NCBI GenBank assembly: GCA_037965595.1
Contig: CP150183.1
Coordinates: forward strand, 186,001-250,000
Direction: 5' to 3'
Length of the DNA stretch: 64,000 nucleotides
Source: Alkalihalobacillus sp. FSL W8-0930
GTDB lineage: Bacteria; Bacillota; Bacilli; Bacillales; Bacillaceae_D
In this document: positions 1 to 64,000 of the stretch, piece after piece
How the letters are laid out: each line of letters begins with the position of its first letter
Position numbering within the stretch: the first letter of the stretch is position 1
Translations under genes and position numbers: made by a program
Notes under the pieces: generated by a model
The model's database searches: none
Told to the model about the DNA's origin: nothing
Seen by the model: only the letters and a program-made list of their open reading frames with translations

Positions 1-636
1 CATCGCGGGACACCAGTCAAGGTAGTCGCATCCGGACGAACGGATGCAGGCGTCCATGCGGTGGGTCAGGTTATTCATTTTGATAGTTCGATGAATATAC
101 CAGAAGATCGCTGGCCAAAAGCTCTTAATCCATTGCTTCCAGCAGATCTTCGGATTGCAGAAAGTCAGCATGTCACGCAGTCGTTTCACGCAAGATTTAC
201 AACAACAGGTAAACAATACCGTTACAAAGTGGTCACACAGGAAGATGTATTTATGAGAAATCGTGCTACGTATGTACCTGTATCACTTAATCTTGACGCA
301 ATGCGCGAGGCAGCCGAGAGTGTTGTCGGCACCTATGACTTTAGCTCGTTTTGTGCTGCAAATACATCTGTTCAGGATAAGGTTCGTACCGTGACAAGGT
401 GTGAGATCATACAAAATGGGCGCGAGCTAGAGTTTATTCTCGAGGGTAATGGTTTTCTGTACAACATGGTTCGAATTGCTGTTGGGACGCTACTTGAGGT
501 TGGGACAGGCAAGAGAAGCCCAGCTGATATGGAAAGAATTATCGCAGCAGAGGATCGAAGTGCGGCAGGGAAAACTGCACCTGCGGACGGCCTTTATTTA
601 TGGTCTGTAACCTATGCGGAGCCTTTGTTTCAATAG
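1..636 (+). CDS. truA: tRNA pseudouridine(38-40) synthase TruA, 3' part
   Basis: Partial gene: the open frame is already running at base 1, so the N terminus lies outside the window. TruA converts uridines 38-40 of the tRNA anticodon stem to pseudouridine in the cytoplasm. The frame read from base 1 contains SGRTDAGVHA, the family's catalytic aspartate motif, followed by GQVIHF. Downstream the usual RYKV, FSSFCAAN and GNGFLYNMVR blocks are all present. The ATG at 103 and the GTG at 61 are internal codons, not starts. The position just before rplM-rpsI is the standard Bacillus order. No terminator is obvious before the rplM promoter. Confidence 0.97.
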   Translation, partial: HRGTPVKVVASGRTDAGVHAVGQVIHFDSSMNIPEDRWPKALNPLLPADLRIAESQHVTQSFHARFTTTGKQYRYKVVTQEDVFMRNRATYVPVSLNLDAMREAAESVVGTYDFSSFCAANTSVQDKVRTVTRCEIIQNGRELEFILEGNGFLYNMVRIAVGTLLEVGTGKRSPADMERIIAAEDRSAAGKTAPADGLYLWSVTYAEPLFQ

Positions 637-681
637 ACTCAAAAATAATGAAACACCCGGCAGAGTTTTTACAAGATGGTA

Positions 682-710
682 TTGACTTTGCCCGCTGAAT
701 ATTATATGAT
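682..710 (+). promoter_or_regulatory. SigA promoter for rplM-rpsI
   Basis: TTGACT at 682-687 and TATGAT at 705-710 are separated by 17 bases, a close match to the vegetative consensus. They lie 114 bases before the rplM start, which leaves a leader of about 105 nt. Confidence 0.75.
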
Positions 711-714
711 GTTA

Positions 715-805
715 AATGGTAATTCTAAAGACCCACTAGCCCCGGGTTACGGAATGGTAAGTAACCAACATACATTCAATGAACAACGAATAAAGAAAAA
801 TACGT
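715..805 (+). ncRNA. Probable L13 leader region upstream of rplM
   Basis: The transcribed leader of rplM contains a hairpin, GGTTAC (745-750) with GTAACC (761-766), preceded by a GC-rich ACCCACTAGCCCCGG segment. Bacillus rplM genes often carry a short structured L13 leader involved in ribosomal protein autoregulation. Position and a compact hairpin agree, but I could not run a covariance-model match. A small frame that spans it into rplM has no ribosome binding site. Confidence 0.45.
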
Positions 806-823
806 TCTTAGGAGGGACAATCC

Positions 824-1261
824 ATGCGTACAACATATATGGCAAAGCCAGGTCAAGTCGAGCGCAAATGGTATATTATTGATGCAGAAGGACAAACACT
901 TGGTCGTTTGGCTTCTGAAGTAGCATCAATTCTACGTGGTAAAAACAAACCAACTTTCACACCTCACATCGATACAGGTGATTTCGTGATCGTAATCAAT
1001 GCTTCAAAGATCGAACTTACAGGTAACAAACTAAACGGTAAGATCTACTACCGCCACACAAACCACCCAGGTGGTCTTAAGCAAACAACTGCTAACGACA
1101 TGCGTAACAACAAGCCAGAGCGTATGATCGAACTAGCTGTTAAAGGAATGCTTCCGAAAAATACTCTTGGCCGTGCTCAAGGTATGAAGCTTCACGTCTA
1201 TGCAGGTAACGAACACAAACATCAAGCTCAAAAACCAGAAGTTTACACACTTCGCGGTTAA
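824..1261 (+). CDS. rplM: 50S ribosomal protein L13
   Basis: 145 residues, the normal length for bacterial L13, an early-assembling large-subunit protein bound to 23S rRNA. The N terminus [11 protein letters not shown] and the blocks [14 protein letters not shown] and [10 protein letters not shown] are family hallmarks. AGGAGGG at 810-816 sits 7 bases before the ATG. It is co-transcribed with rpsI, which starts 19 bases after its stop. Confidence 0.98.
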
Positions 1262-1280
1262 TCGATAGGAGGGTATTACA

Positions 1281-1673
1281 TTGGCTCAAGTACAATATTA
1301 TGGTACAGGTCGCCGCAAGCACTCTACTGCTCGTGTACGCCTTGTTCCCGGTGATGGAAATATCGTAGTAAACGGACGTTCTCTAGATGAGTATTTTGGT
1401 CTTGAAACACTAAAGCTTATCGTTAAACAACCACTTAACGAGATCGACGTAGTAGGACAATATGATGTACACGTAAACGTAGACGGCGGTGGATTCACTG
1501 GTCAAGCTGGTGCAATTCGTCACGGTATCTCTCGTGCACTTCTTAAAGTTGATCCTGACAACCGTCCAGCTCTTAAATCAGCAGGATTCTTAACTCGTGA
1601 CGCACGTATGAAAGAGCGTAAAAAATACGGTCTTAAAGCAGCACGTCGCGCACCTCAGTTCTCAAAACGTTAA
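1281..1673 (+). CDS. rpsI: 30S ribosomal protein S9
   Basis: 130 residues with the S9 signature [14 protein letters not shown] at the N terminus and the basic tail RAPQFSKR, which reaches the ribosomal P site. The start codon is TTG at 1281, set by the ribosome binding site TAGGAGGG at 1266-1273. It is the second gene of the rplM operon and is followed directly by a strong terminator. Confidence 0.98.
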
Positions 1674-1695
1674 TATACTTGTTATATCAATGTTT

Positions 1696-1730
1696 ACCCT
1701 CTTTGCTCTTTGGAGCAGAGAGGGTTTTTT
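1696..1730 (+). terminator. Terminator of rplM-rpsI
   Basis: ACCCTCTTTGCTC pairs with GAGCAGAGAGGGT around a TTTG loop and is followed by a T run. It is GC-rich and lies 22 bases after the rpsI stop. Confidence 0.9.
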
Positions 1731-1750
1731 GCTTTTATTTCAACGTACTT

Positions 1751-1799
1751 TCAACATGGACTTACATACTTTTAACATCATCCCTACATTCCATTTACA
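1751..1799 (+). promoter_or_regulatory. Array of five PhoP-box-like hexamers
   Basis: TCAACA (1751), CTTACA (1761), TTAACA (1772), CCTACA (1783) and TTTACA (1794) recur every 10, 11, 11 and 11 bases. The Bacillus PhoP box is TT(A/C/T)A(C/T)A in direct repeats spaced by about 5 bases, so the helical phasing fits. The next gene is an acid phosphatase, a natural Pho-regulon member. A possible -10, TATAGT, is at 1816-1821. Confidence 0.72.
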
Positions 1800-1813
1800 T
1801 ATAGTCTCTAAAC

Positions 1814-1843
1814 TTTATAGTGGTTAAAACGATTCACTATAAA
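1814..1843 (+). repeat. Inverted repeat overlapping the putative -10 and next to the ribosome binding site
   Basis: TTTATAGTG at 1814-1822 is the exact complement of CACTATAAA at 1835-1843, with a 12-base spacer. The second arm abuts AGGAG at 1844. It could be a repressor operator or a small mRNA hairpin influencing translation of the phosphatase. Confidence 0.5.
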
Positions 1844-1863
1844 AGGAGAGATCACTAAAAGAT

Positions 1864-4143
1864 ATGAAATCAACTAAAAAAGGATCCGCGCTCTTTCTAC
1901 TTTCTGTTTTAACAATGGGATCGTTTGGTCTTGCTGCTGAGGCCAGCGCTCAACTCGCAAAACCTTCAAAACCACAAGGAACATCGGATGAATGGAAAAC
2001 CGATGCTCCGGAAGAGGAACATGCGTTATCAGCGGTTGATCACGGAGGAAATGCGGCCGATGATCAATTAAAGAATATTGCCGAGACCAACCCTTTTATA
2101 CATATTCTAGATGGGTTTGATCAGGTATGGTCGATGAACCAGCCAGCCTGGAGAGACGGGACTGCTTTAACGGAACCAGGTGAAAATGGTGAGGTTGTAA
2201 GTTACGGGGATGGGCCAACTGTTTATTTTGATGGGTACAAAAATGATGAGACAAAGGTTGTCGCAGATAAGAAAACCTTTGCGAACACTGAAATTAGAGA
2301 TGAAGCTACGTGGGAAGCGAATATTCGATATGTCGAGCAAGTAACGAATGATCGCACACCAGAAGAAGCGTTGGCAGCATATTATGATGATCAACGAGAT
2401 AAGATCTACAGCATGATGGACGGTTTTGGTCCGTTAGCTAATATATATGTTGATATTGTTCAACCAAAAACAATCGTGATCCGTTCAGCTGATGAGATGG
2501 ACAAGCTGTTGGAGGAAGAAACGGCAGAAGATGAATCTCAAGGGATGGGAGCCTGGGAAGGGTCTGAGCTTGAAGATGCAATGGCCTTGATGGACTTAAT
2601 CCGATTTCAGAGCCCATCCTCATCTAATCCTTCCAAGTATTTTTATTCTTCTCCAAGACCATACAGAATGAATTCTAAAGGTGAGGTCATTGAAACGGTC
2701 GACGAGAACGGGTTGCCTGTTTGGACATCAATCGGAAGTGGCGAGAGTGCCGAAGAAGAATTACCTTCTGGTGGTACAAAAGCGACTGGCGAAAGAAATC
2801 ATGAGCAGTATGAAACGAATGTAAGTGTTATACCGGCACTGGAGTATGTGAAGAGAATAGCCGAGGACGGACGAGGAAAAGATGGAGCCTTTCCTAGTGG
2901 ACATACGAGTGCAGCCTATCTATCAACATTTGGTTTTGCCTATGCAACACCAGAACGTTATGCGGAATTTTTAACGAGAGCGGCTCAAATGGGAGAGAAT
3001 CGAATTGTGACTGGAATGCATTCTCCTCTTGATGTCATTGGAGGAAGAATACAATCGACTGCTATGACTGCATATGCCTATAATCTAGATGAAAATCGAG
3101 ATATTTTAGATAAAGCCTATCAAAATACAGGCGATGTATTCGGTGCATTAGCTGAAGAACAGGATATGAGCTTATATGAATTTGCTCATACCGTTACAGG
3201 AGATTATACATTTGAAAATGCATATGATGAAAAGGCATGGGAAGATCATGAAGCCAATAAAGCATTCTACCGTGAGAAGCTAACATACGGGTTACCTCAA
3301 ACAGGCACAAAAGGATTAGATCCTGTTGTACCTAAAGGGGCAGAAGTTTTGCTTGAAACACGTCAGCCCTATTTAGATGATCAACAACGTAGAGAAGTGT
3401 TGTATACAACAGAGATTGATTCTGGCTATCCAGTACTCGATGAATCCTATGGATGGGGACGAATCGATTTGGTGACAGCATCCGATGGTTATGGTGCATT
3501 TCTCGGCAACGTGACGGTAGACATGGATGCAGCAAAAGGAAGGTTCCATGCGCAGGATTGGTGGAGAAATAACATCACTGGCGACGGGATGCTCACGAAA
3601 CAAGGAACCGGAACCCTCACATTAACAGGAGACAACAGCTACGCAGGAGGAACACTGCTGCAAGGAGGAACACTCGAAGCTACATCTGAAACAGCTTTTG
3701 GTACGGGCGACCTTTATGTTGAGGATGGTACGGTTTTAGTGAATGGAGAGAAGCCTCTACATGTAACGGGCAACGTAACGATGGAAGCTGGAAACTTAGA
3801 AATCGTAATGAACAATGACAAAACGTCACTTACTGTAGATGAAGTGTTATACCTTGATGGTGGAGATCTAAAACTCGACCTATCTAATTATGAAGCAGGC
3901 CAGGATACTAAGGTCACATTAATGACTGCAGATAAAGTGGAAGGTACCTTTGATCAAGTGATGGCACCTGGATATAGCGTGACTGTAACGTATGAAGAAG
4001 ATCGAGTGATTGCTCATCTAGTAGCAGACGATAGTAACAAACTACCGGATACGGCTACGTTCATTCCAACGTTCCTGTTAGTAGGAGTATTGATGACATT
4101 AAGCGGTGGAGTTTTACTTTTTACAAGAAGAAGAACAGCTTAA
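1864..4143 (+). CDS. Secreted, sortase-anchored PAP2-family acid phosphatase with autotransporter-like beta repeats
   Basis: 759 residues. A signal peptide covers about residues 1-29 (cleavage near AEASA). The vanadium-haloperoxidase/class A acid phosphatase signature is complete: K258-x6-R265-P266, P344-S-G-H347, and R380-x5-H386-x3-D390, so the enzyme should be active. Residues about 580-620 hold a passenger repeat of the autotransporter-associated type (QGTGTLTLTGDNSYAGG, LLQGGTLEAT). The C terminus has LPDTA, a hydrophobic stretch and RRR, which is a sortase anchor of the LPXTA type used by class D sortases. It probably releases phosphate from organic esters at the cell wall. Upstream PhoP-like boxes suggest induction by phosphate starvation. 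The gene stands alone with its own terminator, between rpsI and genes that are not normally its neighbours, so it looks like an accessory insertion. No sortase gene is in this window. Confidence 0.88.
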   Translation: MKSTKKGSALFLLSVLTMGSFGLAAEASAQLAKPSKPQGTSDEWKTDAPEEEHALSAVDHGGNAADDQLKNIAETNPFIHILDGFDQVWSMNQPAWRDGTALTEPGENGEVVSYGDGPTVYFDGYKNDETKVVADKKTFANTEIRDEATWEANIRYVEQVTNDRTPEEALAAYYDDQRDKIYSMMDGFGPLANIYVDIVQPKTIVIRSADEMDKLLEEETAEDESQGMGAWEGSELEDAMALMDLIRFQSPSSSNPSKYFYSSPRPYRMNSKGEVIETVDENGLPVWTSIGSGESAEEELPSGGTKATGERNHEQYETNVSVIPALEYVKRIAEDGRGKDGAFPSGHTSAAYLSTFGFAYATPERYAEFLTRAAQMGENRIVTGMHSPLDVIGGRIQSTAMTAYAYNLDENRDILDKAYQNTGDVFGALAEEQDMSLYEFAHTVTGDYTFENAYDEKAWEDHEANKAFYREKLTYGLPQTGTKGLDPVVPKGAEVLLETRQPYLDDQQRREVLYTTEIDSGYPVLDESYGWGRIDLVTASDGYGAFLGNVTVDMDAAKGRFHAQDWWRNNITGDGMLTKQGTGTLTLTGDNSYAGGTLLQGGTLEATSETAFGTGDLYVEDGTVLVNGEKPLHVTGNVTMEAGNLEIVMNNDKTSLTVDEVLYLDGGDLKLDLSNYEAGQDTKVTLMTADKVEGTFDQVMAPGYSVTVTYEEDRVIAHLVADDSNKLPDTATFIPTFLLVGVLMTLSGGVLLFTRRRTA

Positions 4144-4153
4144 TGGTTTAACT

Positions 4154-4185
4154 TAAAGCATCGGTCTTGTGCCGGTGCTTTTTTC
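4154..4185 (+). terminator. Terminator after the phosphatase gene
   Basis: AAGCATCGG pairs with CCGGTGCTT (one G-T pair), then TTTTTT. It starts 11 bases after the stop codon. Confidence 0.8.
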
Positions 4186-4236
4186 TAATATGATTCTTGT
4201 TATAATAATGTGAAAAGAAGTGAGGAGTTGTTCTAA

Positions 4237-4869
4237 ATGGAAGCAAAAGCCATTCTATCTCAGATTAATCACACGACAAAGCTTGGCGAGCTACGAAAGA
4301 TGGCCAAGGACATAAAAAAAGACCATGAATTAGCGTTGGAGCTGTGGGCATCTGGAGAAATTTCAGCCAGACTGTTAGCTATTTTAATTATGGACAAAAA
4401 GCTCCTTTCACAGGACGTGCTTAATCAGCTTGATCTGGATATGCAGACTCATCCAATAGATGAACGAAATCAGTTAGTGGATTGGTTAATGGCGAATCAG
4501 CTTTCAAAAGATAAGAAAACGATCGCATTGATGGAATCGTGGGAGCACAGTCCTTCCGCTCTTCAAAGGAGGATCTTCTGGTATTATCAGGCTCGTTTAA
4601 GATGGATGGGTAAGACGCCGCCGGATAATACGGAATACCTACTTTCTGCCATTGAAACGAATATGGCAGAGGAAGAGCCGGAAGTGCAATGGGCGATGAA
4701 TTTCACTGCAGGTTGGATCGGCATCTATGATGAATCGTACCGAGAGCGGTGTATAAGAATTGGCGAACGAACGGGTCTTTATAAAGGTGAAATGGTTTCA
4801 AAAGGATGTACGCCTAATTATTTGCCGGAGTTTATATCAATAGAAGTGGACAAACGAATGAATAAATGA
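4237..4869 (+). CDS. AlkD-like DNA alkylation repair/HEAT-repeat protein
   Basis: 210 residues, almost all helical, with repeated helix pairs and the conserved core ALQRRIFWYYQARLRWMG followed by EVQWAMNFTAGWIG. That pattern is typical of the HEAT-repeat AlkD superfamily (DNA alkylation repair enzymes that remove N3/N7-alkylated bases). Family assignment is by recognised pattern. The usual AlkD catalytic Trp/Asp positions cannot be assigned with certainty, so it may be a non-catalytic relative. GAGGAG lies about 10 bases before the ATG. It is a single-gene unit with its own terminator. Confidence 0.7.
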   Translation: MEAKAILSQINHTTKLGELRKMAKDIKKDHELALELWASGEISARLLAILIMDKKLLSQDVLNQLDLDMQTHPIDERNQLVDWLMANQLSKDKKTIALMESWEHSPSALQRRIFWYYQARLRWMGKTPPDNTEYLLSAIETNMAEEEPEVQWAMNFTAGWIGIYDESYRERCIRIGERTGLYKGEMVSKGCTPNYLPEFISIEVDKRMNK

Positions 4870-4882
4870 CGTGCACGAAAAA

Positions 4883-4916
4883 CCTCTTTGCATGTTAGAG
4901 CAGGGAGGATTTTTTG
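4883..4916 (+). terminator. Terminator after the AlkD-like gene
   Basis: CCTCTTTGC and GCAGGGAGG form a nine-pair stem (two G-T pairs) followed by ATTTTTT. Confidence 0.75.
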
Positions 4917-4944
4917 AATGTCATAAAAAAACTTTCTAAAGAAA

Positions 4945-4970
4945 TGAACGATTCCTCCAAGCTATTCGTA
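4945..4970 (+). promoter_or_regulatory. SigY-type autoregulatory promoter (PY1)
   Basis: TGAACG at 4945-4950 and CGTA at 4967-4970 are 16 bases apart and lie 35 bases before sigY. The whole element, including CTATTCGTATTA, recurs at 6328-6353 before yxlE. TGAACG with a CGT-type -10 is the known B. subtilis SigY promoter style. Confidence 0.75.
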
Positions 4971-5005
4971 TTACAACTAGACTATGATCGTATGGAGTAG
5001 ATCTC

Positions 5006-5536
5006 ATGGATGAAAAGGACTTGATCCAAAAGGCGAAAAAGGGAGATTCATTAGCACTTTCAACCTTGTTGCAGCAAAACTATTCGTTTCTTTTAAAGTA
5101 TTTAATAAAGGTCACCCTTCATCCACAAATGGCCGAGGATTTAACACAGGAAACAATGATGAAGAGTGTGGAGAAGATTCACCTCTATAACGGTGACTCG
5201 AAGTTCTCTTCCTGGCTCATCACCATCGCATCAAACCTTTTTATTGATCTCAAACGAAGGAAAAAGCGTGAGAGACAATGGCTTGAGCAGGAGCAGGCGC
5301 TCAGGCAGATGAAATGGAATGTAGCGAACCGAAATGACGAGTGGGAGGATGTTCTTGATGTTCTTGCCGAGCTTAGCGTAGAGATCCGTATGCCGATTGT
5401 GCTAAAGCATTATTATGGGTATTCCTATGAAGAGATTGGGAAGATGATGGGTATTGCCGAGGGAACGGTAAAATCGAGAGTGTCAAATGGGTTAAAGCGT
5501 GTGCGAAAGGAGTTGGATCGTCTTGAAGGAGTATGA
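5006..5536 (+). CDS. sigY: ECF RNA polymerase sigma factor SigY
   Basis: 176 residues with sigma region 2 (AEDLTQETMMKSVEKI, WLITIASNLFIDLKRRKKR) and region 4 (LKHYYGYSYEEIGKMMGIAEGTVKSRV), the usual group IV size. It is identified as SigY from the gene order: the following genes match yxlC, yxlD, yxlE, yxlF and yxlG of B. subtilis in size and type. SigY mainly activates its own operon, and a SigY-type promoter lies just upstream. It overlaps yxlC by 14 bases if the TTG start of yxlC is used, which indicates coupled translation. Confidence 0.9.
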   Translation: MDEKDLIQKAKKGDSLALSTLLQQNYSFLLKYLIKVTLHPQMAEDLTQETMMKSVEKIHLYNGDSKFSSWLITIASNLFIDLKRRKKRERQWLEQEQALRQMKWNVANRNDEWEDVLDVLAELSVEIRMPIVLKHYYGYSYEEIGKMMGIAEGTVKSRVSNGLKRVRKELDRLEGV

Positions 5537-5846
5537 TGGCCAGAATGAAGAGGCTAAGACAGCAAAGCAAATAAGTGATGGCCTAGAAAAAATAGATCAG
5601 TGGCAAACCATTTCCACACCAAATCTTCAGTGGTTTCAGCAACAAGTAGAACTCGAGAAGAAAAAAGTACAGAAGAAGCGATGGAAAGAGCTGCTCGTCT
5701 TTATCTTTGTTTCGATTTTTATCCTGTCTATAGGGATGGCCATTGTGTATCGTGAACCGATCGTCTTTCTGTATGTGCAGCTGATTGGATTGATTCTCTT
5801 ACCGATTGCTCTGTATAAGCCAAGAAGGAAGGTTCGTCACGAATGA
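5523..5846 (+). CDS. yxlC: YxlC-like regulator of SigY, membrane protein
   Basis: 107 residues from TTG 5523, chosen because AAAGGAG at 5506-5512 sits 10 bases before it; an upstream GTG at 5499 has no such site. The soluble N-terminal part (EKIDQWQT...TPNLQWFQQQV) is followed by two membrane helices near residues 55-75 and 80-97. In B. subtilis YxlC and YxlD together hold SigY inactive, so this is probably half of the anti-sigma unit. It overlaps sigY at its start and yxlD at its end (ATGA). Confidence 0.75.
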   Translation: MKEYDGQNEEAKTAKQISDGLEKIDQWQTISTPNLQWFQQQVELEKKKVQKKRWKELLVFIFVSIFILSIGMAIVYREPIVFLYVQLIGLILLPIALYKPRRKVRHE

Positions 5847-6064
5847 ATACAAATGAATTAAGTAGCATCCCACCATGGTTAGCCATTCTTATCGCACTCA
5901 CTCTTATCTGCCAAGGATCCTGGATGTTTTGGGATGCAAGGAAGAGAGGTCACAATGCATGGTTATGGGGATTTTTAGGCCTGATTCAATTTCCGACGTA
6001 TCTTGTGATTTATCTTATTTTTGTACGGAAGCTATTTAAAAGACATAGGCTGGGAAATAAATAA
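5843..6064 (+). CDS. yxlD: YxlD-like membrane anti-SigY protein
   Basis: 73 residues with two membrane helices (PPWLAILIALTLICQGSWMFW and LWGFLGLIQFPTYLVIYLIF), the layout of the PLD-nuclease N-terminal type peptide YxlD. It is translationally coupled to yxlC by a four-base ATGA overlap. In B. subtilis it is the main negative regulator of SigY. Here it is the last gene before a terminator-like hairpin and a repeat element, which separate it from yxlE. Confidence 0.78.
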   Translation: MNTNELSSIPPWLAILIALTLICQGSWMFWDARKRGHNAWLWGFLGLIQFPTYLVIYLIFVRKLFKRHRLGNK

Positions 6065-6074
6065 TAGACAGCCA

Positions 6075-6117
6075 GAAAAAAGCGGATGATTCGATCAATG
6101 AATCATTCGCTTTTTGT
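6075..6117 (+). terminator. Hairpin terminator after yxlD
   Basis: AAAGCGGATGATTC pairs with GAATCATTCGCTTT around GATCAAT, followed by TTTGTTTTTT. The same GATGATTC...GAATCAT core flanks the second repeat copy at 13212-13251. Confidence 0.8.
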
Positions 6118-6120
6118 TTT

Positions 6121-6254
6121 TTATCAAAACGAGCGGAAGGGGAACCTGAGACTCCTATGGAAAAAGTACGTGGTGAAGACCCTGTAGCGGCGGTTTTCCG
6201 CGGAAGGGGCTGAGGCCGTACCCATGGAAAGCGAGGGATTCCCTGGGAGCGGAT
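6121..6254 (+). repeat. Dispersed about 130-bp repeat, copy A
   Basis: This non-coding block matches copy B (13071-13205, opposite strand) at roughly four bases in five. The best-kept stretch is GCGGAAGGGGCTGAGGCCGT, and others are GTGGTGAAGAC, CTGTAGCGGCG and GAGGGATT. It recalls the abundant GACTCCT/GCGGAA-type repeats of Bacillaceae chromosomes (from memory, not searched). It lies inside the sigY operon, between yxlD and yxlE. Confidence 0.85.
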
Positions 6255-6327
6255 CGATTACTGTGTTGAATTTTTATTAAATGATATGTGATTTACTTTT
6301 TTGTTTCATCCTCTTTTTTGTTGCTTG

Positions 6328-6353
6328 TGAACGATCCTCCTGACCTATTCGTA
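6328..6353 (+). promoter_or_regulatory. Second SigY-type promoter (PY2) before yxlE
   Basis: TGAACG at 6328-6333 and CGTA at 6350-6353 have the same 16-base spacer as PY1. Surrounding bases (GATCCTCC, CTATTCGTATTA) also match PY1. It lies 33 bases before yxlE. Confidence 0.72.
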
Positions 6354-6385
6354 TTAAAGGTAACAAAACAAGATGGAGGGATGAC

Positions 6386-6589
6386 ATGAATGAGCTATTG
6401 AATGGAGTACCATGGGGAGCGATTGTACCAATCATCGCCTTACAATTTGTGTTGATGATCATTGCACTCGTGTCATGTAGTAAAGAAGAGAACACAAACG
6501 GACCCAAATGGATATGGATTTTAGTTATTATTTTCGTTAACCTGCTCGGTCCTGTCCTTTATTTTGTGATGGGGAGGAGATCAGAGTAA
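6386..6589 (+). CDS. yxlE: YxlE-like small membrane protein
   Basis: 67 residues with two membrane segments and the PLD-nuclease N-terminal-type sequence GPKWIWILVIIFVNLLGPVLYFV. The ribosome binding site TGGAGGG lies 7 bases before the ATG. It ends one base into the start of yxlF. In B. subtilis it is a minor negative regulator of the SigY system. Here it begins a second transcription unit behind its own SigY-type promoter. Confidence 0.78.
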   Translation: MNELLNGVPWGAIVPIIALQFVLMIIALVSCSKEENTNGPKWIWILVIIFVNLLGPVLYFVMGRRSE

Positions 6590-7494
6590 TGGAATTAATG
6601 AGGATAAGAGATCTGACAAAAAGCTTTGGACGTATGGATGCGGTGAAAGGGATTGATTTTAAGCTTGAAGAAGGCAAATGTGTCTCCCTACTTGGTCCAA
6701 ACGGGGCAGGGAAAACAACAACGTTAAAAATGTTATCAGGACTGCTCGCACCAACAGCAGGCAGTATTACATTTAAAGGAGAACGGGTCTCTGATGTGAG
6801 ACCGTTTATTGGCTACTTACCTCAATACCCTACGTTTTTCCCGTGGATGACTGGGAAGGAGTTTCTAGTATTTGCAGGTCAGTTAGCTAAGTTAAACCGA
6901 AAAGAAGCAGAAAAGAGAAGTGCTGAGTTACTTGAACGAGTTGGACTCACTCATGCGATGAAACGAAGAATTGGAGGATATTCGGGAGGAATGAAGCAGC
7001 GACTTGGCTTAGCGCAGGCACTGATCCATCGTCCAAGCTTACTCATCTTAGATGAACCTGTTTCAGCTCTTGATCCACTCGGAAGGCGTGAGGTGTTAGA
7101 CATGATGAGAGAGATTAAGAAGGAGACAACCATCCTCTTCTCTACTCATGTTCTTCATGATGCAGAAGAAATTAGCGATCATATTTTAATTATGCATGAT
7201 GGAGACATTGCGATATCAGGAGAATTACGTGAGGTTATGAATTCGCACCGGCAGCCAATGATCGAGATTGAATTTGAATCTCAAGAATCAGAGTGGCTGA
7301 CACGTATTGGAGAATATAGCTTTGTGTCTGAGGTGAATAGCCAGGGAAACACAGCGAACATTCTCTTGAACGACCTAATAAAAGGAAAGCAGATCTTACT
7401 CAAAGACATTGTGGAGCAAAATCTTCCAGTTCTTAAATTCGAATTAGCTCACACGACACTCGAGGATCTGTTTATGAAAGTGGTGAAGGCATGA
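6589..7494 (+). CDS. yxlF: ABC transporter ATP-binding protein YxlF
   Basis: 301 residues with Walker A GPNGAGKTT, Q-loop YLPQYP, signature YSGGMKQRLGLAQAL, Walker B LLILDEPVSALDP and switch histidine FSTHVL. A C-terminal extension of about 80 residues follows, as in ABC-2 exporters. It forms an exporter with YxlG, the next gene, with ATGA overlap. The substrate is unknown. It belongs to the SigY operon and is probably induced with SigY. Confidence 0.9.
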   Translation: MELMRIRDLTKSFGRMDAVKGIDFKLEEGKCVSLLGPNGAGKTTTLKMLSGLLAPTAGSITFKGERVSDVRPFIGYLPQYPTFFPWMTGKEFLVFAGQLAKLNRKEAEKRSAELLERVGLTHAMKRRIGGYSGGMKQRLGLAQALIHRPSLLILDEPVSALDPLGRREVLDMMREIKKETTILFSTHVLHDAEEISDHILIMHDGDIAISGELREVMNSHRQPMIEIEFESQESEWLTRIGEYSFVSEVNSQGNTANILLNDLIKGKQILLKDIVEQNLPVLKFELAHTTLEDLFMKVVKA

Positions 7495-8270
7495 GGCAAT
7501 GGATCGTTCTTTACCAAAAAGAGATGCTTGAGATGGTACGCAATTATAAGATGGTATGGATCCCCATTGTCTTTATCTTACTGGGTGTGATGCAGCCAAT
7601 CAGCTCCTATTTCATGCCTGAGCTGTTAGATACCTTTGGGGGACTGCCGGAGGGAACGGTTCTTGAGATGCCGACTCCCACTAGTGCAGAAGTATTTATC
7701 CAAGTGGTATCAAACTATGGCCTTCTCGGTGTTCTCATTCTGGTCTTAAGTGCGATGGGTGTGGTTTCTGCTGAGAAACAGTCGGGGGTTGCAGCCATTG
7801 TTATGATCAAACCCGTTTCCTATACATCTTATATCTTGTCCAAGTGGGCAGGGCTTGTGACGATCACGTTGGTTTCGTTATTCATTGGATCGATTGCTTC
7901 TTGGTATTATACAAATCTCCTGATTGAAACCATTCCTTTTAATCAAATGGCACAAAGTGTACTTATCTATAGTTTATGGCTTATCTTTGTTGTGACCATT
8001 ACACTCTTTTTTAGTACAATCATGAAAGGGAACGGAAGTGTTGCGTTTTTAACCGTTATTGTTGTCTTTGCTCTGTCAGCACTCACTTCGTTTATGGGGG
8101 AAAAGATGAGCTGGAGTCCTGCTGCAATGACTGAGCACACAGCGCAGATTTTGATAGGGGCGGAGCTAGGACCCTCTTTCATACCAGCATTTATTATGAC
8201 GCTACTTGTTATGACACTCATTCTATTCTTATCCATTCAACTCCTTAAGAAGAAAGAGCTATTACAATAA
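7491..8270 (+). CDS. yxlG: ABC-2 type permease YxlG
   Basis: 259 residues with about six membrane helices, beginning MRQWIVLYQKEMLEMVRNYKM, the amphipathic N terminus of ABC-2 permeases. MGVVSAEKQSGVAAIVMIKPVSYTSYI is the conserved loop after helix 2. Its start overlaps the yxlF stop by four bases, and it ends the operon before a terminator. Confidence 0.88.
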   Translation: MRQWIVLYQKEMLEMVRNYKMVWIPIVFILLGVMQPISSYFMPELLDTFGGLPEGTVLEMPTPTSAEVFIQVVSNYGLLGVLILVLSAMGVVSAEKQSGVAAIVMIKPVSYTSYILSKWAGLVTITLVSLFIGSIASWYYTNLLIETIPFNQMAQSVLIYSLWLIFVVTITLFFSTIMKGNGSVAFLTVIVVFALSALTSFMGEKMSWSPAAMTEHTAQILIGAELGPSFIPAFIMTLLVMTLILFLSIQLLKKKELLQ

Positions 8271-8286
8271 AAGCACTTCGCGATTT

Positions 8287-8321
8287 AGCTTTTACCCAAT
8301 GGATGGGTAGGAGCTTTTTTA
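8287..8321 (+). terminator. Terminator after yxlG
   Basis: AGCTTTTACCCA pairs with TGGGTAGGAGCT and is followed by TTTTTTA. Confidence 0.78.
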
Positions 8322-8413
8322 TTTGCAGATTGGCATAAGCCTTTATACATTTTGGAAAAGTAGTAAGGAGTCTAGAAGCCTTACCAAAGCAGCTTTAGAA
8401 AAATGTCACTAAA

Positions 8414-8433
8414 ATGACCGTTGCAACGGTCAT
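8414..8433. promoter_or_regulatory. Perfect 20-bp palindrome, probable operator
   Basis: ATGACCGTTG is followed directly by its exact reverse complement CAACGGTCAT. It sits 78 bases before the GTG start of the PTS regulator and just before the cre-like site. It is a likely repressor or activator binding site for the operon. Confidence 0.65.
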
Positions 8434-8438
8434 AAAAC

Positions 8439-8453
8439 AAGGAAGCGTTTTCT
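8439..8453 (+). promoter_or_regulatory. cre-like catabolite repression site
   Basis: AAGGAAGCGTTTTCT differs from the CcpA consensus WTGNAANCGNWNNCW at one position only. A sugar PTS operon is a natural CcpA target. Confidence 0.55.
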
Positions 8454-8491
8454 TTCGAGTCCATTATGATGAATACAAGGGAGGCGTGACT

Positions 8492-9985
8492 GTGAGTACA
8501 AAAGATAACCGCGAACAAGATCTGATCTTGTTCTTGTCTAAAAGCCAGGGTTACGTAACCTCAGAGGAGCTAGTAAAAGCACTCGATGTTTCTCAAAAAA
8601 CTGTGTACCGGTTAATTAAGAAAATTAATGATGAATATCGGGATCACCCTTTAATTCTTTCAGAGAGAGGGAGAGGATATACACTCGATTATGAGACATT
8701 CATCAGTTATAAGAAAAGCAAGACAAGCGATAAAGGCAGCCAGATTACTCCCAGTGAGCGCCGCAGTCGTGTAATGGAGGAGTTGTTGCTTTCATCTCCT
8801 AAACCGATTCCAATCTATGATTTGTTTAGTGATTATTATATTGGAGATTCTGTCATTTCAAATGACGAACAGGTGATGAGTGAGGAGCTTAAAGCTTTTA
8901 ACGTAACGCTTGAACGAAAAGACCGGAAGCTCGCCGTACTGGGTGAGGAAGCGGATATTCGAAAAGCGATTAAACAGACAAATCCAATCTTCCATACGAT
9001 TGACCTTGACGATCTGAAGAGTAATGAAGAACTTCACTTTAACAAATACGATGTGCTGTTTATCTTAGGTCAGCTAAGAACGATTGAAAAGGAATTGGAT
9101 ATTACCATCCCTTATCCGTATAACGTAAACATTTTCTCCCATGTGTACATTCTCTTAAGTCGTTCTAGAAAGGCACCTGCACTATTTTTCAGTGATAAGG
9201 TTTCTGATATTGAAAAGGAGAATATGAGAGGAGATGCCATTCTTTATCCGGTAGCAAGAGACGTTGTTCATAACATCGAGATTTACTTGAACAGCTCATT
9301 GCCAGAGATTGAGATCTACTTTTTGTATCAATATCTTGTTTCCTCAAGGATGCAGGGCTCCCTTGCCATTACCTCAACCTTTTCACCAAATGTGGTAGAG
9401 GTTACGCAAGCGTATGTTGATGGAATGAGCGAATACCTTGGAATTGACATTGAAAGCCAATCCATCTTTATCGACTTAGCAAATCACATCAAACCGATGC
9501 TGAACCGATTGGATTACAAAATCCGAGTAAAAAACGGTTTGTTAAAGCAAATTAAAGTGACGTATGAAGACGTGTTTAAAGGCGTGACAGATGTCTCAGC
9601 ATTCGTTAGCAGACGGTTTGGATTACCTGAGATTAACGAAGATGAGAATGCATTTATTACCCTTTACTTTGCAAAAGTGATTGTCACGGGGCAGCATCAA
9701 CGACCCATTAAAACGCTGATTATGTGTACAACTGGTATCGGAACCTCAGAATTGTTAAAAGCAAAGGTGGCTCGTACGTTTCCAGAGCTCGACATTGTTG
9801 GACTTGTGGGCTCTCACGATATGCAATTAGTGAAGGAAACGTATCCCGATGCGGAATTAATTCTGAGTACCATTCGAATCAAAGAGGATGTGCAGATTCA
9901 CCAGCTACTTGTTAGTGCGATGTTTACGTTTGATGATCAGAAGCGACTTCAAAGTAAGATTGAGGCGATCTATCATGAGTCGTAA
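8492..9985 (+). CDS. PRD-containing PTS-controlled transcription activator (LicR/MtlR type, lacking its EIIA domain)
   Basis: 497 residues from GTG 8492, preferred because AAGGGAGG at 8477-8484 lies 7 bases upstream; an ATG at 8414 lies inside a palindrome. An HTH_11-type helix-turn-helix (residues about 1-65, VTSEELVKALDVSQKTVYRLIKKI) is followed by Mga-like and two PRD domains. A GatB-type EIIB domain with CTTGIGTSELL is at about residue 410. Relatives of the LicR/MtlR class end in an EIIA domain. Here that domain is a separate gene overlapping this one by 11 bases. It probably senses sugar flux through phosphorylation and activates the downstream PTS operon. Confidence 0.85.
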   Translation: MSTKDNREQDLILFLSKSQGYVTSEELVKALDVSQKTVYRLIKKINDEYRDHPLILSERGRGYTLDYETFISYKKSKTSDKGSQITPSERRSRVMEELLLSSPKPIPIYDLFSDYYIGDSVISNDEQVMSEELKAFNVTLERKDRKLAVLGEEADIRKAIKQTNPIFHTIDLDDLKSNEELHFNKYDVLFILGQLRTIEKELDITIPYPYNVNIFSHVYILLSRSRKAPALFFSDKVSDIEKENMRGDAILYPVARDVVHNIEIYLNSSLPEIEIYFLYQYLVSSRMQGSLAITSTFSPNVVEVTQAYVDGMSEYLGIDIESQSIFIDLANHIKPMLNRLDYKIRVKNGLLKQIKVTYEDVFKGVTDVSAFVSRRFGLPEINEDENAFITLYFAKVIVTGQHQRPIKTLIMCTTGIGTSELLKAKVARTFPELDIVGLVGSHDMQLVKETYPDAELILSTIRIKEDVQIHQLLVSAMFTFDDQKRLQSKIEAIYHES

Positions 9986-10406
9986 TCTTACCATTCGCAC
10001 ATATGTCGATTGTACGTTGAATAGTCGTGGCGAGGTATTTAGCTTTATTGCTGATCTTGTAAGTGAGACATCCAATGGTGTCAAACAGGTTATTAAGCAG
10101 TTAGAACAAAGAGAAGAGCTCGGTAGCACGATGATTGCTGAACATGTTTTGCTTCCACACATTGAAAGTCCTTACGTGAGGAAGAGTGAAATCATCTTCA
10201 TCCGCTTAGCCGAGCCGATACAGAATTGGGACGAGACAACAAAAGACATTCAGTTACTGATTGTCATCTCCCTTGCAGAAAATGAAAGCGTTCAATTAAA
10301 AAAAGACATCGCTGGGTTCACTCGGACCTTGGCCGATGAGGAGTTTGTTCAACAACTCATAACAATGAGCGAGCAGGACATTCTAAAGACAGTTAATCAA
10401 AACTAG
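9975..10406 (+). CDS. Stand-alone PTS EIIA-like (mannitol/fructose type 2) domain protein
   Basis: 143 residues from ATG 9975, 11 bases inside the end of the regulator. ATGs and GTGs further upstream lie within the regulator's EIIB codons. EHVLLPHIESPYVRKSEI carries the phospho-accepting histidine of the type 2 EIIA fold (PHxxS). In LicR/MtlR proteins this domain is fused at the C terminus. Here it appears split off and may act as the partner that passes phosphate to the regulator. A dedicated transport EIIA exists further downstream, which supports a regulatory role. Confidence 0.75.
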   Translation: MSRNLTIRTYVDCTLNSRGEVFSFIADLVSETSNGVKQVIKQLEQREELGSTMIAEHVLLPHIESPYVRKSEIIFIRLAEPIQNWDETTKDIQLLIVISLAENESVQLKKDIAGFTRTLADEEFVQQLITMSEQDILKTVNQN

Positions 10407-10418
10407 GAGGAATTCAAT

Positions 10419-10733
10419 ATGAAAATCGTTGGAGTAGCAGCATGCACAGTAGGGATTGCACACACATATATCGCACAGGAGAAATTAGAGAACGCAGGTA
10501 AGAAGGCGGGACACGAGATTCACATTGAAACGCAGGGCACCATTGGAACTGAAAATGAATTATCGCAGGAACAAATCGATGCAGCAGATATCGTAATTAT
10601 TGCAGCAGACGTGAAGATTGCAGGCAAAGAACGCTTTGAAGGAAAACGCATGATTGAAGTGACAACTGAAATTGCGGTGAAGTCACCAAACAAACTTATC
10701 GCCAAAGCAGCAGAGGTAATCGGGCAGAAATAA
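10419..10733 (+). CDS. PTS fructose-family EIIB component
   Basis: 104 residues, starting MKIVGVAACTVGIAHTYIAQ. Cys9 in ACTVGIAHTY is the phosphorylated residue of fructose-type EIIB proteins. A strong AGGAGG precedes the ATG. It passes phosphate from EIIA (next gene) to the sugar entering through EIIC. In many bacteria these domains are fused in one FruA polypeptide; here they are three genes. Confidence 0.92.
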   Translation: MKIVGVAACTVGIAHTYIAQEKLENAGKKAGHEIHIETQGTIGTENELSQEQIDAADIVIIAADVKIAGKERFEGKRMIEVTTEIAVKSPNKLIAKAAEVIGQK

Positions 10734-10757
10734 CTATTGTGAATGGGAGTGGGAGAC

Positions 10758-11210
10758 ATGCAAGTAAAAGATATTGTCGATGTAAATACGATTAAAACAG
10801 GCTTAGATGTCAAAACAAAGGATGAAGCCATTCGAGCACTTGCCGAGGTTCTTTTAAAGAATGAGTACATCACGGATGTGGACGAATTCCTAAAGGACAT
10901 TTACGAGAGAGAAGCACAAGGACAAACAGGAATTGGAAACTACATTGCGATTCCTCACGGGAACAGCGCAACAGTGAAAAAGATCGGTGTGGCGATTGGT
11001 ATTACAAATGAAGAAATTCCATGGGAAACACTTGATGGCAAAGGGGTAAAAGGAATTATCTTATTCGCTGTTGGCAAAGAGAACGAAGGGGCGCAAACGC
11101 ATCTTAAGTTACTATCCCTGTTTGCACGAAAATTAGGAAACGATGAAGTGATTGAGGCGATGCTTCAGTCAAGCAATGCAGAAGACGTACAAGCGGCTTT
11201 ATGCAATTAA
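10758..11210 (+). CDS. PTS fructose-family EIIA component
   Basis: 150 residues from ATG 10758 (MQVKDIVD), which has GGGAG a few bases upstream; an in-frame ATG at 10743 is possible. Type 2 EIIA with the active histidine in YIAIPHGNS near residue 65, and the C-terminal HLKLLSLFARKLG block. It accepts phosphate from HPr and passes it to EIIB. It is the transport EIIA of the cluster, distinct from the EIIA-like gene beside the regulator. Confidence 0.9.
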   Translation: MQVKDIVDVNTIKTGLDVKTKDEAIRALAEVLLKNEYITDVDEFLKDIYEREAQGQTGIGNYIAIPHGNSATVKKIGVAIGITNEEIPWETLDGKGVKGIILFAVGKENEGAQTHLKLLSLFARKLGNDEVIEAMLQSSNAEDVQAALCN

Positions 11211-11240
11211 CATCTAAGTAACGACCTAGGAGGATAGATC

Positions 11241-12341
11241 ATGGGCCTTATAAAACAGTTAAATCTTAAAGGGCATTTATTGACAGCGATTTCTTATTTA
11301 ATTCCAATCGTCTGTGGAGCGGGTTTCCTTATCGCCATCGGTATGGCATTTGGAGGAACGAGCCAGGGTGAATTAGTTCAGGGACAATTTTCAATTTGGG
11401 ATGCGCTAGCAACGATGGGTGGGGCCGGACTTGGCCTATTACCAGTTGTGATCGCGACGGGAATTTCCTACTCGATTGCTGGAAAGCCGGGTATCGCTCC
11501 TGGATTTATCGTTGGTCTTACGGCTAACGCAATCGGTGCTGGATTTATCGGAGGGATTTTAGGCGGGTATATCGCCGGGTTCTTAGCACTCGCTGTGTTA
11601 AAACGAGTGATTGTTCCGAAATGGGCAAAAGGCTTAATGCCAACTTTAATTGTTCCGTTCATTACATCCATCCTTGGTGGATTAATTATGGTATACATCA
11701 TTGGTGTACCAATCACAGCTCTTACTAATTTATTGACTGGTGCATTAAATGGTCTTGGTTCCTCATCCTTACTAGTATTTGGTGGGATTGTCGGGATTTT
11801 AAGTGGAGTGGACTTTGGTGGTCCAATTAACAAAACCGTCTTTGCCTTTGTTCTGACGATGCAGGCGGAAGGAATTAACGGTCCAATCACAGCCTTACAG
11901 CTTGTAAATACGGCGACACCAATTGGATTTGGACTCGCATACTTTTTAGCTAAAGTGTTTGGTAAAAACATTTACACACCAATGGAAAGAGAAACGTTAA
12001 AGTCTGCGGTTCCAATGGGTGTTGTGAATATCGTTGAAGGGGTTATCCCAATCGTTATGAATGACATCGTTCGTTGTGTTATCGCTGTTGCCATTGGTGG
12101 TGCAGCGGGTGGAGCCACTTCCATGGTTCTTGGAGCCGATGCGACCGTACCATTTGGAGGCGTATTGATGCTACCAACCATGTCTCAGCCTTGGACAGGT
12201 GCTGTAGCCATTTTAGTGAACGTGGTTGTAACAGGTGTTGCGCTAGCACTTATTAAGAAAAATGTCTCTCAAGAAGAGATGGATACACCTAAAGAAGTGG
12301 AAGAAGACGATATTGATTTAGACGACATCAAGATTACCTGA
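11241..12341 (+). CDS. PTS fructose-family EIIC permease
   Basis: 366 residues with nine or so membrane helices. Characteristic segments are LIPIVCGAGFLIAIGMAFGG, GISYSIAGKPGIAPGFIVG and the FGGPINKTVFAF loop of fructose-type EIIC proteins. A charged acidic tail ends the protein. AGGAGG lies 6 bases before the ATG. It is the membrane channel of the split PTS. The epimerase encoded next suggests a ketohexose such as D-allulose (psicose) as substrate, but that is an inference. Confidence 0.9.
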   Translation: MGLIKQLNLKGHLLTAISYLIPIVCGAGFLIAIGMAFGGTSQGELVQGQFSIWDALATMGGAGLGLLPVVIATGISYSIAGKPGIAPGFIVGLTANAIGAGFIGGILGGYIAGFLALAVLKRVIVPKWAKGLMPTLIVPFITSILGGLIMVYIIGVPITALTNLLTGALNGLGSSSLLVFGGIVGILSGVDFGGPINKTVFAFVLTMQAEGINGPITALQLVNTATPIGFGLAYFLAKVFGKNIYTPMERETLKSAVPMGVVNIVEGVIPIVMNDIVRCVIAVAIGGAAGGATSMVLGADATVPFGGVLMLPTMSQPWTGAVAILVNVVVTGVALALIKKNVSQEEMDTPKEVEEDDIDLDDIKIT

Positions 12342-12367
12342 TACGAATTTTTAGGAGGCTACACCAG

Positions 12368-13057
12368 ATGAAAAAAGTTGAATTCTCACCATCACTGATG
12401 ACCATGGATTTAGATAAATTTAAAGAGCAAATTACGTTCTTGAATGATCACGTGGATTCTTATCATATTGATATTATGGACGGACATTATGTACCAAATA
12501 TCACGTTATCCCCTTGGTTTATTGAAGAAGTACGAAAAATAAGCAGCCTGCCGATGTCCGCACACCTTATGGTAACGGACCCGAGCTTCTGGGTGAACCA
12601 GCTAGTTGATCTAAAATGTGAGTGGATCTGCATGCACGCAGAAGTACTAGATGGTCTTGCATTCCGCTTGATTGACCAGATCCATGATGCAGGTCTAAAG
12701 GCAGGAATTGTGTTGAATCCAGAAACACCAATTGAAACCATTTTTCCTTACATTGAGCTCGTTGATAAAATCACAATCATGACTGTAGATCCTGGATTTG
12801 CTGGCCAACGTTTTATTGAAAGTACACTTGATAAGATTGTGGCATTACGTGAATTACGTGAAGAAAAAGGCTATCAGTACGTAATTGAGATGGATGGCTC
12901 CTCAAACCGCAAGTCATTTAAGAAAATTGATGCAGCAGGACCTGACATTTATATTGTTGGACGAAGTGGATTATTCGGATTAGATGACTCCATTGAGAAG
13001 TCATGGAAGATCATGAAGACGGATTATGAAGAAACAACAGGGAAAGCGTTAGTGTAA
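12368..13057 (+). CDS. alsE: Ribulose-phosphate-3-epimerase family, D-allulose-6-phosphate 3-epimerase-like
   Basis: 229 residues, a (beta/alpha)8 epimerase. SPSLMTMDLDKFKEQI, HIDIMDGHYVPNITLSPWF, HLMVTDP, GIVLNPETP, MTVDPGFAGQRFI and the Asp in IEMDGSSN are all conserved and match E. coli AlsE more closely than Rpe. AlsE interconverts D-allulose 6-phosphate and fructose 6-phosphate. It follows the EIIC gene by 26 bases with TAGGAGG, and ends the operon. A pentulose-phosphate or other hexulose-phosphate substrate remains possible. Confidence 0.8.
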   Translation: MKKVEFSPSLMTMDLDKFKEQITFLNDHVDSYHIDIMDGHYVPNITLSPWFIEEVRKISSLPMSAHLMVTDPSFWVNQLVDLKCEWICMHAEVLDGLAFRLIDQIHDAGLKAGIVLNPETPIETIFPYIELVDKITIMTVDPGFAGQRFIESTLDKIVALRELREEKGYQYVIEMDGSSNRKSFKKIDAAGPDIYIVGRSGLFGLDDSIEKSWKIMKTDYEETTGKALV

Positions 13058-13070
13058 GGCAAAGTGGTAT

Positions 13071-13205
13071 AGCCGCTTCGGGAGAATCCCTCCCTTTCCA
13101 CGGGTACGGCCTCAGCCCCTTCCGCGGGAAAAGCGCCGCTACAGTGTCTTCACCACGCACTGTTTCCGTAGGAGTGTCGGGTTCTCCCTTCGCTAGTTTG
13201 ATAAA
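13071..13205 (-). repeat. Dispersed about 130-bp repeat, copy B (inverted)
   Basis: The reverse complement matches copy A (6121-6254) across its length, including GACTCCTA-like CACTCCTA, GTGGTGAAGAC and GCGGAAGGGGCTGAGGCCGT. In both copies, read in the element's own direction, a GATGATTC-type hairpin lies just upstream. It begins 14 bases after the epimerase stop. Confidence 0.85.
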
Positions 13206-13211
13206 CAAAAT

Positions 13212-13252
13212 AAAAAACAGATGATTCAGCAATTGAATCATCTGTTTTTTTG
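13212..13252 (+). terminator. Terminator after the PTS/epimerase operon
   Basis: AAAAAACAGATGATTC pairs with GAATCATCTGTTTTTT around AGCAATT. It can act in both directions. It is related to the hairpin beside copy A. Confidence 0.85.
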
Positions 13253-13255
13253 ACT

Positions 13256-13300
13256 TTATCAATAAAGATTTATCAATAATCATAATATATTTATTGATAA
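13256..13300. promoter_or_regulatory. TTATCAATAA operator cluster
   Basis: TTATCAATAA occurs at 13256-13265 and 13270-13279, and its exact inverse TTATTGATAA at 13291-13300. The last two form a dyad with an 11-base spacer. They precede the DUF2975/XRE operon and are probable binding sites of the XRE repressor. Confidence 0.6.
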
Positions 13301-13357
13301 TCGATAAATAAGGTGATACATTCTTAACAGGTATAAATTGAACGAGGTGAATTCGTT

Positions 13358-13837
13358 ATGAAACGAGAGACTTTATTTTTAAAGGTAGCAATCTTTGTGA
13401 TTGGAAGTCCGATCCTTGCGCTTTGTCTGTTTTGGGTGCCAGGCATTATTGGTGAGAATTCCATTATTCATCATGATCTGAGTTTGTGGAGAGTCCCTAT
13501 GATGATTGGGCTGTACGTGACAGCGATCGCATTTTTTATCGCATTGTATCAGGCTTTTATTCTTTTACGCTTAATTGATCGGGAAGAAGCCTTTTCAGAG
13601 GAATCAGTCGGTGCCCTGCGGGTCATTATGATTTGTGCCATAACCATCAGTGTGTTTTACCTCTTGGTTTCACCCCTGTTATATGCAATGGCGCAGCTTG
13701 AGGATGCACCTGGGTTACTTGCGATTGGACTGGTCATTTTATTTGCTTCCACTGTCATCGCAGGTTTTGCCGCTGTACTTAAAAAGCTTCTGAATCAGGC
13801 AATTGAGATCAAATCAGAAAATGACTTAACGGTTTGA
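13358..13837 (+). CDS. DUF2975 membrane protein (YoaS-like)
   Basis: 159 residues with four membrane helices (about 8-28, 46-68, 88-112, 120-142). The family is defined by its constant pairing with a small XRE regulator, which follows here 10 bases downstream. Function is unknown; one view is that it transmits a membrane signal to the regulator. ACGAGGTGAATTCGTT gives the ribosome binding site before the ATG. Confidence 0.8.
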   Translation: MKRETLFLKVAIFVIGSPILALCLFWVPGIIGENSIIHHDLSLWRVPMMIGLYVTAIAFFIALYQAFILLRLIDREEAFSEESVGALRVIMICAITISVFYLLVSPLLYAMAQLEDAPGLLAIGLVILFASTVIAGFAAVLKKLLNQAIEIKSENDLTV

Positions 13838-13847
13838 GGTGAACAAC

Positions 13848-14057
13848 ATGGCAATTATTATTCATATTGATGTGATGCTCGCTAAGCGGAAGATGAGTGT
13901 AACAGAGCTTACAGAAAAGGTTGGTATCACAATGGCTAATCTTTCTGTCCTGAAGAACGGCAAAGCAAAAGCAATTAGGTTCTCAACACTTGAAGCGATT
14001 TGTGAGGCACTTGATTGTCAGCCCGGAGACATTCTTGAATACAAAAGCGACAAATAA
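13848..14057 (+). CDS. XRE/Cro-family regulator, YozG-like
   Basis: 69 residues from ATG 13848, set by GAGGTG at 13836-13841; an in-frame GTG at 13839 has no site of its own. The whole protein is one helix-turn-helix domain: MSVTELTEKVGITMANLSVLKNGKAKAIRFSTLEAICEAL. The tail CQPGDILEY is typical of this subfamily. It is co-transcribed with the DUF2975 gene and probably autoregulates through the TTATCAATAA sites upstream. Confidence 0.88.
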   Translation: MAIIIHIDVMLAKRKMSVTELTEKVGITMANLSVLKNGKAKAIRFSTLEAICEALDCQPGDILEYKSDK

Positions 14058-14078
14058 TCCAGTGAAGGAGAGAACAAG

Positions 14079-14882
14079 ATGAACGCAACCTTTCAAAAAG
14101 TCGAGAGCCAGATGCTGCAAGGCACACTTCAGCTGACTCGTTTTGGGTTTGAACAAGCGATGTCCTGTTTGTTTCCCGTTGTAATCTTTACTTCTCTTGC
14201 TTTAACACAAGTCATTCCACTTCCACTCTTGCCTCGCTATGACTGGCTGCTTCTAATTTGTTTAGGTATGCAATGGTGGATGGTGCGAAGTGGGCTTGAA
14301 ACAAAGGATGAGCTGAAGGTTATTACAATGTTCCATTTGATTGGGCTAGCTTTAGAAGTATTTAAGGTACATATGGGCTCCTGGACTTATCCAGAGGAAG
14401 GGTTCTTTAAAGTATTGGGTGTTCCTCTTTACAGTGGCTTTATGTATGCAAGTGTCGCGAGTTACCTTTGTCAGGCGTGGAGAAGGCACGATATACAATT
14501 AATCAACTGGCCGACGTTTTGGCTGGTTGTCCCTCTTGCTGCAGGCATTTACTTTAACTTTTTTACACACCATTATTGGCTTGATCTACGTTGGTGGCTA
14601 TCGGGATGTGTCGTGATTTTGTTTTGGAAATCCTGGGTCGCTTACAGAGTAGGGGATTCTGTCTACAAGATGCCGATCTCTCTATCCTTTGTCTTAATTG
14701 GTTTCTTCATCTGGGTAGCAGAGAATATAGCGACCTTTTTTGGCGCATGGCAATATCCAAACCAAACAACTATGTGGAGTTTAGTACATCTTGGTAAAAT
14801 CAGTTCGTGGCTATTGTTAGTCATCGTCAGCTTCTTAATCGTAGCGACCTTAAAGCTCGTTAAACAAAAGCAACCAGAATAA
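14079..14882 (+). CDS. DUF817 family integral membrane protein
   Basis: 267 residues with seven or eight membrane helices and the family blocks FEVFKVHMGSWTYPE-like LEVFKVHMGSWTYPEEG, VPLYSGFMYASVASYLCQAWRR and FVWVAENIATFFGAWQYPNQ. Function is unknown. GAAGGAGAG precedes the ATG. It starts 21 bases after the XRE gene and may be part of that operon. Confidence 0.83.
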   Translation: MNATFQKVESQMLQGTLQLTRFGFEQAMSCLFPVVIFTSLALTQVIPLPLLPRYDWLLLICLGMQWWMVRSGLETKDELKVITMFHLIGLALEVFKVHMGSWTYPEEGFFKVLGVPLYSGFMYASVASYLCQAWRRHDIQLINWPTFWLVVPLAAGIYFNFFTHHYWLDLRWWLSGCVVILFWKSWVAYRVGDSVYKMPISLSFVLIGFFIWVAENIATFFGAWQYPNQTTMWSLVHLGKISSWLLLVIVSFLIVATLKLVKQKQPE

Positions 14883-14955
14883 AACTGGAATGATTTCCTC
14901 TGCATGTGACAAACCAACCCATCAAATACTAAATGTACGAGAGGGGTTGTACACA

Positions 14956-15393
14956 GTGGAGGTTATCACAACTTTGGCAGAGAAACGGCGAGAAAAGCGC
15001 TGGAATTTTGAACGGAAGCTCCTTCAAGAGATCTCATTGAAGGAAATAGAAAAGCAATTTCACGAAACATTTGCGAGCCTCATCCCAACTCAGCATGCGA
15101 AGCGACCTTTTTTAATTGACCCGAGTCTTGATATTGGCATTGATGCTTACTTACTCGGTGCAAACTATAGTCGATTCCTTCAATACGGTGAAAGTGAGCA
15201 ACAAGCAAAGTCTCGTGCGGAGGATGAATTAACGGATCTTTCCTTTGACATGTTTAACCTATTAACATGCTGGGTGCACCAGGGTGAACGGTATGGTGAT
15301 GCATTAGGGATTGCAAGTGACGTCTATGTTGATACGTTATGGCAGCGGGGTTTTCATGCGGGGATGAAACGCTATCGGTTAAAATTACATTAA
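14956..15393 (+). CDS. ybaK: YbaK-like DUF2521 protein
   Basis: 145 residues from GTG 14956, preferred over an ATG at 14890 because the family begins shortly before EKRREKRW and GAGAGGGG lies about 10 bases upstream. FERKLLQEISL, GIDAYLLGANYSRF and WVHQGERYG are conserved in Bacillus relatives. Function is unknown. In B. subtilis it is the gene between rpsI-ybaJ and cwlD, so from here on the order returns to the Bacillus core. Confidence 0.83.
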   Translation: MEVITTLAEKRREKRWNFERKLLQEISLKEIEKQFHETFASLIPTQHAKRPFLIDPSLDIGIDAYLLGANYSRFLQYGESEQQAKSRAEDELTDLSFDMFNLLTCWVHQGERYGDALGIASDVYVDTLWQRGFHAGMKRYRLKLH

Positions 15394-15468
15394 ATCCTTT
15401 GAAGTCATGCTCATAATTTGATTCTTGTCCCAATATACTTTAACGGAACGGGACAAGGAGGATGAGGC

Positions 15469-16182
15469 ATGCAGGTTAAGTGGATGAAAGTGATTATTGG
15501 ATCGTTGCTAGCAGCGGCCCTCTTTTATATCATACAGGACCAGCTTCAAAGTGATCGTTCCATCGGATGGCATATGCCGTTGTCACAAAGAGTTATTGTA
15601 ATTGATGCAGGTCATGGTGGCATGGACGGGGGAGCAGTAGCTGATTCAGGGTTACTTGAGAAAGAGGCAACCCTTGAGATTGCCAAAAAAGTACGTGACT
15701 ATCTGCAGGAAGCCGGGGCCATTGTTCTCTTAACAAGAGAAGAGGACACGGACTTAGCGGACGAAGCAACGAAAAAAATCCGTACACGGAAAACAGAGGA
15801 CTTAAAACGTAGAGTGGAAATCGTAAATGAATCAGATGCGGACTTATTTATCAGCATTCATATGAACGCGATTCCTTCTCCTAAATGGAGAGGCGCGCAG
15901 ACGTTTTACCATTTATCTAATCCTCAAAACCAAGTTGTTGCGAAGCTCATTCAGGATGAAATGGTGCGAAATCTCGAAAATACAAATCGTATCGCCAAGC
16001 CGATTCAGCATGTGTACTTGTTGAAGGAAGCAGAAATTCCGGGTGCATTGGTTGAAGCCGGATTCCTATCTAATCCGGAGGAAGCCGAACTTCTAAACAC
16101 AGAGGAATATCAGGAAAGTGTGGCAGCATCCATCTACCAAGGAATATTGCGTTACTATTCTGGTGAGGAAGCCCCGAAATAG
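15469..16182 (+). CDS. cwlD: N-acetylmuramoyl-L-alanine amidase CwlD (germination)
   Basis: 237 residues with an N-terminal membrane/signal helix (about 8-23) and an Amidase_3 domain. Zinc and catalytic residues are visible: His49 in IDAGHGGMDGG, Glu in LLEKEATL, His in FISIHMNA, and Glu in ALVEAGFLSN. CwlD removes peptide side chains from spore-cortex muramic acid, the first step toward muramic-delta-lactam made with PdaA. Upstream, CTTGTCCC (15424) and GGGACAAG (15450) form an inverted repeat that includes part of the AAGGAGG site. It stands in its usual place before salA. Confidence 0.93.
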   Translation: MQVKWMKVIIGSLLAAALFYIIQDQLQSDRSIGWHMPLSQRVIVIDAGHGGMDGGAVADSGLLEKEATLEIAKKVRDYLQEAGAIVLLTREEDTDLADEATKKIRTRKTEDLKRRVEIVNESDADLFISIHMNAIPSPKWRGAQTFYHLSNPQNQVVAKLIQDEMVRNLENTNRIAKPIQHVYLLKEAEIPGALVEAGFLSNPEEAELLNTEEYQESVAASIYQGILRYYSGEEAPK

Positions 16183-16261
16183 AGAGCCAAATTGGTTTAA
16201 GCCACTTTGGCTTCTATGCTATACTGTGTCTAGAGACAGGTATTAGGAGAGGGGATCAATC

Positions 16262-17317
16262 ATGTTAACAGAATCAGCAATTATGGAAGCGCTAAACCGC
16301 GTGAGAGATCGCGATCTGAATAAAAGCATTGTTGAAACAGGCGGCGTTAAAGAAGTCACGATAAAAGAAAACAATGTCAGTTTGAAAATTGCCTTAGCTC
16401 GAACAGGAACATCGGACCAGATGGAGATCCAACAGGAGGTTGTCGGAATCCTAAAAGGAGAGGGCGCAGATTCTGTTGGCTTGCGATTTACTGAACTAAC
16501 GGAAGAGGAAATCCAGGCACAGGGAGGATTTGGTGAAGAGGCGTTTGAAGGTCCAGCTTTGCTTTCACCTGATAGTAAAACGACGTTTATCTCCGTAACA
16601 AGTGGAAAAGGCGGAGTTGGAAAATCAACCGTTTCTGTTAACCTAGCAGTATCCCTTACTCGTCTAGGGAAGAAAGTCGGCATTATTGATGCGGATATCT
16701 ATGGCTTTAGTGTACCTGACATGATGGGAATTGAAGAGCGTCCCGTTGTACATAACGAACGTATTTTCCCAGTTGAACGATTTGGCGTAAAAGTCATTTC
16801 AATGGGATTCTTTGTAGAAGATAATGCACCAGTCATTTGGCGTGGACCAATGCTTGGGAAGATGATCAACCAATTCTTTAGCGAGGTTGAATGGGGAGAA
16901 CTTGATTATTTAATCATGGACTTACCACCAGGTACAGGGGACGTGGCTCTTGACTTGCATACAATGATTCCTCAATCAAAAGAAATTCTTGTCACGACTC
17001 CTCATGCAACAGCTGCGTTTGTTGCAGCCCGTGCTGGGACGATGGCGATTAAAACAAATCATCAAATTTTTGGTGTCGTTGAAAATATGGCTTATTTTGA
17101 AAGCCAGACTACAGGTGAAAGAGAATATGTCTTTGGCCGTGGTGGAGGAACAAGACTTGCTGAAGAACTAAAAACTGAGGTTCTCGGCCATGTACCGCTT
17201 GGACAACCGGACATTGATGAAAACGACTTTGCTCCATCAATCTATGGACCGGAGCATCCAATTGGAATTATCTATACTGAGATTGCTAAAAAGGTGTTAG
17301 ACAAGCCCCTTCGTTAA
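16262..17317 (+). CDS. salA: Mrp/NBP35-family ATPase SalA
   Basis: 351 residues. An N-terminal DUF59 (MIP18-like) domain covers about residues 1-85. A P-loop ATPase domain has SGKGGVGKST (residues 114-123) and IDADIYG. Mrp proteins bind and transfer Fe-S clusters; in B. subtilis SalA is also a transcription regulator of scoC. The CPxC metal motif of Fe-S carrying relatives is not visible near the C terminus, which fits Bacillus SalA. GAGAGGGG precedes the ATG. Confidence 0.93.
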   Translation: MLTESAIMEALNRVRDRDLNKSIVETGGVKEVTIKENNVSLKIALARTGTSDQMEIQQEVVGILKGEGADSVGLRFTELTEEEIQAQGGFGEEAFEGPALLSPDSKTTFISVTSGKGGVGKSTVSVNLAVSLTRLGKKVGIIDADIYGFSVPDMMGIEERPVVHNERIFPVERFGVKVISMGFFVEDNAPVIWRGPMLGKMINQFFSEVEWGELDYLIMDLPPGTGDVALDLHTMIPQSKEILVTTPHATAAFVAARAGTMAIKTNHQIFGVVENMAYFESQTTGEREYVFGRGGGTRLAEELKTEVLGHVPLGQPDIDENDFAPSIYGPEHPIGIIYTEIAKKVLDKPLR

Positions 17318-17320
17318 TAG

Positions 17321-17358
17321 AAAAAGCAACAAAATCTAATGTGATTTTGTTGCTTTTT
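17321..17358. terminator. Bidirectional terminator salA/gerD
   Basis: AAAAAGCAACAAAATC pairs with GATTTTGTTGCTTTTTT around TAATGT, between convergent genes. Confidence 0.92.
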
Positions 17359-17360
17359 TA

Positions 17361-17939
17361 TTATCCTTTTTCTCCGCCTTCTTTTTCGGACGCTTTGTTT
17401 TCCTCGGCTATCTTTTTAAGCATTTCATTTAGTTTTTCTTGATAATAAGGGCTTTCAAAATTTTCCTGCATAATGGTATTTAATTGCTCGCGATATTCCT
17501 TTGTTTTCATTAATTCTAAAGCTGCTTTTTCCATTTCAGGATCCTTTAATACATCAATCAGCATCGCTTGATATTCAGGATCTTTCATCAGAGCTTTAAG
17601 CATCTTTTCATTTTCCTGCTGCATGCTTTGGGCGAAGGTTTTAGCAAATTCGGGATCCTTTAAAATCTCCTGCCAATACTTCTTACCTTCTTCTGAAGTT
17701 AACGTATCCTGGATCGTTTTTTTGACCATGTCCTGATCCATGACAAATTCTTCGCGCATATCTTCTTCCGTCATTAGCTCGTGGATCGCTTCTTTTCCTT
17801 CATCGGTTTTAAGCATATCCACCATCATTTTCTTTGTTCCATCATAGCTCGGTTGTGATCCCTCACTATTTTGTTGAGCGCAACCAGAAAAAAGTAGAAG
17901 GATACCAAGTCCAAGCGCCATGTATCGTAATTTCATCAC
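17361..17939 (-). CDS. gerD: Spore germination lipoprotein GerD
   Basis: 192 residues. A lipoprotein signal ends in LLLFSGC (lipid-modified Cys near residue 20). The rest is a highly charged alpha-helical region with repeated KDPE, LKTDEGKEA and MKDPEYQAML motifs, as in GerD. GerD scaffolds the germinant receptors into the germinosome in the spore inner membrane. It points against salA and lies head-to-head with kbaA. A CATAGTA sequence on its upstream strand (17965-17971) resembles a SigG -10, but no good -35 is visible. Confidence 0.92.
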   Translation of the reverse strand: MMKLRYMALGLGILLLFSGCAQQNSEGSQPSYDGTKKMMVDMLKTDEGKEAIHELMTEEDMREEFVMDQDMVKKTIQDTLTSEEGKKYWQEILKDPEFAKTFAQSMQQENEKMLKALMKDPEYQAMLIDVLKDPEMEKAALELMKTKEYREQLNTIMQENFESPYYQEKLNEMLKKIAEENKASEKEGGEKG

Positions 17940-18087
17940 ACATATCTCTCCCTTTTAGGATCTACTATGCTTAATGTGAGAAAAAACAAAAAAGATTATG
18001 CATTGGTTACGGATTAGATATGGAAACATTCAAAGGTCGTTGGTACAATTAAAGAAGAGGAGCAACATAGACATTGGGGGATATCGT

Positions 18088-18684
18088 GTGAATAGCCGTA
18101 AAGTCGTTTTTTTATTTTGGAGTACACTGCTAGTTGGAAGTTTAACCGGGGGTGTGGTAGGTAGTATATTAAACGCCGATCGTTTAACCGGCGGGGGATT
18201 TGCGAACTTCTTCTGGGGCGCGGTTTGGGCCATTGGGATTAGTGCAGCGTTTAGCTTAATCGCACAAATGGGATTCTTTGCGTATTTAACCTTACATAGG
18301 TTTGGTCTCGGCATTTTTAAATCTGTCCGTTTATGGAACCGGATTCAAATGGTCATTATTGCGTTTGTTGTCTTTGATTTATTTTACTTACGTTATGCAG
18401 CCTTTGCGGAAGCTGGAGAAAGCATATGGTCCTATATGATCATCCCAGTCTTACTTCTTCTATATGGAATGGTGATTGCTGCACTTAAAGCGAAGGCGAC
18501 AAACCGTCAAGCGTTTATTCCTGCGCTATTTTTTATCGTTGTGGTCACAACCATTGAGTGGGTACCGGCACTTACGGCGAATGATCCAAAGTGGTTATGG
18601 ATTTATTTCACACCACTTCTTGCAGCAAATACATGGCAATTGTTAATTTTGCACCGACTGACCGGCACGGATCAAAAGGCATAA
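18088..18684 (+). CDS. kbaA: KinB-signalling pathway activation protein KbaA
   Basis: 198 residues from GTG 18088, which follows a G-rich site (TTGGGGGA) by 7 bases; the upstream ATG at 17998 has no site. It is an integral membrane protein with six helices starting KVVFLFWSTLLVGSLTGGVVG. In B. subtilis KbaA is needed for activation of the sporulation kinase KinB. It keeps its usual place between gerD and pdaB. Confidence 0.9.
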   Translation: MNSRKVVFLFWSTLLVGSLTGGVVGSILNADRLTGGGFANFFWGAVWAIGISAAFSLIAQMGFFAYLTLHRFGLGIFKSVRLWNRIQMVIIAFVVFDLFYLRYAAFAEAGESIWSYMIIPVLLLLYGMVIAALKAKATNRQAFIPALFFIVVVTTIEWVPALTANDPKWLWIYFTPLLAANTWQLLILHRLTGTDQKA

Positions 18685-18695
18685 AGTTTAATAAG

Positions 18696-18737
18696 AAAAG
18701 CCCGCATATCCAGTTAATAATGGAGAAGCGGGCTTTT
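18696..18737. terminator. Bidirectional terminator kbaA/pdaB
   Basis: AAAAGCCCGC pairs with GCGGGCTTTT between the two convergent genes. Confidence 0.88.
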
Positions 18738-18740
18738 GTA

Positions 18741-19505
18741 TTATTCTACTTCTTCACTATCAGGCTCGGCACCAGTCATTAAAGATTCAACAGAGGAGAA
18801 GGTGAAGCCGTTGTTTCTTAACTCTTTAATAATCTCGGGAAGTGCATTCTCTGTTTGTTTTGCAGAGTCCGAAGCATGGAAGAGAATCACATCACCTGCT
18901 GTTGTTTCTTCTAACACATTCTTAATAATTTGATCTGTTCCAGGGTTTTGATAATCCTTAGAATCAACACTCCAATGAATAATGCTTAATCCTTGCTTGT
19001 CTGCAATACCTAAAACCTCTTGATTAAATGCTCCGTTTGGCGGACGAAGAAGAACCGGTCTCTCCTCAGCAAATTCCGTTAACACCTGCTGACCTCTCTG
19101 AATGTCCTGACTTACCTTTGTTGCATCCCACGTATCATAGCTTTTGTATTGGTAGCCATGATTCCCAATCGTATAGCCGCTCTCATGAATCTTGCTTGCG
19201 AGCTCCGGGTACCGTTCTGCCCAGGAAGCAGAGAGGAAGAAGGTTGCCTCGTCTACCTTTTCATTTTGGAGTGTCTCAAGTATAGGTAGTAATCGTTCCT
19301 CGCCCCAGCTCACATTAAATGTTAGAGCAACGTTCTTTTCATCTGTTTCTGATCTGTAAAAGGCTTGCGGTCCGCTATCGGTTGTAAAGACACTCATAGT
19401 GTGTCGTTCTAAATAAATCCAACCGGCTGCAAAAAAAGCAGCGACTAATATAATAGATAATGCCTTCCAATTCTTCGCCTGAATAACCCAGATTCCTTTC
19501 ACCAA
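18741..19505 (-). CDS. pdaB: Polysaccharide deacetylase-family sporulation protein PdaB
   Basis: 254 residues with an N-terminal membrane helix (about 15-31) and a NodB domain. VALTFNVSWGEE replaces the catalytic TFDDG motif, as in Bacillus PdaB. IGNHGYQYKSYD and RPPNGAFN are the following motifs, and ILFHASDSAKQT the last. PdaB is required for spore stability and cortex maintenance; its enzymatic activity is uncertain given the altered first motif. It is convergent with kbaA. Confidence 0.9.
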   Translation of the reverse strand: MVKGIWVIQAKNWKALSIILVAAFFAAGWIYLERHTMSVFTTDSGPQAFYRSETDEKNVALTFNVSWGEERLLPILETLQNEKVDEATFFLSASWAERYPELASKIHESGYTIGNHGYQYKSYDTWDATKVSQDIQRGQQVLTEFAEERPVLLRPPNGAFNQEVLGIADKQGLSIIHWSVDSKDYQNPGTDQIIKNVLEETTAGDVILFHASDSAKQTENALPEIIKELRNNGFTFSSVESLMTGAEPDSEEVE

Positions 19506-19609
19506 CCTCGCTCCTTCTCATCGTTTATACTCAATTTATGCGGAGCGGGACAAGATATGAATAAAAAGCGAAGAAATAGAAAAGACTGAATGCTATTGTG
19601 TAAGAAGTT

Positions 19610-19855
19610 ATGTCGATGGATGAGGTGCTGTTTATGCTGGGTGTTGTGTTGCAGAGTAAGGAAGCTCAAGAAGTTGAATACTTACTAAAAAGAGAGATGG
19701 AAGAAATTCTATTAGATCTATCAGATCCAAGGATCGATGACATCGTCAAACATGTGATGAGAGAAAAGTATCAGCTCATCTATGGTTTATATAAACGTTT
19801 TGTCTCACCAAAAGACCGTATTAAATATGCATTAGCCATTGCCGAACGAAAATAA
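19610..19855 (+). CDS. Conserved small helical protein, function unknown
   Basis: 81 residues, charged and helical (EAQEVEYLLKREMEEILLDLSDPRIDDIVKHVM), ending AIAERK. I recognise no named domain. It lies between pdaB and the rRNA promoters. A second in-frame ATG is at 19616. No strong ribosome binding site precedes either, only GTAAGAAG, so expression may be low. Codon use matches the neighbours and supports a real gene. Confidence 0.6.
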   Translation: MSMDEVLFMLGVVLQSKEAQEVEYLLKREMEEILLDLSDPRIDDIVKHVMREKYQLIYGLYKRFVSPKDRIKYALAIAERK

Positions 19856-19889
19856 TATTATGTTTTTAAAATAATTTTTTGAAAAAACA

Positions 19890-19919
19890 TTGACGGTTTT
19901 AATCGGACCGTGTTATATT
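19890..19919 (+). promoter_or_regulatory. rRNA promoter P1
   Basis: TTGACG at 19890-19895 and TATATT at 19914-19919 (or TTATAT one base earlier, giving a 17-base spacer). It lies in an AT-rich tract with A and T runs upstream that can act as an UP element. Confidence 0.75.
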
Positions 19920-19975
19920 CTTAACTACCGCCACTGAGACACACATTGTTGGCAAAAATATTTTAAAAAAAGATG

Positions 19976-20004
19976 TTGACTTTCAAAGTGAGTTGCGGTA
20001 AAGT
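19976..20004 (+). promoter_or_regulatory. rRNA promoter P2
   Basis: TTGACT at 19976-19981 and TAAAGT at 19999-20004 with a 17-base spacer, preceded by a run of A. The tandem promoter layout is usual for Bacillus rrn operons. Downstream, GTTCTTTGAAAACT (20031-20044) is the boxA-like leader sequence, and it recurs before the 23S gene. Confidence 0.75.
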
Positions 20005-20173
20005 ATTAAAGGTCGCTACAAGCGATCATAAGTTCTTTGAAAACTGAACAAAAGCCAAGCGTACGAAGAGATACAAGATATCTCATAAGTATAAAAAAGT
20101 CGTAGTGTAAGCTACGCAATTGGAAAGTTGATGGTAACATCAACGCCAGCAGTTGAGCAATCAACTCACCACT

Positions 20174-24897
<4,724 letters not shown>

Positions 24898-24992
24898 ATT
24901 TGGTGTATGACTGTGTGAGCACGATTTAGTTTTGAAGGAATCATATTCTTTCAAGTAGACAACAAACACGTAAGTGGTTGGCAGTCTAATAG

Positions 24993-25108
24993 TCCGGTGG
25001 CAATAGCGAAGAGGTCACACCCGTTCCCATGCCGAACACGGCCGTTAAGCTCTTCTGCGTCAATGGTAGTTGGGGGCTTCCCCCTGCGAGAGTAGAACGT
25101 TGCCGGGC
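24993..25108 (+). rRNA. rrf: 5S ribosomal RNA
   Basis: About 116 nt, TCCGGTGGCAATAGC to AACGTTGCCGGGC, with GAAGAGGTCACACCCGTTCCCA-type core and CCGAACACGG. The terminal stem is closed by CCGG/CCGG pairing and followed by a T run. Confidence 0.97.
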
Positions 25109-25136
25109 TTTTTTTTGTTTATACATACTTTATTAT

Positions 25137-25211
25137 TCCACAGTAGCTCAGTGGTAGAGCAATCGGCTGTTAACCGATCGGTCGTAGGTTCGAGTCCTAC
25201 CTGTGGAGCCA
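25137..25211 (+). tRNA. tRNA-Asn (anticodon GTT)
   Basis: 75 nt including an encoded CCA. Acceptor TCCACAG/CTGTGGA, D loop AGCTCAGTGGTAGAGC, anticodon loop CTGTTAA, and GGTTCGAGTCC in the T arm. Confidence 0.97.
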
Positions 25212-25222
25212 ATATTTGCTTT

Positions 25223-25295
25223 GCTTCCATAGCTCAGCAGGTAGAGCACCACCATGGTAAGGTGGGGGTCAGCGGTTCGAATCCGCTTGGAAGCT
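25223..25295 (+). tRNA. tRNA-Thr (anticodon GGT)
   Basis: 73 nt. Acceptor GCTTCCA/TGGAAGC, D arm AGCTCAGCAGGTAGAGC, anticodon loop ATGGTAA giving GGT, T arm GCGGTTCGAATCCGC. CCA is not encoded (TTA follows), unlike the tRNA-Asn 11 bases upstream. Confidence 0.96.
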
Positions 25296-25319
25296 TATAT
25301 AGAAGTATTCCGCGTAAAG

Positions 25320-25352
25320 GTTTCTCCAATGATGGAGAAGCTTATTTTTTTG
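25320..25352 (+). terminator. Terminator of the rRNA-tRNA operon
   Basis: TTTCTCCA pairs with TGGAGAA around ATGA, followed after GCTTA by seven T. It is 25 bases after tRNA-Thr. Confidence 0.72.
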
Positions 25353-25501
25353 TTTTTATTGCTAGAATGATTAAATAAATTAATGACTAGAGTAATCAGA
25401 AAATCGTAATCAAAGTGACTTCAGTTAATAGCATACCATTATTTCATACTGTAAGATTGACCTAATACTCTTAGCTCAAGCACGTTTTAGGAGGTTAGGT
25501 C

Positions 25502-26113
25502 ATGAACGGTTTAGCAACAAAAGTTGATAAAACTAAAACTAGTTGGATCCTACTAATGATCTGGAGTACCCTAACGATAAGTATCATCTATTGGTATGTT
25601 GGAAGCCCGCAAAGGTTTATAGAGTTGAGATTAGGTTATCATGAGGAGTTACTAGGAAATTTAATGGTTTGGCTTTTTACTCTAGCGATTATTCTTACGT
25701 ATAGTTTATACACTGTCTATGCTATACCATTTATAAAAAGTCACCTCTTTACGTTTAATTGGTTGAAAATTATCGGTATTTGGGCTGCGTTCGCAACAGG
25801 TATAGTAGAAGAAGTACTATTTCGCCAAGTATTAATGGACTATCTTTACACTTTGAATGTATCGAGTGTTGCTCAAATAATCCTTTCTGGGCTAGCCTTT
25901 GGTCTAGCTCATGGTGCGTGGGGGTTACTAAGGGGAGAAGTAAAAGTTGTTTTTCCTGTTATAGTTTCAACTACTATTTTAGGATGTTTACTAGCTGCAC
26001 TCTATATCTTTTCAGGAAGAAGTACATTAGCTCCAATCGTTGCACATGTGGTTATAAATATGATTATAGAACCATGGCTTATGCTTTCTGCAGTTTCGGG
26101 GAAATGGAAATAG
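25502..26113 (+). CDS. CPBP-family intramembrane glutamic protease (CAAX/Abi)
   Basis: 203 residues with six to eight membrane helices. The family motifs are visible: VEEVLFRQ (EExxxR) near residue 107, FGLAHGAWG near residue 138, and HVVIN near residue 182. Bacterial members include CAAX-type proteases and bacteriocin self-immunity proteins; no bacteriocin gene is adjacent, so the role is open. TTAGGAGG lies before the ATG. It is a single gene with its own terminator. Confidence 0.88.
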   Translation: MNGLATKVDKTKTSWILLMIWSTLTISIIYWYVGSPQRFIELRLGYHEELLGNLMVWLFTLAIILTYSLYTVYAIPFIKSHLFTFNWLKIIGIWAAFATGIVEEVLFRQVLMDYLYTLNVSSVAQIILSGLAFGLAHGAWGLLRGEVKVVFPVIVSTTILGCLLAALYIFSGRSTLAPIVAHVVINMIIEPWLMLSAVSGKWK

Positions 26114-26126
26114 TCAATATAATACC

Positions 26127-26166
26127 AAAAAAGGTGCACCTACTATATGGGAGCACCTTTTTAAAA
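26127..26166 (+). terminator. Terminator after the CPBP protease gene
   Basis: AAAAAAGGTGC and GCACCTTTTT pair (stem with CACCTACTATATGGGA in the loop region). Confidence 0.82.
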
Positions 26167-26186
26167 TAAGCCAGAAAAGCTTCTAA

Positions 26187-26456
26187 TTATATGATTTTGA
26201 TTAAAAATTGATAAAATAAGTTAGCTCCCTTTTCGTGAGTCAGTTCCTTTTCTGATATGGAGTACATTCCTACCAAATAACCAAAACTCTCTACAAATGG
26301 GTATACACGTGTATCCGGTATCTTGACCTCATATTCCTTATCATTATAAAAAAGGCACCAAATATCTTTGTCTAAAGCTTTTAACAAGATTCCCTCGATA
26401 TCATGGTTGTTCTCGTAATATCCTACATGCATATGCTTGGTTTCATCAAAAAGCAT
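26187..26456 (-). CDS. Small hypothetical protein
   Basis: 89 residues, MLFDETKHMHVGYYENNHDI...; it looks like a compact beta-rich soluble protein (IWCLFYNDKEYEVKIPDTRVYPF) with a helical tail. No family recognised. TAGGAGG lies about 12 bases upstream of the ATG on the minus strand, which supports translation. It has its own unit, between CPBP and the DUF2812 operon. Confidence 0.6.
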   Translation of the reverse strand: MLFDETKHMHVGYYENNHDIEGILLKALDKDIWCLFYNDKEYEVKIPDTRVYPFVESFGYLVGMYSISEKELTHEKGANLFYQFLIKII

Positions 26457-26516
26457 AGTATAACGTTCCTCCTAGCGCTACTAAACAATGTACAAATGTA
26501 GTAGAGTACAGAAATT

Positions 26517-26546
26517 AAGAGCCTTATCTAAGAAATGAAGGCTCTA
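26517..26546 (-). terminator. Terminator of the PadR/DUF2812 operon
   Basis: AGAGCCTT and AAGGCTCT form an inverted repeat 15 bases beyond the DUF2812 stop. Confidence 0.65.
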
Positions 26547-26560
26547 GTTTAAGTAATCTA

Positions 26561-27283
26561 TCATGCTTTATTTACTCTAATCTCTATAACCTTTATTACT
26601 ATATAAACAATTAAGAATCCACCTGCAGCGCCAACTACCATGCGAGAAATTGTTAGAAGCCCATCATGAACATGATTAGAAATCAGAAAGACAATCGTCA
26701 AATAAATTAAGAGAAGAAGGTATGGGATAACTTTAGCGATGAGGATTAATCCTTTCTTACCTTCAACGCCCCATTTGTTTTTATAAATAGTTAAAACCGT
26801 CCAGGCTGCAGGTACTGACACAACAGTCAACGGTACGATCGCAACTGCAAGTATGTTCCTTAGCATACCTGTACTAAAAGTAATTCCCACCCATGAGAAA
26901 ATAGTTAACAAAAGGGTTATAATAGTTATTGGTAACAGAGATTTCCCCAAGTTATGATGCTTTTCCGCAATCGTCCCCATATCTGTATAGATAGGCTTTG
27001 TACCTGGAGCAGCACGGAAAAAATGCATACCCTGACTAGACAAAACATGTGTCCAGCCTGCTTCCGTAAACAAGTTAAGATATTCATCCTTCTCTTCATC
27101 TGCCAGTTCCCGGTAATCAATATTGTAAATATACTCAGCTGGTTCACCTTTCTTAAGCGTATAGCCCATAAAAGCAAACTTTTCAAGATGCCAGCCTTCT
27201 TTTGATTTAAGTTGCAGCTTCTTCATATCTGTTTCTTCTCCAAAGGCCAAACCTTCAGACATGATATATTTAGTTGTTTTCAT
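26561..27283 (-). CDS. DUF2812 domain membrane protein
   Basis: 240 residues. The N-terminal half is the DUF2812 domain (LQLKSKEGWHLEKFAFMGYTLKKGEP, EYIYNIDYREL, YLNLFTEAGWTHV, GMHFFRA). The C-terminal half has four membrane helices. These proteins are the regular partners of PadR regulators and appear to be membrane effectors of unknown function. It overlaps the padR gene by 14 bases. Confidence 0.87.
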   Translation of the reverse strand: MKTTKYIMSEGLAFGEETDMKKLQLKSKEGWHLEKFAFMGYTLKKGEPAEYIYNIDYRELADEEKDEYLNLFTEAGWTHVLSSQGMHFFRAAPGTKPIYTDMGTIAEKHHNLGKSLLPITIITLLLTIFSWVGITFSTGMLRNILAVAIVPLTVVSVPAAWTVLTIYKNKWGVEGKKGLILIAKVIPYLLLLIYLTIVFLISNHVHDGLLTISRMVVGAAGGFLIVYIVIKVIEIRVNKA

Positions 27284-27614
27284 CTTCTCCAGCCTCCTTG
27301 AGTTTAAGTCCTGCTTCTGCTAGGTGAATCATCTTTTTGCGTAGCTTGACATCTTCTTCTAAAACGATTCTTCCTTTTTGAGTGAGTAAATATGTTTTTC
27401 TTCTAGAGTCTGTCGCATCATGTAAGTAAATCCACTCATTTTTAAGTAGTTTCTTGATGATGGTGTACATGGATGCGGGGCCGATGGTTAGAATCCCATC
27501 CGTTGTTTCTTCAATTAGGTTCATGATGGCATACCCGTGCCGTGGCTTTGTTAAAGCAGCCATAATGTAAAACATAGAGTCAGTTAGTTGTTCGTTTTGT
27601 TTCATTTTTATCAC
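27270..27614 (-). CDS. PadR-family transcriptional regulator
   Basis: 114 residues with the PadR winged helix: YIMAALTKPRHGYAIMNLIEETTDG, MYTIIKKLLKNEWIYL and RKTYLLTQKGRIVLEEDV. It probably represses its own operon with the DUF2812 gene. Twin TATATC-N7-GATATA dyads lie just upstream. PadR repressors of this kind respond to phenolics, drugs or envelope stress, and the ligand is unknown here. Confidence 0.9.
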   Translation of the reverse strand: MIKMKQNEQLTDSMFYIMAALTKPRHGYAIMNLIEETTDGILTIGPASMYTIIKKLLKNEWIYLHDATDSRRKTYLLTQKGRIVLEEDVKLRKKMIHLAEAGLKLKEAGEDENN

Positions 27615-27626
27615 CGGTTTCTGTTT

Positions 27627-27676
27627 TATATCGTAATGTGATATATCTAAATATAATATATCTTTTTATGATATAT
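27627..27676. promoter_or_regulatory. Twin TATATC-N7-GATATA dyads, probable PadR operators
   Basis: TATATC (27627-27632)...GATATA (27640-27645) and ATATATC (27656-27662)...GATATAT (27670-27676) have the same 7-base spacer and centres 30 bp apart. They overlap the only AT-rich promoter region of the padR operon. Confidence 0.6.
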
Positions 27677-27769
27677 AAGTCAACTCTAATTTATCCTCAC
27701 AACTCATGTTTCTAATCCCATCATAAGGGAATGGATTCCTAAATAACTCAAAAAAAGGAGGGATTGTCT

Positions 27770-29119
27770 TTGAAGAGGTATATGAAGCTAAGTGCGTTCA
27801 TTTCTGTTTCTGCTTTAACTGTGGCGTGTAACACAACAACAGACACAGATACTTCACCACAAAACGAGCCAACACAAAATGAATCACAGCAAGCAGAATC
27901 TGAAATCAATGAGGAAGATGAGGACTTAGAGCAAGCTCCAGAGAACGATACTGAATCTGATGAAGATAATACTGAAAACGTTGATTCAACAGAAGACGAT
28001 GAAGCAGAGACAAGTAACGAAGAGCCAGTGGAAACAGAAGATCTTGCAGCTACAGAAGAAGATAACAATGACGATGAAGAATACACGGAAGAACAAGTGA
28101 GCGGCGGGTATCTAATCTATACAGAAGTTTTTGAAGGTCAGGATTTAGTCTATTCATTTGTACGAACCCCTGAAGATTTAAGTGTAGAGGAGAGATTTCA
28201 TCAATCCTTAATGGAGAGCGATCAATCTCAACGAGAGCTGTTTTCAAATGTTTATGATTTTGAATTAGATGGAACGACGGTTAACCTTTATTACGATGAG
28301 AATGAAACATTAAGTATGGCATCTACAGAGTCGGCGATATTTTGGAGCATGCTTGATGAGATTGGCTTTAGATTTGGTGTAGAAGAAGCGAACTTATTTA
28401 ATCAAGATGGAGAAAGAGGACTACAGTTTGCTGAAAACGAGTGGAATGAACCGATTGACATAGAGAATAAGCCAAACCGAGGATATTACGTTCTAACAGA
28501 AGAGACCACAGATGATGGCGAACCTCTTTATATTAGTGGTGCCTTAGCCGGGGAGGAGATGAATGATCCGAATGGTGAAGCATTTACTTTTGAACAAACG
28601 CTTGAAGCGATGACAACGGTAAATGAGAATGATGATGCGTATAAAACAGGGATATATGAAGGGCTAACCATTCAAGAGGCGGAGATAGAGGACGGTCTAG
28701 CAACGGTTCGATATGAAATCACGCGAGACGAACAGGCTCCCGAAGACGAACGAATTCAATTTGAACATGTGATTCAACTGGCTGCTCTTGACTTTCAAGT
28801 GAACGAACTACAGCTGATCAATGAAACCGATCGAGTGATCTCAACCTATCCTTTAAATGAATTGGCTGAGGCAAGTGATGAGAATGAAGGATCAGAGAAT
28901 CAGTCAAAGATTGAAAAAGAAGACGTTTCCGGTTTGGTCTATGATTATATTAAAGAAAATGATGTGTTTGATACAGAAGAGATCGGTATGATGGTAGAAG
29001 AGCGAGAGGGAGAGGACCACTATGCTGTAGCTGTCGGTTCTTCAACTGAAGAGAAGTTCACCACGTATGCTTGGTATCAGGTTGATAAGGAAACAGGTGA
29101 GGTTGAAGAGAGGGAATGA
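27770..29119 (+). CDS. Lipoprotein with acidic linker, function unknown
   Basis: 449 residues from TTG 27770, chosen because AAAGGAGGG ends 7 bases upstream; TTG 27764 would be too close. The signal ends in the lipobox LTVAC. About 85 residues of Asp/Glu-rich, low-complexity linker follow. Two repeats of a globular type come next (SGGYLIYTEVFEGQDLVYSF and the GYYVLTEETTDDG segment), and a C-terminal PepSY-like tail (YAWYQVDKETGEVEE). The part around NRGYYVL is related to a gene remnant at 56470-56730. The central part resembles GerMN-type domains only vaguely. It stays at the outer face of the membrane. Confidence 0.7.
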   Translation: MKRYMKLSAFISVSALTVACNTTTDTDTSPQNEPTQNESQQAESEINEEDEDLEQAPENDTESDEDNTENVDSTEDDEAETSNEEPVETEDLAATEEDNNDDEEYTEEQVSGGYLIYTEVFEGQDLVYSFVRTPEDLSVEERFHQSLMESDQSQRELFSNVYDFELDGTTVNLYYDENETLSMASTESAIFWSMLDEIGFRFGVEEANLFNQDGERGLQFAENEWNEPIDIENKPNRGYYVLTEETTDDGEPLYISGALAGEEMNDPNGEAFTFEQTLEAMTTVNENDDAYKTGIYEGLTIQEAEIEDGLATVRYEITRDEQAPEDERIQFEHVIQLAALDFQVNELQLINETDRVISTYPLNELAEASDENEGSENQSKIEKEDVSGLVYDYIKENDVFDTEEIGMMVEEREGEDHYAVAVGSSTEEKFTTYAWYQVDKETGEVEERE

Positions 29120-29139
29120 TTAAGTCTATAAGTAGAAGG

Positions 29140-29171
29140 TGCAGTCTTGATCATCAAGGCTGCATTGTTTT
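29140..29171 (+). terminator. Terminator after the lipoprotein gene
   Basis: TGCAGTCTTGAT and ATCAAGGCTGCA form a stem around one C, followed by TTGTTTT. Confidence 0.8.
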
Positions 29172-29222
29172 GTCAAAAAGCTAATTTCTCTATGGTACAA
29201 TAAAAGAAAAGGAGTCGTTCAA

Positions 29223-29345
29223 ATGTCTAAGGTAGACGCGACGTATAGTGAATTTAGCTGGGTGAATTTTAGCTTAGAGCTTTTGGTCATCCTTGTACTC
29301 ATTGTTGCCATCCTTATTGTCTGGAAGACTGTTAAAAAAACGTAG
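29223..29345 (+). CDS. 40-residue single-pass membrane peptide
   Basis: MSKVDATYSEFSWVNFSLEL followed by a hydrophobic helix VILVLIVAILIVW and the basic end KTVKKT. AAAAGGAG lies 9 bases before the ATG. It is short but has a good start and membrane topology, with 27 bases to the next gene, so it may be co-transcribed with it. Confidence 0.6.
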   Translation: MSKVDATYSEFSWVNFSLELLVILVLIVAILIVWKTVKKT

Positions 29346-29372
29346 AGATGCTGGATTGTTGAGGGGATTCGT

Positions 29373-30230
29373 ATGTATTTTCCAAAGTTCTGGGCAAAAT
29401 CAATAGTAAATGAAAGAGAAGCTTCAGGGACTCAGTTCTCCATCCCTGTATGGCGATGGTCTGATCATAGCTTGGATGATGCGCAGCAACTGGCAAATCA
29501 AGCGGCGGAGCTTTTACGAAGTCGCATTCGTTCTGGTGAGTATTTGTCGAACGAATATTACGGCGATCGACCTGTTCGAGAAGAAGTAATCTTTGAACAA
29601 AAAGATGAGCAAGAATCAGCGGAATTGGTCATTACGCGGAATGCGCAGGGTTGTTTGGTGTTGAACACGGCTCATGTGATGTTTGTGGACGTTGATATAG
29701 AAGAACCTAAACCGACGCTATTCAAACGCGTTCTCGGTTTGTTTTTTGAACCAACTGAAAAACCTGAAACGATTGAGGAAGCAGCCATTAAGCATATAAG
29801 AGGATGGGTTGAAGAACATTCAGAAAGAGGCGTACGTGTGTATCGAACCCGAGGGGGGCTGCGTTATTTAATCACGCATAAGATTTACACACCAGGAGAT
29901 GCGGATTCAGATCGGTTATTGGAGCAATTGAACAGTGACCCGCAGTATCGAAAGCTGTGCTCTGCTCAAAAAAGCTTTCGAGCACGGCTGACTCCTAAGC
30001 CAAAGCGGATTGGACTGTATCAACCTCCCGTGCGGTTTCCCTACTTGAAGCAAGAAGAAAAAAAGCAGATGGATCAATGGGAGCAGAATTATAAAAACGC
30101 TTCTTCCAAGAGGCGAACGTGTGAGCATGTGGCCACATTTGGGAATCCAATCATTCATCCTAAGGTACAAGATGTAATCGAACTACACGATCAAATGACT
30201 GAATTACATAAAGATTTGCCACTGGCATAA
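29373..30230 (+). CDS. Conserved hypothetical protein with DxD and RTRGGLR motifs
   Basis: 285 residues. I know this sequence type from widespread unnamed proteins of proteobacteria and Bacteroidetes: FPKFWAK, WRWSDHSLDDA, YGDRPVREEV, VMFVDVDIEE, RVYRTRGGLRYLITH, FRARLTPKP and CEHVATFG. The acidic FVDVD strand and the later YRTRGGLR strand recall the DxD and sGGxH motifs of archaeo-eukaryotic primase-like folds, but the histidine is replaced by Arg. No function is established. GAGGGGATTCGT provides the ribosome binding site. Confidence 0.72.
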   Translation: MYFPKFWAKSIVNEREASGTQFSIPVWRWSDHSLDDAQQLANQAAELLRSRIRSGEYLSNEYYGDRPVREEVIFEQKDEQESAELVITRNAQGCLVLNTAHVMFVDVDIEEPKPTLFKRVLGLFFEPTEKPETIEEAAIKHIRGWVEEHSERGVRVYRTRGGLRYLITHKIYTPGDADSDRLLEQLNSDPQYRKLCSAQKSFRARLTPKPKRIGLYQPPVRFPYLKQEEKKQMDQWEQNYKNASSKRRTCEHVATFGNPIIHPKVQDVIELHDQMTELHKDLPLA

Positions 30231-30252
30231 CAGATCAAGAAGGAGCGATTTT

Positions 30253-30624
30253 ATGGACGTATTTGCAGAGTTTTTAGAGGGAATTGATAACCCGGACCAT
30301 CGCGCGAGAACAGAAGAGGTATTAGCGTGGGTGCTTAAAACGTATCCGGAGCTTGCGCCAAAGATTGCATGGAACCAACCGATGTTCACGCATCATGAAA
30401 CATTTATCATTGGATTTAGTGTAGCAAAGCAGCATTTGGCCGTTGCACCTGAAAAGGTTGTTATTGATCGCTTTTCTGATGAAATTAAAGAAGCTGGTTA
30501 TGATCATACGGCTCAATTGGTTCGCATGAAGTGGAAGATGCCAACGGACTTTTCTCTCATTGGTAAGCTGATTGAGTTTAACATTCAAGACAAGGCTGAA
30601 GTGACAACATTTTGGCGTAAATAG
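30253..30624 (+). CDS. Frataxin-like iron chaperone (YdhG/DUF1801 family)
   Basis: 123 residues with the YdhG/Fra fold signatures FLEGIDNPDHRARTEEVLAWV, PKIAWNQPMFTHHETFIIGFS and HLAVAPEKVVIDRF. B. subtilis YdhG (Fra) donates iron for Fe-S cluster and haem synthesis. AAGAAGGAG precedes the ATG. It lies 22 bases after the previous gene and is followed by a terminator, so the two may form a unit. Confidence 0.86.
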   Translation: MDVFAEFLEGIDNPDHRARTEEVLAWVLKTYPELAPKIAWNQPMFTHHETFIIGFSVAKQHLAVAPEKVVIDRFSDEIKEAGYDHTAQLVRMKWKMPTDFSLIGKLIEFNIQDKAEVTTFWRK

Positions 30625-30626
30625 TG

Positions 30627-30667
30627 AAGGGCGAAACGAGCAGATAGAGCTTGTTTCGCTTTTTTTG
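30627..30667 (+). terminator. Terminator after the frataxin-like gene
   Basis: GCGAAACGAGC pairs with GCTTGTTTCGC around AGATAGA, followed by TTTTTTT. Confidence 0.88.
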
Positions 30668-30677
30668 GTATGAGCTT

Positions 30678-30835
30678 CTTGCTTTTAGTGGACTTCTTCT
30701 TGGTGATGGGAGGACGGGACTTGGTGCAAGGGATTAGAGCTTGGTGGGATCTGCGTTTAGCTTGATTAAACCTGTCTTTTTCTTGTTAAGAAGTAGGTTG
30801 TTCTTACTAATCTGTAGATGTTTCTTGGTAAGCAT
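30678..30835. repeat. Array 1 of degenerate 21-bp-period CTTGGT repeats
   Basis: Eight units begin at 30678, 30699, 30720, 30740, 30761, 30782, 30803 and 30824, at steps of 20-21 bases. Their cores are CTTGCTTTTAG, CTTGGTGATGG, CTTGGTGCAAG, CTTGGTGGGAT, CTTGATTAAAC, CTTGTTAAGAA, CTTACTAATC and CTTGGTAAGC. The bases between cores are variable. It fills the gap between the frataxin terminator and an ECF promoter. See array 2 at 38455. Confidence 0.75.
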
Positions 30836-30863
30836 TAAAAAATTAATCTAATTTTAAAATACG

Positions 30864-30890
30864 TGCCACTTTTTATGGTTTTCATTCGTC
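30864..30890 (+). promoter_or_regulatory. Possible ECF-type promoter
   Basis: TGCCAC (30864-30869) and CGTC (30887-30890), 17 bases apart, lie 29 bases before the sigma gene. They fit the ECF pattern TGAAAC/CGTC only partly. Autoregulation by the encoded sigma is the idea. Confidence 0.4.
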
Positions 30891-30919
30891 TATATAAGTG
30901 AAGGGAGAGTGAGACTTTT

Positions 30920-31453
30920 TTGGAAGATAAAGAATTGGTTAAACGGATGCTGAATGGAGACGAATTGGCCTTAGAGGCTTTACATAAACGCTATGCTCGT
31001 CAAATCTATCATTATATCTATACGGAGACGAGCAATTATGATGCGGCGGAAGAGATCCTCCAAGAGGTCTTTTACAAAGTGGCAACGAAGATCAGTCACT
31101 TTAAACAACGCTCATCATTTAAAACGTGGATCTACGTAATTACAAGACACGCTATTATTGATTATTATCGTAAACAGGAAACACAACTAAAGACCGTTCC
31201 ATTACAGGAAGAGTTTATTGATTACCGTGGAGGAGTTGGACACGGAGAGCAATTATCAGAGCTACAGCATCTCATTAACCAGCTCCCTTTAAAGTATCGG
31301 CGCATTATGCATCTTAGGTACGTTGAAGAATTCTCGTTACTTGATACAGCAAGGATTACAGGGGTCTCAGTGATGTCAGTTAAGTCTACGCAAAAGCGTG
31401 CGAAAAAGATGCTGAAGACACAGCGGGATGAGGGGGTAGCGTATAATGGATAA
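30920..31453 (+). CDS. ECF-type RNA polymerase sigma factor
   Basis: 177 residues from TTG 30920 (AAGGGAG at 30901-30907). Region 2 (YDAAEEILQEVFYKVATKISHF, FKTWIYVITRHAIIDYYRK) and region 4 (LPLKYRRIMHLRYVEEFSLLDTARITGVSVMSVKSTQKRA) are complete. It overlaps the next gene by 8 bases, a membrane protein that should be its anti-sigma factor. The regulon is not visible from here. Confidence 0.9.
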   Translation: MEDKELVKRMLNGDELALEALHKRYARQIYHYIYTETSNYDAAEEILQEVFYKVATKISHFKQRSSFKTWIYVITRHAIIDYYRKQETQLKTVPLQEEFIDYRGGVGHGEQLSELQHLINQLPLKYRRIMHLRYVEEFSLLDTARITGVSVMSVKSTQKRAKKMLKTQRDEGVAYNG

Positions 31454-32819
31454 TCCCAAAGAGAAGAAATACATTGTCTTACCTCATAGTGCTTACACCA
31501 AAAGCTTAAAAGCATTCAAACAAGGCATGCAGGACGCCGAAGAACCAAAGCCTAAAAGCCGAGGCGCATATATCGCATCAAGCCTAGGAGCTGCTGCGTT
31601 ACTAGGGTTCATTATTTTCACCGTCTTACCGATAACCGACAACCAAGAACAGCCGGCAGATGAAGAGAATCAGGTAGAGAAGGTAGAGGAAGTGAATGAA
31701 GAGAAGGCTGTGGATTTTGATGAGATTGATGTGAATGAGGAATTGCTTTCTGAGGTGGTGGAGCGACCGGACTATGAGCTAGGTGATGTTGGTGGAGGGG
31801 GAGATAAACAGTTTCATCATGATGAACTCCAAGTATTTGTACCGGATGATTGGGAGATGAGTAGAAGCGATGACGGTTTTGCTAACGGAACCAAAACGAC
31901 TTTAACGGGATTTGGTGGAGTTCAGCAAACGATATTAATTTTTGAGAATGAAGCTTCCCAGGAAGAGGTTAATCAAGCGAGGGAAGAGTTGTTGTCAGAT
32001 ATTATGTATACAAAGGCGACAGAAGTTCCGATGGATTGGTTAAGATACTTATTTGAAGAAGAACAACAGCTAGGTATAGAGTTCCACTTTCTTAGTAGAT
32101 ATGATAATCGTTTTGCAATTGAATTAGATGATACAACTAAAATGTATACATTAATAAATGAAAATGATAGGCGTTTGTACGATTATGTTGAAGCTGATTT
32201 ATTTGGGAAGAAGCTCATACTATTAACGGATATTAATTCAACTCATTCAAGTAAACTTGCTTCGACCTATGTTACTTTGAGTGGTATTACTCCAAGTAAC
32301 GCTTACGATATGGTAGCAGCTTATGGACCTTATGAGCAAAAGTACGGCAGGCGCTCATCGATCACAATCTTAACTGGAATGCCTACGTATGATTTCACAG
32401 AATTACTCCTTTACGAGCATGAACTAGGTTTTACAAGTTATCTAGAAGAGGGAACGGAAGTAGAGAAAATTGAGCGGAATGGATTCACGGAGTGGAAATT
32501 TGTTCATGAGAAGAATGGAAACAATAGTTACTATTCGTTTGGAAAGTTAGATCCATCTGTTTCAGTTGAAGATGCAAAGGAAACGTTAATAAATGGATAT
32601 GAGTTTGATCCTCAATATGTTGAAGGGGCAAGTCATGTAAGCTTCTATCATATAATGCGACAAGGTCAGGATGACGAAATGCTAAGGACATTTGAACTCG
32701 TCCAGAAACAAGGCGACTGGTACTACATCTTCACGCAAGCGGATAATCGTGAGGGATTCTACTCTCCACAAATCGGCGCATTAGCCACCAAATTCCAACA
32801 AGAAATCATGTTCCACTAA
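31446..32819 (+). CDS. Single-pass membrane protein, probable cognate anti-sigma/sensor
   Basis: 457 residues. A short cytoplasmic N terminus (about 1-45, with YTKSLKAFKQGMQDAEE) precedes one membrane helix (about 47-64, GAAALLGFIIFTVLP). A large extracellular part follows, starting with an acidic linker and GDVGGGGDKQFHH. It is translationally coupled to the ECF sigma (8-base overlap), which is the main ground for calling it the anti-sigma factor. No zinc-binding ASD motif (HxxxCxxC) is seen, so the mode of binding would be different. The extracellular part has no domain I recognise. It is followed by a terminator. Confidence 0.7.
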   Translation: MDNPKEKKYIVLPHSAYTKSLKAFKQGMQDAEEPKPKSRGAYIASSLGAAALLGFIIFTVLPITDNQEQPADEENQVEKVEEVNEEKAVDFDEIDVNEELLSEVVERPDYELGDVGGGGDKQFHHDELQVFVPDDWEMSRSDDGFANGTKTTLTGFGGVQQTILIFENEASQEEVNQAREELLSDIMYTKATEVPMDWLRYLFEEEQQLGIEFHFLSRYDNRFAIELDDTTKMYTLINENDRRLYDYVEADLFGKKLILLTDINSTHSSKLASTYVTLSGITPSNAYDMVAAYGPYEQKYGRRSSITILTGMPTYDFTELLLYEHELGFTSYLEEGTEVEKIERNGFTEWKFVHEKNGNNSYYSFGKLDPSVSVEDAKETLINGYEFDPQYVEGASHVSFYHIMRQGQDDEMLRTFELVQKQGDWYYIFTQADNREGFYSPQIGALATKFQQEIMFH

Positions 32820-32822
32820 ACA

Positions 32823-32861
32823 AAAAAGGACGTTCTGCCACGTGCAGAGCGTTCTTTTTTG
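32823..32861. terminator. Bidirectional terminator
   Basis: AAAAAAGGACGTTCTGC pairs with GCAGAGCGTTCTTTTTT around CACGT, between convergent genes. Confidence 0.88.
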
Positions 32862-33251
32862 CTAGAGTTCTTTACACGCCCACGCATCAATCTCCACTTT
32901 AAACGGCGGTGCAGCGAGTGCGACTACATACAATAATGTGGTACATGGGAGATGTCCATCAAGAAAGTCATGAACAACCTGTCTCCGTTTGTCCGTTTCG
33001 AATTCTCCGACTAAATAAAAGACCAGTTTCGTTAGGTCTTTGATCTCCATCTCTGCTTCATCGAGATTCAGTTTAATGTTGTGGAGTGCTAGTTTTAGTT
33101 GCTCTATGGGATCTTCAGGAATTTCATTGTCTACACTCATCCCAAGCTGACCTGATAGGGTAAGCCACCGGTTCGGACCTGTGACTTCCATTTGATGAAC
33201 GTAGGGGGCTACGGGTTGGTGGACGGTGTTAGGGTTTCTTGATGTTTTCAT
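32862..33251 (-). CDS. RidA/YjgF-family protein
   Basis: 129 residues with LTLSGQLGMSVDNEIPEDPIEQLKLALHNI, LVFYLVGEF and CTTLLYVVALAAPPFKVEIDAWA. Members of the Rid family hydrolyse reactive enamine/imine intermediates. The Arg in the usual R-xx-V-E-V block is replaced by the sequence PPFKVEIDA (K in place of the bulky/Arg position), so it is a divergent subgroup whose activity may differ. Minus strand, with GGAGTCCACAT before the start; no partner gene. Confidence 0.82.
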   Translation of the reverse strand: MKTSRNPNTVHQPVAPYVHQMEVTGPNRWLTLSGQLGMSVDNEIPEDPIEQLKLALHNIKLNLDEAEMEIKDLTKLVFYLVGEFETDKRRQVVHDFLDGHLPCTTLLYVVALAAPPFKVEIDAWACKEL

Positions 33252-33341
33252 ATGTGGACTCCATTCTGAATTTTATTTTGCAGGAATTTCCTCTCATATC
33301 TTGAATGGTACAATATATCAATTAATAAGGGAGTGCTTTCT

Positions 33342-33488
33342 ATGCAGGATCGTATTTTAAACAACAACCGAGAGGAGTATGAACACCTTCTACTCCTTGT
33401 TACGATCTGTTCATTCTTTACATGTAAGAAAATTAAGAAACTTGAACGCTATAAAAAGAAACTAAAAGAACAGCTTCATATTACATAG
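33342..33488 (+). CDS. 48-residue small basic protein
   Basis: MQDRILNNNREEYEHLLLLVTICSFFTCKK... ending KKLKEQLHIT. A short hydrophobic stretch (LLLLVTICSFFTC) is followed by a Lys-rich helix. AAGGGAG lies 7-13 bases before the ATG. It is 12 bases upstream of the metallo-hydrolase gene and probably co-transcribed. No family recognised. Confidence 0.55.
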   Translation: MQDRILNNNREEYEHLLLLVTICSFFTCKKIKKLERYKKKLKEQLHIT

Positions 33489-33500
33489 AAACGGAGAGAC

Positions 33501-34286
33501 ATGATGCTAAATGATCCTTGGTTTACCGTTCAAGAGATTGACCCGTCCACATTTGCGATTAGCGAGTATGGTCATTGGGAGAAGGTTCACTCGTTTCTCC
33601 TTATAGGGGATAAGAGAGCTATGTTAATAGACACCGGGCTTGGTATTGATGATCTGTCAAGAGTGACCTCGCAGTTAACCAAGCTTCCGATCGATGTCTT
33701 AACGACACATGTACATGCAGACCATATCGGAAGCCACGGTCAATATGAGCGCATCTATGTTCATGAGGCTGATCAAGATTGGCTAGTCAACGGGATACAA
33801 GGACTTCCTCTAGAGCAAATACGAAAGGATATGAGTCGAGATATCACAGTTCCAACTCCTGATTCATTTGATCCTAAAACCTATCGACCGTTTCAAGGTG
33901 AGCCAACTGGTTTGTTGCGTGATGGTCAAGTGTTTGATGGTGGGGGCCGTGTGTTAACCGTATTACATACCCCTGGCCATTCACCGGGTCACCTCTCATT
34001 TTTTGAAAAGAAGAGTGGCTATTTGTTTACCGGTGATTTATTGTACGACACTACACCCGTGTATGCTCATTATCCATCAACGAGTCCCAGTGATCTTGCT
34101 GATTCCTTAGAGAAAATAGCAGCACTTGAAGGCGTTAGTAGAGTGTATGGAGCACATAATACATTAGGTCTTTCTCCTAAGATTCTAGATGAGGTCAGGG
34201 TTGCAGTTACATACTTGAGAGAGCATAACTTACTGCACTTTGGCACTGGGGTACACCAGTTTAATGGGTTTAGTGTTCAGTTCTAG
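33501..34286 (+). CDS. MBL-fold metallo-hydrolase
   Basis: 261 residues. Metal ligands are clear: HVHADHIGSHG (HxHxDH) near residue 72, HTPGHSPGH near residue 155 and the Asp in GDLLYDTTPVY near residue 176. The last ligand may be the His in YGAHNTLG. The family contains glyoxalase II, lactonases and others; substrate cannot be read. A further in-frame ATG lies at 33504. Convergent with the next gene. Confidence 0.88.
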   Translation: MMLNDPWFTVQEIDPSTFAISEYGHWEKVHSFLLIGDKRAMLIDTGLGIDDLSRVTSQLTKLPIDVLTTHVHADHIGSHGQYERIYVHEADQDWLVNGIQGLPLEQIRKDMSRDITVPTPDSFDPKTYRPFQGEPTGLLRDGQVFDGGGRVLTVLHTPGHSPGHLSFFEKKSGYLFTGDLLYDTTPVYAHYPSTSPSDLADSLEKIAALEGVSRVYGAHNTLGLSPKILDEVRVAVTYLREHNLLHFGTGVHQFNGFSVQF

Positions 34287-34303
34287 GTTAAACAAACGTT
34301 TGA

Positions 34304-34894
34304 TTAATAAGTTAGTTCAAATGTGGTGTCGGGTTTAAATCGCTTAGGCATATCTCTAAACTCCTTAAAGGTAAGTGTAAGTCCTGTTTCTTGATCAGGT
34401 AGAGCAGGGATAACGACAAAGCTTGTATTCATGTGTTCGCCCGAGCCACCGCCACCTCGCCACTGACATTCATAAGTCGTCTCGCCCCCTTTAATCACCA
34501 GTTCATAAAAGGGATGATCCTGAGAGTCAGAGTTATAGTCAGTTGCTAGATTAAGCACGCTGGCATTTTTATATTGTTTGATTAAAGTGATAGAGTGGAA
34601 CACGCCTTTGCATTCCACTCCTTTTAGGACGGGTATATTTTTAAGGAAGCCTTTAGGCTCAACAATTGGTTTATGCTCGTCCTCATAAAATAGGTTGGAA
34701 AAAAAGCTATGTAAGAATGCCTCTTCAAATTGAAGGTCTTTTGCCCATTTTGTGAGAAGCGACTTGTGTGGAAAGCCTGGATTATTTTGTGTGCGTTGCT
34801 TTCGTTCAGAGAGGAGCTTTAGAATTTCTTGATCTAACTCTTGAATCGAGTCATCATAATAATCGGCAGGTGGTTTTAGTGAAACTTGGTACAT
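34304..34894 (-). CDS. Hypothetical protein
   Basis: 196 residues. The first 40 residues (YDDSIQELDQEILKLLSERKQRTQ) look like the N-terminal helix of chorismate mutase-like folds; the remainder is a beta-rich domain with ECQWRGGGGSGEHMNTSFVVIPALP. I recognise no named family. GGGGGA lies 8 bases before the ATG on the minus strand. Confidence 0.6.
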   Translation of the reverse strand: MYQVSLKPPADYYDDSIQELDQEILKLLSERKQRTQNNPGFPHKSLLTKWAKDLQFEEAFLHSFFSNLFYEDEHKPIVEPKGFLKNIPVLKGVECKGVFHSITLIKQYKNASVLNLATDYNSDSQDHPFYELVIKGGETTYECQWRGGGGSGEHMNTSFVVIPALPDQETGLTLTFKEFRDMPKRFKPDTTFELTY

Positions 34895-34939
34895 GTAGGT
34901 TTTCCCCCAATATCTTTAAGTTAATGTAAGGAGTAAAAA

Positions 34940-35425
34940 ATGAACGGATCACAGGCCATTATGTTTTATTTTACAATAACTAGCCCATCTAATGTATTAA
35001 CGAATAAAAATCGAAGAGATGTCTCTGCGACCTTACGTGTAGAAGCGAATCTTTCCATATGGCATAAACAAAAGTTGTTTGTGAGAATTGAAGGACTCAC
35101 CATTCTAGAATTTTATAAAAGCTTAATTGAATGGGGTAAGTTAGATCATAATGATAAGATTCAAGCATTTTACTATTTTTCCATTGACCATGATGAGAGT
35201 GAAGGTCCAATTCTTTCTCTCGTTCCTTACCGTGATAAGGTATTAATGCAATCTATCTGGAGTGTTCGAGAAGAACCTATTGATTTTGAACAAAAGGAAA
35301 TTCTAAAGGCGTTTCTTTCATTAAAGCAAGATTTAAAGAAAGAGATTGAACATTACTTCAACATAGATCTTACGTCTTTTATAAATCATATCCCCTATCG
35401 AATTCACGAATCTACAAGTGGTTAA
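34940..35425 (+). CDS. Hypothetical protein
   Basis: 161 residues, MNGSQAIMFYFTITSPSNVL; beta-rich first half (VSATLRVEANLSIWHKQKLFVRIEGL) and a helical C terminus (FLSLKQDLKKEIEHYF). AAGGAG lies before the ATG. Divergent from the previous hypothetical gene, sharing a 45-base gap. It resembles small immunity-type or DUF-type singletons; no function assigned. Confidence 0.6.
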   Translation: MNGSQAIMFYFTITSPSNVLTNKNRRDVSATLRVEANLSIWHKQKLFVRIEGLTILEFYKSLIEWGKLDHNDKIQAFYYFSIDHDESEGPILSLVPYRDKVLMQSIWSVREEPIDFEQKEILKAFLSLKQDLKKEIEHYFNIDLTSFINHIPYRIHESTSG

Positions 35426-35592
35426 ACGGATTGGCTCTAGATGCACTTTTTTAAGACAAGAATGGCTTGAAGTCATACTGGAACCTCGCTTTCATTGCTT
35501 TTTCTAAGACACATTCAATAAAATGATCACGTATTCCTGCCATTCTATTTATATTGCAAAAGAGAAAGTGTTGAAGGGAAGGACAAAAAAGA

Positions 35593-35628
35593 CTAATGAT
35601 CCAAAATGAATCATTAGCCTTAGTTTTT
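35593..35628. terminator. Terminator between convergent genes
   Basis: CTAATGAT and ATCATTAG pair around CCAAAATGA, with AAAAAAG on one side and TTAGTTTTTT on the other. It can serve the aldehyde dehydrogenase remnant on the minus strand. Confidence 0.72.
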
Positions 35629-35637
35629 TATTCGTTC

Positions 35638-36165
35638 TTACAGCTTAAAAGAGATGAATTTCAACTCAGTCATTTCCTCTGTAGAATATTTAATTCCTTC
35701 TTTTCCAACTCCACTGTTTTTTACGCCGCCATATGGCATGTTGTCCACACGGAAGGAAGGAATGTCATTAATAATCACGCCTCCAACTTCTAACTCATCG
35801 GCTGCTTTAAAGGCAATGGATACTTCTTTTGTATAGATACCAGCTTGTAAACCATACTCTGAGTCATTGACTTTTGCGATCGCTTCATCAATATCACCAT
35901 AAGGCTCAATTGTCACAATTGGACCAAATGCTTCTTGGCAGTTTACAGAAAGATCCTTGGTTGCACCTGTAATAACGGTTGGTTCAAATACAGTTCCTTG
36001 AACATTGCCGCCAATTTCGATGGTAGCTCCTCTTTCTTTCGCTTCTTGAATCCAAGATTTCAAGCGATCTGTTTCCTTTGGATTAATAAGTGCTGATATA
36101 TCCGTATCTTCGCTCTTAGGATGACCCAGTGTTAGTGACTCAAAATGATTCTGCAATTGAATCAT
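35638..36165 (-). pseudogene. Aldehyde dehydrogenase, C-terminal remnant
   Basis: 175 residues matching the last third of aldehyde dehydrogenases: LTLGHPKSEDTDISALINPKE, VNCQEAFGPIVTI, YGLQAGIYTKE, MPYGGVKNSGVGKEG. The NAD-binding part and the catalytic Cys-containing segment (about 300 residues) are missing. The only start, ATG at 36165, lies inside a hairpin that also ends the LysR gene, so the junction looks like a deletion. It cannot form an active enzyme. Confidence 0.88.
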
Positions 36166-36172
36166 TCGTCAT
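36143..36172 (-). terminator. Hairpin at LysR end / ALDH truncation point
   Basis: AATGATTC and GAATCATT pair around a 7-base loop, 12 bases after the lysR stop on the minus strand. The core resembles the GATGATTC hairpins beside repeat copies A and B. Confidence 0.6.
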
Positions 36173-36183
36173 TTTCTCATTAT

Positions 36184-37041
36184 TTAAAGATACCCCAACA
36201 ATAACTCCAGATTCCTCCCCGGCACTGTGCCTTTCGTTACTACATAGGAAAAGGATCTCTCTTCCTGTAATCCTTCGATATCTACGGTTTGTAATGCCTG
36301 TTCTTTCAGTTCGGTTTGTATAGTAGCCTCTGATAGAAACGCATAGCCGAGATTGTTTTTGATGCTTTCCTTTATTCCATGAGTTGAACTAAAGATGATT
36401 GTGGAACCTAGTTGAATCTGGTTTGCAGCCACTAAGTGATCAAAGGAGGAACGGGTTCCGGAGCCTGCTTCTCGGATAACCCATGTCTTGTTCTGTAATT
36501 CTCCTAAGGTGTTCGGTTTATCTACATCTCCAGAGCATACAACGCGTAATCGGTCCTGTTGAAAAGGTGTGAGGGTTACTTCTTTTGAAGTAGTTTCCCC
36601 TTCGACAAAGCCTATGTCGACTTCAAAGGTCCTGACAGCATCAATGACAGAGTGTGAATTGCCCATAGTAATACTAATTTCGATCAACGGATGATCGTGA
36701 CGTAGGCGAGCAATTAACTGGGGTAGTATGTACTCTCCAATTGTAAAGCTTGTCCCAATCCGTATATGTCCTTCTGCTTGATGCTGTTGTTGATAGAGAG
36801 ATTCTTTTGTTTGCTCGTACAGAGCCTTTATCTTTAATGCTTGTTCATAGAACAAAGCACCCTCTACTGTGACATGCAGGGATTTAGTTGTTCGGTTAAA
36901 AAAGGTAGCCGAAAATTCCCTTTCTAGATTCCTGATATGAACGCTAACAGTGGGTTGTGAGAGCGACCGTCTTACGGCCGTCTTTGTAAAATTCTTTTCC
37001 TGAACAAGTGTAATAAAGGTCTCAAGCTCATCCATATGCAT
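36184..37041 (-). CDS. LysR-family regulator (CysL/YwfK-like)
   Basis: 285 residues from ATG 37041, which is 8 bases after AGGAGG on the minus strand. LysR helix-turn-helix ELETFITLVQEKNFTKTAVRRSLSQPTVSVHIRNLE, then a substrate-binding domain (HIRIGTSFTIGEYILPQL, VIREAGSGTRSSFDHL). Its divergent neighbour is a YeiH-type transporter, a common pair with CysL-like regulators of sulphite/sulphate assimilation. The 100-base shared gap has an AT-rich T-N11-A type region, the expected binding site. Confidence 0.9.
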   Translation of the reverse strand: MHMDELETFITLVQEKNFTKTAVRRSLSQPTVSVHIRNLEREFSATFFNRTTKSLHVTVEGALFYEQALKIKALYEQTKESLYQQQHQAEGHIRIGTSFTIGEYILPQLIARLRHDHPLIEISITMGNSHSVIDAVRTFEVDIGFVEGETTSKEVTLTPFQQDRLRVVCSGDVDKPNTLGELQNKTWVIREAGSGTRSSFDHLVAANQIQLGSTIIFSSTHGIKESIKNNLGYAFLSEATIQTELKEQALQTVDIEGLQEERSFSYVVTKGTVPGRNLELLLGYL

Positions 37042-37150
37042 CGGATGCACCTCCTATTATTTATTTTTTTAATTAATATTATTATATATATTTATTTCAC
37101 AAATAAAAAGAAGGGGAGTAAGCTTGAGGTAGACATCAGGAGGAGATTGT

Positions 37151-38137
37151 ATGCATAGTAGAAACTTCTGGATTGGGTTAGGATTAACATTTGGTATTGC
37201 TGGAATCGCTTATTTCGTGGCACAGGTTCCTTATATAGAGATTGTGGGGCACTTGGTAATTGCGATTCTGATTGGCATCCTTTGGAGGGGAATTATCGGA
37301 ATCAATCGCAATTATCTTCCGGGTGTGGAGTATGCGAGTACGAGGCTCCTTCGTTTGGGAATCATTTTACTCGGACTACGGTTAAATTTATTAGATATTT
37401 ATGAAGCTGGTTTACCAGTCTTTTTTTATGCGATTGTGTTGTTGATTGCTACATTGGCGGTTGTTTACGGATTATGTCGTGCCTTTCGTGTGAATCAAAC
37501 CTTAAGTATCTTAACTGCATGTGGAACGGCGATTTGTGGGGCAGCAGCGATACTGGCCATCGCCCCAATTGTCAAAGCAAAGGAACAGACCATAGGCGTA
37601 GCAGTAGCTGTGATAGCGCTACTCGGAACGGCGTTTACTCTTTTATATACTCTTTTGTATACGTGGCTCCCATTCTCAGATAATCTATTTGGCATCTTTG
37701 CTGGAGGGACCTTGCATGAAGTGGCTCATGTGGTTGCCGCATCATCAGTTGGTGGAGCAGATGCTGAGGATATGGGGATTGTAGTGAAGCTTACAAGAGT
37801 TGCATTGCTAGTACCCGTGGCGTTCGGAGTGATGACCTGGTTAAACAGAGGTGCAAAGCAAACCGGGTCTAAGAGCATTCCACCGATTCCGTGGTTCCTC
37901 TTTGGTTTTGTTGCGATGAGTGTGGTGAATACACTTGGAATCCTTCCCTCATCAATCATTGATTCGTGTATCTTTCTATCCTATCTCCTTCTTGCTATGG
38001 CAATGGCTGGACTTGGTCTGAAGATGGACGTAACGATTTTAAGAAAACAAGGAGGCAAGGTTCTTCTAGCTGGGTTCATGGGAACAATGATCTTGGTCCT
38101 TGCAGGTTTTGCGTTACTTACGTGGTTACCATTCTAA
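37151..38137 (+). CDS. YeiH/UPF0324-family membrane transporter
   Basis: 328 residues with ten membrane helices. Family blocks: LLRLGIILLGLRLNLLDI, TACGTAICGAAAILAIAPIVKAKE, GIFAGGTLHEVAHVVAAS and LLAMAMAGLGLKMDV. Members are putative sulphate/sulphite or small-anion exporters. TCAGGAGGAG lies before the ATG. It is probably controlled by the divergent LysR regulator. Confidence 0.87.
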   Translation: MHSRNFWIGLGLTFGIAGIAYFVAQVPYIEIVGHLVIAILIGILWRGIIGINRNYLPGVEYASTRLLRLGIILLGLRLNLLDIYEAGLPVFFYAIVLLIATLAVVYGLCRAFRVNQTLSILTACGTAICGAAAILAIAPIVKAKEQTIGVAVAVIALLGTAFTLLYTLLYTWLPFSDNLFGIFAGGTLHEVAHVVAASSVGGADAEDMGIVVKLTRVALLVPVAFGVMTWLNRGAKQTGSKSIPPIPWFLFGFVAMSVVNTLGILPSSIIDSCIFLSYLLLAMAMAGLGLKMDVTILRKQGGKVLLAGFMGTMILVLAGFALLTWLPF

Positions 38138-38206
38138 TGTTTGGCTTAAGTGAGTGGGTGGTATAGAAGTGTAGGTAACAAAGAGAACCAATGGAGGTCA
38201 TTTAAA

Positions 38207-38344
38207 ATGGAAACGTTTCAAGTGCTTATGGGGGTAACGAGCTTAAGTGTCCTGTTAGCTGCCTATGCCGAAACGAATGAAGCAAAAGCTAAGTTGATTA
38301 AAGAGAGTGCAGCGAACAAACTTGCGCCAAGCAATAAGTCTTAA
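38207..38344 (+). CDS. 45-residue small protein with a hydrophobic N terminus
   Basis: METFQVLMGVTSLSVLLAAY followed by a charged tail ETNEAKAKLIKES. ATG 38207 follows GGAGG by 8 bases; a longer reading from 38150 has no ribosome binding site. It lies 69 bases after yeiH and before a strong terminator, so the two may be one transcript. Function unknown. Confidence 0.6.
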   Translation: METFQVLMGVTSLSVLLAAYAETNEAKAKLIKESAANKLAPSNKS

Positions 38345-38348
38345 TAGA

Positions 38349-38392
38349 AGAAAAGAGGGAAGGTGGATTAGATCCACTTTCCCTCTTTTTGA
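38349..38392 (+). terminator. Terminator after yeiH and the small gene
   Basis: AAAGAGGGAAGGTGGAT pairs with ATCCACTTTCCCTCTTT around TAG, followed by TTT. Confidence 0.92.
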
Positions 38393-38454
38393 TTTTTAAG
38401 TGATATAAAGTTCTTTTACAGGCCTCATCTAGGAGGGGTGAAGTAGGTTCGCTT

Positions 38455-38713
38455 CTTGGTAAATTCCTCACACTTCTTAAACTAACATTCATTCTCCTTA
38501 TTAAAAGGGGGGCGAGCTTGATTAAATGTGACATCTAGCTTGGTTTTGTCTCTATTCTTCTGGGTAAAAGAGTATTTGTTCTTGGTATTAGATAAATGTT
38601 TCTTGGTAACGGCCTTGCTGCTTGCTAAATGGAGCCATGCGCTTGGTAAAAGGGCACGGCTCTTAGAGGAGTCCGCTCTATCTTAGTAATCACGCTTTTT
38701 GTCTTGGTAAATG
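38455..38713. repeat. Array 2 of degenerate 21-bp-period CTTGGTAAA repeats
   Basis: Thirteen units start at 38455, 38476, 38497, 38517, 38539, 38560, 38581, 38602, 38621, 38642, 38662, 38682 and 38703, mostly 20-22 bases apart. Best copies are CTTGGTAAATT, CTTGGTATTAG, CTTGGTAACGG, CTTGCTAAATGG, CTTGGTAAAAGG and CTTGGTAAATGG. ATGTTTCTTGGTAA and GAGCTTGATTAAA-like units are shared with array 1. The array runs into the last codons of the HAD gene (stop at 38690). Confidence 0.8.
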
Positions 38714-39367
38714 GACTTCGACTAGCTCTTTTATCTCCAATAGGTCATTAATGACAAAGTCAGCTTGCGCCAGCTCGTCTGCTTGGGCAAAGTCAAAGTT
38801 ACATCCAATTGATCGTAATCCATTGTCTTTGGCTGCGTTAATGTCCGATAGGCGATCGCCTACGACTACGGCTTGTTTGATGTGATAGGTTGTGAGGATT
38901 TTTTTGACGAGATCTCCTTTGTTCAGGGTGTCAATTTGTTGAATGCTGAAGGTTTCATCGATCCATTCATCTAGTTGATAATGCTGGACAATGGCGGCGA
39001 GATAATCAACTAATCCGTTACTTGCAATGTAAATGGAATAGTCAAGTTCCTTAAGGTAGAGGAAAAGCTTTTGGACATTAGGGTAGAGGGCGCCTTGCCC
39101 GTTATGTATGTTCGTGATGAGTGTGCTCAGAAAGTAAGCATCTGTTTGCTTGCGGATGGTTTCTGAGTGATTCGGTAATAAGGTTTCCCATACTTTTGGT
39201 AGGGGAACACCCATGATCTCACGGTAAGTATTAATTGGAGTTGGCCCGTCCCATTCGTCAATCGAGCGCAAATGGTCAAATGTGTCATCTAACGAGCGCT
39301 CGAGTATTTTGTCTGTTTGAAACAGGGTGCCGTCCATATCAAATATGACTGATGGGTTCATTTTCAT
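38690..39367 (-). CDS. HAD-superfamily hydrolase (phosphoglycolate phosphatase/PpaX type)
   Basis: 225 residues. HAD motif I FDMDGTLF (residues 8-15), motif II YIASNG, motif III Lys in LNKGDLVKKIL, and motif IV VVGDRLSDINAAKDNG. A helical cap lies after motif I. The substrate is not predictable. The last codons (LVEVHLPRQKA) lie within the 21-bp repeat array, so the C terminus may have been altered by array growth. Confidence 0.88.
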   Translation of the reverse strand: MKMNPSVIFDMDGTLFQTDKILERSLDDTFDHLRSIDEWDGPTPINTYREIMGVPLPKVWETLLPNHSETIRKQTDAYFLSTLITNIHNGQGALYPNVQKLFLYLKELDYSIYIASNGLVDYLAAIVQHYQLDEWIDETFSIQQIDTLNKGDLVKKILTTYHIKQAVVVGDRLSDINAAKDNGLRSIGCNFDFAQADELAQADFVINDLLEIKELVEVHLPRQKA

Positions 39368-39407
39368 CTCTCCTTCTTTTTACAATTCTTCTTCATTATA
39401 ACGAACA

Positions 39408-39440
39408 AAACCACGCTCTTGTGAAAAAGAGCGTGGTCAT
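39408..39440 (-). terminator. Terminator after the glycosyltransferase gene
   Basis: CCACGCTCTT and AAGAGCGTGG pair around GTGAA. It lies just past the glycosyltransferase stop on the minus strand. Confidence 0.82.
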
Positions 39441-39444
39441 ATTT

Positions 39445-40944
39445 TTATGCTTTGTGTCGACTGCGTAGTGTCCAGATCTTGTAGACCATCACGGATGATG
39501 CGAAAATGGTCAGATAGGTGAGAACTAGCCAGCCGAAGCGAAGGTAGGGTTCGGTTAGTTCCTGGATCTGTGCACTTGTTAAGAATTCTCTGTAATGAAT
39601 GGAAGCGAGTACAATACCTGCAATCATTAGAGTAAATAACCCAAGTCCTTGCCAGAGCTTACTTCTCGTTGTACCGTTTTCTGCTTGATACTGCTGGGCC
39701 CAGCCATCCTTTTTATATGGAGAAAGCTTATCGAGCCACACCTGGATAAAGGTTAGGAAGTTTACCCACAAGTAAATTTCGGTACTTATAATGAGGCCAC
39801 CGAGGAACACATCTATGGGTCGACTCATGGGTGTTTTTAAGGCCAAAATTACGTTTAAAATGGAGGCGAGGGCAGCAGGAATAATCCAAAGCCAAGACCA
39901 GACGAATTGGTCAGTCGAGAGGGAGACGGTTAAGAGTAAGAAAAATAAGATACGGATAAAGAGATCAATAAACGTCTTCATCTGCGACCGCCACAGCATC
40001 CCGTAGTGTCTGGTTTTAATTTTAATATCTTTGTTTGTTAACAGGTCAACCGTGCCACCGCGCCATTTGTTTCGCTGCTGGCGGTACGTATGGTAGGATC
40101 TCATCGCATCCACAAAGCAACGTGCGTCAGGGCTGATTAAGGTTTTCCATTTTAATTTTTGAAGCTGCCATGTGAGGAGCATATCCTCTACATCGCTATC
40201 GTTTTGCCATGGCCCGTCCAGGTTATTTTCATCGACGATTTTTTGAAGGGCTTCTGGACGAAACAACGTCGCCTGTCCACCGAGTACATACGTACTGCCC
40301 CCTTGGTATTGGAGGTTAAGAATCCAACTCGCCATGTCTTGTTTCTGCTGATGTGTCCACCAGCGTTGAATGGCACCTCCATATAAACCGCTTTGGATCT
40401 TCTGTTCATAATATGGATCGTCCCGTGTAAGGGAGCTTTTCTTCAACGGCATCCTCATCGTGTACTTTGCCATCACGCCTCCGATGTTGCGGGCGCTCAT
40501 AAGACCCTTCCATAAATGAATGAGCGCTTTAGGGGCGAGGCGACTATCCGCATCCATCCCAAGAATTGCTTTTACGGCAGGCTTGTACTTTTCTTGAAAA
40601 GGGGTTAATTTATTTTCGTATAACTCCATGATATCTCCATAGATGCTTTTCCAGGCAGTATTAAGTGCACCAACTTTTCGTTGTTTGTTTCCTTCTGTCT
40701 TTAAAACAATTACTCGTAAGTCTAACTCCTGACCGGCCTTTAAAGATTCTTCCTCGGTACGATCTGTACAATTGTCAGCAATAACAAAGACATCCAGCTC
40801 TACATTGGGAGGTAGTTCTTGATCGGCTAATCCTTCTAAGCAGTCACGGATGGAGAGTTCTTCGTTGTGAGCGGGTATAAAGGCAACAATTCTCGGTTTT
40901 ACATAGACACGTTTTAATGCTGAAATATCAATCGCTGGATTCAT
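39445..40944 (-). CDS. Membrane glycosyltransferase, GT2 family
   Basis: 499 residues. The catalytic domain has VAFIPAHNEELSIRDCL, the ADNCTDRT motif, MDADSR (DxD), SDVEDMLLTW (the ED base) and QQRNKWRGG (QxxRW-like). Four or more membrane helices follow (about 300-380 and 430-490). This is the layout of processive GT2 polysaccharide synthases (BcsA, hyaluronan, poly-GlcNAc). The product is unknown, and no accessory genes are adjacent. Minus strand, followed by a strong terminator. Confidence 0.87.
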   Translation of the reverse strand: MNPAIDISALKRVYVKPRIVAFIPAHNEELSIRDCLEGLADQELPPNVELDVFVIADNCTDRTEEESLKAGQELDLRVIVLKTEGNKQRKVGALNTAWKSIYGDIMELYENKLTPFQEKYKPAVKAILGMDADSRLAPKALIHLWKGLMSARNIGGVMAKYTMRMPLKKSSLTRDDPYYEQKIQSGLYGGAIQRWWTHQQKQDMASWILNLQYQGGSTYVLGGQATLFRPEALQKIVDENNLDGPWQNDSDVEDMLLTWQLQKLKWKTLISPDARCFVDAMRSYHTYRQQRNKWRGGTVDLLTNKDIKIKTRHYGMLWRSQMKTFIDLFIRILFFLLLTVSLSTDQFVWSWLWIIPAALASILNVILALKTPMSRPIDVFLGGLIISTEIYLWVNFLTFIQVWLDKLSPYKKDGWAQQYQAENGTTRSKLWQGLGLFTLMIAGIVLASIHYREFLTSAQIQELTEPYLRFGWLVLTYLTIFASSVMVYKIWTLRSRHKA

Positions 40945-41063
40945 CTTTTCCCTCCGAATAGACGTTAGAGCTGTTTTTTCATAGTCTATTCAGCAATCGG
41001 GACAAAAGAACTTAAAATAGGAGAAAAGAGGTGGGATTTGGGGATGCCAAAAGTCTGGAAACA

Positions 41064-41096
41064 AAAAAGAACACAACTCTAAACGAGTTGTGTCCG
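41064..41096 (-). terminator. Terminator after the first GH1 gene
   Basis: ACACAACTC pairs with GAGTTGTGT around TAAAC; on the minus strand it is followed by TTCTTTTTT. Confidence 0.88.
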
Positions 41097-41101
41097 AAAT
41101 C

Positions 41102-42565
<1,464 letters not shown>

Positions 42566-42578
42566 TTAGTATTCGAAT

Positions 42579-42594
42579 ATCCATCTAAATGGAT
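42579..42594. promoter_or_regulatory. Inverted repeat before the GH1 gene
   Basis: ATCCAT and ATGGAT with CTAA between them, 41 bases before the GH1 start. It is a possible operator. Confidence 0.35.
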
Positions 42595-42666
42595 TCATAC
42601 ATTTATCTTACCTTTCTTTATTTAAAAAAACTGGTCTAAATGAGACGAGTGTGGAGGTGAGGAAGT

Positions 42667-43242
42667 TTGAGCATTCTTGAATTCATTTCATCCATTGTCG
42701 GTTCAAGCATTTGGCCTCTTACTATAATAGCGATTATCCTGATGCTTAAAGTACCAATCACTCAATTGGTTCAATCCATTCGTAGTATTTCATACCGTGA
42801 TGTGCGTGTAGACGTGGGAGAACAGCTGCATTTAATTGAACAATCAAATCCAGCCCACATGCAGACGGTTCTGATCCAAAGTGAGGAAGAGGAGGAATTG
42901 GAAGATTCCAAACCGACTCCAGTGCATATTGAGCAAATTGCACATGTCTCTCCGCGAGCAGCCATGCTTTATATCTGGTCCATTGTTGAGAAGGAAACTG
43001 GTGACTTGTTACAAAATAAGTCTATTCAATCAGACGAGGTTCAGAAAGTAGAGTCGTTAAAAAAACATCGTGTGCTTGATGCGCCTATATTAAAAATGTT
43101 TATTGATCTGAAAAAGTTGTATGAGCACGTAGCAGCAGAAGCCTATGTACAAGTCACTCCATCAGACGCATTAAGATATTGTGAGCTTTGTGAGCGTATT
43201 CGATATCAATTAACGATCAATGAAAAAAAACACCGCAATTAA
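42667..43242 (+). CDS. Hypothetical membrane-anchored protein
   Basis: 191 residues from TTG 42667 with GGAGGTGAGG upstream. One N-terminal membrane helix (about 14-30, SIWPLTIIAIILMLKVPI) is followed by a soluble helical region with an acidic stretch (SEEEEELED) and PRAAMLYIWSIVEKETGDLL. It resembles phage/plasmid-type DUF4145-like domain proteins only weakly. Function unknown. It shares a terminator with the symporter gene downstream. Confidence 0.62.
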   Translation: MSILEFISSIVGSSIWPLTIIAIILMLKVPITQLVQSIRSISYRDVRVDVGEQLHLIEQSNPAHMQTVLIQSEEEEELEDSKPTPVHIEQIAHVSPRAAMLYIWSIVEKETGDLLQNKSIQSDEVQKVESLKKHRVLDAPILKMFIDLKKLYEHVAAEAYVQVTPSDALRYCELCERIRYQLTINEKKHRN

Positions 43243-43252
43243 GCGGTGTTTT
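43222..43252. terminator. Bidirectional terminator
   Basis: AAAAACACCGC pairs with GCGGTGTTTT around AATTA; the 3' end of the 42667 gene overlaps it. Confidence 0.85.
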
Positions 43253-43257
43253 GAATG

Positions 43258-44850
43258 CTACATGGCACTCGCGATTCCCCAAGGGGAGAATAACCAGTAC
43301 GTAAAAATAACAACAATCACAATCAGGGCACTTACCCATTTACTATGCTTCCACGGAGTCATATCAACCTTGACTTCAACCTCTGGGAACGTAAATTCTT
43401 TTTTGTTCTGTAGTCGACTAATTCCCCAGATAAGGAATAGATCCACAAAGAATATAACGCTAAGCACATATAAGTAATGGATATCAGTGAATAAGACAAT
43501 CGAGCCGTACACAATGATATGGAAAACAAATGTGAACTTAGCTGCAAATGGTGTAGCATAACGCGAATAGAATCCGAGTAGTATGATTGCTAAAAGCGGC
43601 ATGCTGTAAAGTCCGTTAAATTGCTGAACCACATGGAATAAACCAGCTGGTGCAAACGAAATGAGCGGAGCAATCACAACGGTCATTAAACCAAGCACAA
43701 CCGTAAACGTTTTTCCTGCTCGTGCAACTTGACGATCGGATACGTTCTTTTTCAAAGGCTTGTAAAAATCGAGCGTGAGTAATGTGGTCGTTGCGTTTAA
43801 CGCACCAACAAACGAGCTCAAAATCGCACCAAAGATAATGGCCGCAAAAATACCAAATGCCCATTCAGGTAGAACGGCTGTAACAAGCATTGGATATGCG
43901 TTATCAGAAGGATTTACGCCATCTCCAAACATGTTAAATGCAATAATTCCTGGGAACACTAAGAAAAGCGCCCCGAAGATTTTAAAGAACCCTACATAAA
44001 GAGCCCCTTTTTGACCTTCTTTTAGATCTCGACCAGCCAATACTTTTTGTACAATCATCTGGTTGGCACACCAGAAGAATAAGTTATTGAAGAATAGACC
44101 TAAAAAGAGTGTAGGCCATGGAACCATTTCTGAATCAAGGGCACCAAATGAGTTAAGCTTTTCAGGCGTGCTTTGTTGAATGGTTTCAAGCCCACCGATG
44201 AAGCTGTTGTTACCTAATGCATATAACCCTAGAATCGGTATGGCTAGTCCGATAATTAATAACCCCACACCATACACTGTGTCACTATAAGCACTTAAAC
44301 GTAAACCACCAATCAATAGATAAAATAGACCAACTATACCAATGATGGCAGATATAATAGAAATGGCGATAAGAGGGGAGACGTTTAATAATTCGTCTAC
44401 CGCAAAGATTTGATTAAATACGAGTGAACCAGAATAAAGAACAACTGGTAGGAACGATACCACATACGTAAAAATGAATAATAGCGAAGCGATTCGTTTT
44501 GTGGTTGTATCAAAGCGTAGTTCAATAAAATCAGTTACTGTGCTAACACCATATTTTAAATACTTCGGTAAAAAGATAAGAGCAAGTGCAACAATTGCGA
44601 TGGCAGCAGTGACTTCCCAGCCCATTACTTCCATCCCTGATTCATAGCTTTGTCCGTTTTGTCCGACAATCTGTTCTGTAGAAAGGTTGGTCATCACAAC
44701 GGAACCGGCAATCGTAATTCCAGTTAGACTGCGTCCTCCTAGGAATAATCCCTCTGATGAATCCATGTTAACGCCCCGGCTTCTTTTAAATGAATAAAGC
44801 CAAATCGCAAGAACAATTGCTACAAATGTAATAATAGATAATAACCCCAA
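43258..44850 (-). CDS. Sodium:solute symporter (SSS/SGLT family)
   Basis: 530 residues with fourteen membrane helices. GRSLTGITIAGSVVMTNLSTEQIVGQNGQSYESG is the N-terminal SSS/SGLT block, and YGVSTVTDFIELRFD, LIGGLRLSAYSDTVYG and FFWCANQMIVQKVLAGRDLKEGQKG are SGLT-type. Its nearest relatives carry glucose, galactose or other sugars with sodium, which fits an alkaliphile that uses sodium coupling. The gene is alone on the minus strand. Confidence 0.9.
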   Translation of the reverse strand: MGLLSIITFVAIVLAIWLYSFKRSRGVNMDSSEGLFLGGRSLTGITIAGSVVMTNLSTEQIVGQNGQSYESGMEVMGWEVTAAIAIVALALIFLPKYLKYGVSTVTDFIELRFDTTTKRIASLLFIFTYVVSFLPVVLYSGSLVFNQIFAVDELLNVSPLIAISIISAIIGIVGLFYLLIGGLRLSAYSDTVYGVGLLIIGLAIPILGLYALGNNSFIGGLETIQQSTPEKLNSFGALDSEMVPWPTLFLGLFFNNLFFWCANQMIVQKVLAGRDLKEGQKGALYVGFFKIFGALFLVFPGIIAFNMFGDGVNPSDNAYPMLVTAVLPEWAFGIFAAIIFGAILSSFVGALNATTTLLTLDFYKPLKKNVSDRQVARAGKTFTVVLGLMTVVIAPLISFAPAGLFHVVQQFNGLYSMPLLAIILLGFYSRYATPFAAKFTFVFHIIVYGSIVLFTDIHYLYVLSVIFFVDLFLIWGISRLQNKKEFTFPEVEVKVDMTPWKHSKWVSALIVIVVIFTYWLFSPWGIASAM

Positions 44851-45072
44851 TTTACTTCTCTCCTTTGTGAATGGTTGAGCGCTATCTAGTGGATTTCCTT
44901 TTCGTATTTAACTCAAACCTATTTATTACTATTTGTTTGTGGTAAATAATGAGATTTGTATAAAAATACTATTACAACAAGGGTTTAGTTGTTTTATAAA
45001 ATCTAAATTACTCACTTCGTTTATCAAATAATAGAAGTTGCTCTGCTTTTTTTAAAATAATTTGAAAAATGT
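44851..45072. other. Intergenic region without a recognisable gene
   Basis: An AT-rich stretch of about 220 bases that holds the promoter region of the symporter. No supported frame, repeat or hairpin was found in it. Confidence 0.5.
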
Positions 45073-45073
45073 G

Positions 45074-45098
45074 GTTTTAATTTATATGAATCGGTTAC
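45074..45098 (+). promoter_or_regulatory. Possible SigB-type promoter
   Basis: GTTTTA (45074-45079) and GGTTAC (45093-45098), 13 bases apart, against the SigB consensus GTTTAA-N12-14-GGGTAT. It precedes a KGG-type stress peptide gene. Confidence 0.42.
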
Positions 45099-45131
45099 AC
45101 AGAAACTATACTTATAAAGGAGGCGTTCAGC

Positions 45132-45266
45132 ATGGCGGAGAATAACCAAGGCAGAAAAATGAGTTATGAAGAGGCAGGAAGAAAAGGTGGAGAAAAAACG
45201 AAAAATAAACATGGCAAAAAACATTTTAGTGAAATAGGAAAAAATGATCATAACAACTCAAACTAA
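45132..45266 (+). CDS. KGG-repeat stress-response small protein (Gsi-like)
   Basis: 44 residues, very hydrophilic: MAENNQGRKMSYEEAGRKGGEKTKNKHGKKHF. The EAGRKGGE element and the HGKxHF ending are the KGG motif of bacterial hydrophilin-type general stress proteins (GsiB, YciG). A strong AAAGGAGG lies 9-16 bases before the ATG. Preceded by a SigB-like promoter and followed by a small hairpin, it is probably an own transcript under general stress. Confidence 0.82.
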   Translation: MAENNQGRKMSYEEAGRKGGEKTKNKHGKKHFSEIGKNDHNNSN

Positions 45267-45288
45267 AGAGTCGTAGCATTCATCAAAT

Positions 45289-45314
45289 AAGAGCCGAGCG
45301 TTGGCTCTTTTCCT
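45289..45314 (+). terminator. Small hairpin terminator
   Basis: AAGAGCC pairs with GGCTCTT around GAGCGTT, followed by TTCC. It is a modest terminator. Confidence 0.62.
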
Positions 45315-45337
45315 ATTTTTTATAAGGTGTGATCAAT

Positions 45338-45553
45338 ATGAAACGAAAATTGGTATTAATGATTTCCCCAGCGCTCATTTCATTTGTAAGTTTACTTCTT
45401 ATTTCGGGCTTTAGCTTATCTGCATTTATTGGAAGTTTTGTAATGGGGCTCGCATTTTTTGCCCTGGCATTAGCGTTATTAAGTGAGCAAACAGAAGTAG
45501 TAAAAATGGATGAAATGCCTGTTGAAGAGATTGACGAAGTGAAAGTAGATTGA
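45338..45553 (+). CDS. Small membrane protein, function unknown
   Basis: 71 residues from ATG 45338 (AAGGTG 9-14 bases upstream). Two membrane helices (VLMISPALISFVSLLLISG and FIGSFVMGLAFFALALALL) and an acidic C-terminal tail (MDEMPVEEIDEVKVD). No family recognised. It lies between two stress-type genes. Confidence 0.6.
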   Translation: MKRKLVLMISPALISFVSLLLISGFSLSAFIGSFVMGLAFFALALALLSEQTEVVKMDEMPVEEIDEVKVD

Positions 45554-45711
45554 AAAAGAAAAAAATGATTAATGATGTCGAATACTGGGTATAGGTATGT
45601 GTACATGTATCCACCTTTTTTGCTAAGGCCCGTTTACAGAGGTGAACGGGTTTTCTTTCATATGTTTCACTCACTAAAAGAATATGATCTGTTAAGAAGG
45701 GAAATCAGTCA

Positions 45712-46533
45712 ATGTCCAACCAAATTCATCTCTATGATTTCTATGTAAGTAAGCTTCAGCACATTACTGAGCAATGGTATGACTCACTTAACCAAGTGAA
45801 CAACGGGGTCTATTCTTCTACATCAACAGAAGATGTGGAGCGGCTGAAAAGACAAGCTATGAGTTTTCACGAACAGTTTTTTAAGGTTTTCATTACTGAT
45901 GAGCAAACATTTAGAGCGGATATGGATAACTGGATCAGAGGAATCACATTTGATGAGGCGCATTTAAACACATTGAACTCCGCAAAAATTTATGAGTTTC
46001 TTCAAACACAACAGCAGTATTTTGAGTTATTAGACGAATATATGGAGGAACACCCAGACTCTCTTAATGAGGCGCCTCACTATCGTCAAGTCATTCTACA
46101 AACGATGCAGCAAGTCATCTTAAAAGTGACAACTGAGTTTGAGAGAAATCAGGAAACGCTTTTTCGTGAGCAGCGAGAGATGATCGCAGAGTTGAGTGCA
46201 CCAATTATTCTACTCTCACCAACACTAGGCTTACTCCCGCTTGTCGGAGAAATTGATACATATCGTGCAAGAGTCATTATAAATAATGTGTTGGCATCTT
46301 GTAATGAAAAGGGAGTGGAGCGACTGGTTGTGGATTTATCTGGCGTTTCAGATGTAGATACGGCAGTTGCAAAGCAATTACTTATGCTCATAAAAAGCTT
46401 ATCAATTATTGGAGTAGAATCCTGTTTATCAGGAATCCGACCGGAAATTGCTCAAACGACAATTAAACTGGGCATTAAATTAGATGAAATTAACGTTTAT
46501 TCATCTATACAACAAGCTTTAAAAGATAAATAA
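45712..46533 (+). CDS. RsbR-type stressosome protein (STAS domain)
   Basis: 273 residues. The N-terminal part (about 1-150) is the RsbR-type helical, non-haem globin-like sensor domain. The C terminus is a STAS domain: APIILLSPTLGLLPLVGEIDTYRA, GVERLVVDLSGVSDVDTAVAKQL, EIAQTTIKLGI. The Thr in SDVDTAVA corresponds to one of the residues phosphorylated by RsbT. With RsbS and RsbT such proteins form the stressosome that activates SigB. No rsbS or rsbT is nearby. It is an additional sensor paralogue. Confidence 0.88.
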   Translation: MSNQIHLYDFYVSKLQHITEQWYDSLNQVNNGVYSSTSTEDVERLKRQAMSFHEQFFKVFITDEQTFRADMDNWIRGITFDEAHLNTLNSAKIYEFLQTQQQYFELLDEYMEEHPDSLNEAPHYRQVILQTMQQVILKVTTEFERNQETLFREQREMIAELSAPIILLSPTLGLLPLVGEIDTYRARVIINNVLASCNEKGVERLVVDLSGVSDVDTAVAKQLLMLIKSLSIIGVESCLSGIRPEIAQTTIKLGIKLDEINVYSSIQQALKDK

Positions 46534-46572
46534 TACTTTTAGATGGATGTTACCTACTATATTCTTTTATAC

Positions 46573-46622
46573 GAAAACCCCCTTTGACTGGTCTGTATCT
46601 ATACCTTCAAAGGGGGTTTTCT
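46573..46622 (+). terminator. Terminator after the RsbR paralogue
   Basis: AAAACCCCCTTTGA pairs with TCAAAGGGGGTTTT with an 19-base loop. It may act in both directions. Confidence 0.86.
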
Positions 46623-46632
46623 ATATGGAGGA

Positions 46633-46815
46633 TTATTTTGAAATAGACCAGACCTGTTCTACAGTCCAAATATGAGTGGAACCATTTTGTTGGTTAAGTT
46701 CACTGGTTACGGCCTTTGCTTCTTGAATTGTAGGGAAGGTTTTTTCTGTTAAATTATTGTGTTTTCTGTCTAGTGACTTAGTGTGTTTGATTGTTGTACA
46801 TACGATTCGATACAT
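46633..46815 (-). CDS. Small hypothetical protein related to the frameshifted neighbour
   Basis: 60 residues from ATG 46815 (MYRIVCTTIKHTKSL...), 4 bases after GGGGTG on the minus strand; a longer start at 46827 is possible. The C-terminal QNGSTHIWTVEQVWS resembles RPGYCWTVKETEWSE of the broken gene next door. Similar tandem small proteins of unknown function occur in Bacillus. The conserved WTVxxxW ending suggests a small domain that folds around two Trp. Confidence 0.55.
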   Translation of the reverse strand: MYRIVCTTIKHTKSLDRKHNNLTEKTFPTIQEAKAVTSELNQQNGSTHIWTVEQVWSISK

Positions 46816-46862
46816 GAGACACCCCATTTCACTATTTTAAAAAAGAGTAAACAGGCATTCAC

Positions 46863-47032
46863 CTATTCACTCCATTCCGTTTCTTTGACCGTCCAGCAAT
46901 AACCAGGACGAGCATTATTGTTAAGCTTTTTTACAAGTAGCTCTGTATCGACGAATTCCAAAAGAATTTATCCAAAATACTGTTTGAAGCCTTTAAGGTT
47001 TTCGGTTCACCGTTACATGTACGAATAATCAT
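46863..47032 (-). pseudogene. Frameshifted paralogue of the small WTV-type protein
   Basis: Read from ATG 47032 the frame gives MIIRTCNGEPKTLKASNSILDK and then stops shortly (KFFWNSS...). Adding one base in the TTTT run near 46962-46966 restores LEFVDTELLVKKLNNNARPGYCWTVKETEWSE to a stop at 46863. A one-base loss in a T run is the likely change. Either a real pseudogene or an assembly error. Confidence 0.7.
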
Positions 47033-47082
47033 GTACAACGCGGATCAACCCCTTTAATTAGTGGCTTTCTATCTTCTAATCT

Positions 47083-47147
47083 ATTGTCTCACACAATGGG
47101 TGAAATAGATATAGCCTATAAACAATTTGACATTGTATATATACAAT
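47083..47147. promoter_or_regulatory. Two ATTGT...ACAAT operators and promoter of the GntR/ABC operon
   Basis: ATTGTCTCACACAAT-type dyad at 47083-47097 and the perfect palindrome ATTGTATATATACAAT at 47132-47147. The second lies between -35 TTGACA (47127-47132) and -10 TACAAT (47151-47156, 18-base spacer). It is a typical place for repression by the encoded GntR protein. Confidence 0.75.
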
Positions 47148-47186
47148 AGATACAATGAAAACAAAGCTACTGTTAGTGAGGTTATT

Positions 47187-47564
47187 ATGAATATTATTTT
47201 ATCAAATTCTTCTGAAGAGCCCATTTACCTTCAAATTAAAAATCAGATTAAGCAGAGTATTTTACGTGATGAAATGAAAGAAGGGGATTCACTCCCATCA
47301 ATGCGTGCGTTAGCAAAGGACCTTCGGATAAGTGTGATTACAACAAAACGCGCCTACGAAGAGTTGGAGCGTGAGGGCTTTATTGCTTCATTTGTCGGGA
47401 AGGGTTCTTTTGTCGCTAGTCAAAGCAATGACTTAATACATGTGAAGCGATTAAAGATGATCGAAGAAGGACTCGCGAACATTGTTCATGAGAGTAAGAA
47501 TCTAAAGATTCCTTATGAACAACTTGAAGAACTATTGAAGATGCTTTATGAGGAGGAAGAGTAG
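47187..47564 (+). CDS. GntR-family regulator, YtrA subfamily
   Basis: 125 residues from ATG 47187 (GTGAGG upstream); a longer frame from 47127 would include the promoter. A winged helix EEPIYLQIKNQIKQSILRDEMKEGDSLPSMRALAKDLRISVITTKRAYEELEREGFI is followed by a short dimerisation tail, typical of YtrA repressors, which lack an effector domain. YtrA-type operons encode ABC systems responding to cell-wall antibiotics. Stop and the next GTG overlap by one base. Confidence 0.92.
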   Translation: MNIILSNSSEEPIYLQIKNQIKQSILRDEMKEGDSLPSMRALAKDLRISVITTKRAYEELEREGFIASFVGKGSFVASQSNDLIHVKRLKMIEEGLANIVHESKNLKIPYEQLEELLKMLYEEEE

Positions 47565-48421
47565 TGGAGGACGCGGTAATACTTCAAGACGTAAACAAAA
47601 CGTACGAGGACTTTGCGATCTCCGGCCTTTCGTTTACAGTGAAAAAAGGGTTTGTTACCGGTTTTATTGGTCCTAATGGGGCAGGGAAAACAACCATTAT
47701 CAAGCTCATGCTGAACCTCATTAATCAGGATTCTGGAGTAATTAGAGTATTCGGTGAGGATTATACGGCAAACGTAAATGAAAAAAAGCAGCGAATTGGC
47801 TTTATTTATGCTGATCACCATCTCTATCAGCATTTAACGATTAAGAAAATGAAAAAGGTCATTGCTACCTTCTATGATAAATGGGATGACGCTCTGTTTG
47901 ACTCATACGTCAATCGTCTTCAATTACCGTGGGATAAAAAAATTGAAAACCTCTCAAAGGGAATGGGAACGAAGCTGTCCATTGCGATTGCACTCTCCCA
48001 CCATGCGGAGCTGCTCATCTTGGATGAACCAACCTCAGGCCTTGATCCAATTAGTAGAAGAGAGATTTTAGACCTTTTAGCAGAGGTGATGCAGGACGAG
48101 GAAAAGACGATTTTCTTTTCGACACATATTACATCGGATCTCGAGCAAATTGCAGATTACATTATATTTATCCATGAAGGAAAGCTTTTACTAAGTGATA
48201 ACAAAGAGTCAATTACTGAGCAGTATGGACTTGTTCGAGGGCCGGTGGACCTGCTTGATGATGACATTCGCTCCCTTTTTGTGAATGTACGAGAAACATC
48301 AATTGGCTTTGAAGGCCTGACAAATCAAGCAGCTCTTATTAGGAAACTAATGGGTGATCATGTTGTGATTGAACGAGCATCACTTGAGGACATCATGGTG
48401 TACACAATCGGAAATCCATAG
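47564..48421 (+). CDS. ABC transporter ATP-binding protein (first)
   Basis: 285 residues from GTG 47564. Walker A GPNGAGKTT, signature LSKGMGTKLSIAIAL, Walker B LLILDEPTSGLDP and FSTHITSDLEQ. The signature is LSKGM in place of LSGGQ, as in YtrB-type ATPases. C-terminal 80 residues form a regulatory extension. It pairs with one or both membrane genes that follow, and it is a paralogue of the ATPase at 48724. Confidence 0.9.
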   Translation: MEDAVILQDVNKTYEDFAISGLSFTVKKGFVTGFIGPNGAGKTTIIKLMLNLINQDSGVIRVFGEDYTANVNEKKQRIGFIYADHHLYQHLTIKKMKKVIATFYDKWDDALFDSYVNRLQLPWDKKIENLSKGMGTKLSIAIALSHHAELLILDEPTSGLDPISRREILDLLAEVMQDEEKTIFFSTHITSDLEQIADYIIFIHEGKLLLSDNKESITEQYGLVRGPVDLLDDDIRSLFVNVRETSIGFEGLTNQAALIRKLMGDHVVIERASLEDIMVYTIGNP

Positions 48422-48433
48422 GGGGGAACTCGT

Positions 48434-48727
48434 ATGATACGTTGGGTAAAAAGATGTGTCAGTTTCGCTTGCTTATTCGGAGTTATTTACTTTGTCATCT
48501 ATCTGATTGACCAATCCTCATGGAATCCAGGCGGGTGGAATGATAAGACCATCGGCTGGATTCAGGACGCAGTACCCAACACGTGGTTTGTAGATCAGTT
48601 TGCTTTCTTTACGACCTATGAGTTCAATGTGCTAATCACAATAATTGGGCTAGGTATGATCATTGGAATCGTAAGTGATTTTCTATATACGGTTGTCTCA
48701 AAAACAGAAGGGAGTACAGAGCAATGA
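48434..48727 (+). CDS. Small membrane protein of the ABC operon
   Basis: 97 residues with two membrane helices (about 10-28 and 68-88) and a tryptophan-rich periplasmic loop (WNPGGWNDKTIGW). Ribosome binding site GGGGGGAA before ATG. It lies between two ABC ATPases with ATGA overlap at its 3' end. Too small for a full ABC-2 permease; perhaps an accessory subunit. Confidence 0.68.
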   Translation: MIRWVKRCVSFACLFGVIYFVIYLIDQSSWNPGGWNDKTIGWIQDAVPNTWFVDQFAFFTTYEFNVLITIIGLGMIIGIVSDFLYTVVSKTEGSTEQ

Positions 48728-49581
48728 CACATCTACTCGAGGTTCAAGAGCTCAACAAAACGTATGAAGATTCATCATTTGGCCTACAAGATATTACGTT
48801 CTCCATCCCATACGGATCCATCGTTGGATTCATCGGAGAAAATGGAGCAGGGAAATCAACAACAATGGGCTCGATTCTAGGCACACTGCCAAAAGACAGC
48901 GGCATCATTAAGATGTTTGGAGAAGAGATGGATTCAAGTGATGTGCATCTTAAAGAAGAGATCGGTGTCGTATTCGATACAATGAAATTAGTAGGCGGCT
49001 TGACCGTGGCCAAGCTTGAACGAGTTTTCCGAGAAATCTACTCCAACTGGAGCAAAGAAACGTATTTCCAGTTGATCCAGTTGTTCTCCTTGCCCAAAAA
49101 CAAACATGTCAGCGCCTTCTCACGAGGCATGTCTATGAAGCTGTCAATTGCGGTGGCACTCTCACACGAAGCAAAGCTATTAATCTTAGACGAAGCAACA
49201 GCGGGGCTTGATGCAGGTGGTCGAGAGGATGTGTTAAATGTGCTAAAAGAATTCGTGAAGAACCAAGATCGCAGCATTCTCATGTCCTCTCATATCTCAA
49301 GCGACATTGAACAAATGGCCGATCAACTTGTATTCATTAAAGGGGGAAGAATTCTCCTGCAAGCATCAAAAGACACAATCCTCAACACATATGCGATCAC
49401 CCAATGTGACCCCGTTCAATATGAAACCATCCCCAGTGAGATTAGAGTTGCAAAACGAGGAAGCAGCGCGTTCTTTGACGTGCTCGTCTCAGACACAGAA
49501 AAACTACCACAAGAACTGCAACCAAGACCGTTCACGATTGATGACGTCACATTACTGTTAATGAGGGGGGAGAAAGGATGA
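48724..49581 (+). CDS. ABC transporter ATP-binding protein (second)
   Basis: 285 residues. Walker A GENGAGKST, signature FSRGMSMKLSIAVAL, Walker B LLILDEATAGLDAGG and MSSHISSDIEQ. The P in the usual LDEP is Ala (LDEATA), and the signature is FSRGM, so it is somewhat divergent. It starts within the stop of the small membrane gene and its own stop overlaps the permease start. Confidence 0.9.
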   Translation: MTHLLEVQELNKTYEDSSFGLQDITFSIPYGSIVGFIGENGAGKSTTMGSILGTLPKDSGIIKMFGEEMDSSDVHLKEEIGVVFDTMKLVGGLTVAKLERVFREIYSNWSKETYFQLIQLFSLPKNKHVSAFSRGMSMKLSIAVALSHEAKLLILDEATAGLDAGGREDVLNVLKEFVKNQDRSILMSSHISSDIEQMADQLVFIKGGRILLQASKDTILNTYAITQCDPVQYETIPSEIRVAKRGSSAFFDVLVSDTEKLPQELQPRPFTIDDVTLLLMRGEKG

Positions 49582-50216
49582 AGGGGTTATTGTTGAATCA
49601 GTATTATGCTGTGGAGAAGTCGTTTTGGTGGTATATGCCGATTTCATTCGTAGTGGCTATTGTATTTGTATTCTTTAATCACTTTGCAACGCAATGGGTA
49701 GCCATTGTATTACCTCTTGCATTTATGTCATCTGTTGCTATAGAAGTATTAAAACACGAAGCGAAATCTGGATGGAGTAAATTCGTCCTAACCTTACCTG
49801 TTAAACGAGAGCGGGTTGTTCAGAGTCATTACTTGTTTTTCCTTTTAGTTTCAGGTGTGGGACTCGTCATACTCGGTATTCAGTTTATGATTTCAAATGG
49901 GTTAGGAATGACTTTAGGTCCTGGTTATATCTACAATGTTATGAACGCGGTAGGAATTGTCTTTACTCTTGGGTTCGTGACATATCCGTTGACCTATATG
50001 CTGGGTACTGAGAAAGCAGAGGCCATTTTAATGATCGGTGTTGGAGCAGGAATAGGTCTCTATTTTCTAAGTGCTCTCCTATATAACCTTATGTTTTCTG
50101 GATGGCAAGGAAACTCGGATCTATTATTTTCTTTGAGTTTCATGCTCATGACCTTAATCCTTTTCATCATCTCGTACATCGTGTCGATTCAAGTATATAA
50201 ACGAAAAGAGTTTTAA
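49578..50216 (+). CDS. ABC-2-type permease
   Basis: 212 residues with six membrane helices. MKGLLLNQYYAVEKSFWWYMPISF and SSVAIEVLKHEAKSGWSKFVLTLPVKRERVVQSHY are the ABC-2 family's N terminus and first cytoplasmic loop. Coupled to the second ATPase by ATGA overlap. It completes the exporter, whose substrate is unknown. Confidence 0.84.
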   Translation: MKGLLLNQYYAVEKSFWWYMPISFVVAIVFVFFNHFATQWVAIVLPLAFMSSVAIEVLKHEAKSGWSKFVLTLPVKRERVVQSHYLFFLLVSGVGLVILGIQFMISNGLGMTLGPGYIYNVMNAVGIVFTLGFVTYPLTYMLGTEKAEAILMIGVGAGIGLYFLSALLYNLMFSGWQGNSDLLFSLSFMLMTLILFIISYIVSIQVYKRKEF

Positions 50217-50240
50217 TTACCCTCCGGAGGTTGTATTCAC

Positions 50241-50780
50241 ATGTCTATCTATTTACGAGAGTTAAAACGAGAGGATCTGAAACAGATCTATCAATCACTT
50301 GATAACGAAGAAATTCTCTACATGACTGGTACAAAAAAGACATTTACATTTGAACAAGTAGTAACCCACTACGAGGCTTGTCAAAAAGATGAGACGAGGT
50401 ATGACTTTGCTATCTCTTTGACGGAAGATGATGAAATGATAGGTGACCTCTCCATTGTTGAGGTGGAGGAGGATAATCGGAAGGCAGGCTTTCGAATTTC
50501 CTTACACCAACCCACGATCTTAGGAAAAGGATACGGGACCGATGCCGTGAAGCGGGCTCTCGCATTTGCTTTTAATGAATTAGAACTGAATCGTTTGCAG
50601 CTTGAGGTCTACTCACATAATCTAAGAGGTTATCATGCCTATAAAAAAGCAGGATTCGTGGAGGAGGGACGGATTAGGCAGTCCCTTTATATGAACGGAA
50701 CGTTTTCAGATGAAATCATTATGGCTGTTCTGCGGGATGAATATGAGGAAATGCGCGAGTTTAAAGAGCTGACACGGTAG
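50241..50780 (+). CDS. GNAT-family N-acetyltransferase
   Basis: 179 residues of the RimJ/RimL type: IYLRELKREDLKQIYQSLDNEE, GDLSIVEVEEDNRKAGFRISL, LGKGYGTDAVKRALAFAFNELELNRLQLEVYSHN (the acetyl-CoA-binding QxxGxG-like loop is GKGYGT), and YKKAGFVEEGRIRQSLYMNG. Substrate unknown. CCGGAGG lies before the ATG. It is 25 bases after the permease, so it may be part of that operon. Confidence 0.9.
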   Translation: MSIYLRELKREDLKQIYQSLDNEEILYMTGTKKTFTFEQVVTHYEACQKDETRYDFAISLTEDDEMIGDLSIVEVEEDNRKAGFRISLHQPTILGKGYGTDAVKRALAFAFNELELNRLQLEVYSHNLRGYHAYKKAGFVEEGRIRQSLYMNGTFSDEIIMAVLRDEYEEMREFKELTR

Positions 50781-50957
50781 CACATGAGCACAAGCAATTC
50801 CTCGCTACACAAGCAGCGCTGCTCCTCTAGATCCTTATAAGCAAAACTAATTCAACCCTCATTCATCTCAAAGTTCTCGAATGAAATACTCAAATACTTT
50901 ACTTTATAGCTCATCTTGCCGATACTATGGGAAAAGACGCAAAGAGGAGCCAGTTTA

Positions 50958-51794
50958 ATGAATGCTACGGTACAGGCAGTGATTAATATTGCCCCAATTA
51001 TAAAAGATACACTTGGTCCAACGGCGGCACTAGGTGTAATAGATACAGAGAAATTTGTATATTTTGCTCCGTCTACAATATTAAATATAGACGTTGAAGT
51101 AGGTAAGACTAGACTGGATCGACATGATGTGTATGTTCGTGCCCTTAAAGGAGAACATATTATTTCAAAAACAATGGATCCCTCCATTTTTGGAGTAGCT
51201 GTGGTGACGTCTGTTACACCAATTCGCGATCTAGATACGAATGAAATTGTTGGTTTGCTTTCGCTATCTCGATCATTGGAGCATCAGGAGAAGTTAGATA
51301 CGGAGCTAAATAAACTGAACGAAGTCATTGACGCCTTACAAGGGAAAGTTCAGCATGTGGCAGCTCAAGCGGAAGAGCTATCTGCGACAAGTAGTGACAT
51401 TAGCCACCAGGCAAATAATGCGAATACTAATTCACGTAAAATCGGTGAAGTCGTTCAATTAATCGAACAAATTTCTACCCAAACCAATCTCCTTGGCTTA
51501 AATGCTGCGATTGAAGCGGCTCGTTCGGGTGAGGCTGGTAAAGGATTTGGTGTGGTTGCAGATGAAATCCGCAAGCTTTCAATTAATACGAAGGAAGCCG
51601 TACAGACGATTGGTAAGTCTTTAACTGAAATTCAAACGAGTATTGAAAAATTATCTACAAATATTAATGAAATCTCCGCATCATCTGAAGAGCAGTCTGT
51701 TACGATGGTTGAATTCATGAATGATACACAGGCTTTAGATGGAAAGAGCAAACGTATTATTAAAACCCTGAAATCAGCAATCAACCAAGAATAG
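50958..51794 (+). CDS. Cytoplasmic methyl-accepting chemotaxis protein (first of two)
   Basis: 278 residues from ATG 50958, after AAGAGGAGC. There is no transmembrane segment or HAMP domain. A PAS/GAF-sized sensor (about 1-120, starting [30 protein letters not shown]) is followed by a short MCP signalling hairpin with [37 protein letters not shown]. It should sense a cytoplasmic cue and control CheA. The stop is 13 bases before its paralogue. Confidence 0.92.
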
Positions 51795-51807
51795 GAGATT
51801 ATGAATC

Positions 51808-52635
51808 ATGCATTTAACGTTAAAGGCTTTAGTTAGTTTGGCGCCTGAGATCAAGAGGAATCTTGGCGAGAGCAGTGCGGTTGTCGTAACAGATAGAGAG
51901 AAGTTTATCTTTTCATCGCAATCAAAGGACTTGGATTATAGTGCAAACGTTGGGGACGAAGCTTTCACGGAGGAGAATGATATTTTACGTAAAGCGCTTG
52001 CCGGAGATAAAATTCAAATGCATATTCCTAGGGAGCGTTACGGTGTAGGCATGCTTTATTCCGCAAACCCAATCTTTGATGAGAACAAGGAAATTATCGG
52101 TGTATTACAAGTAACAAAAACCTTGAAGGATGAAGAGATTTTGGACACGGATCTTGATGATCTTCGTAAGATTGTTTCGAACCTGCAAGGTAAAGTTCAA
52201 CAAGTAGCTGCCCAAGCAGAAGAGTTGTCAGCAGCAAGCATGGATATTAATGGCCAAGCTGAGCGAGCGAACGCTAATTCTCAAGAAATTGGCAAGGTTG
52301 TCAGATTGATTGAAGATATTTCCGCTCAGACCAACCTCCTTGGATTAAACGCTGCGATTGAAGCGGCACGTTCGGGTGAAGCAGGACGAGGCTTTGGTGT
52401 CGTAGCAGATGAAGTGCGCAAGCTTTCAAATGGAACGAAGGAGGCTGTTGGAACAATTAGCCAATCCCTTCAAGAAATTCAGAAAAACATGGAGAGCCTC
52501 ACACTAAGTATCGGTGAAATAACAGCTGCTTCAAACGACCAATCAACTGTAATGGTTGATTTTATGGAGGATATTCAAAACCTTGATAAACAAAGTAACG
52601 AAATTGGAGACTATATCAAGTCGATTATTAATTAA
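51808..52635 (+). CDS. Cytoplasmic methyl-accepting chemotaxis protein (second of two)
   Basis: 275 residues, similar throughout to the preceding protein: same [29 protein letters not shown] sensor type and [42 protein letters not shown] hairpin. The pair is a tandem duplication with faster divergence in the sensor than in the signalling part. AATAGGAG lies before the ATG. No che genes are near. Confidence 0.92.
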
Positions 52636-52647
52636 TTAACTAATTAA

Positions 52648-52691
52648 AAGAAGACATAAATGAATCAGACTGATTCATTTATGTCTTTTTT
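52648..52691. terminator. Bidirectional terminator MCP/CtaG
   Basis: AAGACATAAATGAATCA pairs with TGATTCATTTATGTCTT around GAC, followed by TTTTT. Confidence 0.9.
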
Positions 52692-53463
52692 ATGATGTGA
52701 CAGCCGTAGTAAGAGACATCCTTGGTCGCGTAGATCTGTACCACTCGCGACAAAGAAGAAATATAATCATCAAGTCAACAATGTCTCCACCGTAGTACAT
52801 GATTTGACTGCCAAGCTGTGCTTGCTCAACTGGTACCCCAGTTGGAGGATTCACATAGAGTGACTTTGAGAGAATCCCATGAGCAGCTAAAGAAAGTACG
52901 AGTACGATCGAGCGGTATAAGTAGGATAATCGGTGATATACGGGATCAACGTACAAGAAAGATGATGTAAAAAGATATCCTGCGATAAACACATGTAAGT
53001 GAATAAACAAAAATACGATCAGGTTTTCATGCATCGCTTGATAAAGGTCTGTTCGATATAAGATCCAAAGGCCCCCTACATTTAAAAGAGTCGTAAAAAT
53101 AGGATGAGTGACCAGGTGACCAAACCAACTTCTGAACAAACGAGTAACCACTCTTGCGGAAGTAACTGGTAACGTGCGTAATAACAGCGTGATGGGTGCA
53201 GCGATAACAAAAAAGAGTGGTGCAAGCATGCCAAGCAGAAGATGGGTAATCATATGAGCAGGGAACCAGGAATGAGCAAAATGAGCGAGTGGCCCAAACA
53301 CTGAAACCAAGCCACATAGTCCGCCTATCAGCAAAAAAATAATCCGACGTAGGGGCCACTTCCGATAGGATTGATTTGAGATGACAACTGCAATAATATA
53401 GGTAGCAACTAGTGCGAAAAAGAACAGGAACAAAAGGAATGAGCCAATCAACGGATTAAACAT
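52690..53463 (-). CDS. CtaG-type cytochrome c oxidase (caa3) assembly factor
   Basis: 257 residues with six or seven membrane helices. PLAHFAHSWFPAHMITHLLLGMLAPLFFVIAAP, MHENLIVFLFIHLHVFIAGYLFTSSF and AAHGILSKSLYVNPP are family blocks; the histidines would bind haem or copper. Members are needed for assembly of caa3 oxidase. It overlaps the DUF2243 gene by 8 bases. No oxidase subunit gene is next to it. Confidence 0.87.
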   Translation of the reverse strand: MFNPLIGSFLLFLFFFALVATYIIAVVISNQSYRKWPLRRIIFLLIGGLCGLVSVFGPLAHFAHSWFPAHMITHLLLGMLAPLFFVIAAPITLLLRTLPVTSARVVTRLFRSWFGHLVTHPIFTTLLNVGGLWILYRTDLYQAMHENLIVFLFIHLHVFIAGYLFTSSFLYVDPVYHRLSYLYRSIVLVLSLAAHGILSKSLYVNPPTGVPVEQAQLGSQIMYYGGDIVDLMIIFLLCREWYRSTRPRMSLTTAVTS

Positions 53464-53923
53464 GACTAGCTCTCTTTTTATGGCGTAGTACTAAGAAAAG
53501 ACCAACAGCGATCATAACGATAGCGAAAGCATTCCAAACAAGATCATAAATCCACACATTTTCAACGTAACGAATTTGGTGGATCCGCATCCATTTATGC
53601 TGGATGAGCCCATCATATAATTGAAACCCTCCCGAACTGAGGAGTGAGCCGCCCCACCACATAAATGGGATGTATGACTGTCGTCGCTTTAAATCGGCCA
53701 ACAAAAATAAAGAAGCAATGGTAGCAAACCAACTAAACGCATGAAACAAGCCATCCGAAATCAGTCCAATATCCGTTGTCGCTAAATCATAAAAATGATG
53801 CCAGCGTAATAACTGGTGAAACACTACCTCATCCACAAAAGCCGCCATTCCCACTCCAAACAAAATTCCTGATAACATGTTGCGTCTTGAATAGTTGATG
53901 CGATTATGTAAGTCCGAAGCCAA
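53456..53923 (-). CDS. DUF2243 membrane protein
   Basis: 155 residues with four membrane helices; SGILFGVGMAAFVDEVVFHQLLRWHHFYD and DGLFHAFSWFATIASLF and LYDGLIQHKWMRIHQIRYVENVWIYDLVWN are the family blocks. It regularly stands before CtaG-type genes, probably helping the same process. The His-rich motifs suggest metal binding. First gene of the pair on the minus strand. Confidence 0.86.
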   Translation of the reverse strand: MASDLHNRINYSRRNMLSGILFGVGMAAFVDEVVFHQLLRWHHFYDLATTDIGLISDGLFHAFSWFATIASLFLLADLKRRQSYIPFMWWGGSLLSSGGFQLYDGLIQHKWMRIHQIRYVENVWIYDLVWNAFAIVMIAVGLFLVLRHKKRASHV

Positions 53924-54114
53924 AGTACCCCTCCACGAGTTACGTCATATACGACAGTATCCCCCTGGGAGAGTGGGATCAAACCTTTCTTATATTCAGT
54001 CGAAAGTCGGAGTGGATATCATCCCTAAGCCATGAGAATTTTCTCGTTATGTTTACTATGATGGAGGTAGGAGTAAAAGGAATAGGGTCAAGAGTGATAT
54101 CTTATTATTTAACC

Positions 54115-54139
54115 GTTTAACCTCTGGTAAAAGGGGAAT
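54115..54139 (+). promoter_or_regulatory. SigB-type promoter
   Basis: GTTTAA at 54115-54120 and GGGAAT at 54134-54139, 13 bases apart: a perfect -35 and five of six -10 bases of the SigB consensus. It is 46 bases before the Pmp3-like gene. Confidence 0.68.
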
Positions 54140-54184
54140 ATTAAATAAACATTTGTTTAACTAAAATTAAAGGATGGATGCATC

Positions 54185-54370
54185 ATGCTATACCTACTTG
54201 CGATCATTTTGCCACCTGTGGCAGTGCTATTTGTAGGCAGGCCGTTTCAGGCGATCATTAATTTAATCCTAACGCTCATCTTCTGGGTACCTGGTGTCAT
54301 TCATGCGTGTTTGCTTGTTGCAGATAAGAAGGCAGATCAAAGGGCGAAAAAGTATGGAAGCCATAGATAA
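54185..54370 (+). CDS. YqaE/Pmp3 family membrane peptide
   Basis: 61 residues: LLAIILPPVAVLFVGRPFQAIINLILTLIFWVPGVIHACLLV, the two-helix stress-induced Pmp3/UPF0057 fold. It is thought to modulate membrane potential under stress. An AAAGGATGG ribosome binding site precedes the ATG. The SigB-like promoter upstream fits stress induction. Confidence 0.92.
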   Translation: MLYLLAIILPPVAVLFVGRPFQAIINLILTLIFWVPGVIHACLLVADKKADQRAKKYGSHR

Positions 54371-54378
54371 TGAATAAA

Positions 54379-54413
54379 GGAGTGACGATCCATATAGATC
54401 GTTGCTTTTTTTT
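54379..54413 (+). terminator. Terminator after the Pmp3-like gene
   Basis: GGAGTGACGATC and GATCGTTGCTTTTT pair around CATATA (with G-T pairs), followed by a T run. Confidence 0.8.
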
Positions 54414-54481
54414 ATGGGAATTTCCAGTTGTATAAAGAACATGTGTTCGGGTATACTACCTACTATAAGGTGGGATCACGA

Positions 54482-54814
54482 ATGATTAGAGAAGACATGT
54501 ATCCATTGGTCAATCGATATATTGTGTGTGCAACTGCACGGAATGTGATTGAGCGGCATTTGCGGAAGATGCCAACAGAGCGTTTACGAATGATGTCTTA
54601 TGAGCTTGGTAAGGAACTACATGAGTTAAAAAAAGAAATGCATAAGCAGCAAGTAAAGCTGGCAAAGGTCCCACCCTCAAGCTCGGATTTTTATGGATAC
54701 ACTCTTTATCACAAAGGATGGCGATCAGAGCATCAAGTCCTCAAAGCCATTATTCAACAGGAAGTTGAGGAGCTATTAGACGAACTGAAGTTGAAGACCG
54801 TCTCCAAGCGTTGA
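54482..54814 (+). CDS. Hypothetical small protein
   Basis: 110 residues from ATG 54482, which follows AAGGTGGG by 7 bases; the TTG at 54428 has none. Helical, with YELGKELHELKKEMHKQQVKLAKVPPSS as a coiled-coil-like segment. C-terminal QQEVEELLDELKLKTVSKR. No family recognised; alone on its strand. Confidence 0.62.
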   Translation: MIREDMYPLVNRYIVCATARNVIERHLRKMPTERLRMMSYELGKELHELKKEMHKQQVKLAKVPPSSSDFYGYTLYHKGWRSEHQVLKAIIQQEVEELLDELKLKTVSKR

Positions 54815-54952
54815 GCTATGCAGGAGTGTTCCATTTGGTCCCTTATAAAGTAATAGATTACAATAAATAGTGTGTGAAATTTATACAAAGAATCCTGTTT
54901 ATTTTAGGAAGTTAATCAGTCGGATTTTAATAAAAATTGAAAGGTCGATTAC

Positions 54953-56251
54953 ATGAATGAGTTAACTAATCAAAAAAACTTTTATTTAATAAGAACGTCA
55001 ATGTATTTGTTACTTATCGTGTTATTTATGCTTGGTTTTTTTGAGAGGTTTGCGCCAGCTGCTTTTGCTAGTGATTTAATGAATGAGTTTAAGATTAGCG
55101 GTGGTGCATTAGGATCTATTACAGCCGTATATTTTATTACCTATACAGTGTTACAAATACCTGCAGGAATTTTATCTGACAGGATAGGTCCAAGAATAAT
55201 TATTGGAACTGGAGCCATAATTGCAGGACTAGGTTCTTTAATCTTCAGTGTATCCCCTACGGTGTTCCTCATAAGTTTGGGGAGATTTTTAGTAGGTCTT
55301 GGTGGAGCTACAGTGTTTGTTGGCATAATGAAGTTCAACACACAATGGTTTGATAAACGTAACTATGGGATGATAAGTGGTATTACTTTACTATTGGGGA
55401 ATCTTGGAGCAGCAATTAGTGCAGGCCCTCTAGCTATTTTATTGGAGTACGTTACTTGGAGAAGCACCTTTGGTACAACAGGCTTACTATCTATTTTGTT
55501 AGGAACACTCATATTCTTTTATATCAAAAATAAGCCTATTGAAGCTGGATTTACTATTGATCTAAAAGAATCAATTGAAACAAAAGAAAAGAGAATTCAG
55601 GAAAAATGGTATGTAGAATTATATCAAGTTACAATAAACAAACATATTTGGCCCATTTTTTTAGCGAGCATTGGAACTAACGCAACGTTTTATGCTTTTG
55701 CAGGTCTATGGGGAATTCCGTTACTTACAGATAGCTTCGCACTATCAAATAACCAGGCTTCTTTATATACAACAATTGGTTTGGCTGCATATGGTCTTGC
55801 ATCTGTCGCCATTGGCTGGTGGTCCGATAAAGTAGGCTTAAGAAAACCATTTATCTTAGCAAGTTCACTTCTTTCAGCCCTTGGTTGGCTATGTCTAATA
55901 GTTTTACCCTGGGAACCAGGATGGCTTGGACTAATCTTATATACGATCATTGGGTTAACTGCTGCACAAATGGTTGTATCTTTCGCAGCAGTCAAAGAAC
56001 TTGTTCCTTCTCGTGTAGCCGGAATGGCCTTGGCATTAGTTAATACCGGTGTGTTTCTAGCCGTAAGTTTAATTCAACCCTTGTTCGGGTGGGTTCTCGA
56101 TATTAGCTCAAGAGATAGTGTTACAGTTGATCTTATTAGTTATACATTCGAAAACTATAGCTATGGCTTATGGCTTACATTTATTATTAGTTTCGTAGGC
56201 TTGATCGCCTCTATATTTGTTAAAGAGACTTACTGTGGTGAGAATACATGA
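54953..56251 (+). CDS. Major facilitator superfamily transporter
   Basis: 432 residues with twelve membrane helices. Motif A-like ILSDRIGPRIIIGTG (after helix 2), GRFLVGLGGATVFVGIMKFNTQWF (helix 4) and GWWSDKVGLRKPFILASS (between helices 8 and 9). It resembles NarK/anion-type or sugar-acid MFS carriers; substrate undetermined. Followed by a strong terminator. Confidence 0.9.
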   Translation: MNELTNQKNFYLIRTSMYLLLIVLFMLGFFERFAPAAFASDLMNEFKISGGALGSITAVYFITYTVLQIPAGILSDRIGPRIIIGTGAIIAGLGSLIFSVSPTVFLISLGRFLVGLGGATVFVGIMKFNTQWFDKRNYGMISGITLLLGNLGAAISAGPLAILLEYVTWRSTFGTTGLLSILLGTLIFFYIKNKPIEAGFTIDLKESIETKEKRIQEKWYVELYQVTINKHIWPIFLASIGTNATFYAFAGLWGIPLLTDSFALSNNQASLYTTIGLAAYGLASVAIGWWSDKVGLRKPFILASSLLSALGWLCLIVLPWEPGWLGLILYTIIGLTAAQMVVSFAAVKELVPSRVAGMALALVNTGVFLAVSLIQPLFGWVLDISSRDSVTVDLISYTFENYSYGLWLTFIISFVGLIASIFVKETYCGENT

Positions 56252-56260
56252 ATAATTATT

Positions 56261-56308
56261 AACAAGACTTTAGCTTATCTTATAAAAGATGCTAAAGTCT
56301 TGTTAATT
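56261..56308 (+). terminator. Terminator after the MFS gene
   Basis: AACAAGACTTTAGC pairs with GCTAAAGTCTTGTT, loop about 16 bases. Confidence 0.82.
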
Positions 56309-56469
56309 CTCTTGAAAACCTAGCTACTTGGGTCTATTTAAAATGTAAAGTCTCGAGAAGTGAATAATTTGACTTCAGATTATTGACCTACTAAAGGATA
56401 ATTGATACTTTCTTACAACGTATCGTTCCTTAGATAAACTTCGCAAGCATGAAAGTCAAGTGCTGTAAG

Positions 56470-56730
56470 TTAGATGGCGTTCTCAAATACTGTTCGATCT
56501 GCTTCAGTTACAAGATCTTCATCCATTGTATATTGAACACTAGCCACTCCATTGACGATGGATTCGTCAACAATTTCGATTCCTTCAACAATAGGTGAAG
56601 AGTAGAATGCTTCTGCAGAATCGATTGAACGTATAGCTTCTACTGTATCTGGAGAAGATAGAGCTTCACCATTTTCATCTACAACATCCTCATCATCATA
56701 AATGGTGTAGTATCCGCGTGAAAGCCCTCA
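56470..56730 (-). pseudogene. Remnant related to the 27770 lipoprotein
   Basis: A minus-strand open stretch of about 85 codons with no start ends at TAA 56472-56470. It reads RGYYTIYDDEDVVDENGEAL... EAIRSIDSAEAFYSSPIVEG... IVNGVASVQYTMDED. The lipoprotein at 27770 has RGYYVL, NGEAF, ALEAM-like, and EDGLATVRYEIT at the same spacing. Upstream the frame closes with TGA. It is an internal fragment of a degraded paralogue. Confidence 0.65.
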
Positions 56731-57086
56731 ACGTCAGATCTAAAATTAACCCTTATCAACGTGGAGGAACCACCAATTTTAAAACTAAAAAGTCAAAAAG
56801 ATTAATTTTTTCTAGGATGTCTTTTTCCGATTTATTTATGAAAAGAAGGTATAGTATAAACTATAGATAAAAGAACAATGAAACATGTATTTCATTGTCC
56901 TTTCTAATTATTCTTTGACTGCAGCTTATGTAATTTTGAAACAAAATTTATTAAGCATTTATACCTTTCAAATCAGCTAATTTTGTGAGTGCGGATTGAT
57001 TTTATCGATTATATCCAAAATTTAAGGGTTTACATTTTCAAAATCAAAATCTATAATATTGTTATTATTAGTCTATCCGGAAGACA
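56731..57086. other. Intergenic region without a recognisable gene
   Basis: About 350 AT-rich bases between the remnant and the bgl promoter. I see no supported frame. An imperfect hairpin TGAAACATGTATTTCA is at 56879-56894. Confidence 0.5.
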
Positions 57087-57093
57087 ATATAAT
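57065..57093 (+). promoter_or_regulatory. Possible promoter of the bgl operon
   Basis: TATAAT at 57088-57093 with a weak TTATTA at 57065-57070, 17 bases away, upstream of the antiterminator target. Weak -35 as often found in regulated operons. Confidence 0.5.
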
Positions 57094-57122
57094 TTTTCTT
57101 TTTAGAAATAATTAAATATATT

Positions 57123-57210
57123 AGGCGTGTGACTGGTCATGCAGGCAAGGCCTAGATAGAAACTCTTGTATCTTTTTTTCTACAAGGGAAACTCTATCTA
57201 GGCCTTTTTT
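57123..57210 (+). promoter_or_regulatory. LicT/BglG-type RAT antiterminator overlapping a terminator
   Basis: AGGCGTGTGACTGGTCATGC, continuing AGGCAAGGCC to 57152, follows the ribonucleic antiterminator pattern (GGATTGTTACTG...GCAGGCAAAACC). Its last bases overlap GGCCTAGATAG (57149-57159), which pairs with CTATCTAGGCC (57194-57204) before TTTTTT. Binding by the LicT-like protein at 60633 would block the terminator. Confidence 0.9.
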
Positions 57211-57246
57211 ATTGCCAATTTTCACCCCAAGGAGGGCTAGAGTACT

Positions 57247-60581
<3,335 letters not shown>

Positions 60582-60586
60582 GAAAA

Positions 60587-60616
60587 CAGGGTCTGCATTT
60601 GCAGACCCTCTCTTTA
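60587..60616 (+). terminator. Terminator between bglH and licT
   Basis: AGGGTCTGC pairs with GCAGACCCT around ATTT, followed by CTCTTT. It may limit transcription into the regulator gene. Confidence 0.78.
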
Positions 60617-60632
60617 AAAAGGGGAAATTCCT

Positions 60633-61463
60633 ATGAAAGTAATTAAGGTCTTGAATACTAATCTTGTGTTTGCTGAAAACGAAAAAAAAGAAGATGTTAT
60701 CTTGATGGGAAAAGGTATTGGCTTTAATAATAAAGCAGGAAATATTATTCCCGCAGAACAAATTGAGAAATTATATGTGTTGGAAGATCAAGCTATTTTA
60801 AAAGACCTTGTTAAGTTAATGGAGGAAACCCCTCCAGAATATTTATTACTAACACGTTCCATAGTAAAGATGGCCGAAGAAACTTTAGGAAAGAAGTTAT
60901 TTGAATCCATATTTATTACACTTACAGATCACTTGCATCTAGCGGTTATACGAAATGAATCAGGAGTATTAATTCAAAACAGGTTATTGTGGGAAATACG
61001 TAAATTTTACCCTCAGGAGTTTCAGGTTGGTTTAAAATCACTTGAAAAGATTAAAGAAAAAATTAATGTTGAGTTACCAGAAGCAGAGGCCGGTAATATA
61101 GCATTTCATCTTGTTAATGCTCAAAACTATGAAGGCAAGATTGAAGACGTCGTTTTTATGACTAATTTAGTTAAAGATGTGTTAAAGATTATTAATCATC
61201 ACTATTCTATTGAGCTAGACACTGATTCCTTAAATTATTCTCGGTTTGTGACTCATCTACAGTTTTTAGCTCAAAGGTTAATTGATAAAAGACCTTTAGA
61301 GTCAGAAGATCATTTTTTATACGATAATATTAAGAATACGTTTGAATCTGAATATCAGTGTACAATGATATTAAGGTCATACATTGAAAAAGTAAGCAAA
61401 GTGAAGATGACAAAAGAAGAAGAAATTTATCTAACCATTCATATTAGTCGGTTACTTCATTAA
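60633..61463 (+). CDS. licT: LicT/BglG-family transcription antiterminator
   Basis: 276 residues: N-terminal RNA-binding domain (MKVIKVLNTNLVFAENEKKEDVILMGKGIGF), then PRD1 (about 65-170) and PRD2 (about 172-276). Conserved phosphorylated His are in LTDHLHLA and AFHLVNAQN, HLQFLAQRL and TIHISRLL. It binds the RAT of its own operon at 57123 when the sugar is present. AAAGGGGAA lies before the ATG. Usually it is the first gene; here it comes last after bglH. Confidence 0.93.
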   Translation: MKVIKVLNTNLVFAENEKKEDVILMGKGIGFNNKAGNIIPAEQIEKLYVLEDQAILKDLVKLMEETPPEYLLLTRSIVKMAEETLGKKLFESIFITLTDHLHLAVIRNESGVLIQNRLLWEIRKFYPQEFQVGLKSLEKIKEKINVELPEAEAGNIAFHLVNAQNYEGKIEDVVFMTNLVKDVLKIINHHYSIELDTDSLNYSRFVTHLQFLAQRLIDKRPLESEDHFLYDNIKNTFESEYQCTMILRSYIEKVSKVKMTKEEEIYLTIHISRLLH

Positions 61464-61482
61464 ATATAAATATTTATTTCTA

Positions 61483-61518
61483 GATACCGCCTACACCCCT
61501 AGTTGAGCGGTATCTTTT
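61483..61518 (+). terminator. Terminator after licT
   Basis: GATACCGC pairs with GCGGTATC (16-base loop), then TTTTAG. Confidence 0.76.
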
Positions 61519-61684
61519 AGTAAAGAGTTCGTATAACACGTTTTCACTAATGATTCTGTAAGGAAGTATTAGTAAAACTTATTTACATAAATAAAAAACA
61601 CTATTCAATTATAAGTATAACTATTACTTAATACTGAACAGTAATTTTTTTAATTGCTCGTTACCTCTTTACTTCTTAATACAT

Positions 61685-61948
61685 GTGCATAATAGTGAAT
61701 ATTCCCCCATACAGATTGTATTTCCCATTTATTTATCGAACGTCTATGACGAGCTGACCGAGTATGTTGAATCTCTTCCGGAAAACACCTGGCTATTTCC
61801 TAGCAGAAAAGGTAACGCGCCGATCTCCAGGGTTCAAGCATATCGCAAATTGATTAAGGCGGGGGATATGGCCGACATTCAGGTAGGAATTGGAACGCAT
61901 ACGATGCGTAAAACATTTGGCTATTGGCATTATAAGCAAAAAAACTGA
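61685..61948 (+). pseudogene. Tyrosine recombinase (integrase) remnant
   Basis: Fragment with WLFPSRKGNAPISRVQAYRKLIKAG and GIGTHTMRKTFGYWHYKQ, the HxxR part of the catalytic domain of Bacillus tyrosine recombinases. The N-terminal domain and the last part with the catalytic Tyr are missing; the frame stops after HYKQKN in an A run (possible frameshift). It is a trace of an integrated element at this spot. Confidence 0.8.
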
Positions 61949-61987
61949 AAGAAATTAGAAGCTCACTTTAATTGATGATACCTCTTT

Positions 61988-62023
61988 GAAAATCCCCCTA
62001 ACTTGTCATGTCAGGGGGATTGC
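61988..62023 (-). terminator. Terminator after the SDR gene
   Basis: AATCCCCCT pairs with AGGGGGATT, with a T run on the minus strand. Confidence 0.85.
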
Positions 62024-62026
62024 ATT

Positions 62027-62890
62027 TTATTTATTCACCTTTGTTAGTCCAGTCTCTTCCATACTCCAATCCCATAGCTTCTGAGCAAGTTCATCGTCAG
62101 CTGCACGCTTTGAGATGTACGCTGGTTGTTCTTTTATAAAATATTTTCCTGTTACACCGTCTAGTTCGGAACTTGTAGCAAGATAAACAGCTGTTTTTGA
62201 ACCTTGCTCGGGAGTAAGAAAAAACGGCTTAAGCATACGATGAATCGTCTTTCCGAATCCTGTATCCCGGTTCACTCCTAGATTTGTTGCAACGGCCCCC
62301 GGGTGGAGAGCATTTACAGTCACACTTGTGCCTAACAATTCTTTTGCTAGCTTTCTAGCAAACAAAACATTGGCTAGCTTAGATTGTCCATACCCCTTCA
62401 TCACATTAAATCCTGAATGTAATTGAAGATTATTAAAGTCAAGCTTGCCCCATTTGTGTGCACCTGATGAAACGATGACGATTCGACCATCAGAGGACTC
62501 TTTGATTCTTCCAAGCAATAATTGAATCAGTAAAAAATGTCCAAGGTGATTGACACCTAACATTGATTCATAGCCATCTGCCGTCTCCTGTCGTTTTGTT
62601 GAGACAACACCTGCATTAGCCACAAACATATCTAACGGTTGCTGGGATTCCAGAAATCGTTTTGCATACGAGCGAATATCATCGAATGAAGCAAGGTCAC
62701 ATAGCTGCAATTCAACCGAACCCTTTGTCAGCTGCTGCTCCGCTTTTTTTAAGGCTTCTTTCCCGCGTTCCTCATTTCTACAGAGCATGATGACATGTAT
62801 GTCTTGATTCGCAATGGCCACAGATGTAGCCAGTCCCATTCCAGAATTTGCACCGGTAACAATGGCTACTTTTCTATTCATAACAACCAC
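62027..62890 (-). CDS. Short-chain dehydrogenase/reductase (SDR), retinol dehydrogenase-like
   Basis: 287 residues. NAD(P) motif TGANSGMG near residue 13, then VANAGV, catalytic Ser in VIVSSGAHKWG and YGQSK with the Tyr and Lys, and HPGAVATNLGVN. Such light-independent protochlorophyllide/retinol dehydrogenase-like enzymes act on many carbonyl substrates. The start is MNRKVAIVTGA-type; the longer MVVMNRK start at 62890 is possible. It stands alone on the minus strand. Confidence 0.92.
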   Translation of the reverse strand: MVVMNRKVAIVTGANSGMGLATSVAIANQDIHVIMLCRNEERGKEALKKAEQQLTKGSVELQLCDLASFDDIRSYAKRFLESQQPLDMFVANAGVVSTKRQETADGYESMLGVNHLGHFLLIQLLLGRIKESSDGRIVIVSSGAHKWGKLDFNNLQLHSGFNVMKGYGQSKLANVLFARKLAKELLGTSVTVNALHPGAVATNLGVNRDTGFGKTIHRMLKPFFLTPEQGSKTAVYLATSSELDGVTGKYFIKEQPAYISKRAADDELAQKLWDWSMEETGLTKVNK

Positions 62891-63070
62891 ATCCTTTTTA
62901 ACCTCTCATTATCCGTCTATCTTACATTAGATACACTGTTATTGAATACAATAGTTGTTCTTTTTGAACGGTTTATCTATAAAAGAGATATGTATAACAT
63001 TGGGAAATACAAAAGGTATATATATTTGTTAATAAATGGACGATATACTATAGGTGAAGGAGGGTTTGTT

Positions 63071-64000
63071 ATGAAGGCTTTGATACCCGCTGAAGAAGTG
63101 GGGGTACAATGTGTAGATTGGTATAGATGTATTGTAGCCCAAGATTACGAGAAAGCGGATGCTTTACGAGTAAAAGCAAAAAAGTCTATTCAGAATATGC
63201 AACCAGATGACAAGGTAATCGCTTATTATTCGCTTGTAGAATACCGTCACAACTTAATGAGAAAAAACCTGGATAGTCAGTTAGACGAAAAAAAGTTAAA
63301 AGAGATCGGACAGATGGATCCCTTACTCAAGTTTTACTATTATTTTATGTCAGGACTTGGCGAGTTCTACAAAGCACATTATAAAGCGGCGATAAAGCTT
63401 TATATTAAAGCAGAGTCACTACTGGAGCATGTTGCAGATCCTTATGAACAGGCAGAATTCTTTCAACGTATCGGAGAAGGGTATTACCGTATTTATCAAT
63501 ATACCTTTGCTGAATCATATTTTGAAAGAGCTCTAGAAATCTTTAAGTCAGAACCAGATTATAAAGAAAAAGAATTAGATAATCGTCACTTACTTGCAGC
63601 AATCACGTCTGAAAGAAATCAGGAGAAAAAAGCAGAAGAACAATATATAAAACTAATTAAGATGGCTGAGGGTTATTCGGCGCCTTTAGCGTTAATTTAT
63701 CAAGGATTTGCCTTCCATTATTTAAGAAATAATCACCAAATCCAGGCAAAAGAGTGTATAATGAAAGCGTTAGATTCTCCTGGTCATTCATCTACCATTA
63801 ATGGGATGAAGAGTAAAGGTGAGCTTGCTTTTATCTATCTACGTATGGATAAAATGGATCAAGCCCTTCCTTTACTAGAAGAGGTTGAGTCTGAAGCGGA
63901 CAAGGTTAAAGATCTTGAATATCAATTGCGCTGCTTCATCAATCGTCATTTATATGTTGAGTTCAACCAGGATAAAGTAGACGATGCCATTAAGCGGATG
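63071..64000 (+). CDS. Rap-family TPR response-regulator phosphatase/regulator, 5' part
   Basis: 310 residues visible; the frame runs off the window end, so the 3' end lies beyond base 64000. Start ATG 63071 follows AAGGAGGG by 6 bases. N terminus MKALIPAEEVGVQCVDWYRCIVAQDYEKAD matches the Rap-type 3-helix domain (VGxxxxxWY). TPR motifs follow (FYKAHYKAAIKLYIKAESLLEHV, YRIYQYTFAESYFERALEIFK). Rap proteins dephosphorylate Spo0F or inhibit ComA/DNA binding and are blocked by Phr peptides. A phr gene, if any, would lie beyond the window. Confidence 0.85.
   Translation, partial: MKALIPAEEVGVQCVDWYRCIVAQDYEKADALRVKAKKSIQNMQPDDKVIAYYSLVEYRHNLMRKNLDSQLDEKKLKEIGQMDPLLKFYYYFMSGLGEFYKAHYKAAIKLYIKAESLLEHVADPYEQAEFFQRIGEGYYRIYQYTFAESYFERALEIFKSEPDYKEKELDNRHLLAAITSERNQEKKAEEQYIKLIKMAEGYSAPLALIYQGFAFHYLRNNHQIQAKECIMKALDSPGHSSTINGMKSKGELAFIYLRMDKMDQALPLLEEVESEADKVKDLEYQLRCFINRHLYVEFNQDKVDDAIKRM

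Follow-up and report, generated by a model that had tools for sequence, protein, structure and literature searches.

The window analysed here is a stretch of 64 kb, corresponding to positions 186001-250000 of the 3,885,014-bp contig of the source strain (genome G000). Its forward strand carries a gene for a YeiH-family putative sulfate exporter (37151..38137), which matches TIGR00698 at 2.1e-55, under the curated cut-off of that model. This gene is followed by an ORF of 45 codons that was read by eye (38207..38344, forward strand) and is preceded by GGAGGT, and then by an intrinsic terminator consisting of a hairpin and a T-run, which was located by folding (38350..38396, forward strand; -31.3 kcal/mol and z -7.0 for the region 38340-38400). 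About 60 bp past this terminator begins a row of short repeats, array 2, whose 3' side is bordered by a gene for a HAD-type hydrolase on the opposite strand (38690..39367, reverse strand). The original prediction had array 2 follow the terminator of yeiH; a terminator is indeed present, but the 45-codon ORF intervenes between it and yeiH.

Array 2 (38455..38711, forward strand) consists of thirteen polar CTTGGTAAA-like units with a period of about 21 bp, which start at 38455, 38473, 38497, ~38517, 38539, 38560, 38581, 38602, 38621, 38642, ~38661, 38682, and 38703. All thirteen units that had been announced were located, the one at 38661 (CTCTTAGAG) by eye; the distance from unit to unit is 18-24 bases and not, as had been stated, 19-22. 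The coding end of the HAD gene holds the last unit alone (38703-38711), which corresponds to Leu-Pro-Arg of the terminal ...VHLPRQKA*, while unit 12 reaches the stop codon and no further, so that only the final one of the units said to encode the HAD C-terminus does so. A second row of the same family, array 1 (30678..30831, forward strand), has eight units at steps of 21, 21, 20, 21, 21, 21, and 21 bp. It lies between a 123-codon gene without an NCBIfam match (30253..30624, forward strand) and, on the same strand, an ECF sigma factor gene (30920..31453; TIGR02937, 3.4e-26), for which matches at E <= 1e-30 are present in all five genus genomes.

A weight matrix trained without the arrays of the window gave a score of 66.5 for array 2, in which it found 12 units, and of 51.8 for array 1 (8 units), whereas no chain above 15.1 arose when the complete 64-kb window was dinucleotide-shuffled 100 times. 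Array 2 is confirmed as a real feature of the window, and its proposed relationship to array 1 is supported. With the minimum score set to 30, Tandem Repeats Finder lists neither array. In a search of window positions 30001-40000 with Rfam, only sub-threshold matches were obtained at the arrays, among them one to an sRNA (20.6 bits vs 208 needed) that covers the terminator and part of array 2.

The pattern CTTGGTAAN{9,14}CTTGGTAA, which is close to the one suggested for a genome-wide search, proved too strict for the degenerate cores and found nothing in the genome. The family, referred to as family A, was recovered with a tolerant pair pattern combined with a chained matrix. Used by itself, the tolerant pattern has a high background (forward, 135 matches vs 70 with the pattern reversed; reverse, 76 vs 52). 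In the loci examined first, 48 chains were detected vs 5 in a reversed, uncomplemented control. Altogether 717 kb were examined (18% of the genome), partly regions with pattern hits and partly spaced samples, and the chained matrix identified 32 array pieces with 485 units in them. These pieces represent 29 loci, as seven of them are four arrays split by an insertion sequence. Further arrays thus exist well beyond the two in the window, which supports the prediction of a dispersed family of 21-bp-phased arrays.

The family-A core, TTCTTRGTAW, is asymmetric, about 9 bp long and repeated at 20-21-bp steps; its conserved positions are C, T, T, (G/A), (G/C/A), T, and (A/T), preceded by a T. The spacers are free in sequence and A-poor on the motif strand, and G-rich as well as C-rich spacers are present. 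Among 425 steps in G000 arrays, 410 measure 20-22 bp and 396 either 20 or 21 bp (280 of 21 bp, 116 of 20 bp, and 14 of 22 bp). Taken as two helical turns, the steps correspond to 10.35 bp per turn, a value that is half the mean step by construction. The recurrent form of the arrays is a polar 12-unit module with the step order 21, 21, 21, 20, 21, 20, 21(22), 21, 20, 21, 21; one common order was found in 35 modules, 17 of them in G000 and 18 in a second genome of the genus, G001. Additional letters are conserved at certain module positions, chiefly in unit 6 (TATCGGCGCCTGT-like) and in units 7-9. One module is connected to the next either by an 18-bp step, which interrupts the phase between them, or by a linker of ~42 bp. 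Several linkers contain the palindrome AAAAATG(TT/AA)CATTTTT, for example at locus L045 near 7080 and at L044 near 11360.

Family-A arrays are intergenic; most lie on the 3' side of transcription units, in antisense orientation. In 23 of 27 G000 loci, the called gene nearest to the 3' end of the array runs on the opposite strand, as counted with a simple coding-score gene caller, with IS-split arrays merged by hand and with three Rfam-found rRNA operons included. Across three species, this applies to 42 of the 49 rows having such a gene, a count that includes non-independent orthologous rows. The caller used is a rough one, and some ten rows have no called gene within 1 kb. Exceptions to the antisense rule are array 1, L043, and two arrays in L044. 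Stable RNA genes are among the neighbours. A family-A array lies downstream of four of nine 5S genes in G000, at 82-83 bp, and of four of eight in genome G004, at 78-163 bp, and all eight of these arrays are antisense. The other five 5S genes of G000 have no array directly downstream, and the same holds for each of the eight 5S genes examined in genome G008. At L039, an array follows a tRNA cluster, and at L040 an array faces a tRNA gene. At 22 of 29 loci, the motif lies on the strand opposite the assumed leading strand, in a count made by hand on non-random loci with the origin taken as base 1 and the terminus as mid-contig. A guanidine-I riboswitch (L045:6667-6772, reverse strand) was found ~130 bp ahead of a 37-unit array.

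The pattern hits indicate that the genus is Alkalicoccobacillus (porphyridii, murimartini, gibsonii). Exact 4-unit matches are present in all five genus genomes, with 14 in G000, 19 in G001, 9 in G002, 246 in G003, and 15 in G004. In the same 40-genome search, only one of 35 genomes outside the genus matched (G023), and this match was rejected as an unrelated perfect repeat. A family-level search with another step order yielded matches in 5 of 41 genomes and one of seven genera. When GTDB genomes were searched for the 4-unit pattern with steps of 20, 21, and 20 bp, 44 stretches were obtained; all 29 from Alkalicoccobacillus carry a family-A array of at least 6 units, and 15 are from elsewhere. 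Four of these 15, from the unrelated bacteria Chitinophagales, Achromobacter, and Prevotella (L104, L106, L115, L117), contain rows of 8 to 11 chained units with steps of mostly 20-21 bp; with family-A matrix scores of 42-53 they are about level with array 1 and look like other tandem repeats. Rows of this kind can thus arise outside the genus, which weighs against the reading preferred below.

Within the genus, the arrays occupy orthologous sites in sister species, which answers the question of conservation between strains raised with the original prediction. The flanks of 10 of 12 G001 array loci and of 4 of 8 G002 array loci align to array loci of G000, the remaining ones having no partner among the G000 loci compared. 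The higher-order step pattern is species-specific, with 12-mers in G000 and G001, (20,20,21) in G002, (21,21,20) in G003, and alternating 20/21 in G004. At the array 1 site, arrays are present in G000, G001 (decayed), G002, and G004, with differing spacers and higher-order patterns, and G003 has none within 1.5 kb; no single array therefore seems to be essential. The array 2 site carries arrays in G000 and G001, which are also the only two of the five genus genomes with HAD gene matches at E <= 1e-30. In G003, array matches are found at contig starts (C11:42, C55:47, C111:166), where the assembly is probably interrupted by the repeats.

Alignment of 12 orthologous array pairs from G000 and G001 showed identity at 455 of 472 core positions (positions 0, 1, 2, and 5 of the unit; 96%), compared with 754 of 1062 spacer positions (8-16; 71%) and 1611 of 1868 flank positions (86%), and 152 of 174 steps are kept. 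This comparison covers one species pair and the 118 of 220 units in gap-free alignments, and the core-anchored alignment may inflate core identity. It suggests selection on core and spacing. The head-to-tail cores all face one side of the helix and are kept, along with their spacing, while spacers turn over, which points to an oligomerising DNA-binding protein with sequence specificity. The arrays lie beyond gene ends, in part next to rRNA operons and frequently between convergent genes; this location suggests that they insulate transcription units at their ends or serve there as a backstop.

Our preferred explanation, to which we give not quite an even chance, is that family-A arrays are helically phased sites for an oligomerising DNA-binding protein and serve as insulators or backstops at transcription-unit ends. 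Phasing, polarity, modules, conservation, location bias, and the site choice of an insertion sequence described below are read from the sequence; from these we infer the protein, its filament, and the function. The arrays would act as DNA elements and not as RNA. A spacing of 20-21 bp, or two helix turns, would place all ~9-bp sites on one face, where a putative oligomerising protein could occupy them in head-to-tail order and build up a polar filament or wrap, in this species often over 12 sites (~250 bp). Situated beyond the ends of transcription units, including several rRNA operons, and antisense to them, such a complex might be an insulator or a backstop against readthrough or the spread of supercoiling, or else a nucleoid anchor. 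A tandem-repeat DNA-binding protein (PMC11417379) was considered as the factor and rejected, as no link to these bacteria was found in the part of that source available.

The main rival is that the arrays are neutral or selfish bacterial satellites, generated by slippage and unequal recombination, tolerated in intergenic 3' regions only, and owing their period to the duplication mechanism. The number of units at orthologous sites varies as this would predict (12 vs 18, 27 vs 38, and 37 vs 53), the higher-order repeats would represent recent duplications, and both the 246 exact 4-unit matches of G003 and the lack of a visible array within 1.5 kb at its array 1 site fit as well. Rows of period 18-21 with other words also occur in unrelated genomes, as found in a search biased to such spacing. 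However, satellites would not be expected to have cores better conserved than spacers and flanks, and in the one species pair compared, core conservation appears to contradict them. Moreover, the same core is found at dispersed loci across species whose flanks are roughly 70-90% identical, and the mixed 20/21 steps hold their order instead of drifting to a single integer period. We consider this explanation unlikely.

A second alternative is that the arrays are decoys or sinks, which titrate either a regulator of paired direct repeats two turns apart, such as a LytTR-type protein, or a replication or partition protein of an invader. The 9-bp direct repeats of LytTR regulators of the HdrR type are described in the available part of PMC6193735 as mostly 12 bp apart, with a minority at 11 or 13 bp. 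The resulting operon repeat period of 20-22 bp includes 410 of the 425 array steps. In contrast to the arrays, the LytTR boxes described there are single pairs upstream of promoters. Family A forms long rows mostly past gene ends, its cores are by eye unlike the LytTR repeats listed in the accessible text of PMC6193735, and, judged by row length and gene orientation (23 of 27 loci), the rows are not pairs just upstream of a -35 box; gene orientation places most of them away from promoters. With regard to invaders, four array queries had no BLAST match in 72,556 plasmid records, a search that short cores with free spacers can escape, and one array query had no match in phages. Two viral contigs match the 4-unit pattern. 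A decoy function is thus improbable, and a plasmid or phage origin of the arrays, likewise considered, has no support in the plasmid and phage searches.

The insertion sequence that splits family-A arrays is an IS3-family element (orfA, 96 aa; orfB, 295 aa; NF033516, E 4.4e-98). The G000 genome contains four copies that are at least 94% identical (G000:C1 318737-320127, 371009-372398, 2907319-2908707, and 3768266-3769657), and all four are inserted in family-A arrays, which total ~9.7 kb in the loci read. A fifth copy with 68% identity, at 3387563, lies within an array of another core, TTTTTGMGCA (family C). The 3-bp repeats flanking the copies, read by eye, are CAG, GCG, TCT, and CAC, and since they differ, the insertions look independent. 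These observations would suit arrays that are non-autonomous mobile elements or a landing pad of the IS system, spread by the transposase and now its target. The arrays of G001-G004, however, occur in genomes without any match to the IS3-family element, arrays remain at orthologous sites, the element splits arrays and does not bound them, and terminal inverted repeats were not noticed on the arrays, so that this explanation is very improbable.

Insertion of IS3-family elements into repeats is a described, though not universal, feature of the REP/PU elements and BIMEs of enterobacteria and pseudomonads: IS1397 and ISKpn1 target REP/PU elements according to the accessible part of PMC1525189. Family A shares this feature (four of four copies) and the many dispersed intergenic copies (32 pieces in 717 kb). 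It differs in that REPs are palindromic and alternate in orientation within BIMEs, whereas the arrays run head-to-tail with a non-palindromic core and a module folding z near 0, are phased at two helical turns, and have 5 to about 50 units per row. Family-A arrays are therefore filed neither with REP/BIME elements nor with LytTR boxes. Other traits of REP/BIME elements are the binding of gyrase, IHF, or DNA polymerase I and an associated RAYT (IS200-like) transposase. The DNA gyrase binding of BIME-2 is reported in PMC2817692, and the backstop role proposed here would, by analogy, resemble the roles discussed for BIMEs in the available portions of PMC2817692 and PMC1525189.

The least probable alternative, one scarcely to be expected, is an element acting at the RNA level, in which the transcribed array would be a 3' UTR or a sponge RNA with regularly spaced sites for a protein or sRNA. 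Polarity, the strand asymmetry of the A-poor sequence, and the position near gene ends would be compatible with this. The consensus fold of 25 modules, however, contained no structure on either strand (mean z, -0.8 and -0.1), in a weak test in which shuffled columns were equally empty, and Rfam gave no match at gathering score at the arrays of 13 loci and of window positions 30001-40000, so that a structured RNA is supported neither by alignment folding nor by Rfam. In addition, spacers are both G-rich and C-rich, the mixing of 20 and 21 nt has no obvious meaning in single-stranded RNA, and array 2 lies beyond a strong terminator. Of the two binding partners proposed at the outset, the protein is favoured over the small RNA, since this weak test revealed no conserved RNA structure. 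A protein-coding heptad repeat was ruled out, as 20-bp steps break the frame.

The arrays were also compared with other classes of direct repeats. Plasmid iterons and ParR/parC centromere repeats are direct repeats of ~20 bp that are cooperatively bound by an oligomerising protein, but they occupy one locus per plasmid beside rep or par genes, whereas family-A arrays are scattered over the chromosome. CRISPR arrays resemble family A in having a constant word and a variable spacer in a row; their repeats measure about 23-50 bp and their spacers are longer, in contrast to the 20-21-bp period and ~9-bp core found here. The TAACTGA heptamer repeats of Beggiatoaceae and cyanobacteria, as presented in the accessible part of PMC4679880, are short-word intergenic direct repeats in many sets per genome, as are the arrays, but they change in length by increments of 7 nt instead of showing a 20-21-bp period and, in the Beggiatoaceae genome, lie mostly just upstream of start codons. 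A survey of 7006 prokaryotic genomes reported 161,465 periodic DNA repeats, heptamers being the most abundant in intergenic DNA; the portion of its text consulted (PMC6344855) does not mention 20-21-bp rows. Within the open-access literature, none of the classes compared has the defining geometry of the arrays, uniting long head-to-tail rows, phasing at two turns, exchangeable cores, and placement past gene ends.

The exchangeability of the cores became apparent in a generic search for tandem rows with periods from 10 to 45. The 457 kb of G000 that it covered, made up of spaced samples and the window, contained nine rows, six of them with a best-fit period of 20-21 (seven under an alternative tie-break); a block-shuffled G000 control gave zero rows. 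For L178 the best fit is labelled 19, but the autocorrelation of this row is highest at 20 and multiples thereof. G004 yielded 12 rows in 400 kb; nine had a period of 20-21, and one of the nine is coding (L221). The corresponding numbers are two of five rows in 400 kb of G008 and one of two rows in 360 kb from 12 other genomes. The strongest lags are mostly 20, 21, 40-42, or 60-62, and lags of 41 and 61-62 are frequent in Alkalicoccobacillus. Families besides A have the cores TTTGTTGATTC / CTCCGTCGATTCC, TTTTTGMGCA, CTCGCGCAT, CTAAYGCTCCA and, in G008, TTATTCGCGGTT, and these too keep 20-21-bp steps. The CTTTGTTGATTC / CTCCGTCGATTCC family with its 20-bp period is found at L045:1545-2180, L041:4390-4590, L034:13711-13911, L178:6621-6961, and L185:12362-12622. 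The CTAAYGCTCCA / CATYGCTCCA family is found at L190:15589 and L191:18111 in G000 and at L228:14510 and L214:14861 in G004, the strongest lag being 41 in three of these four rows and 61 in L191.

Rows of CGCGCA at 20-bp steps matched in 28 of 298 genomes of the order, representing 17 of 116 genera. Ten genomes also gave matches to the reversed control pattern. Among the 28, the number of matches exceeds the genome's own control in 26, the other two being G298 (40 vs 46) and G128 (1 vs 1). ATTCGCG rows were found in three of the 298 genomes. Yet another word forms a 22-unit row with a 20-bp period from ~7561 of L136, a locus on a contig of Neobacillus sp. Marseille-Q6967 that was picked up through the pattern search.

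A broader reading is plausible enough to propose, with the balance leaning against it: Bacillales may possess a class of intergenic elements that is defined by geometry and not by sequence, namely polar rows with a ~10-bp core every two helical turns (20-21 bp), with several core families per lineage or genome and with diversifying binding proteins. The cores in question would be TTCTTRGTAW, TTTGTTGATTC / CTCCGTCGATTCC, TTTTTGMGCA, CGCGCA, CTAAYGCTCCA, and TTATTCGCGGTT. If true, such a class and its proteins would be the bacterial equivalent of satellite DNA and the proteins that bind it, situated at the ends of transcription units. For practical purposes, the arrays would serve as strain markers, and they probably break short-read assemblies. 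If a protein does coat the arrays, it would represent a new nucleoid or insulator factor in ordinary Gram-positive bacteria, for which the arrays themselves are a ready bait.
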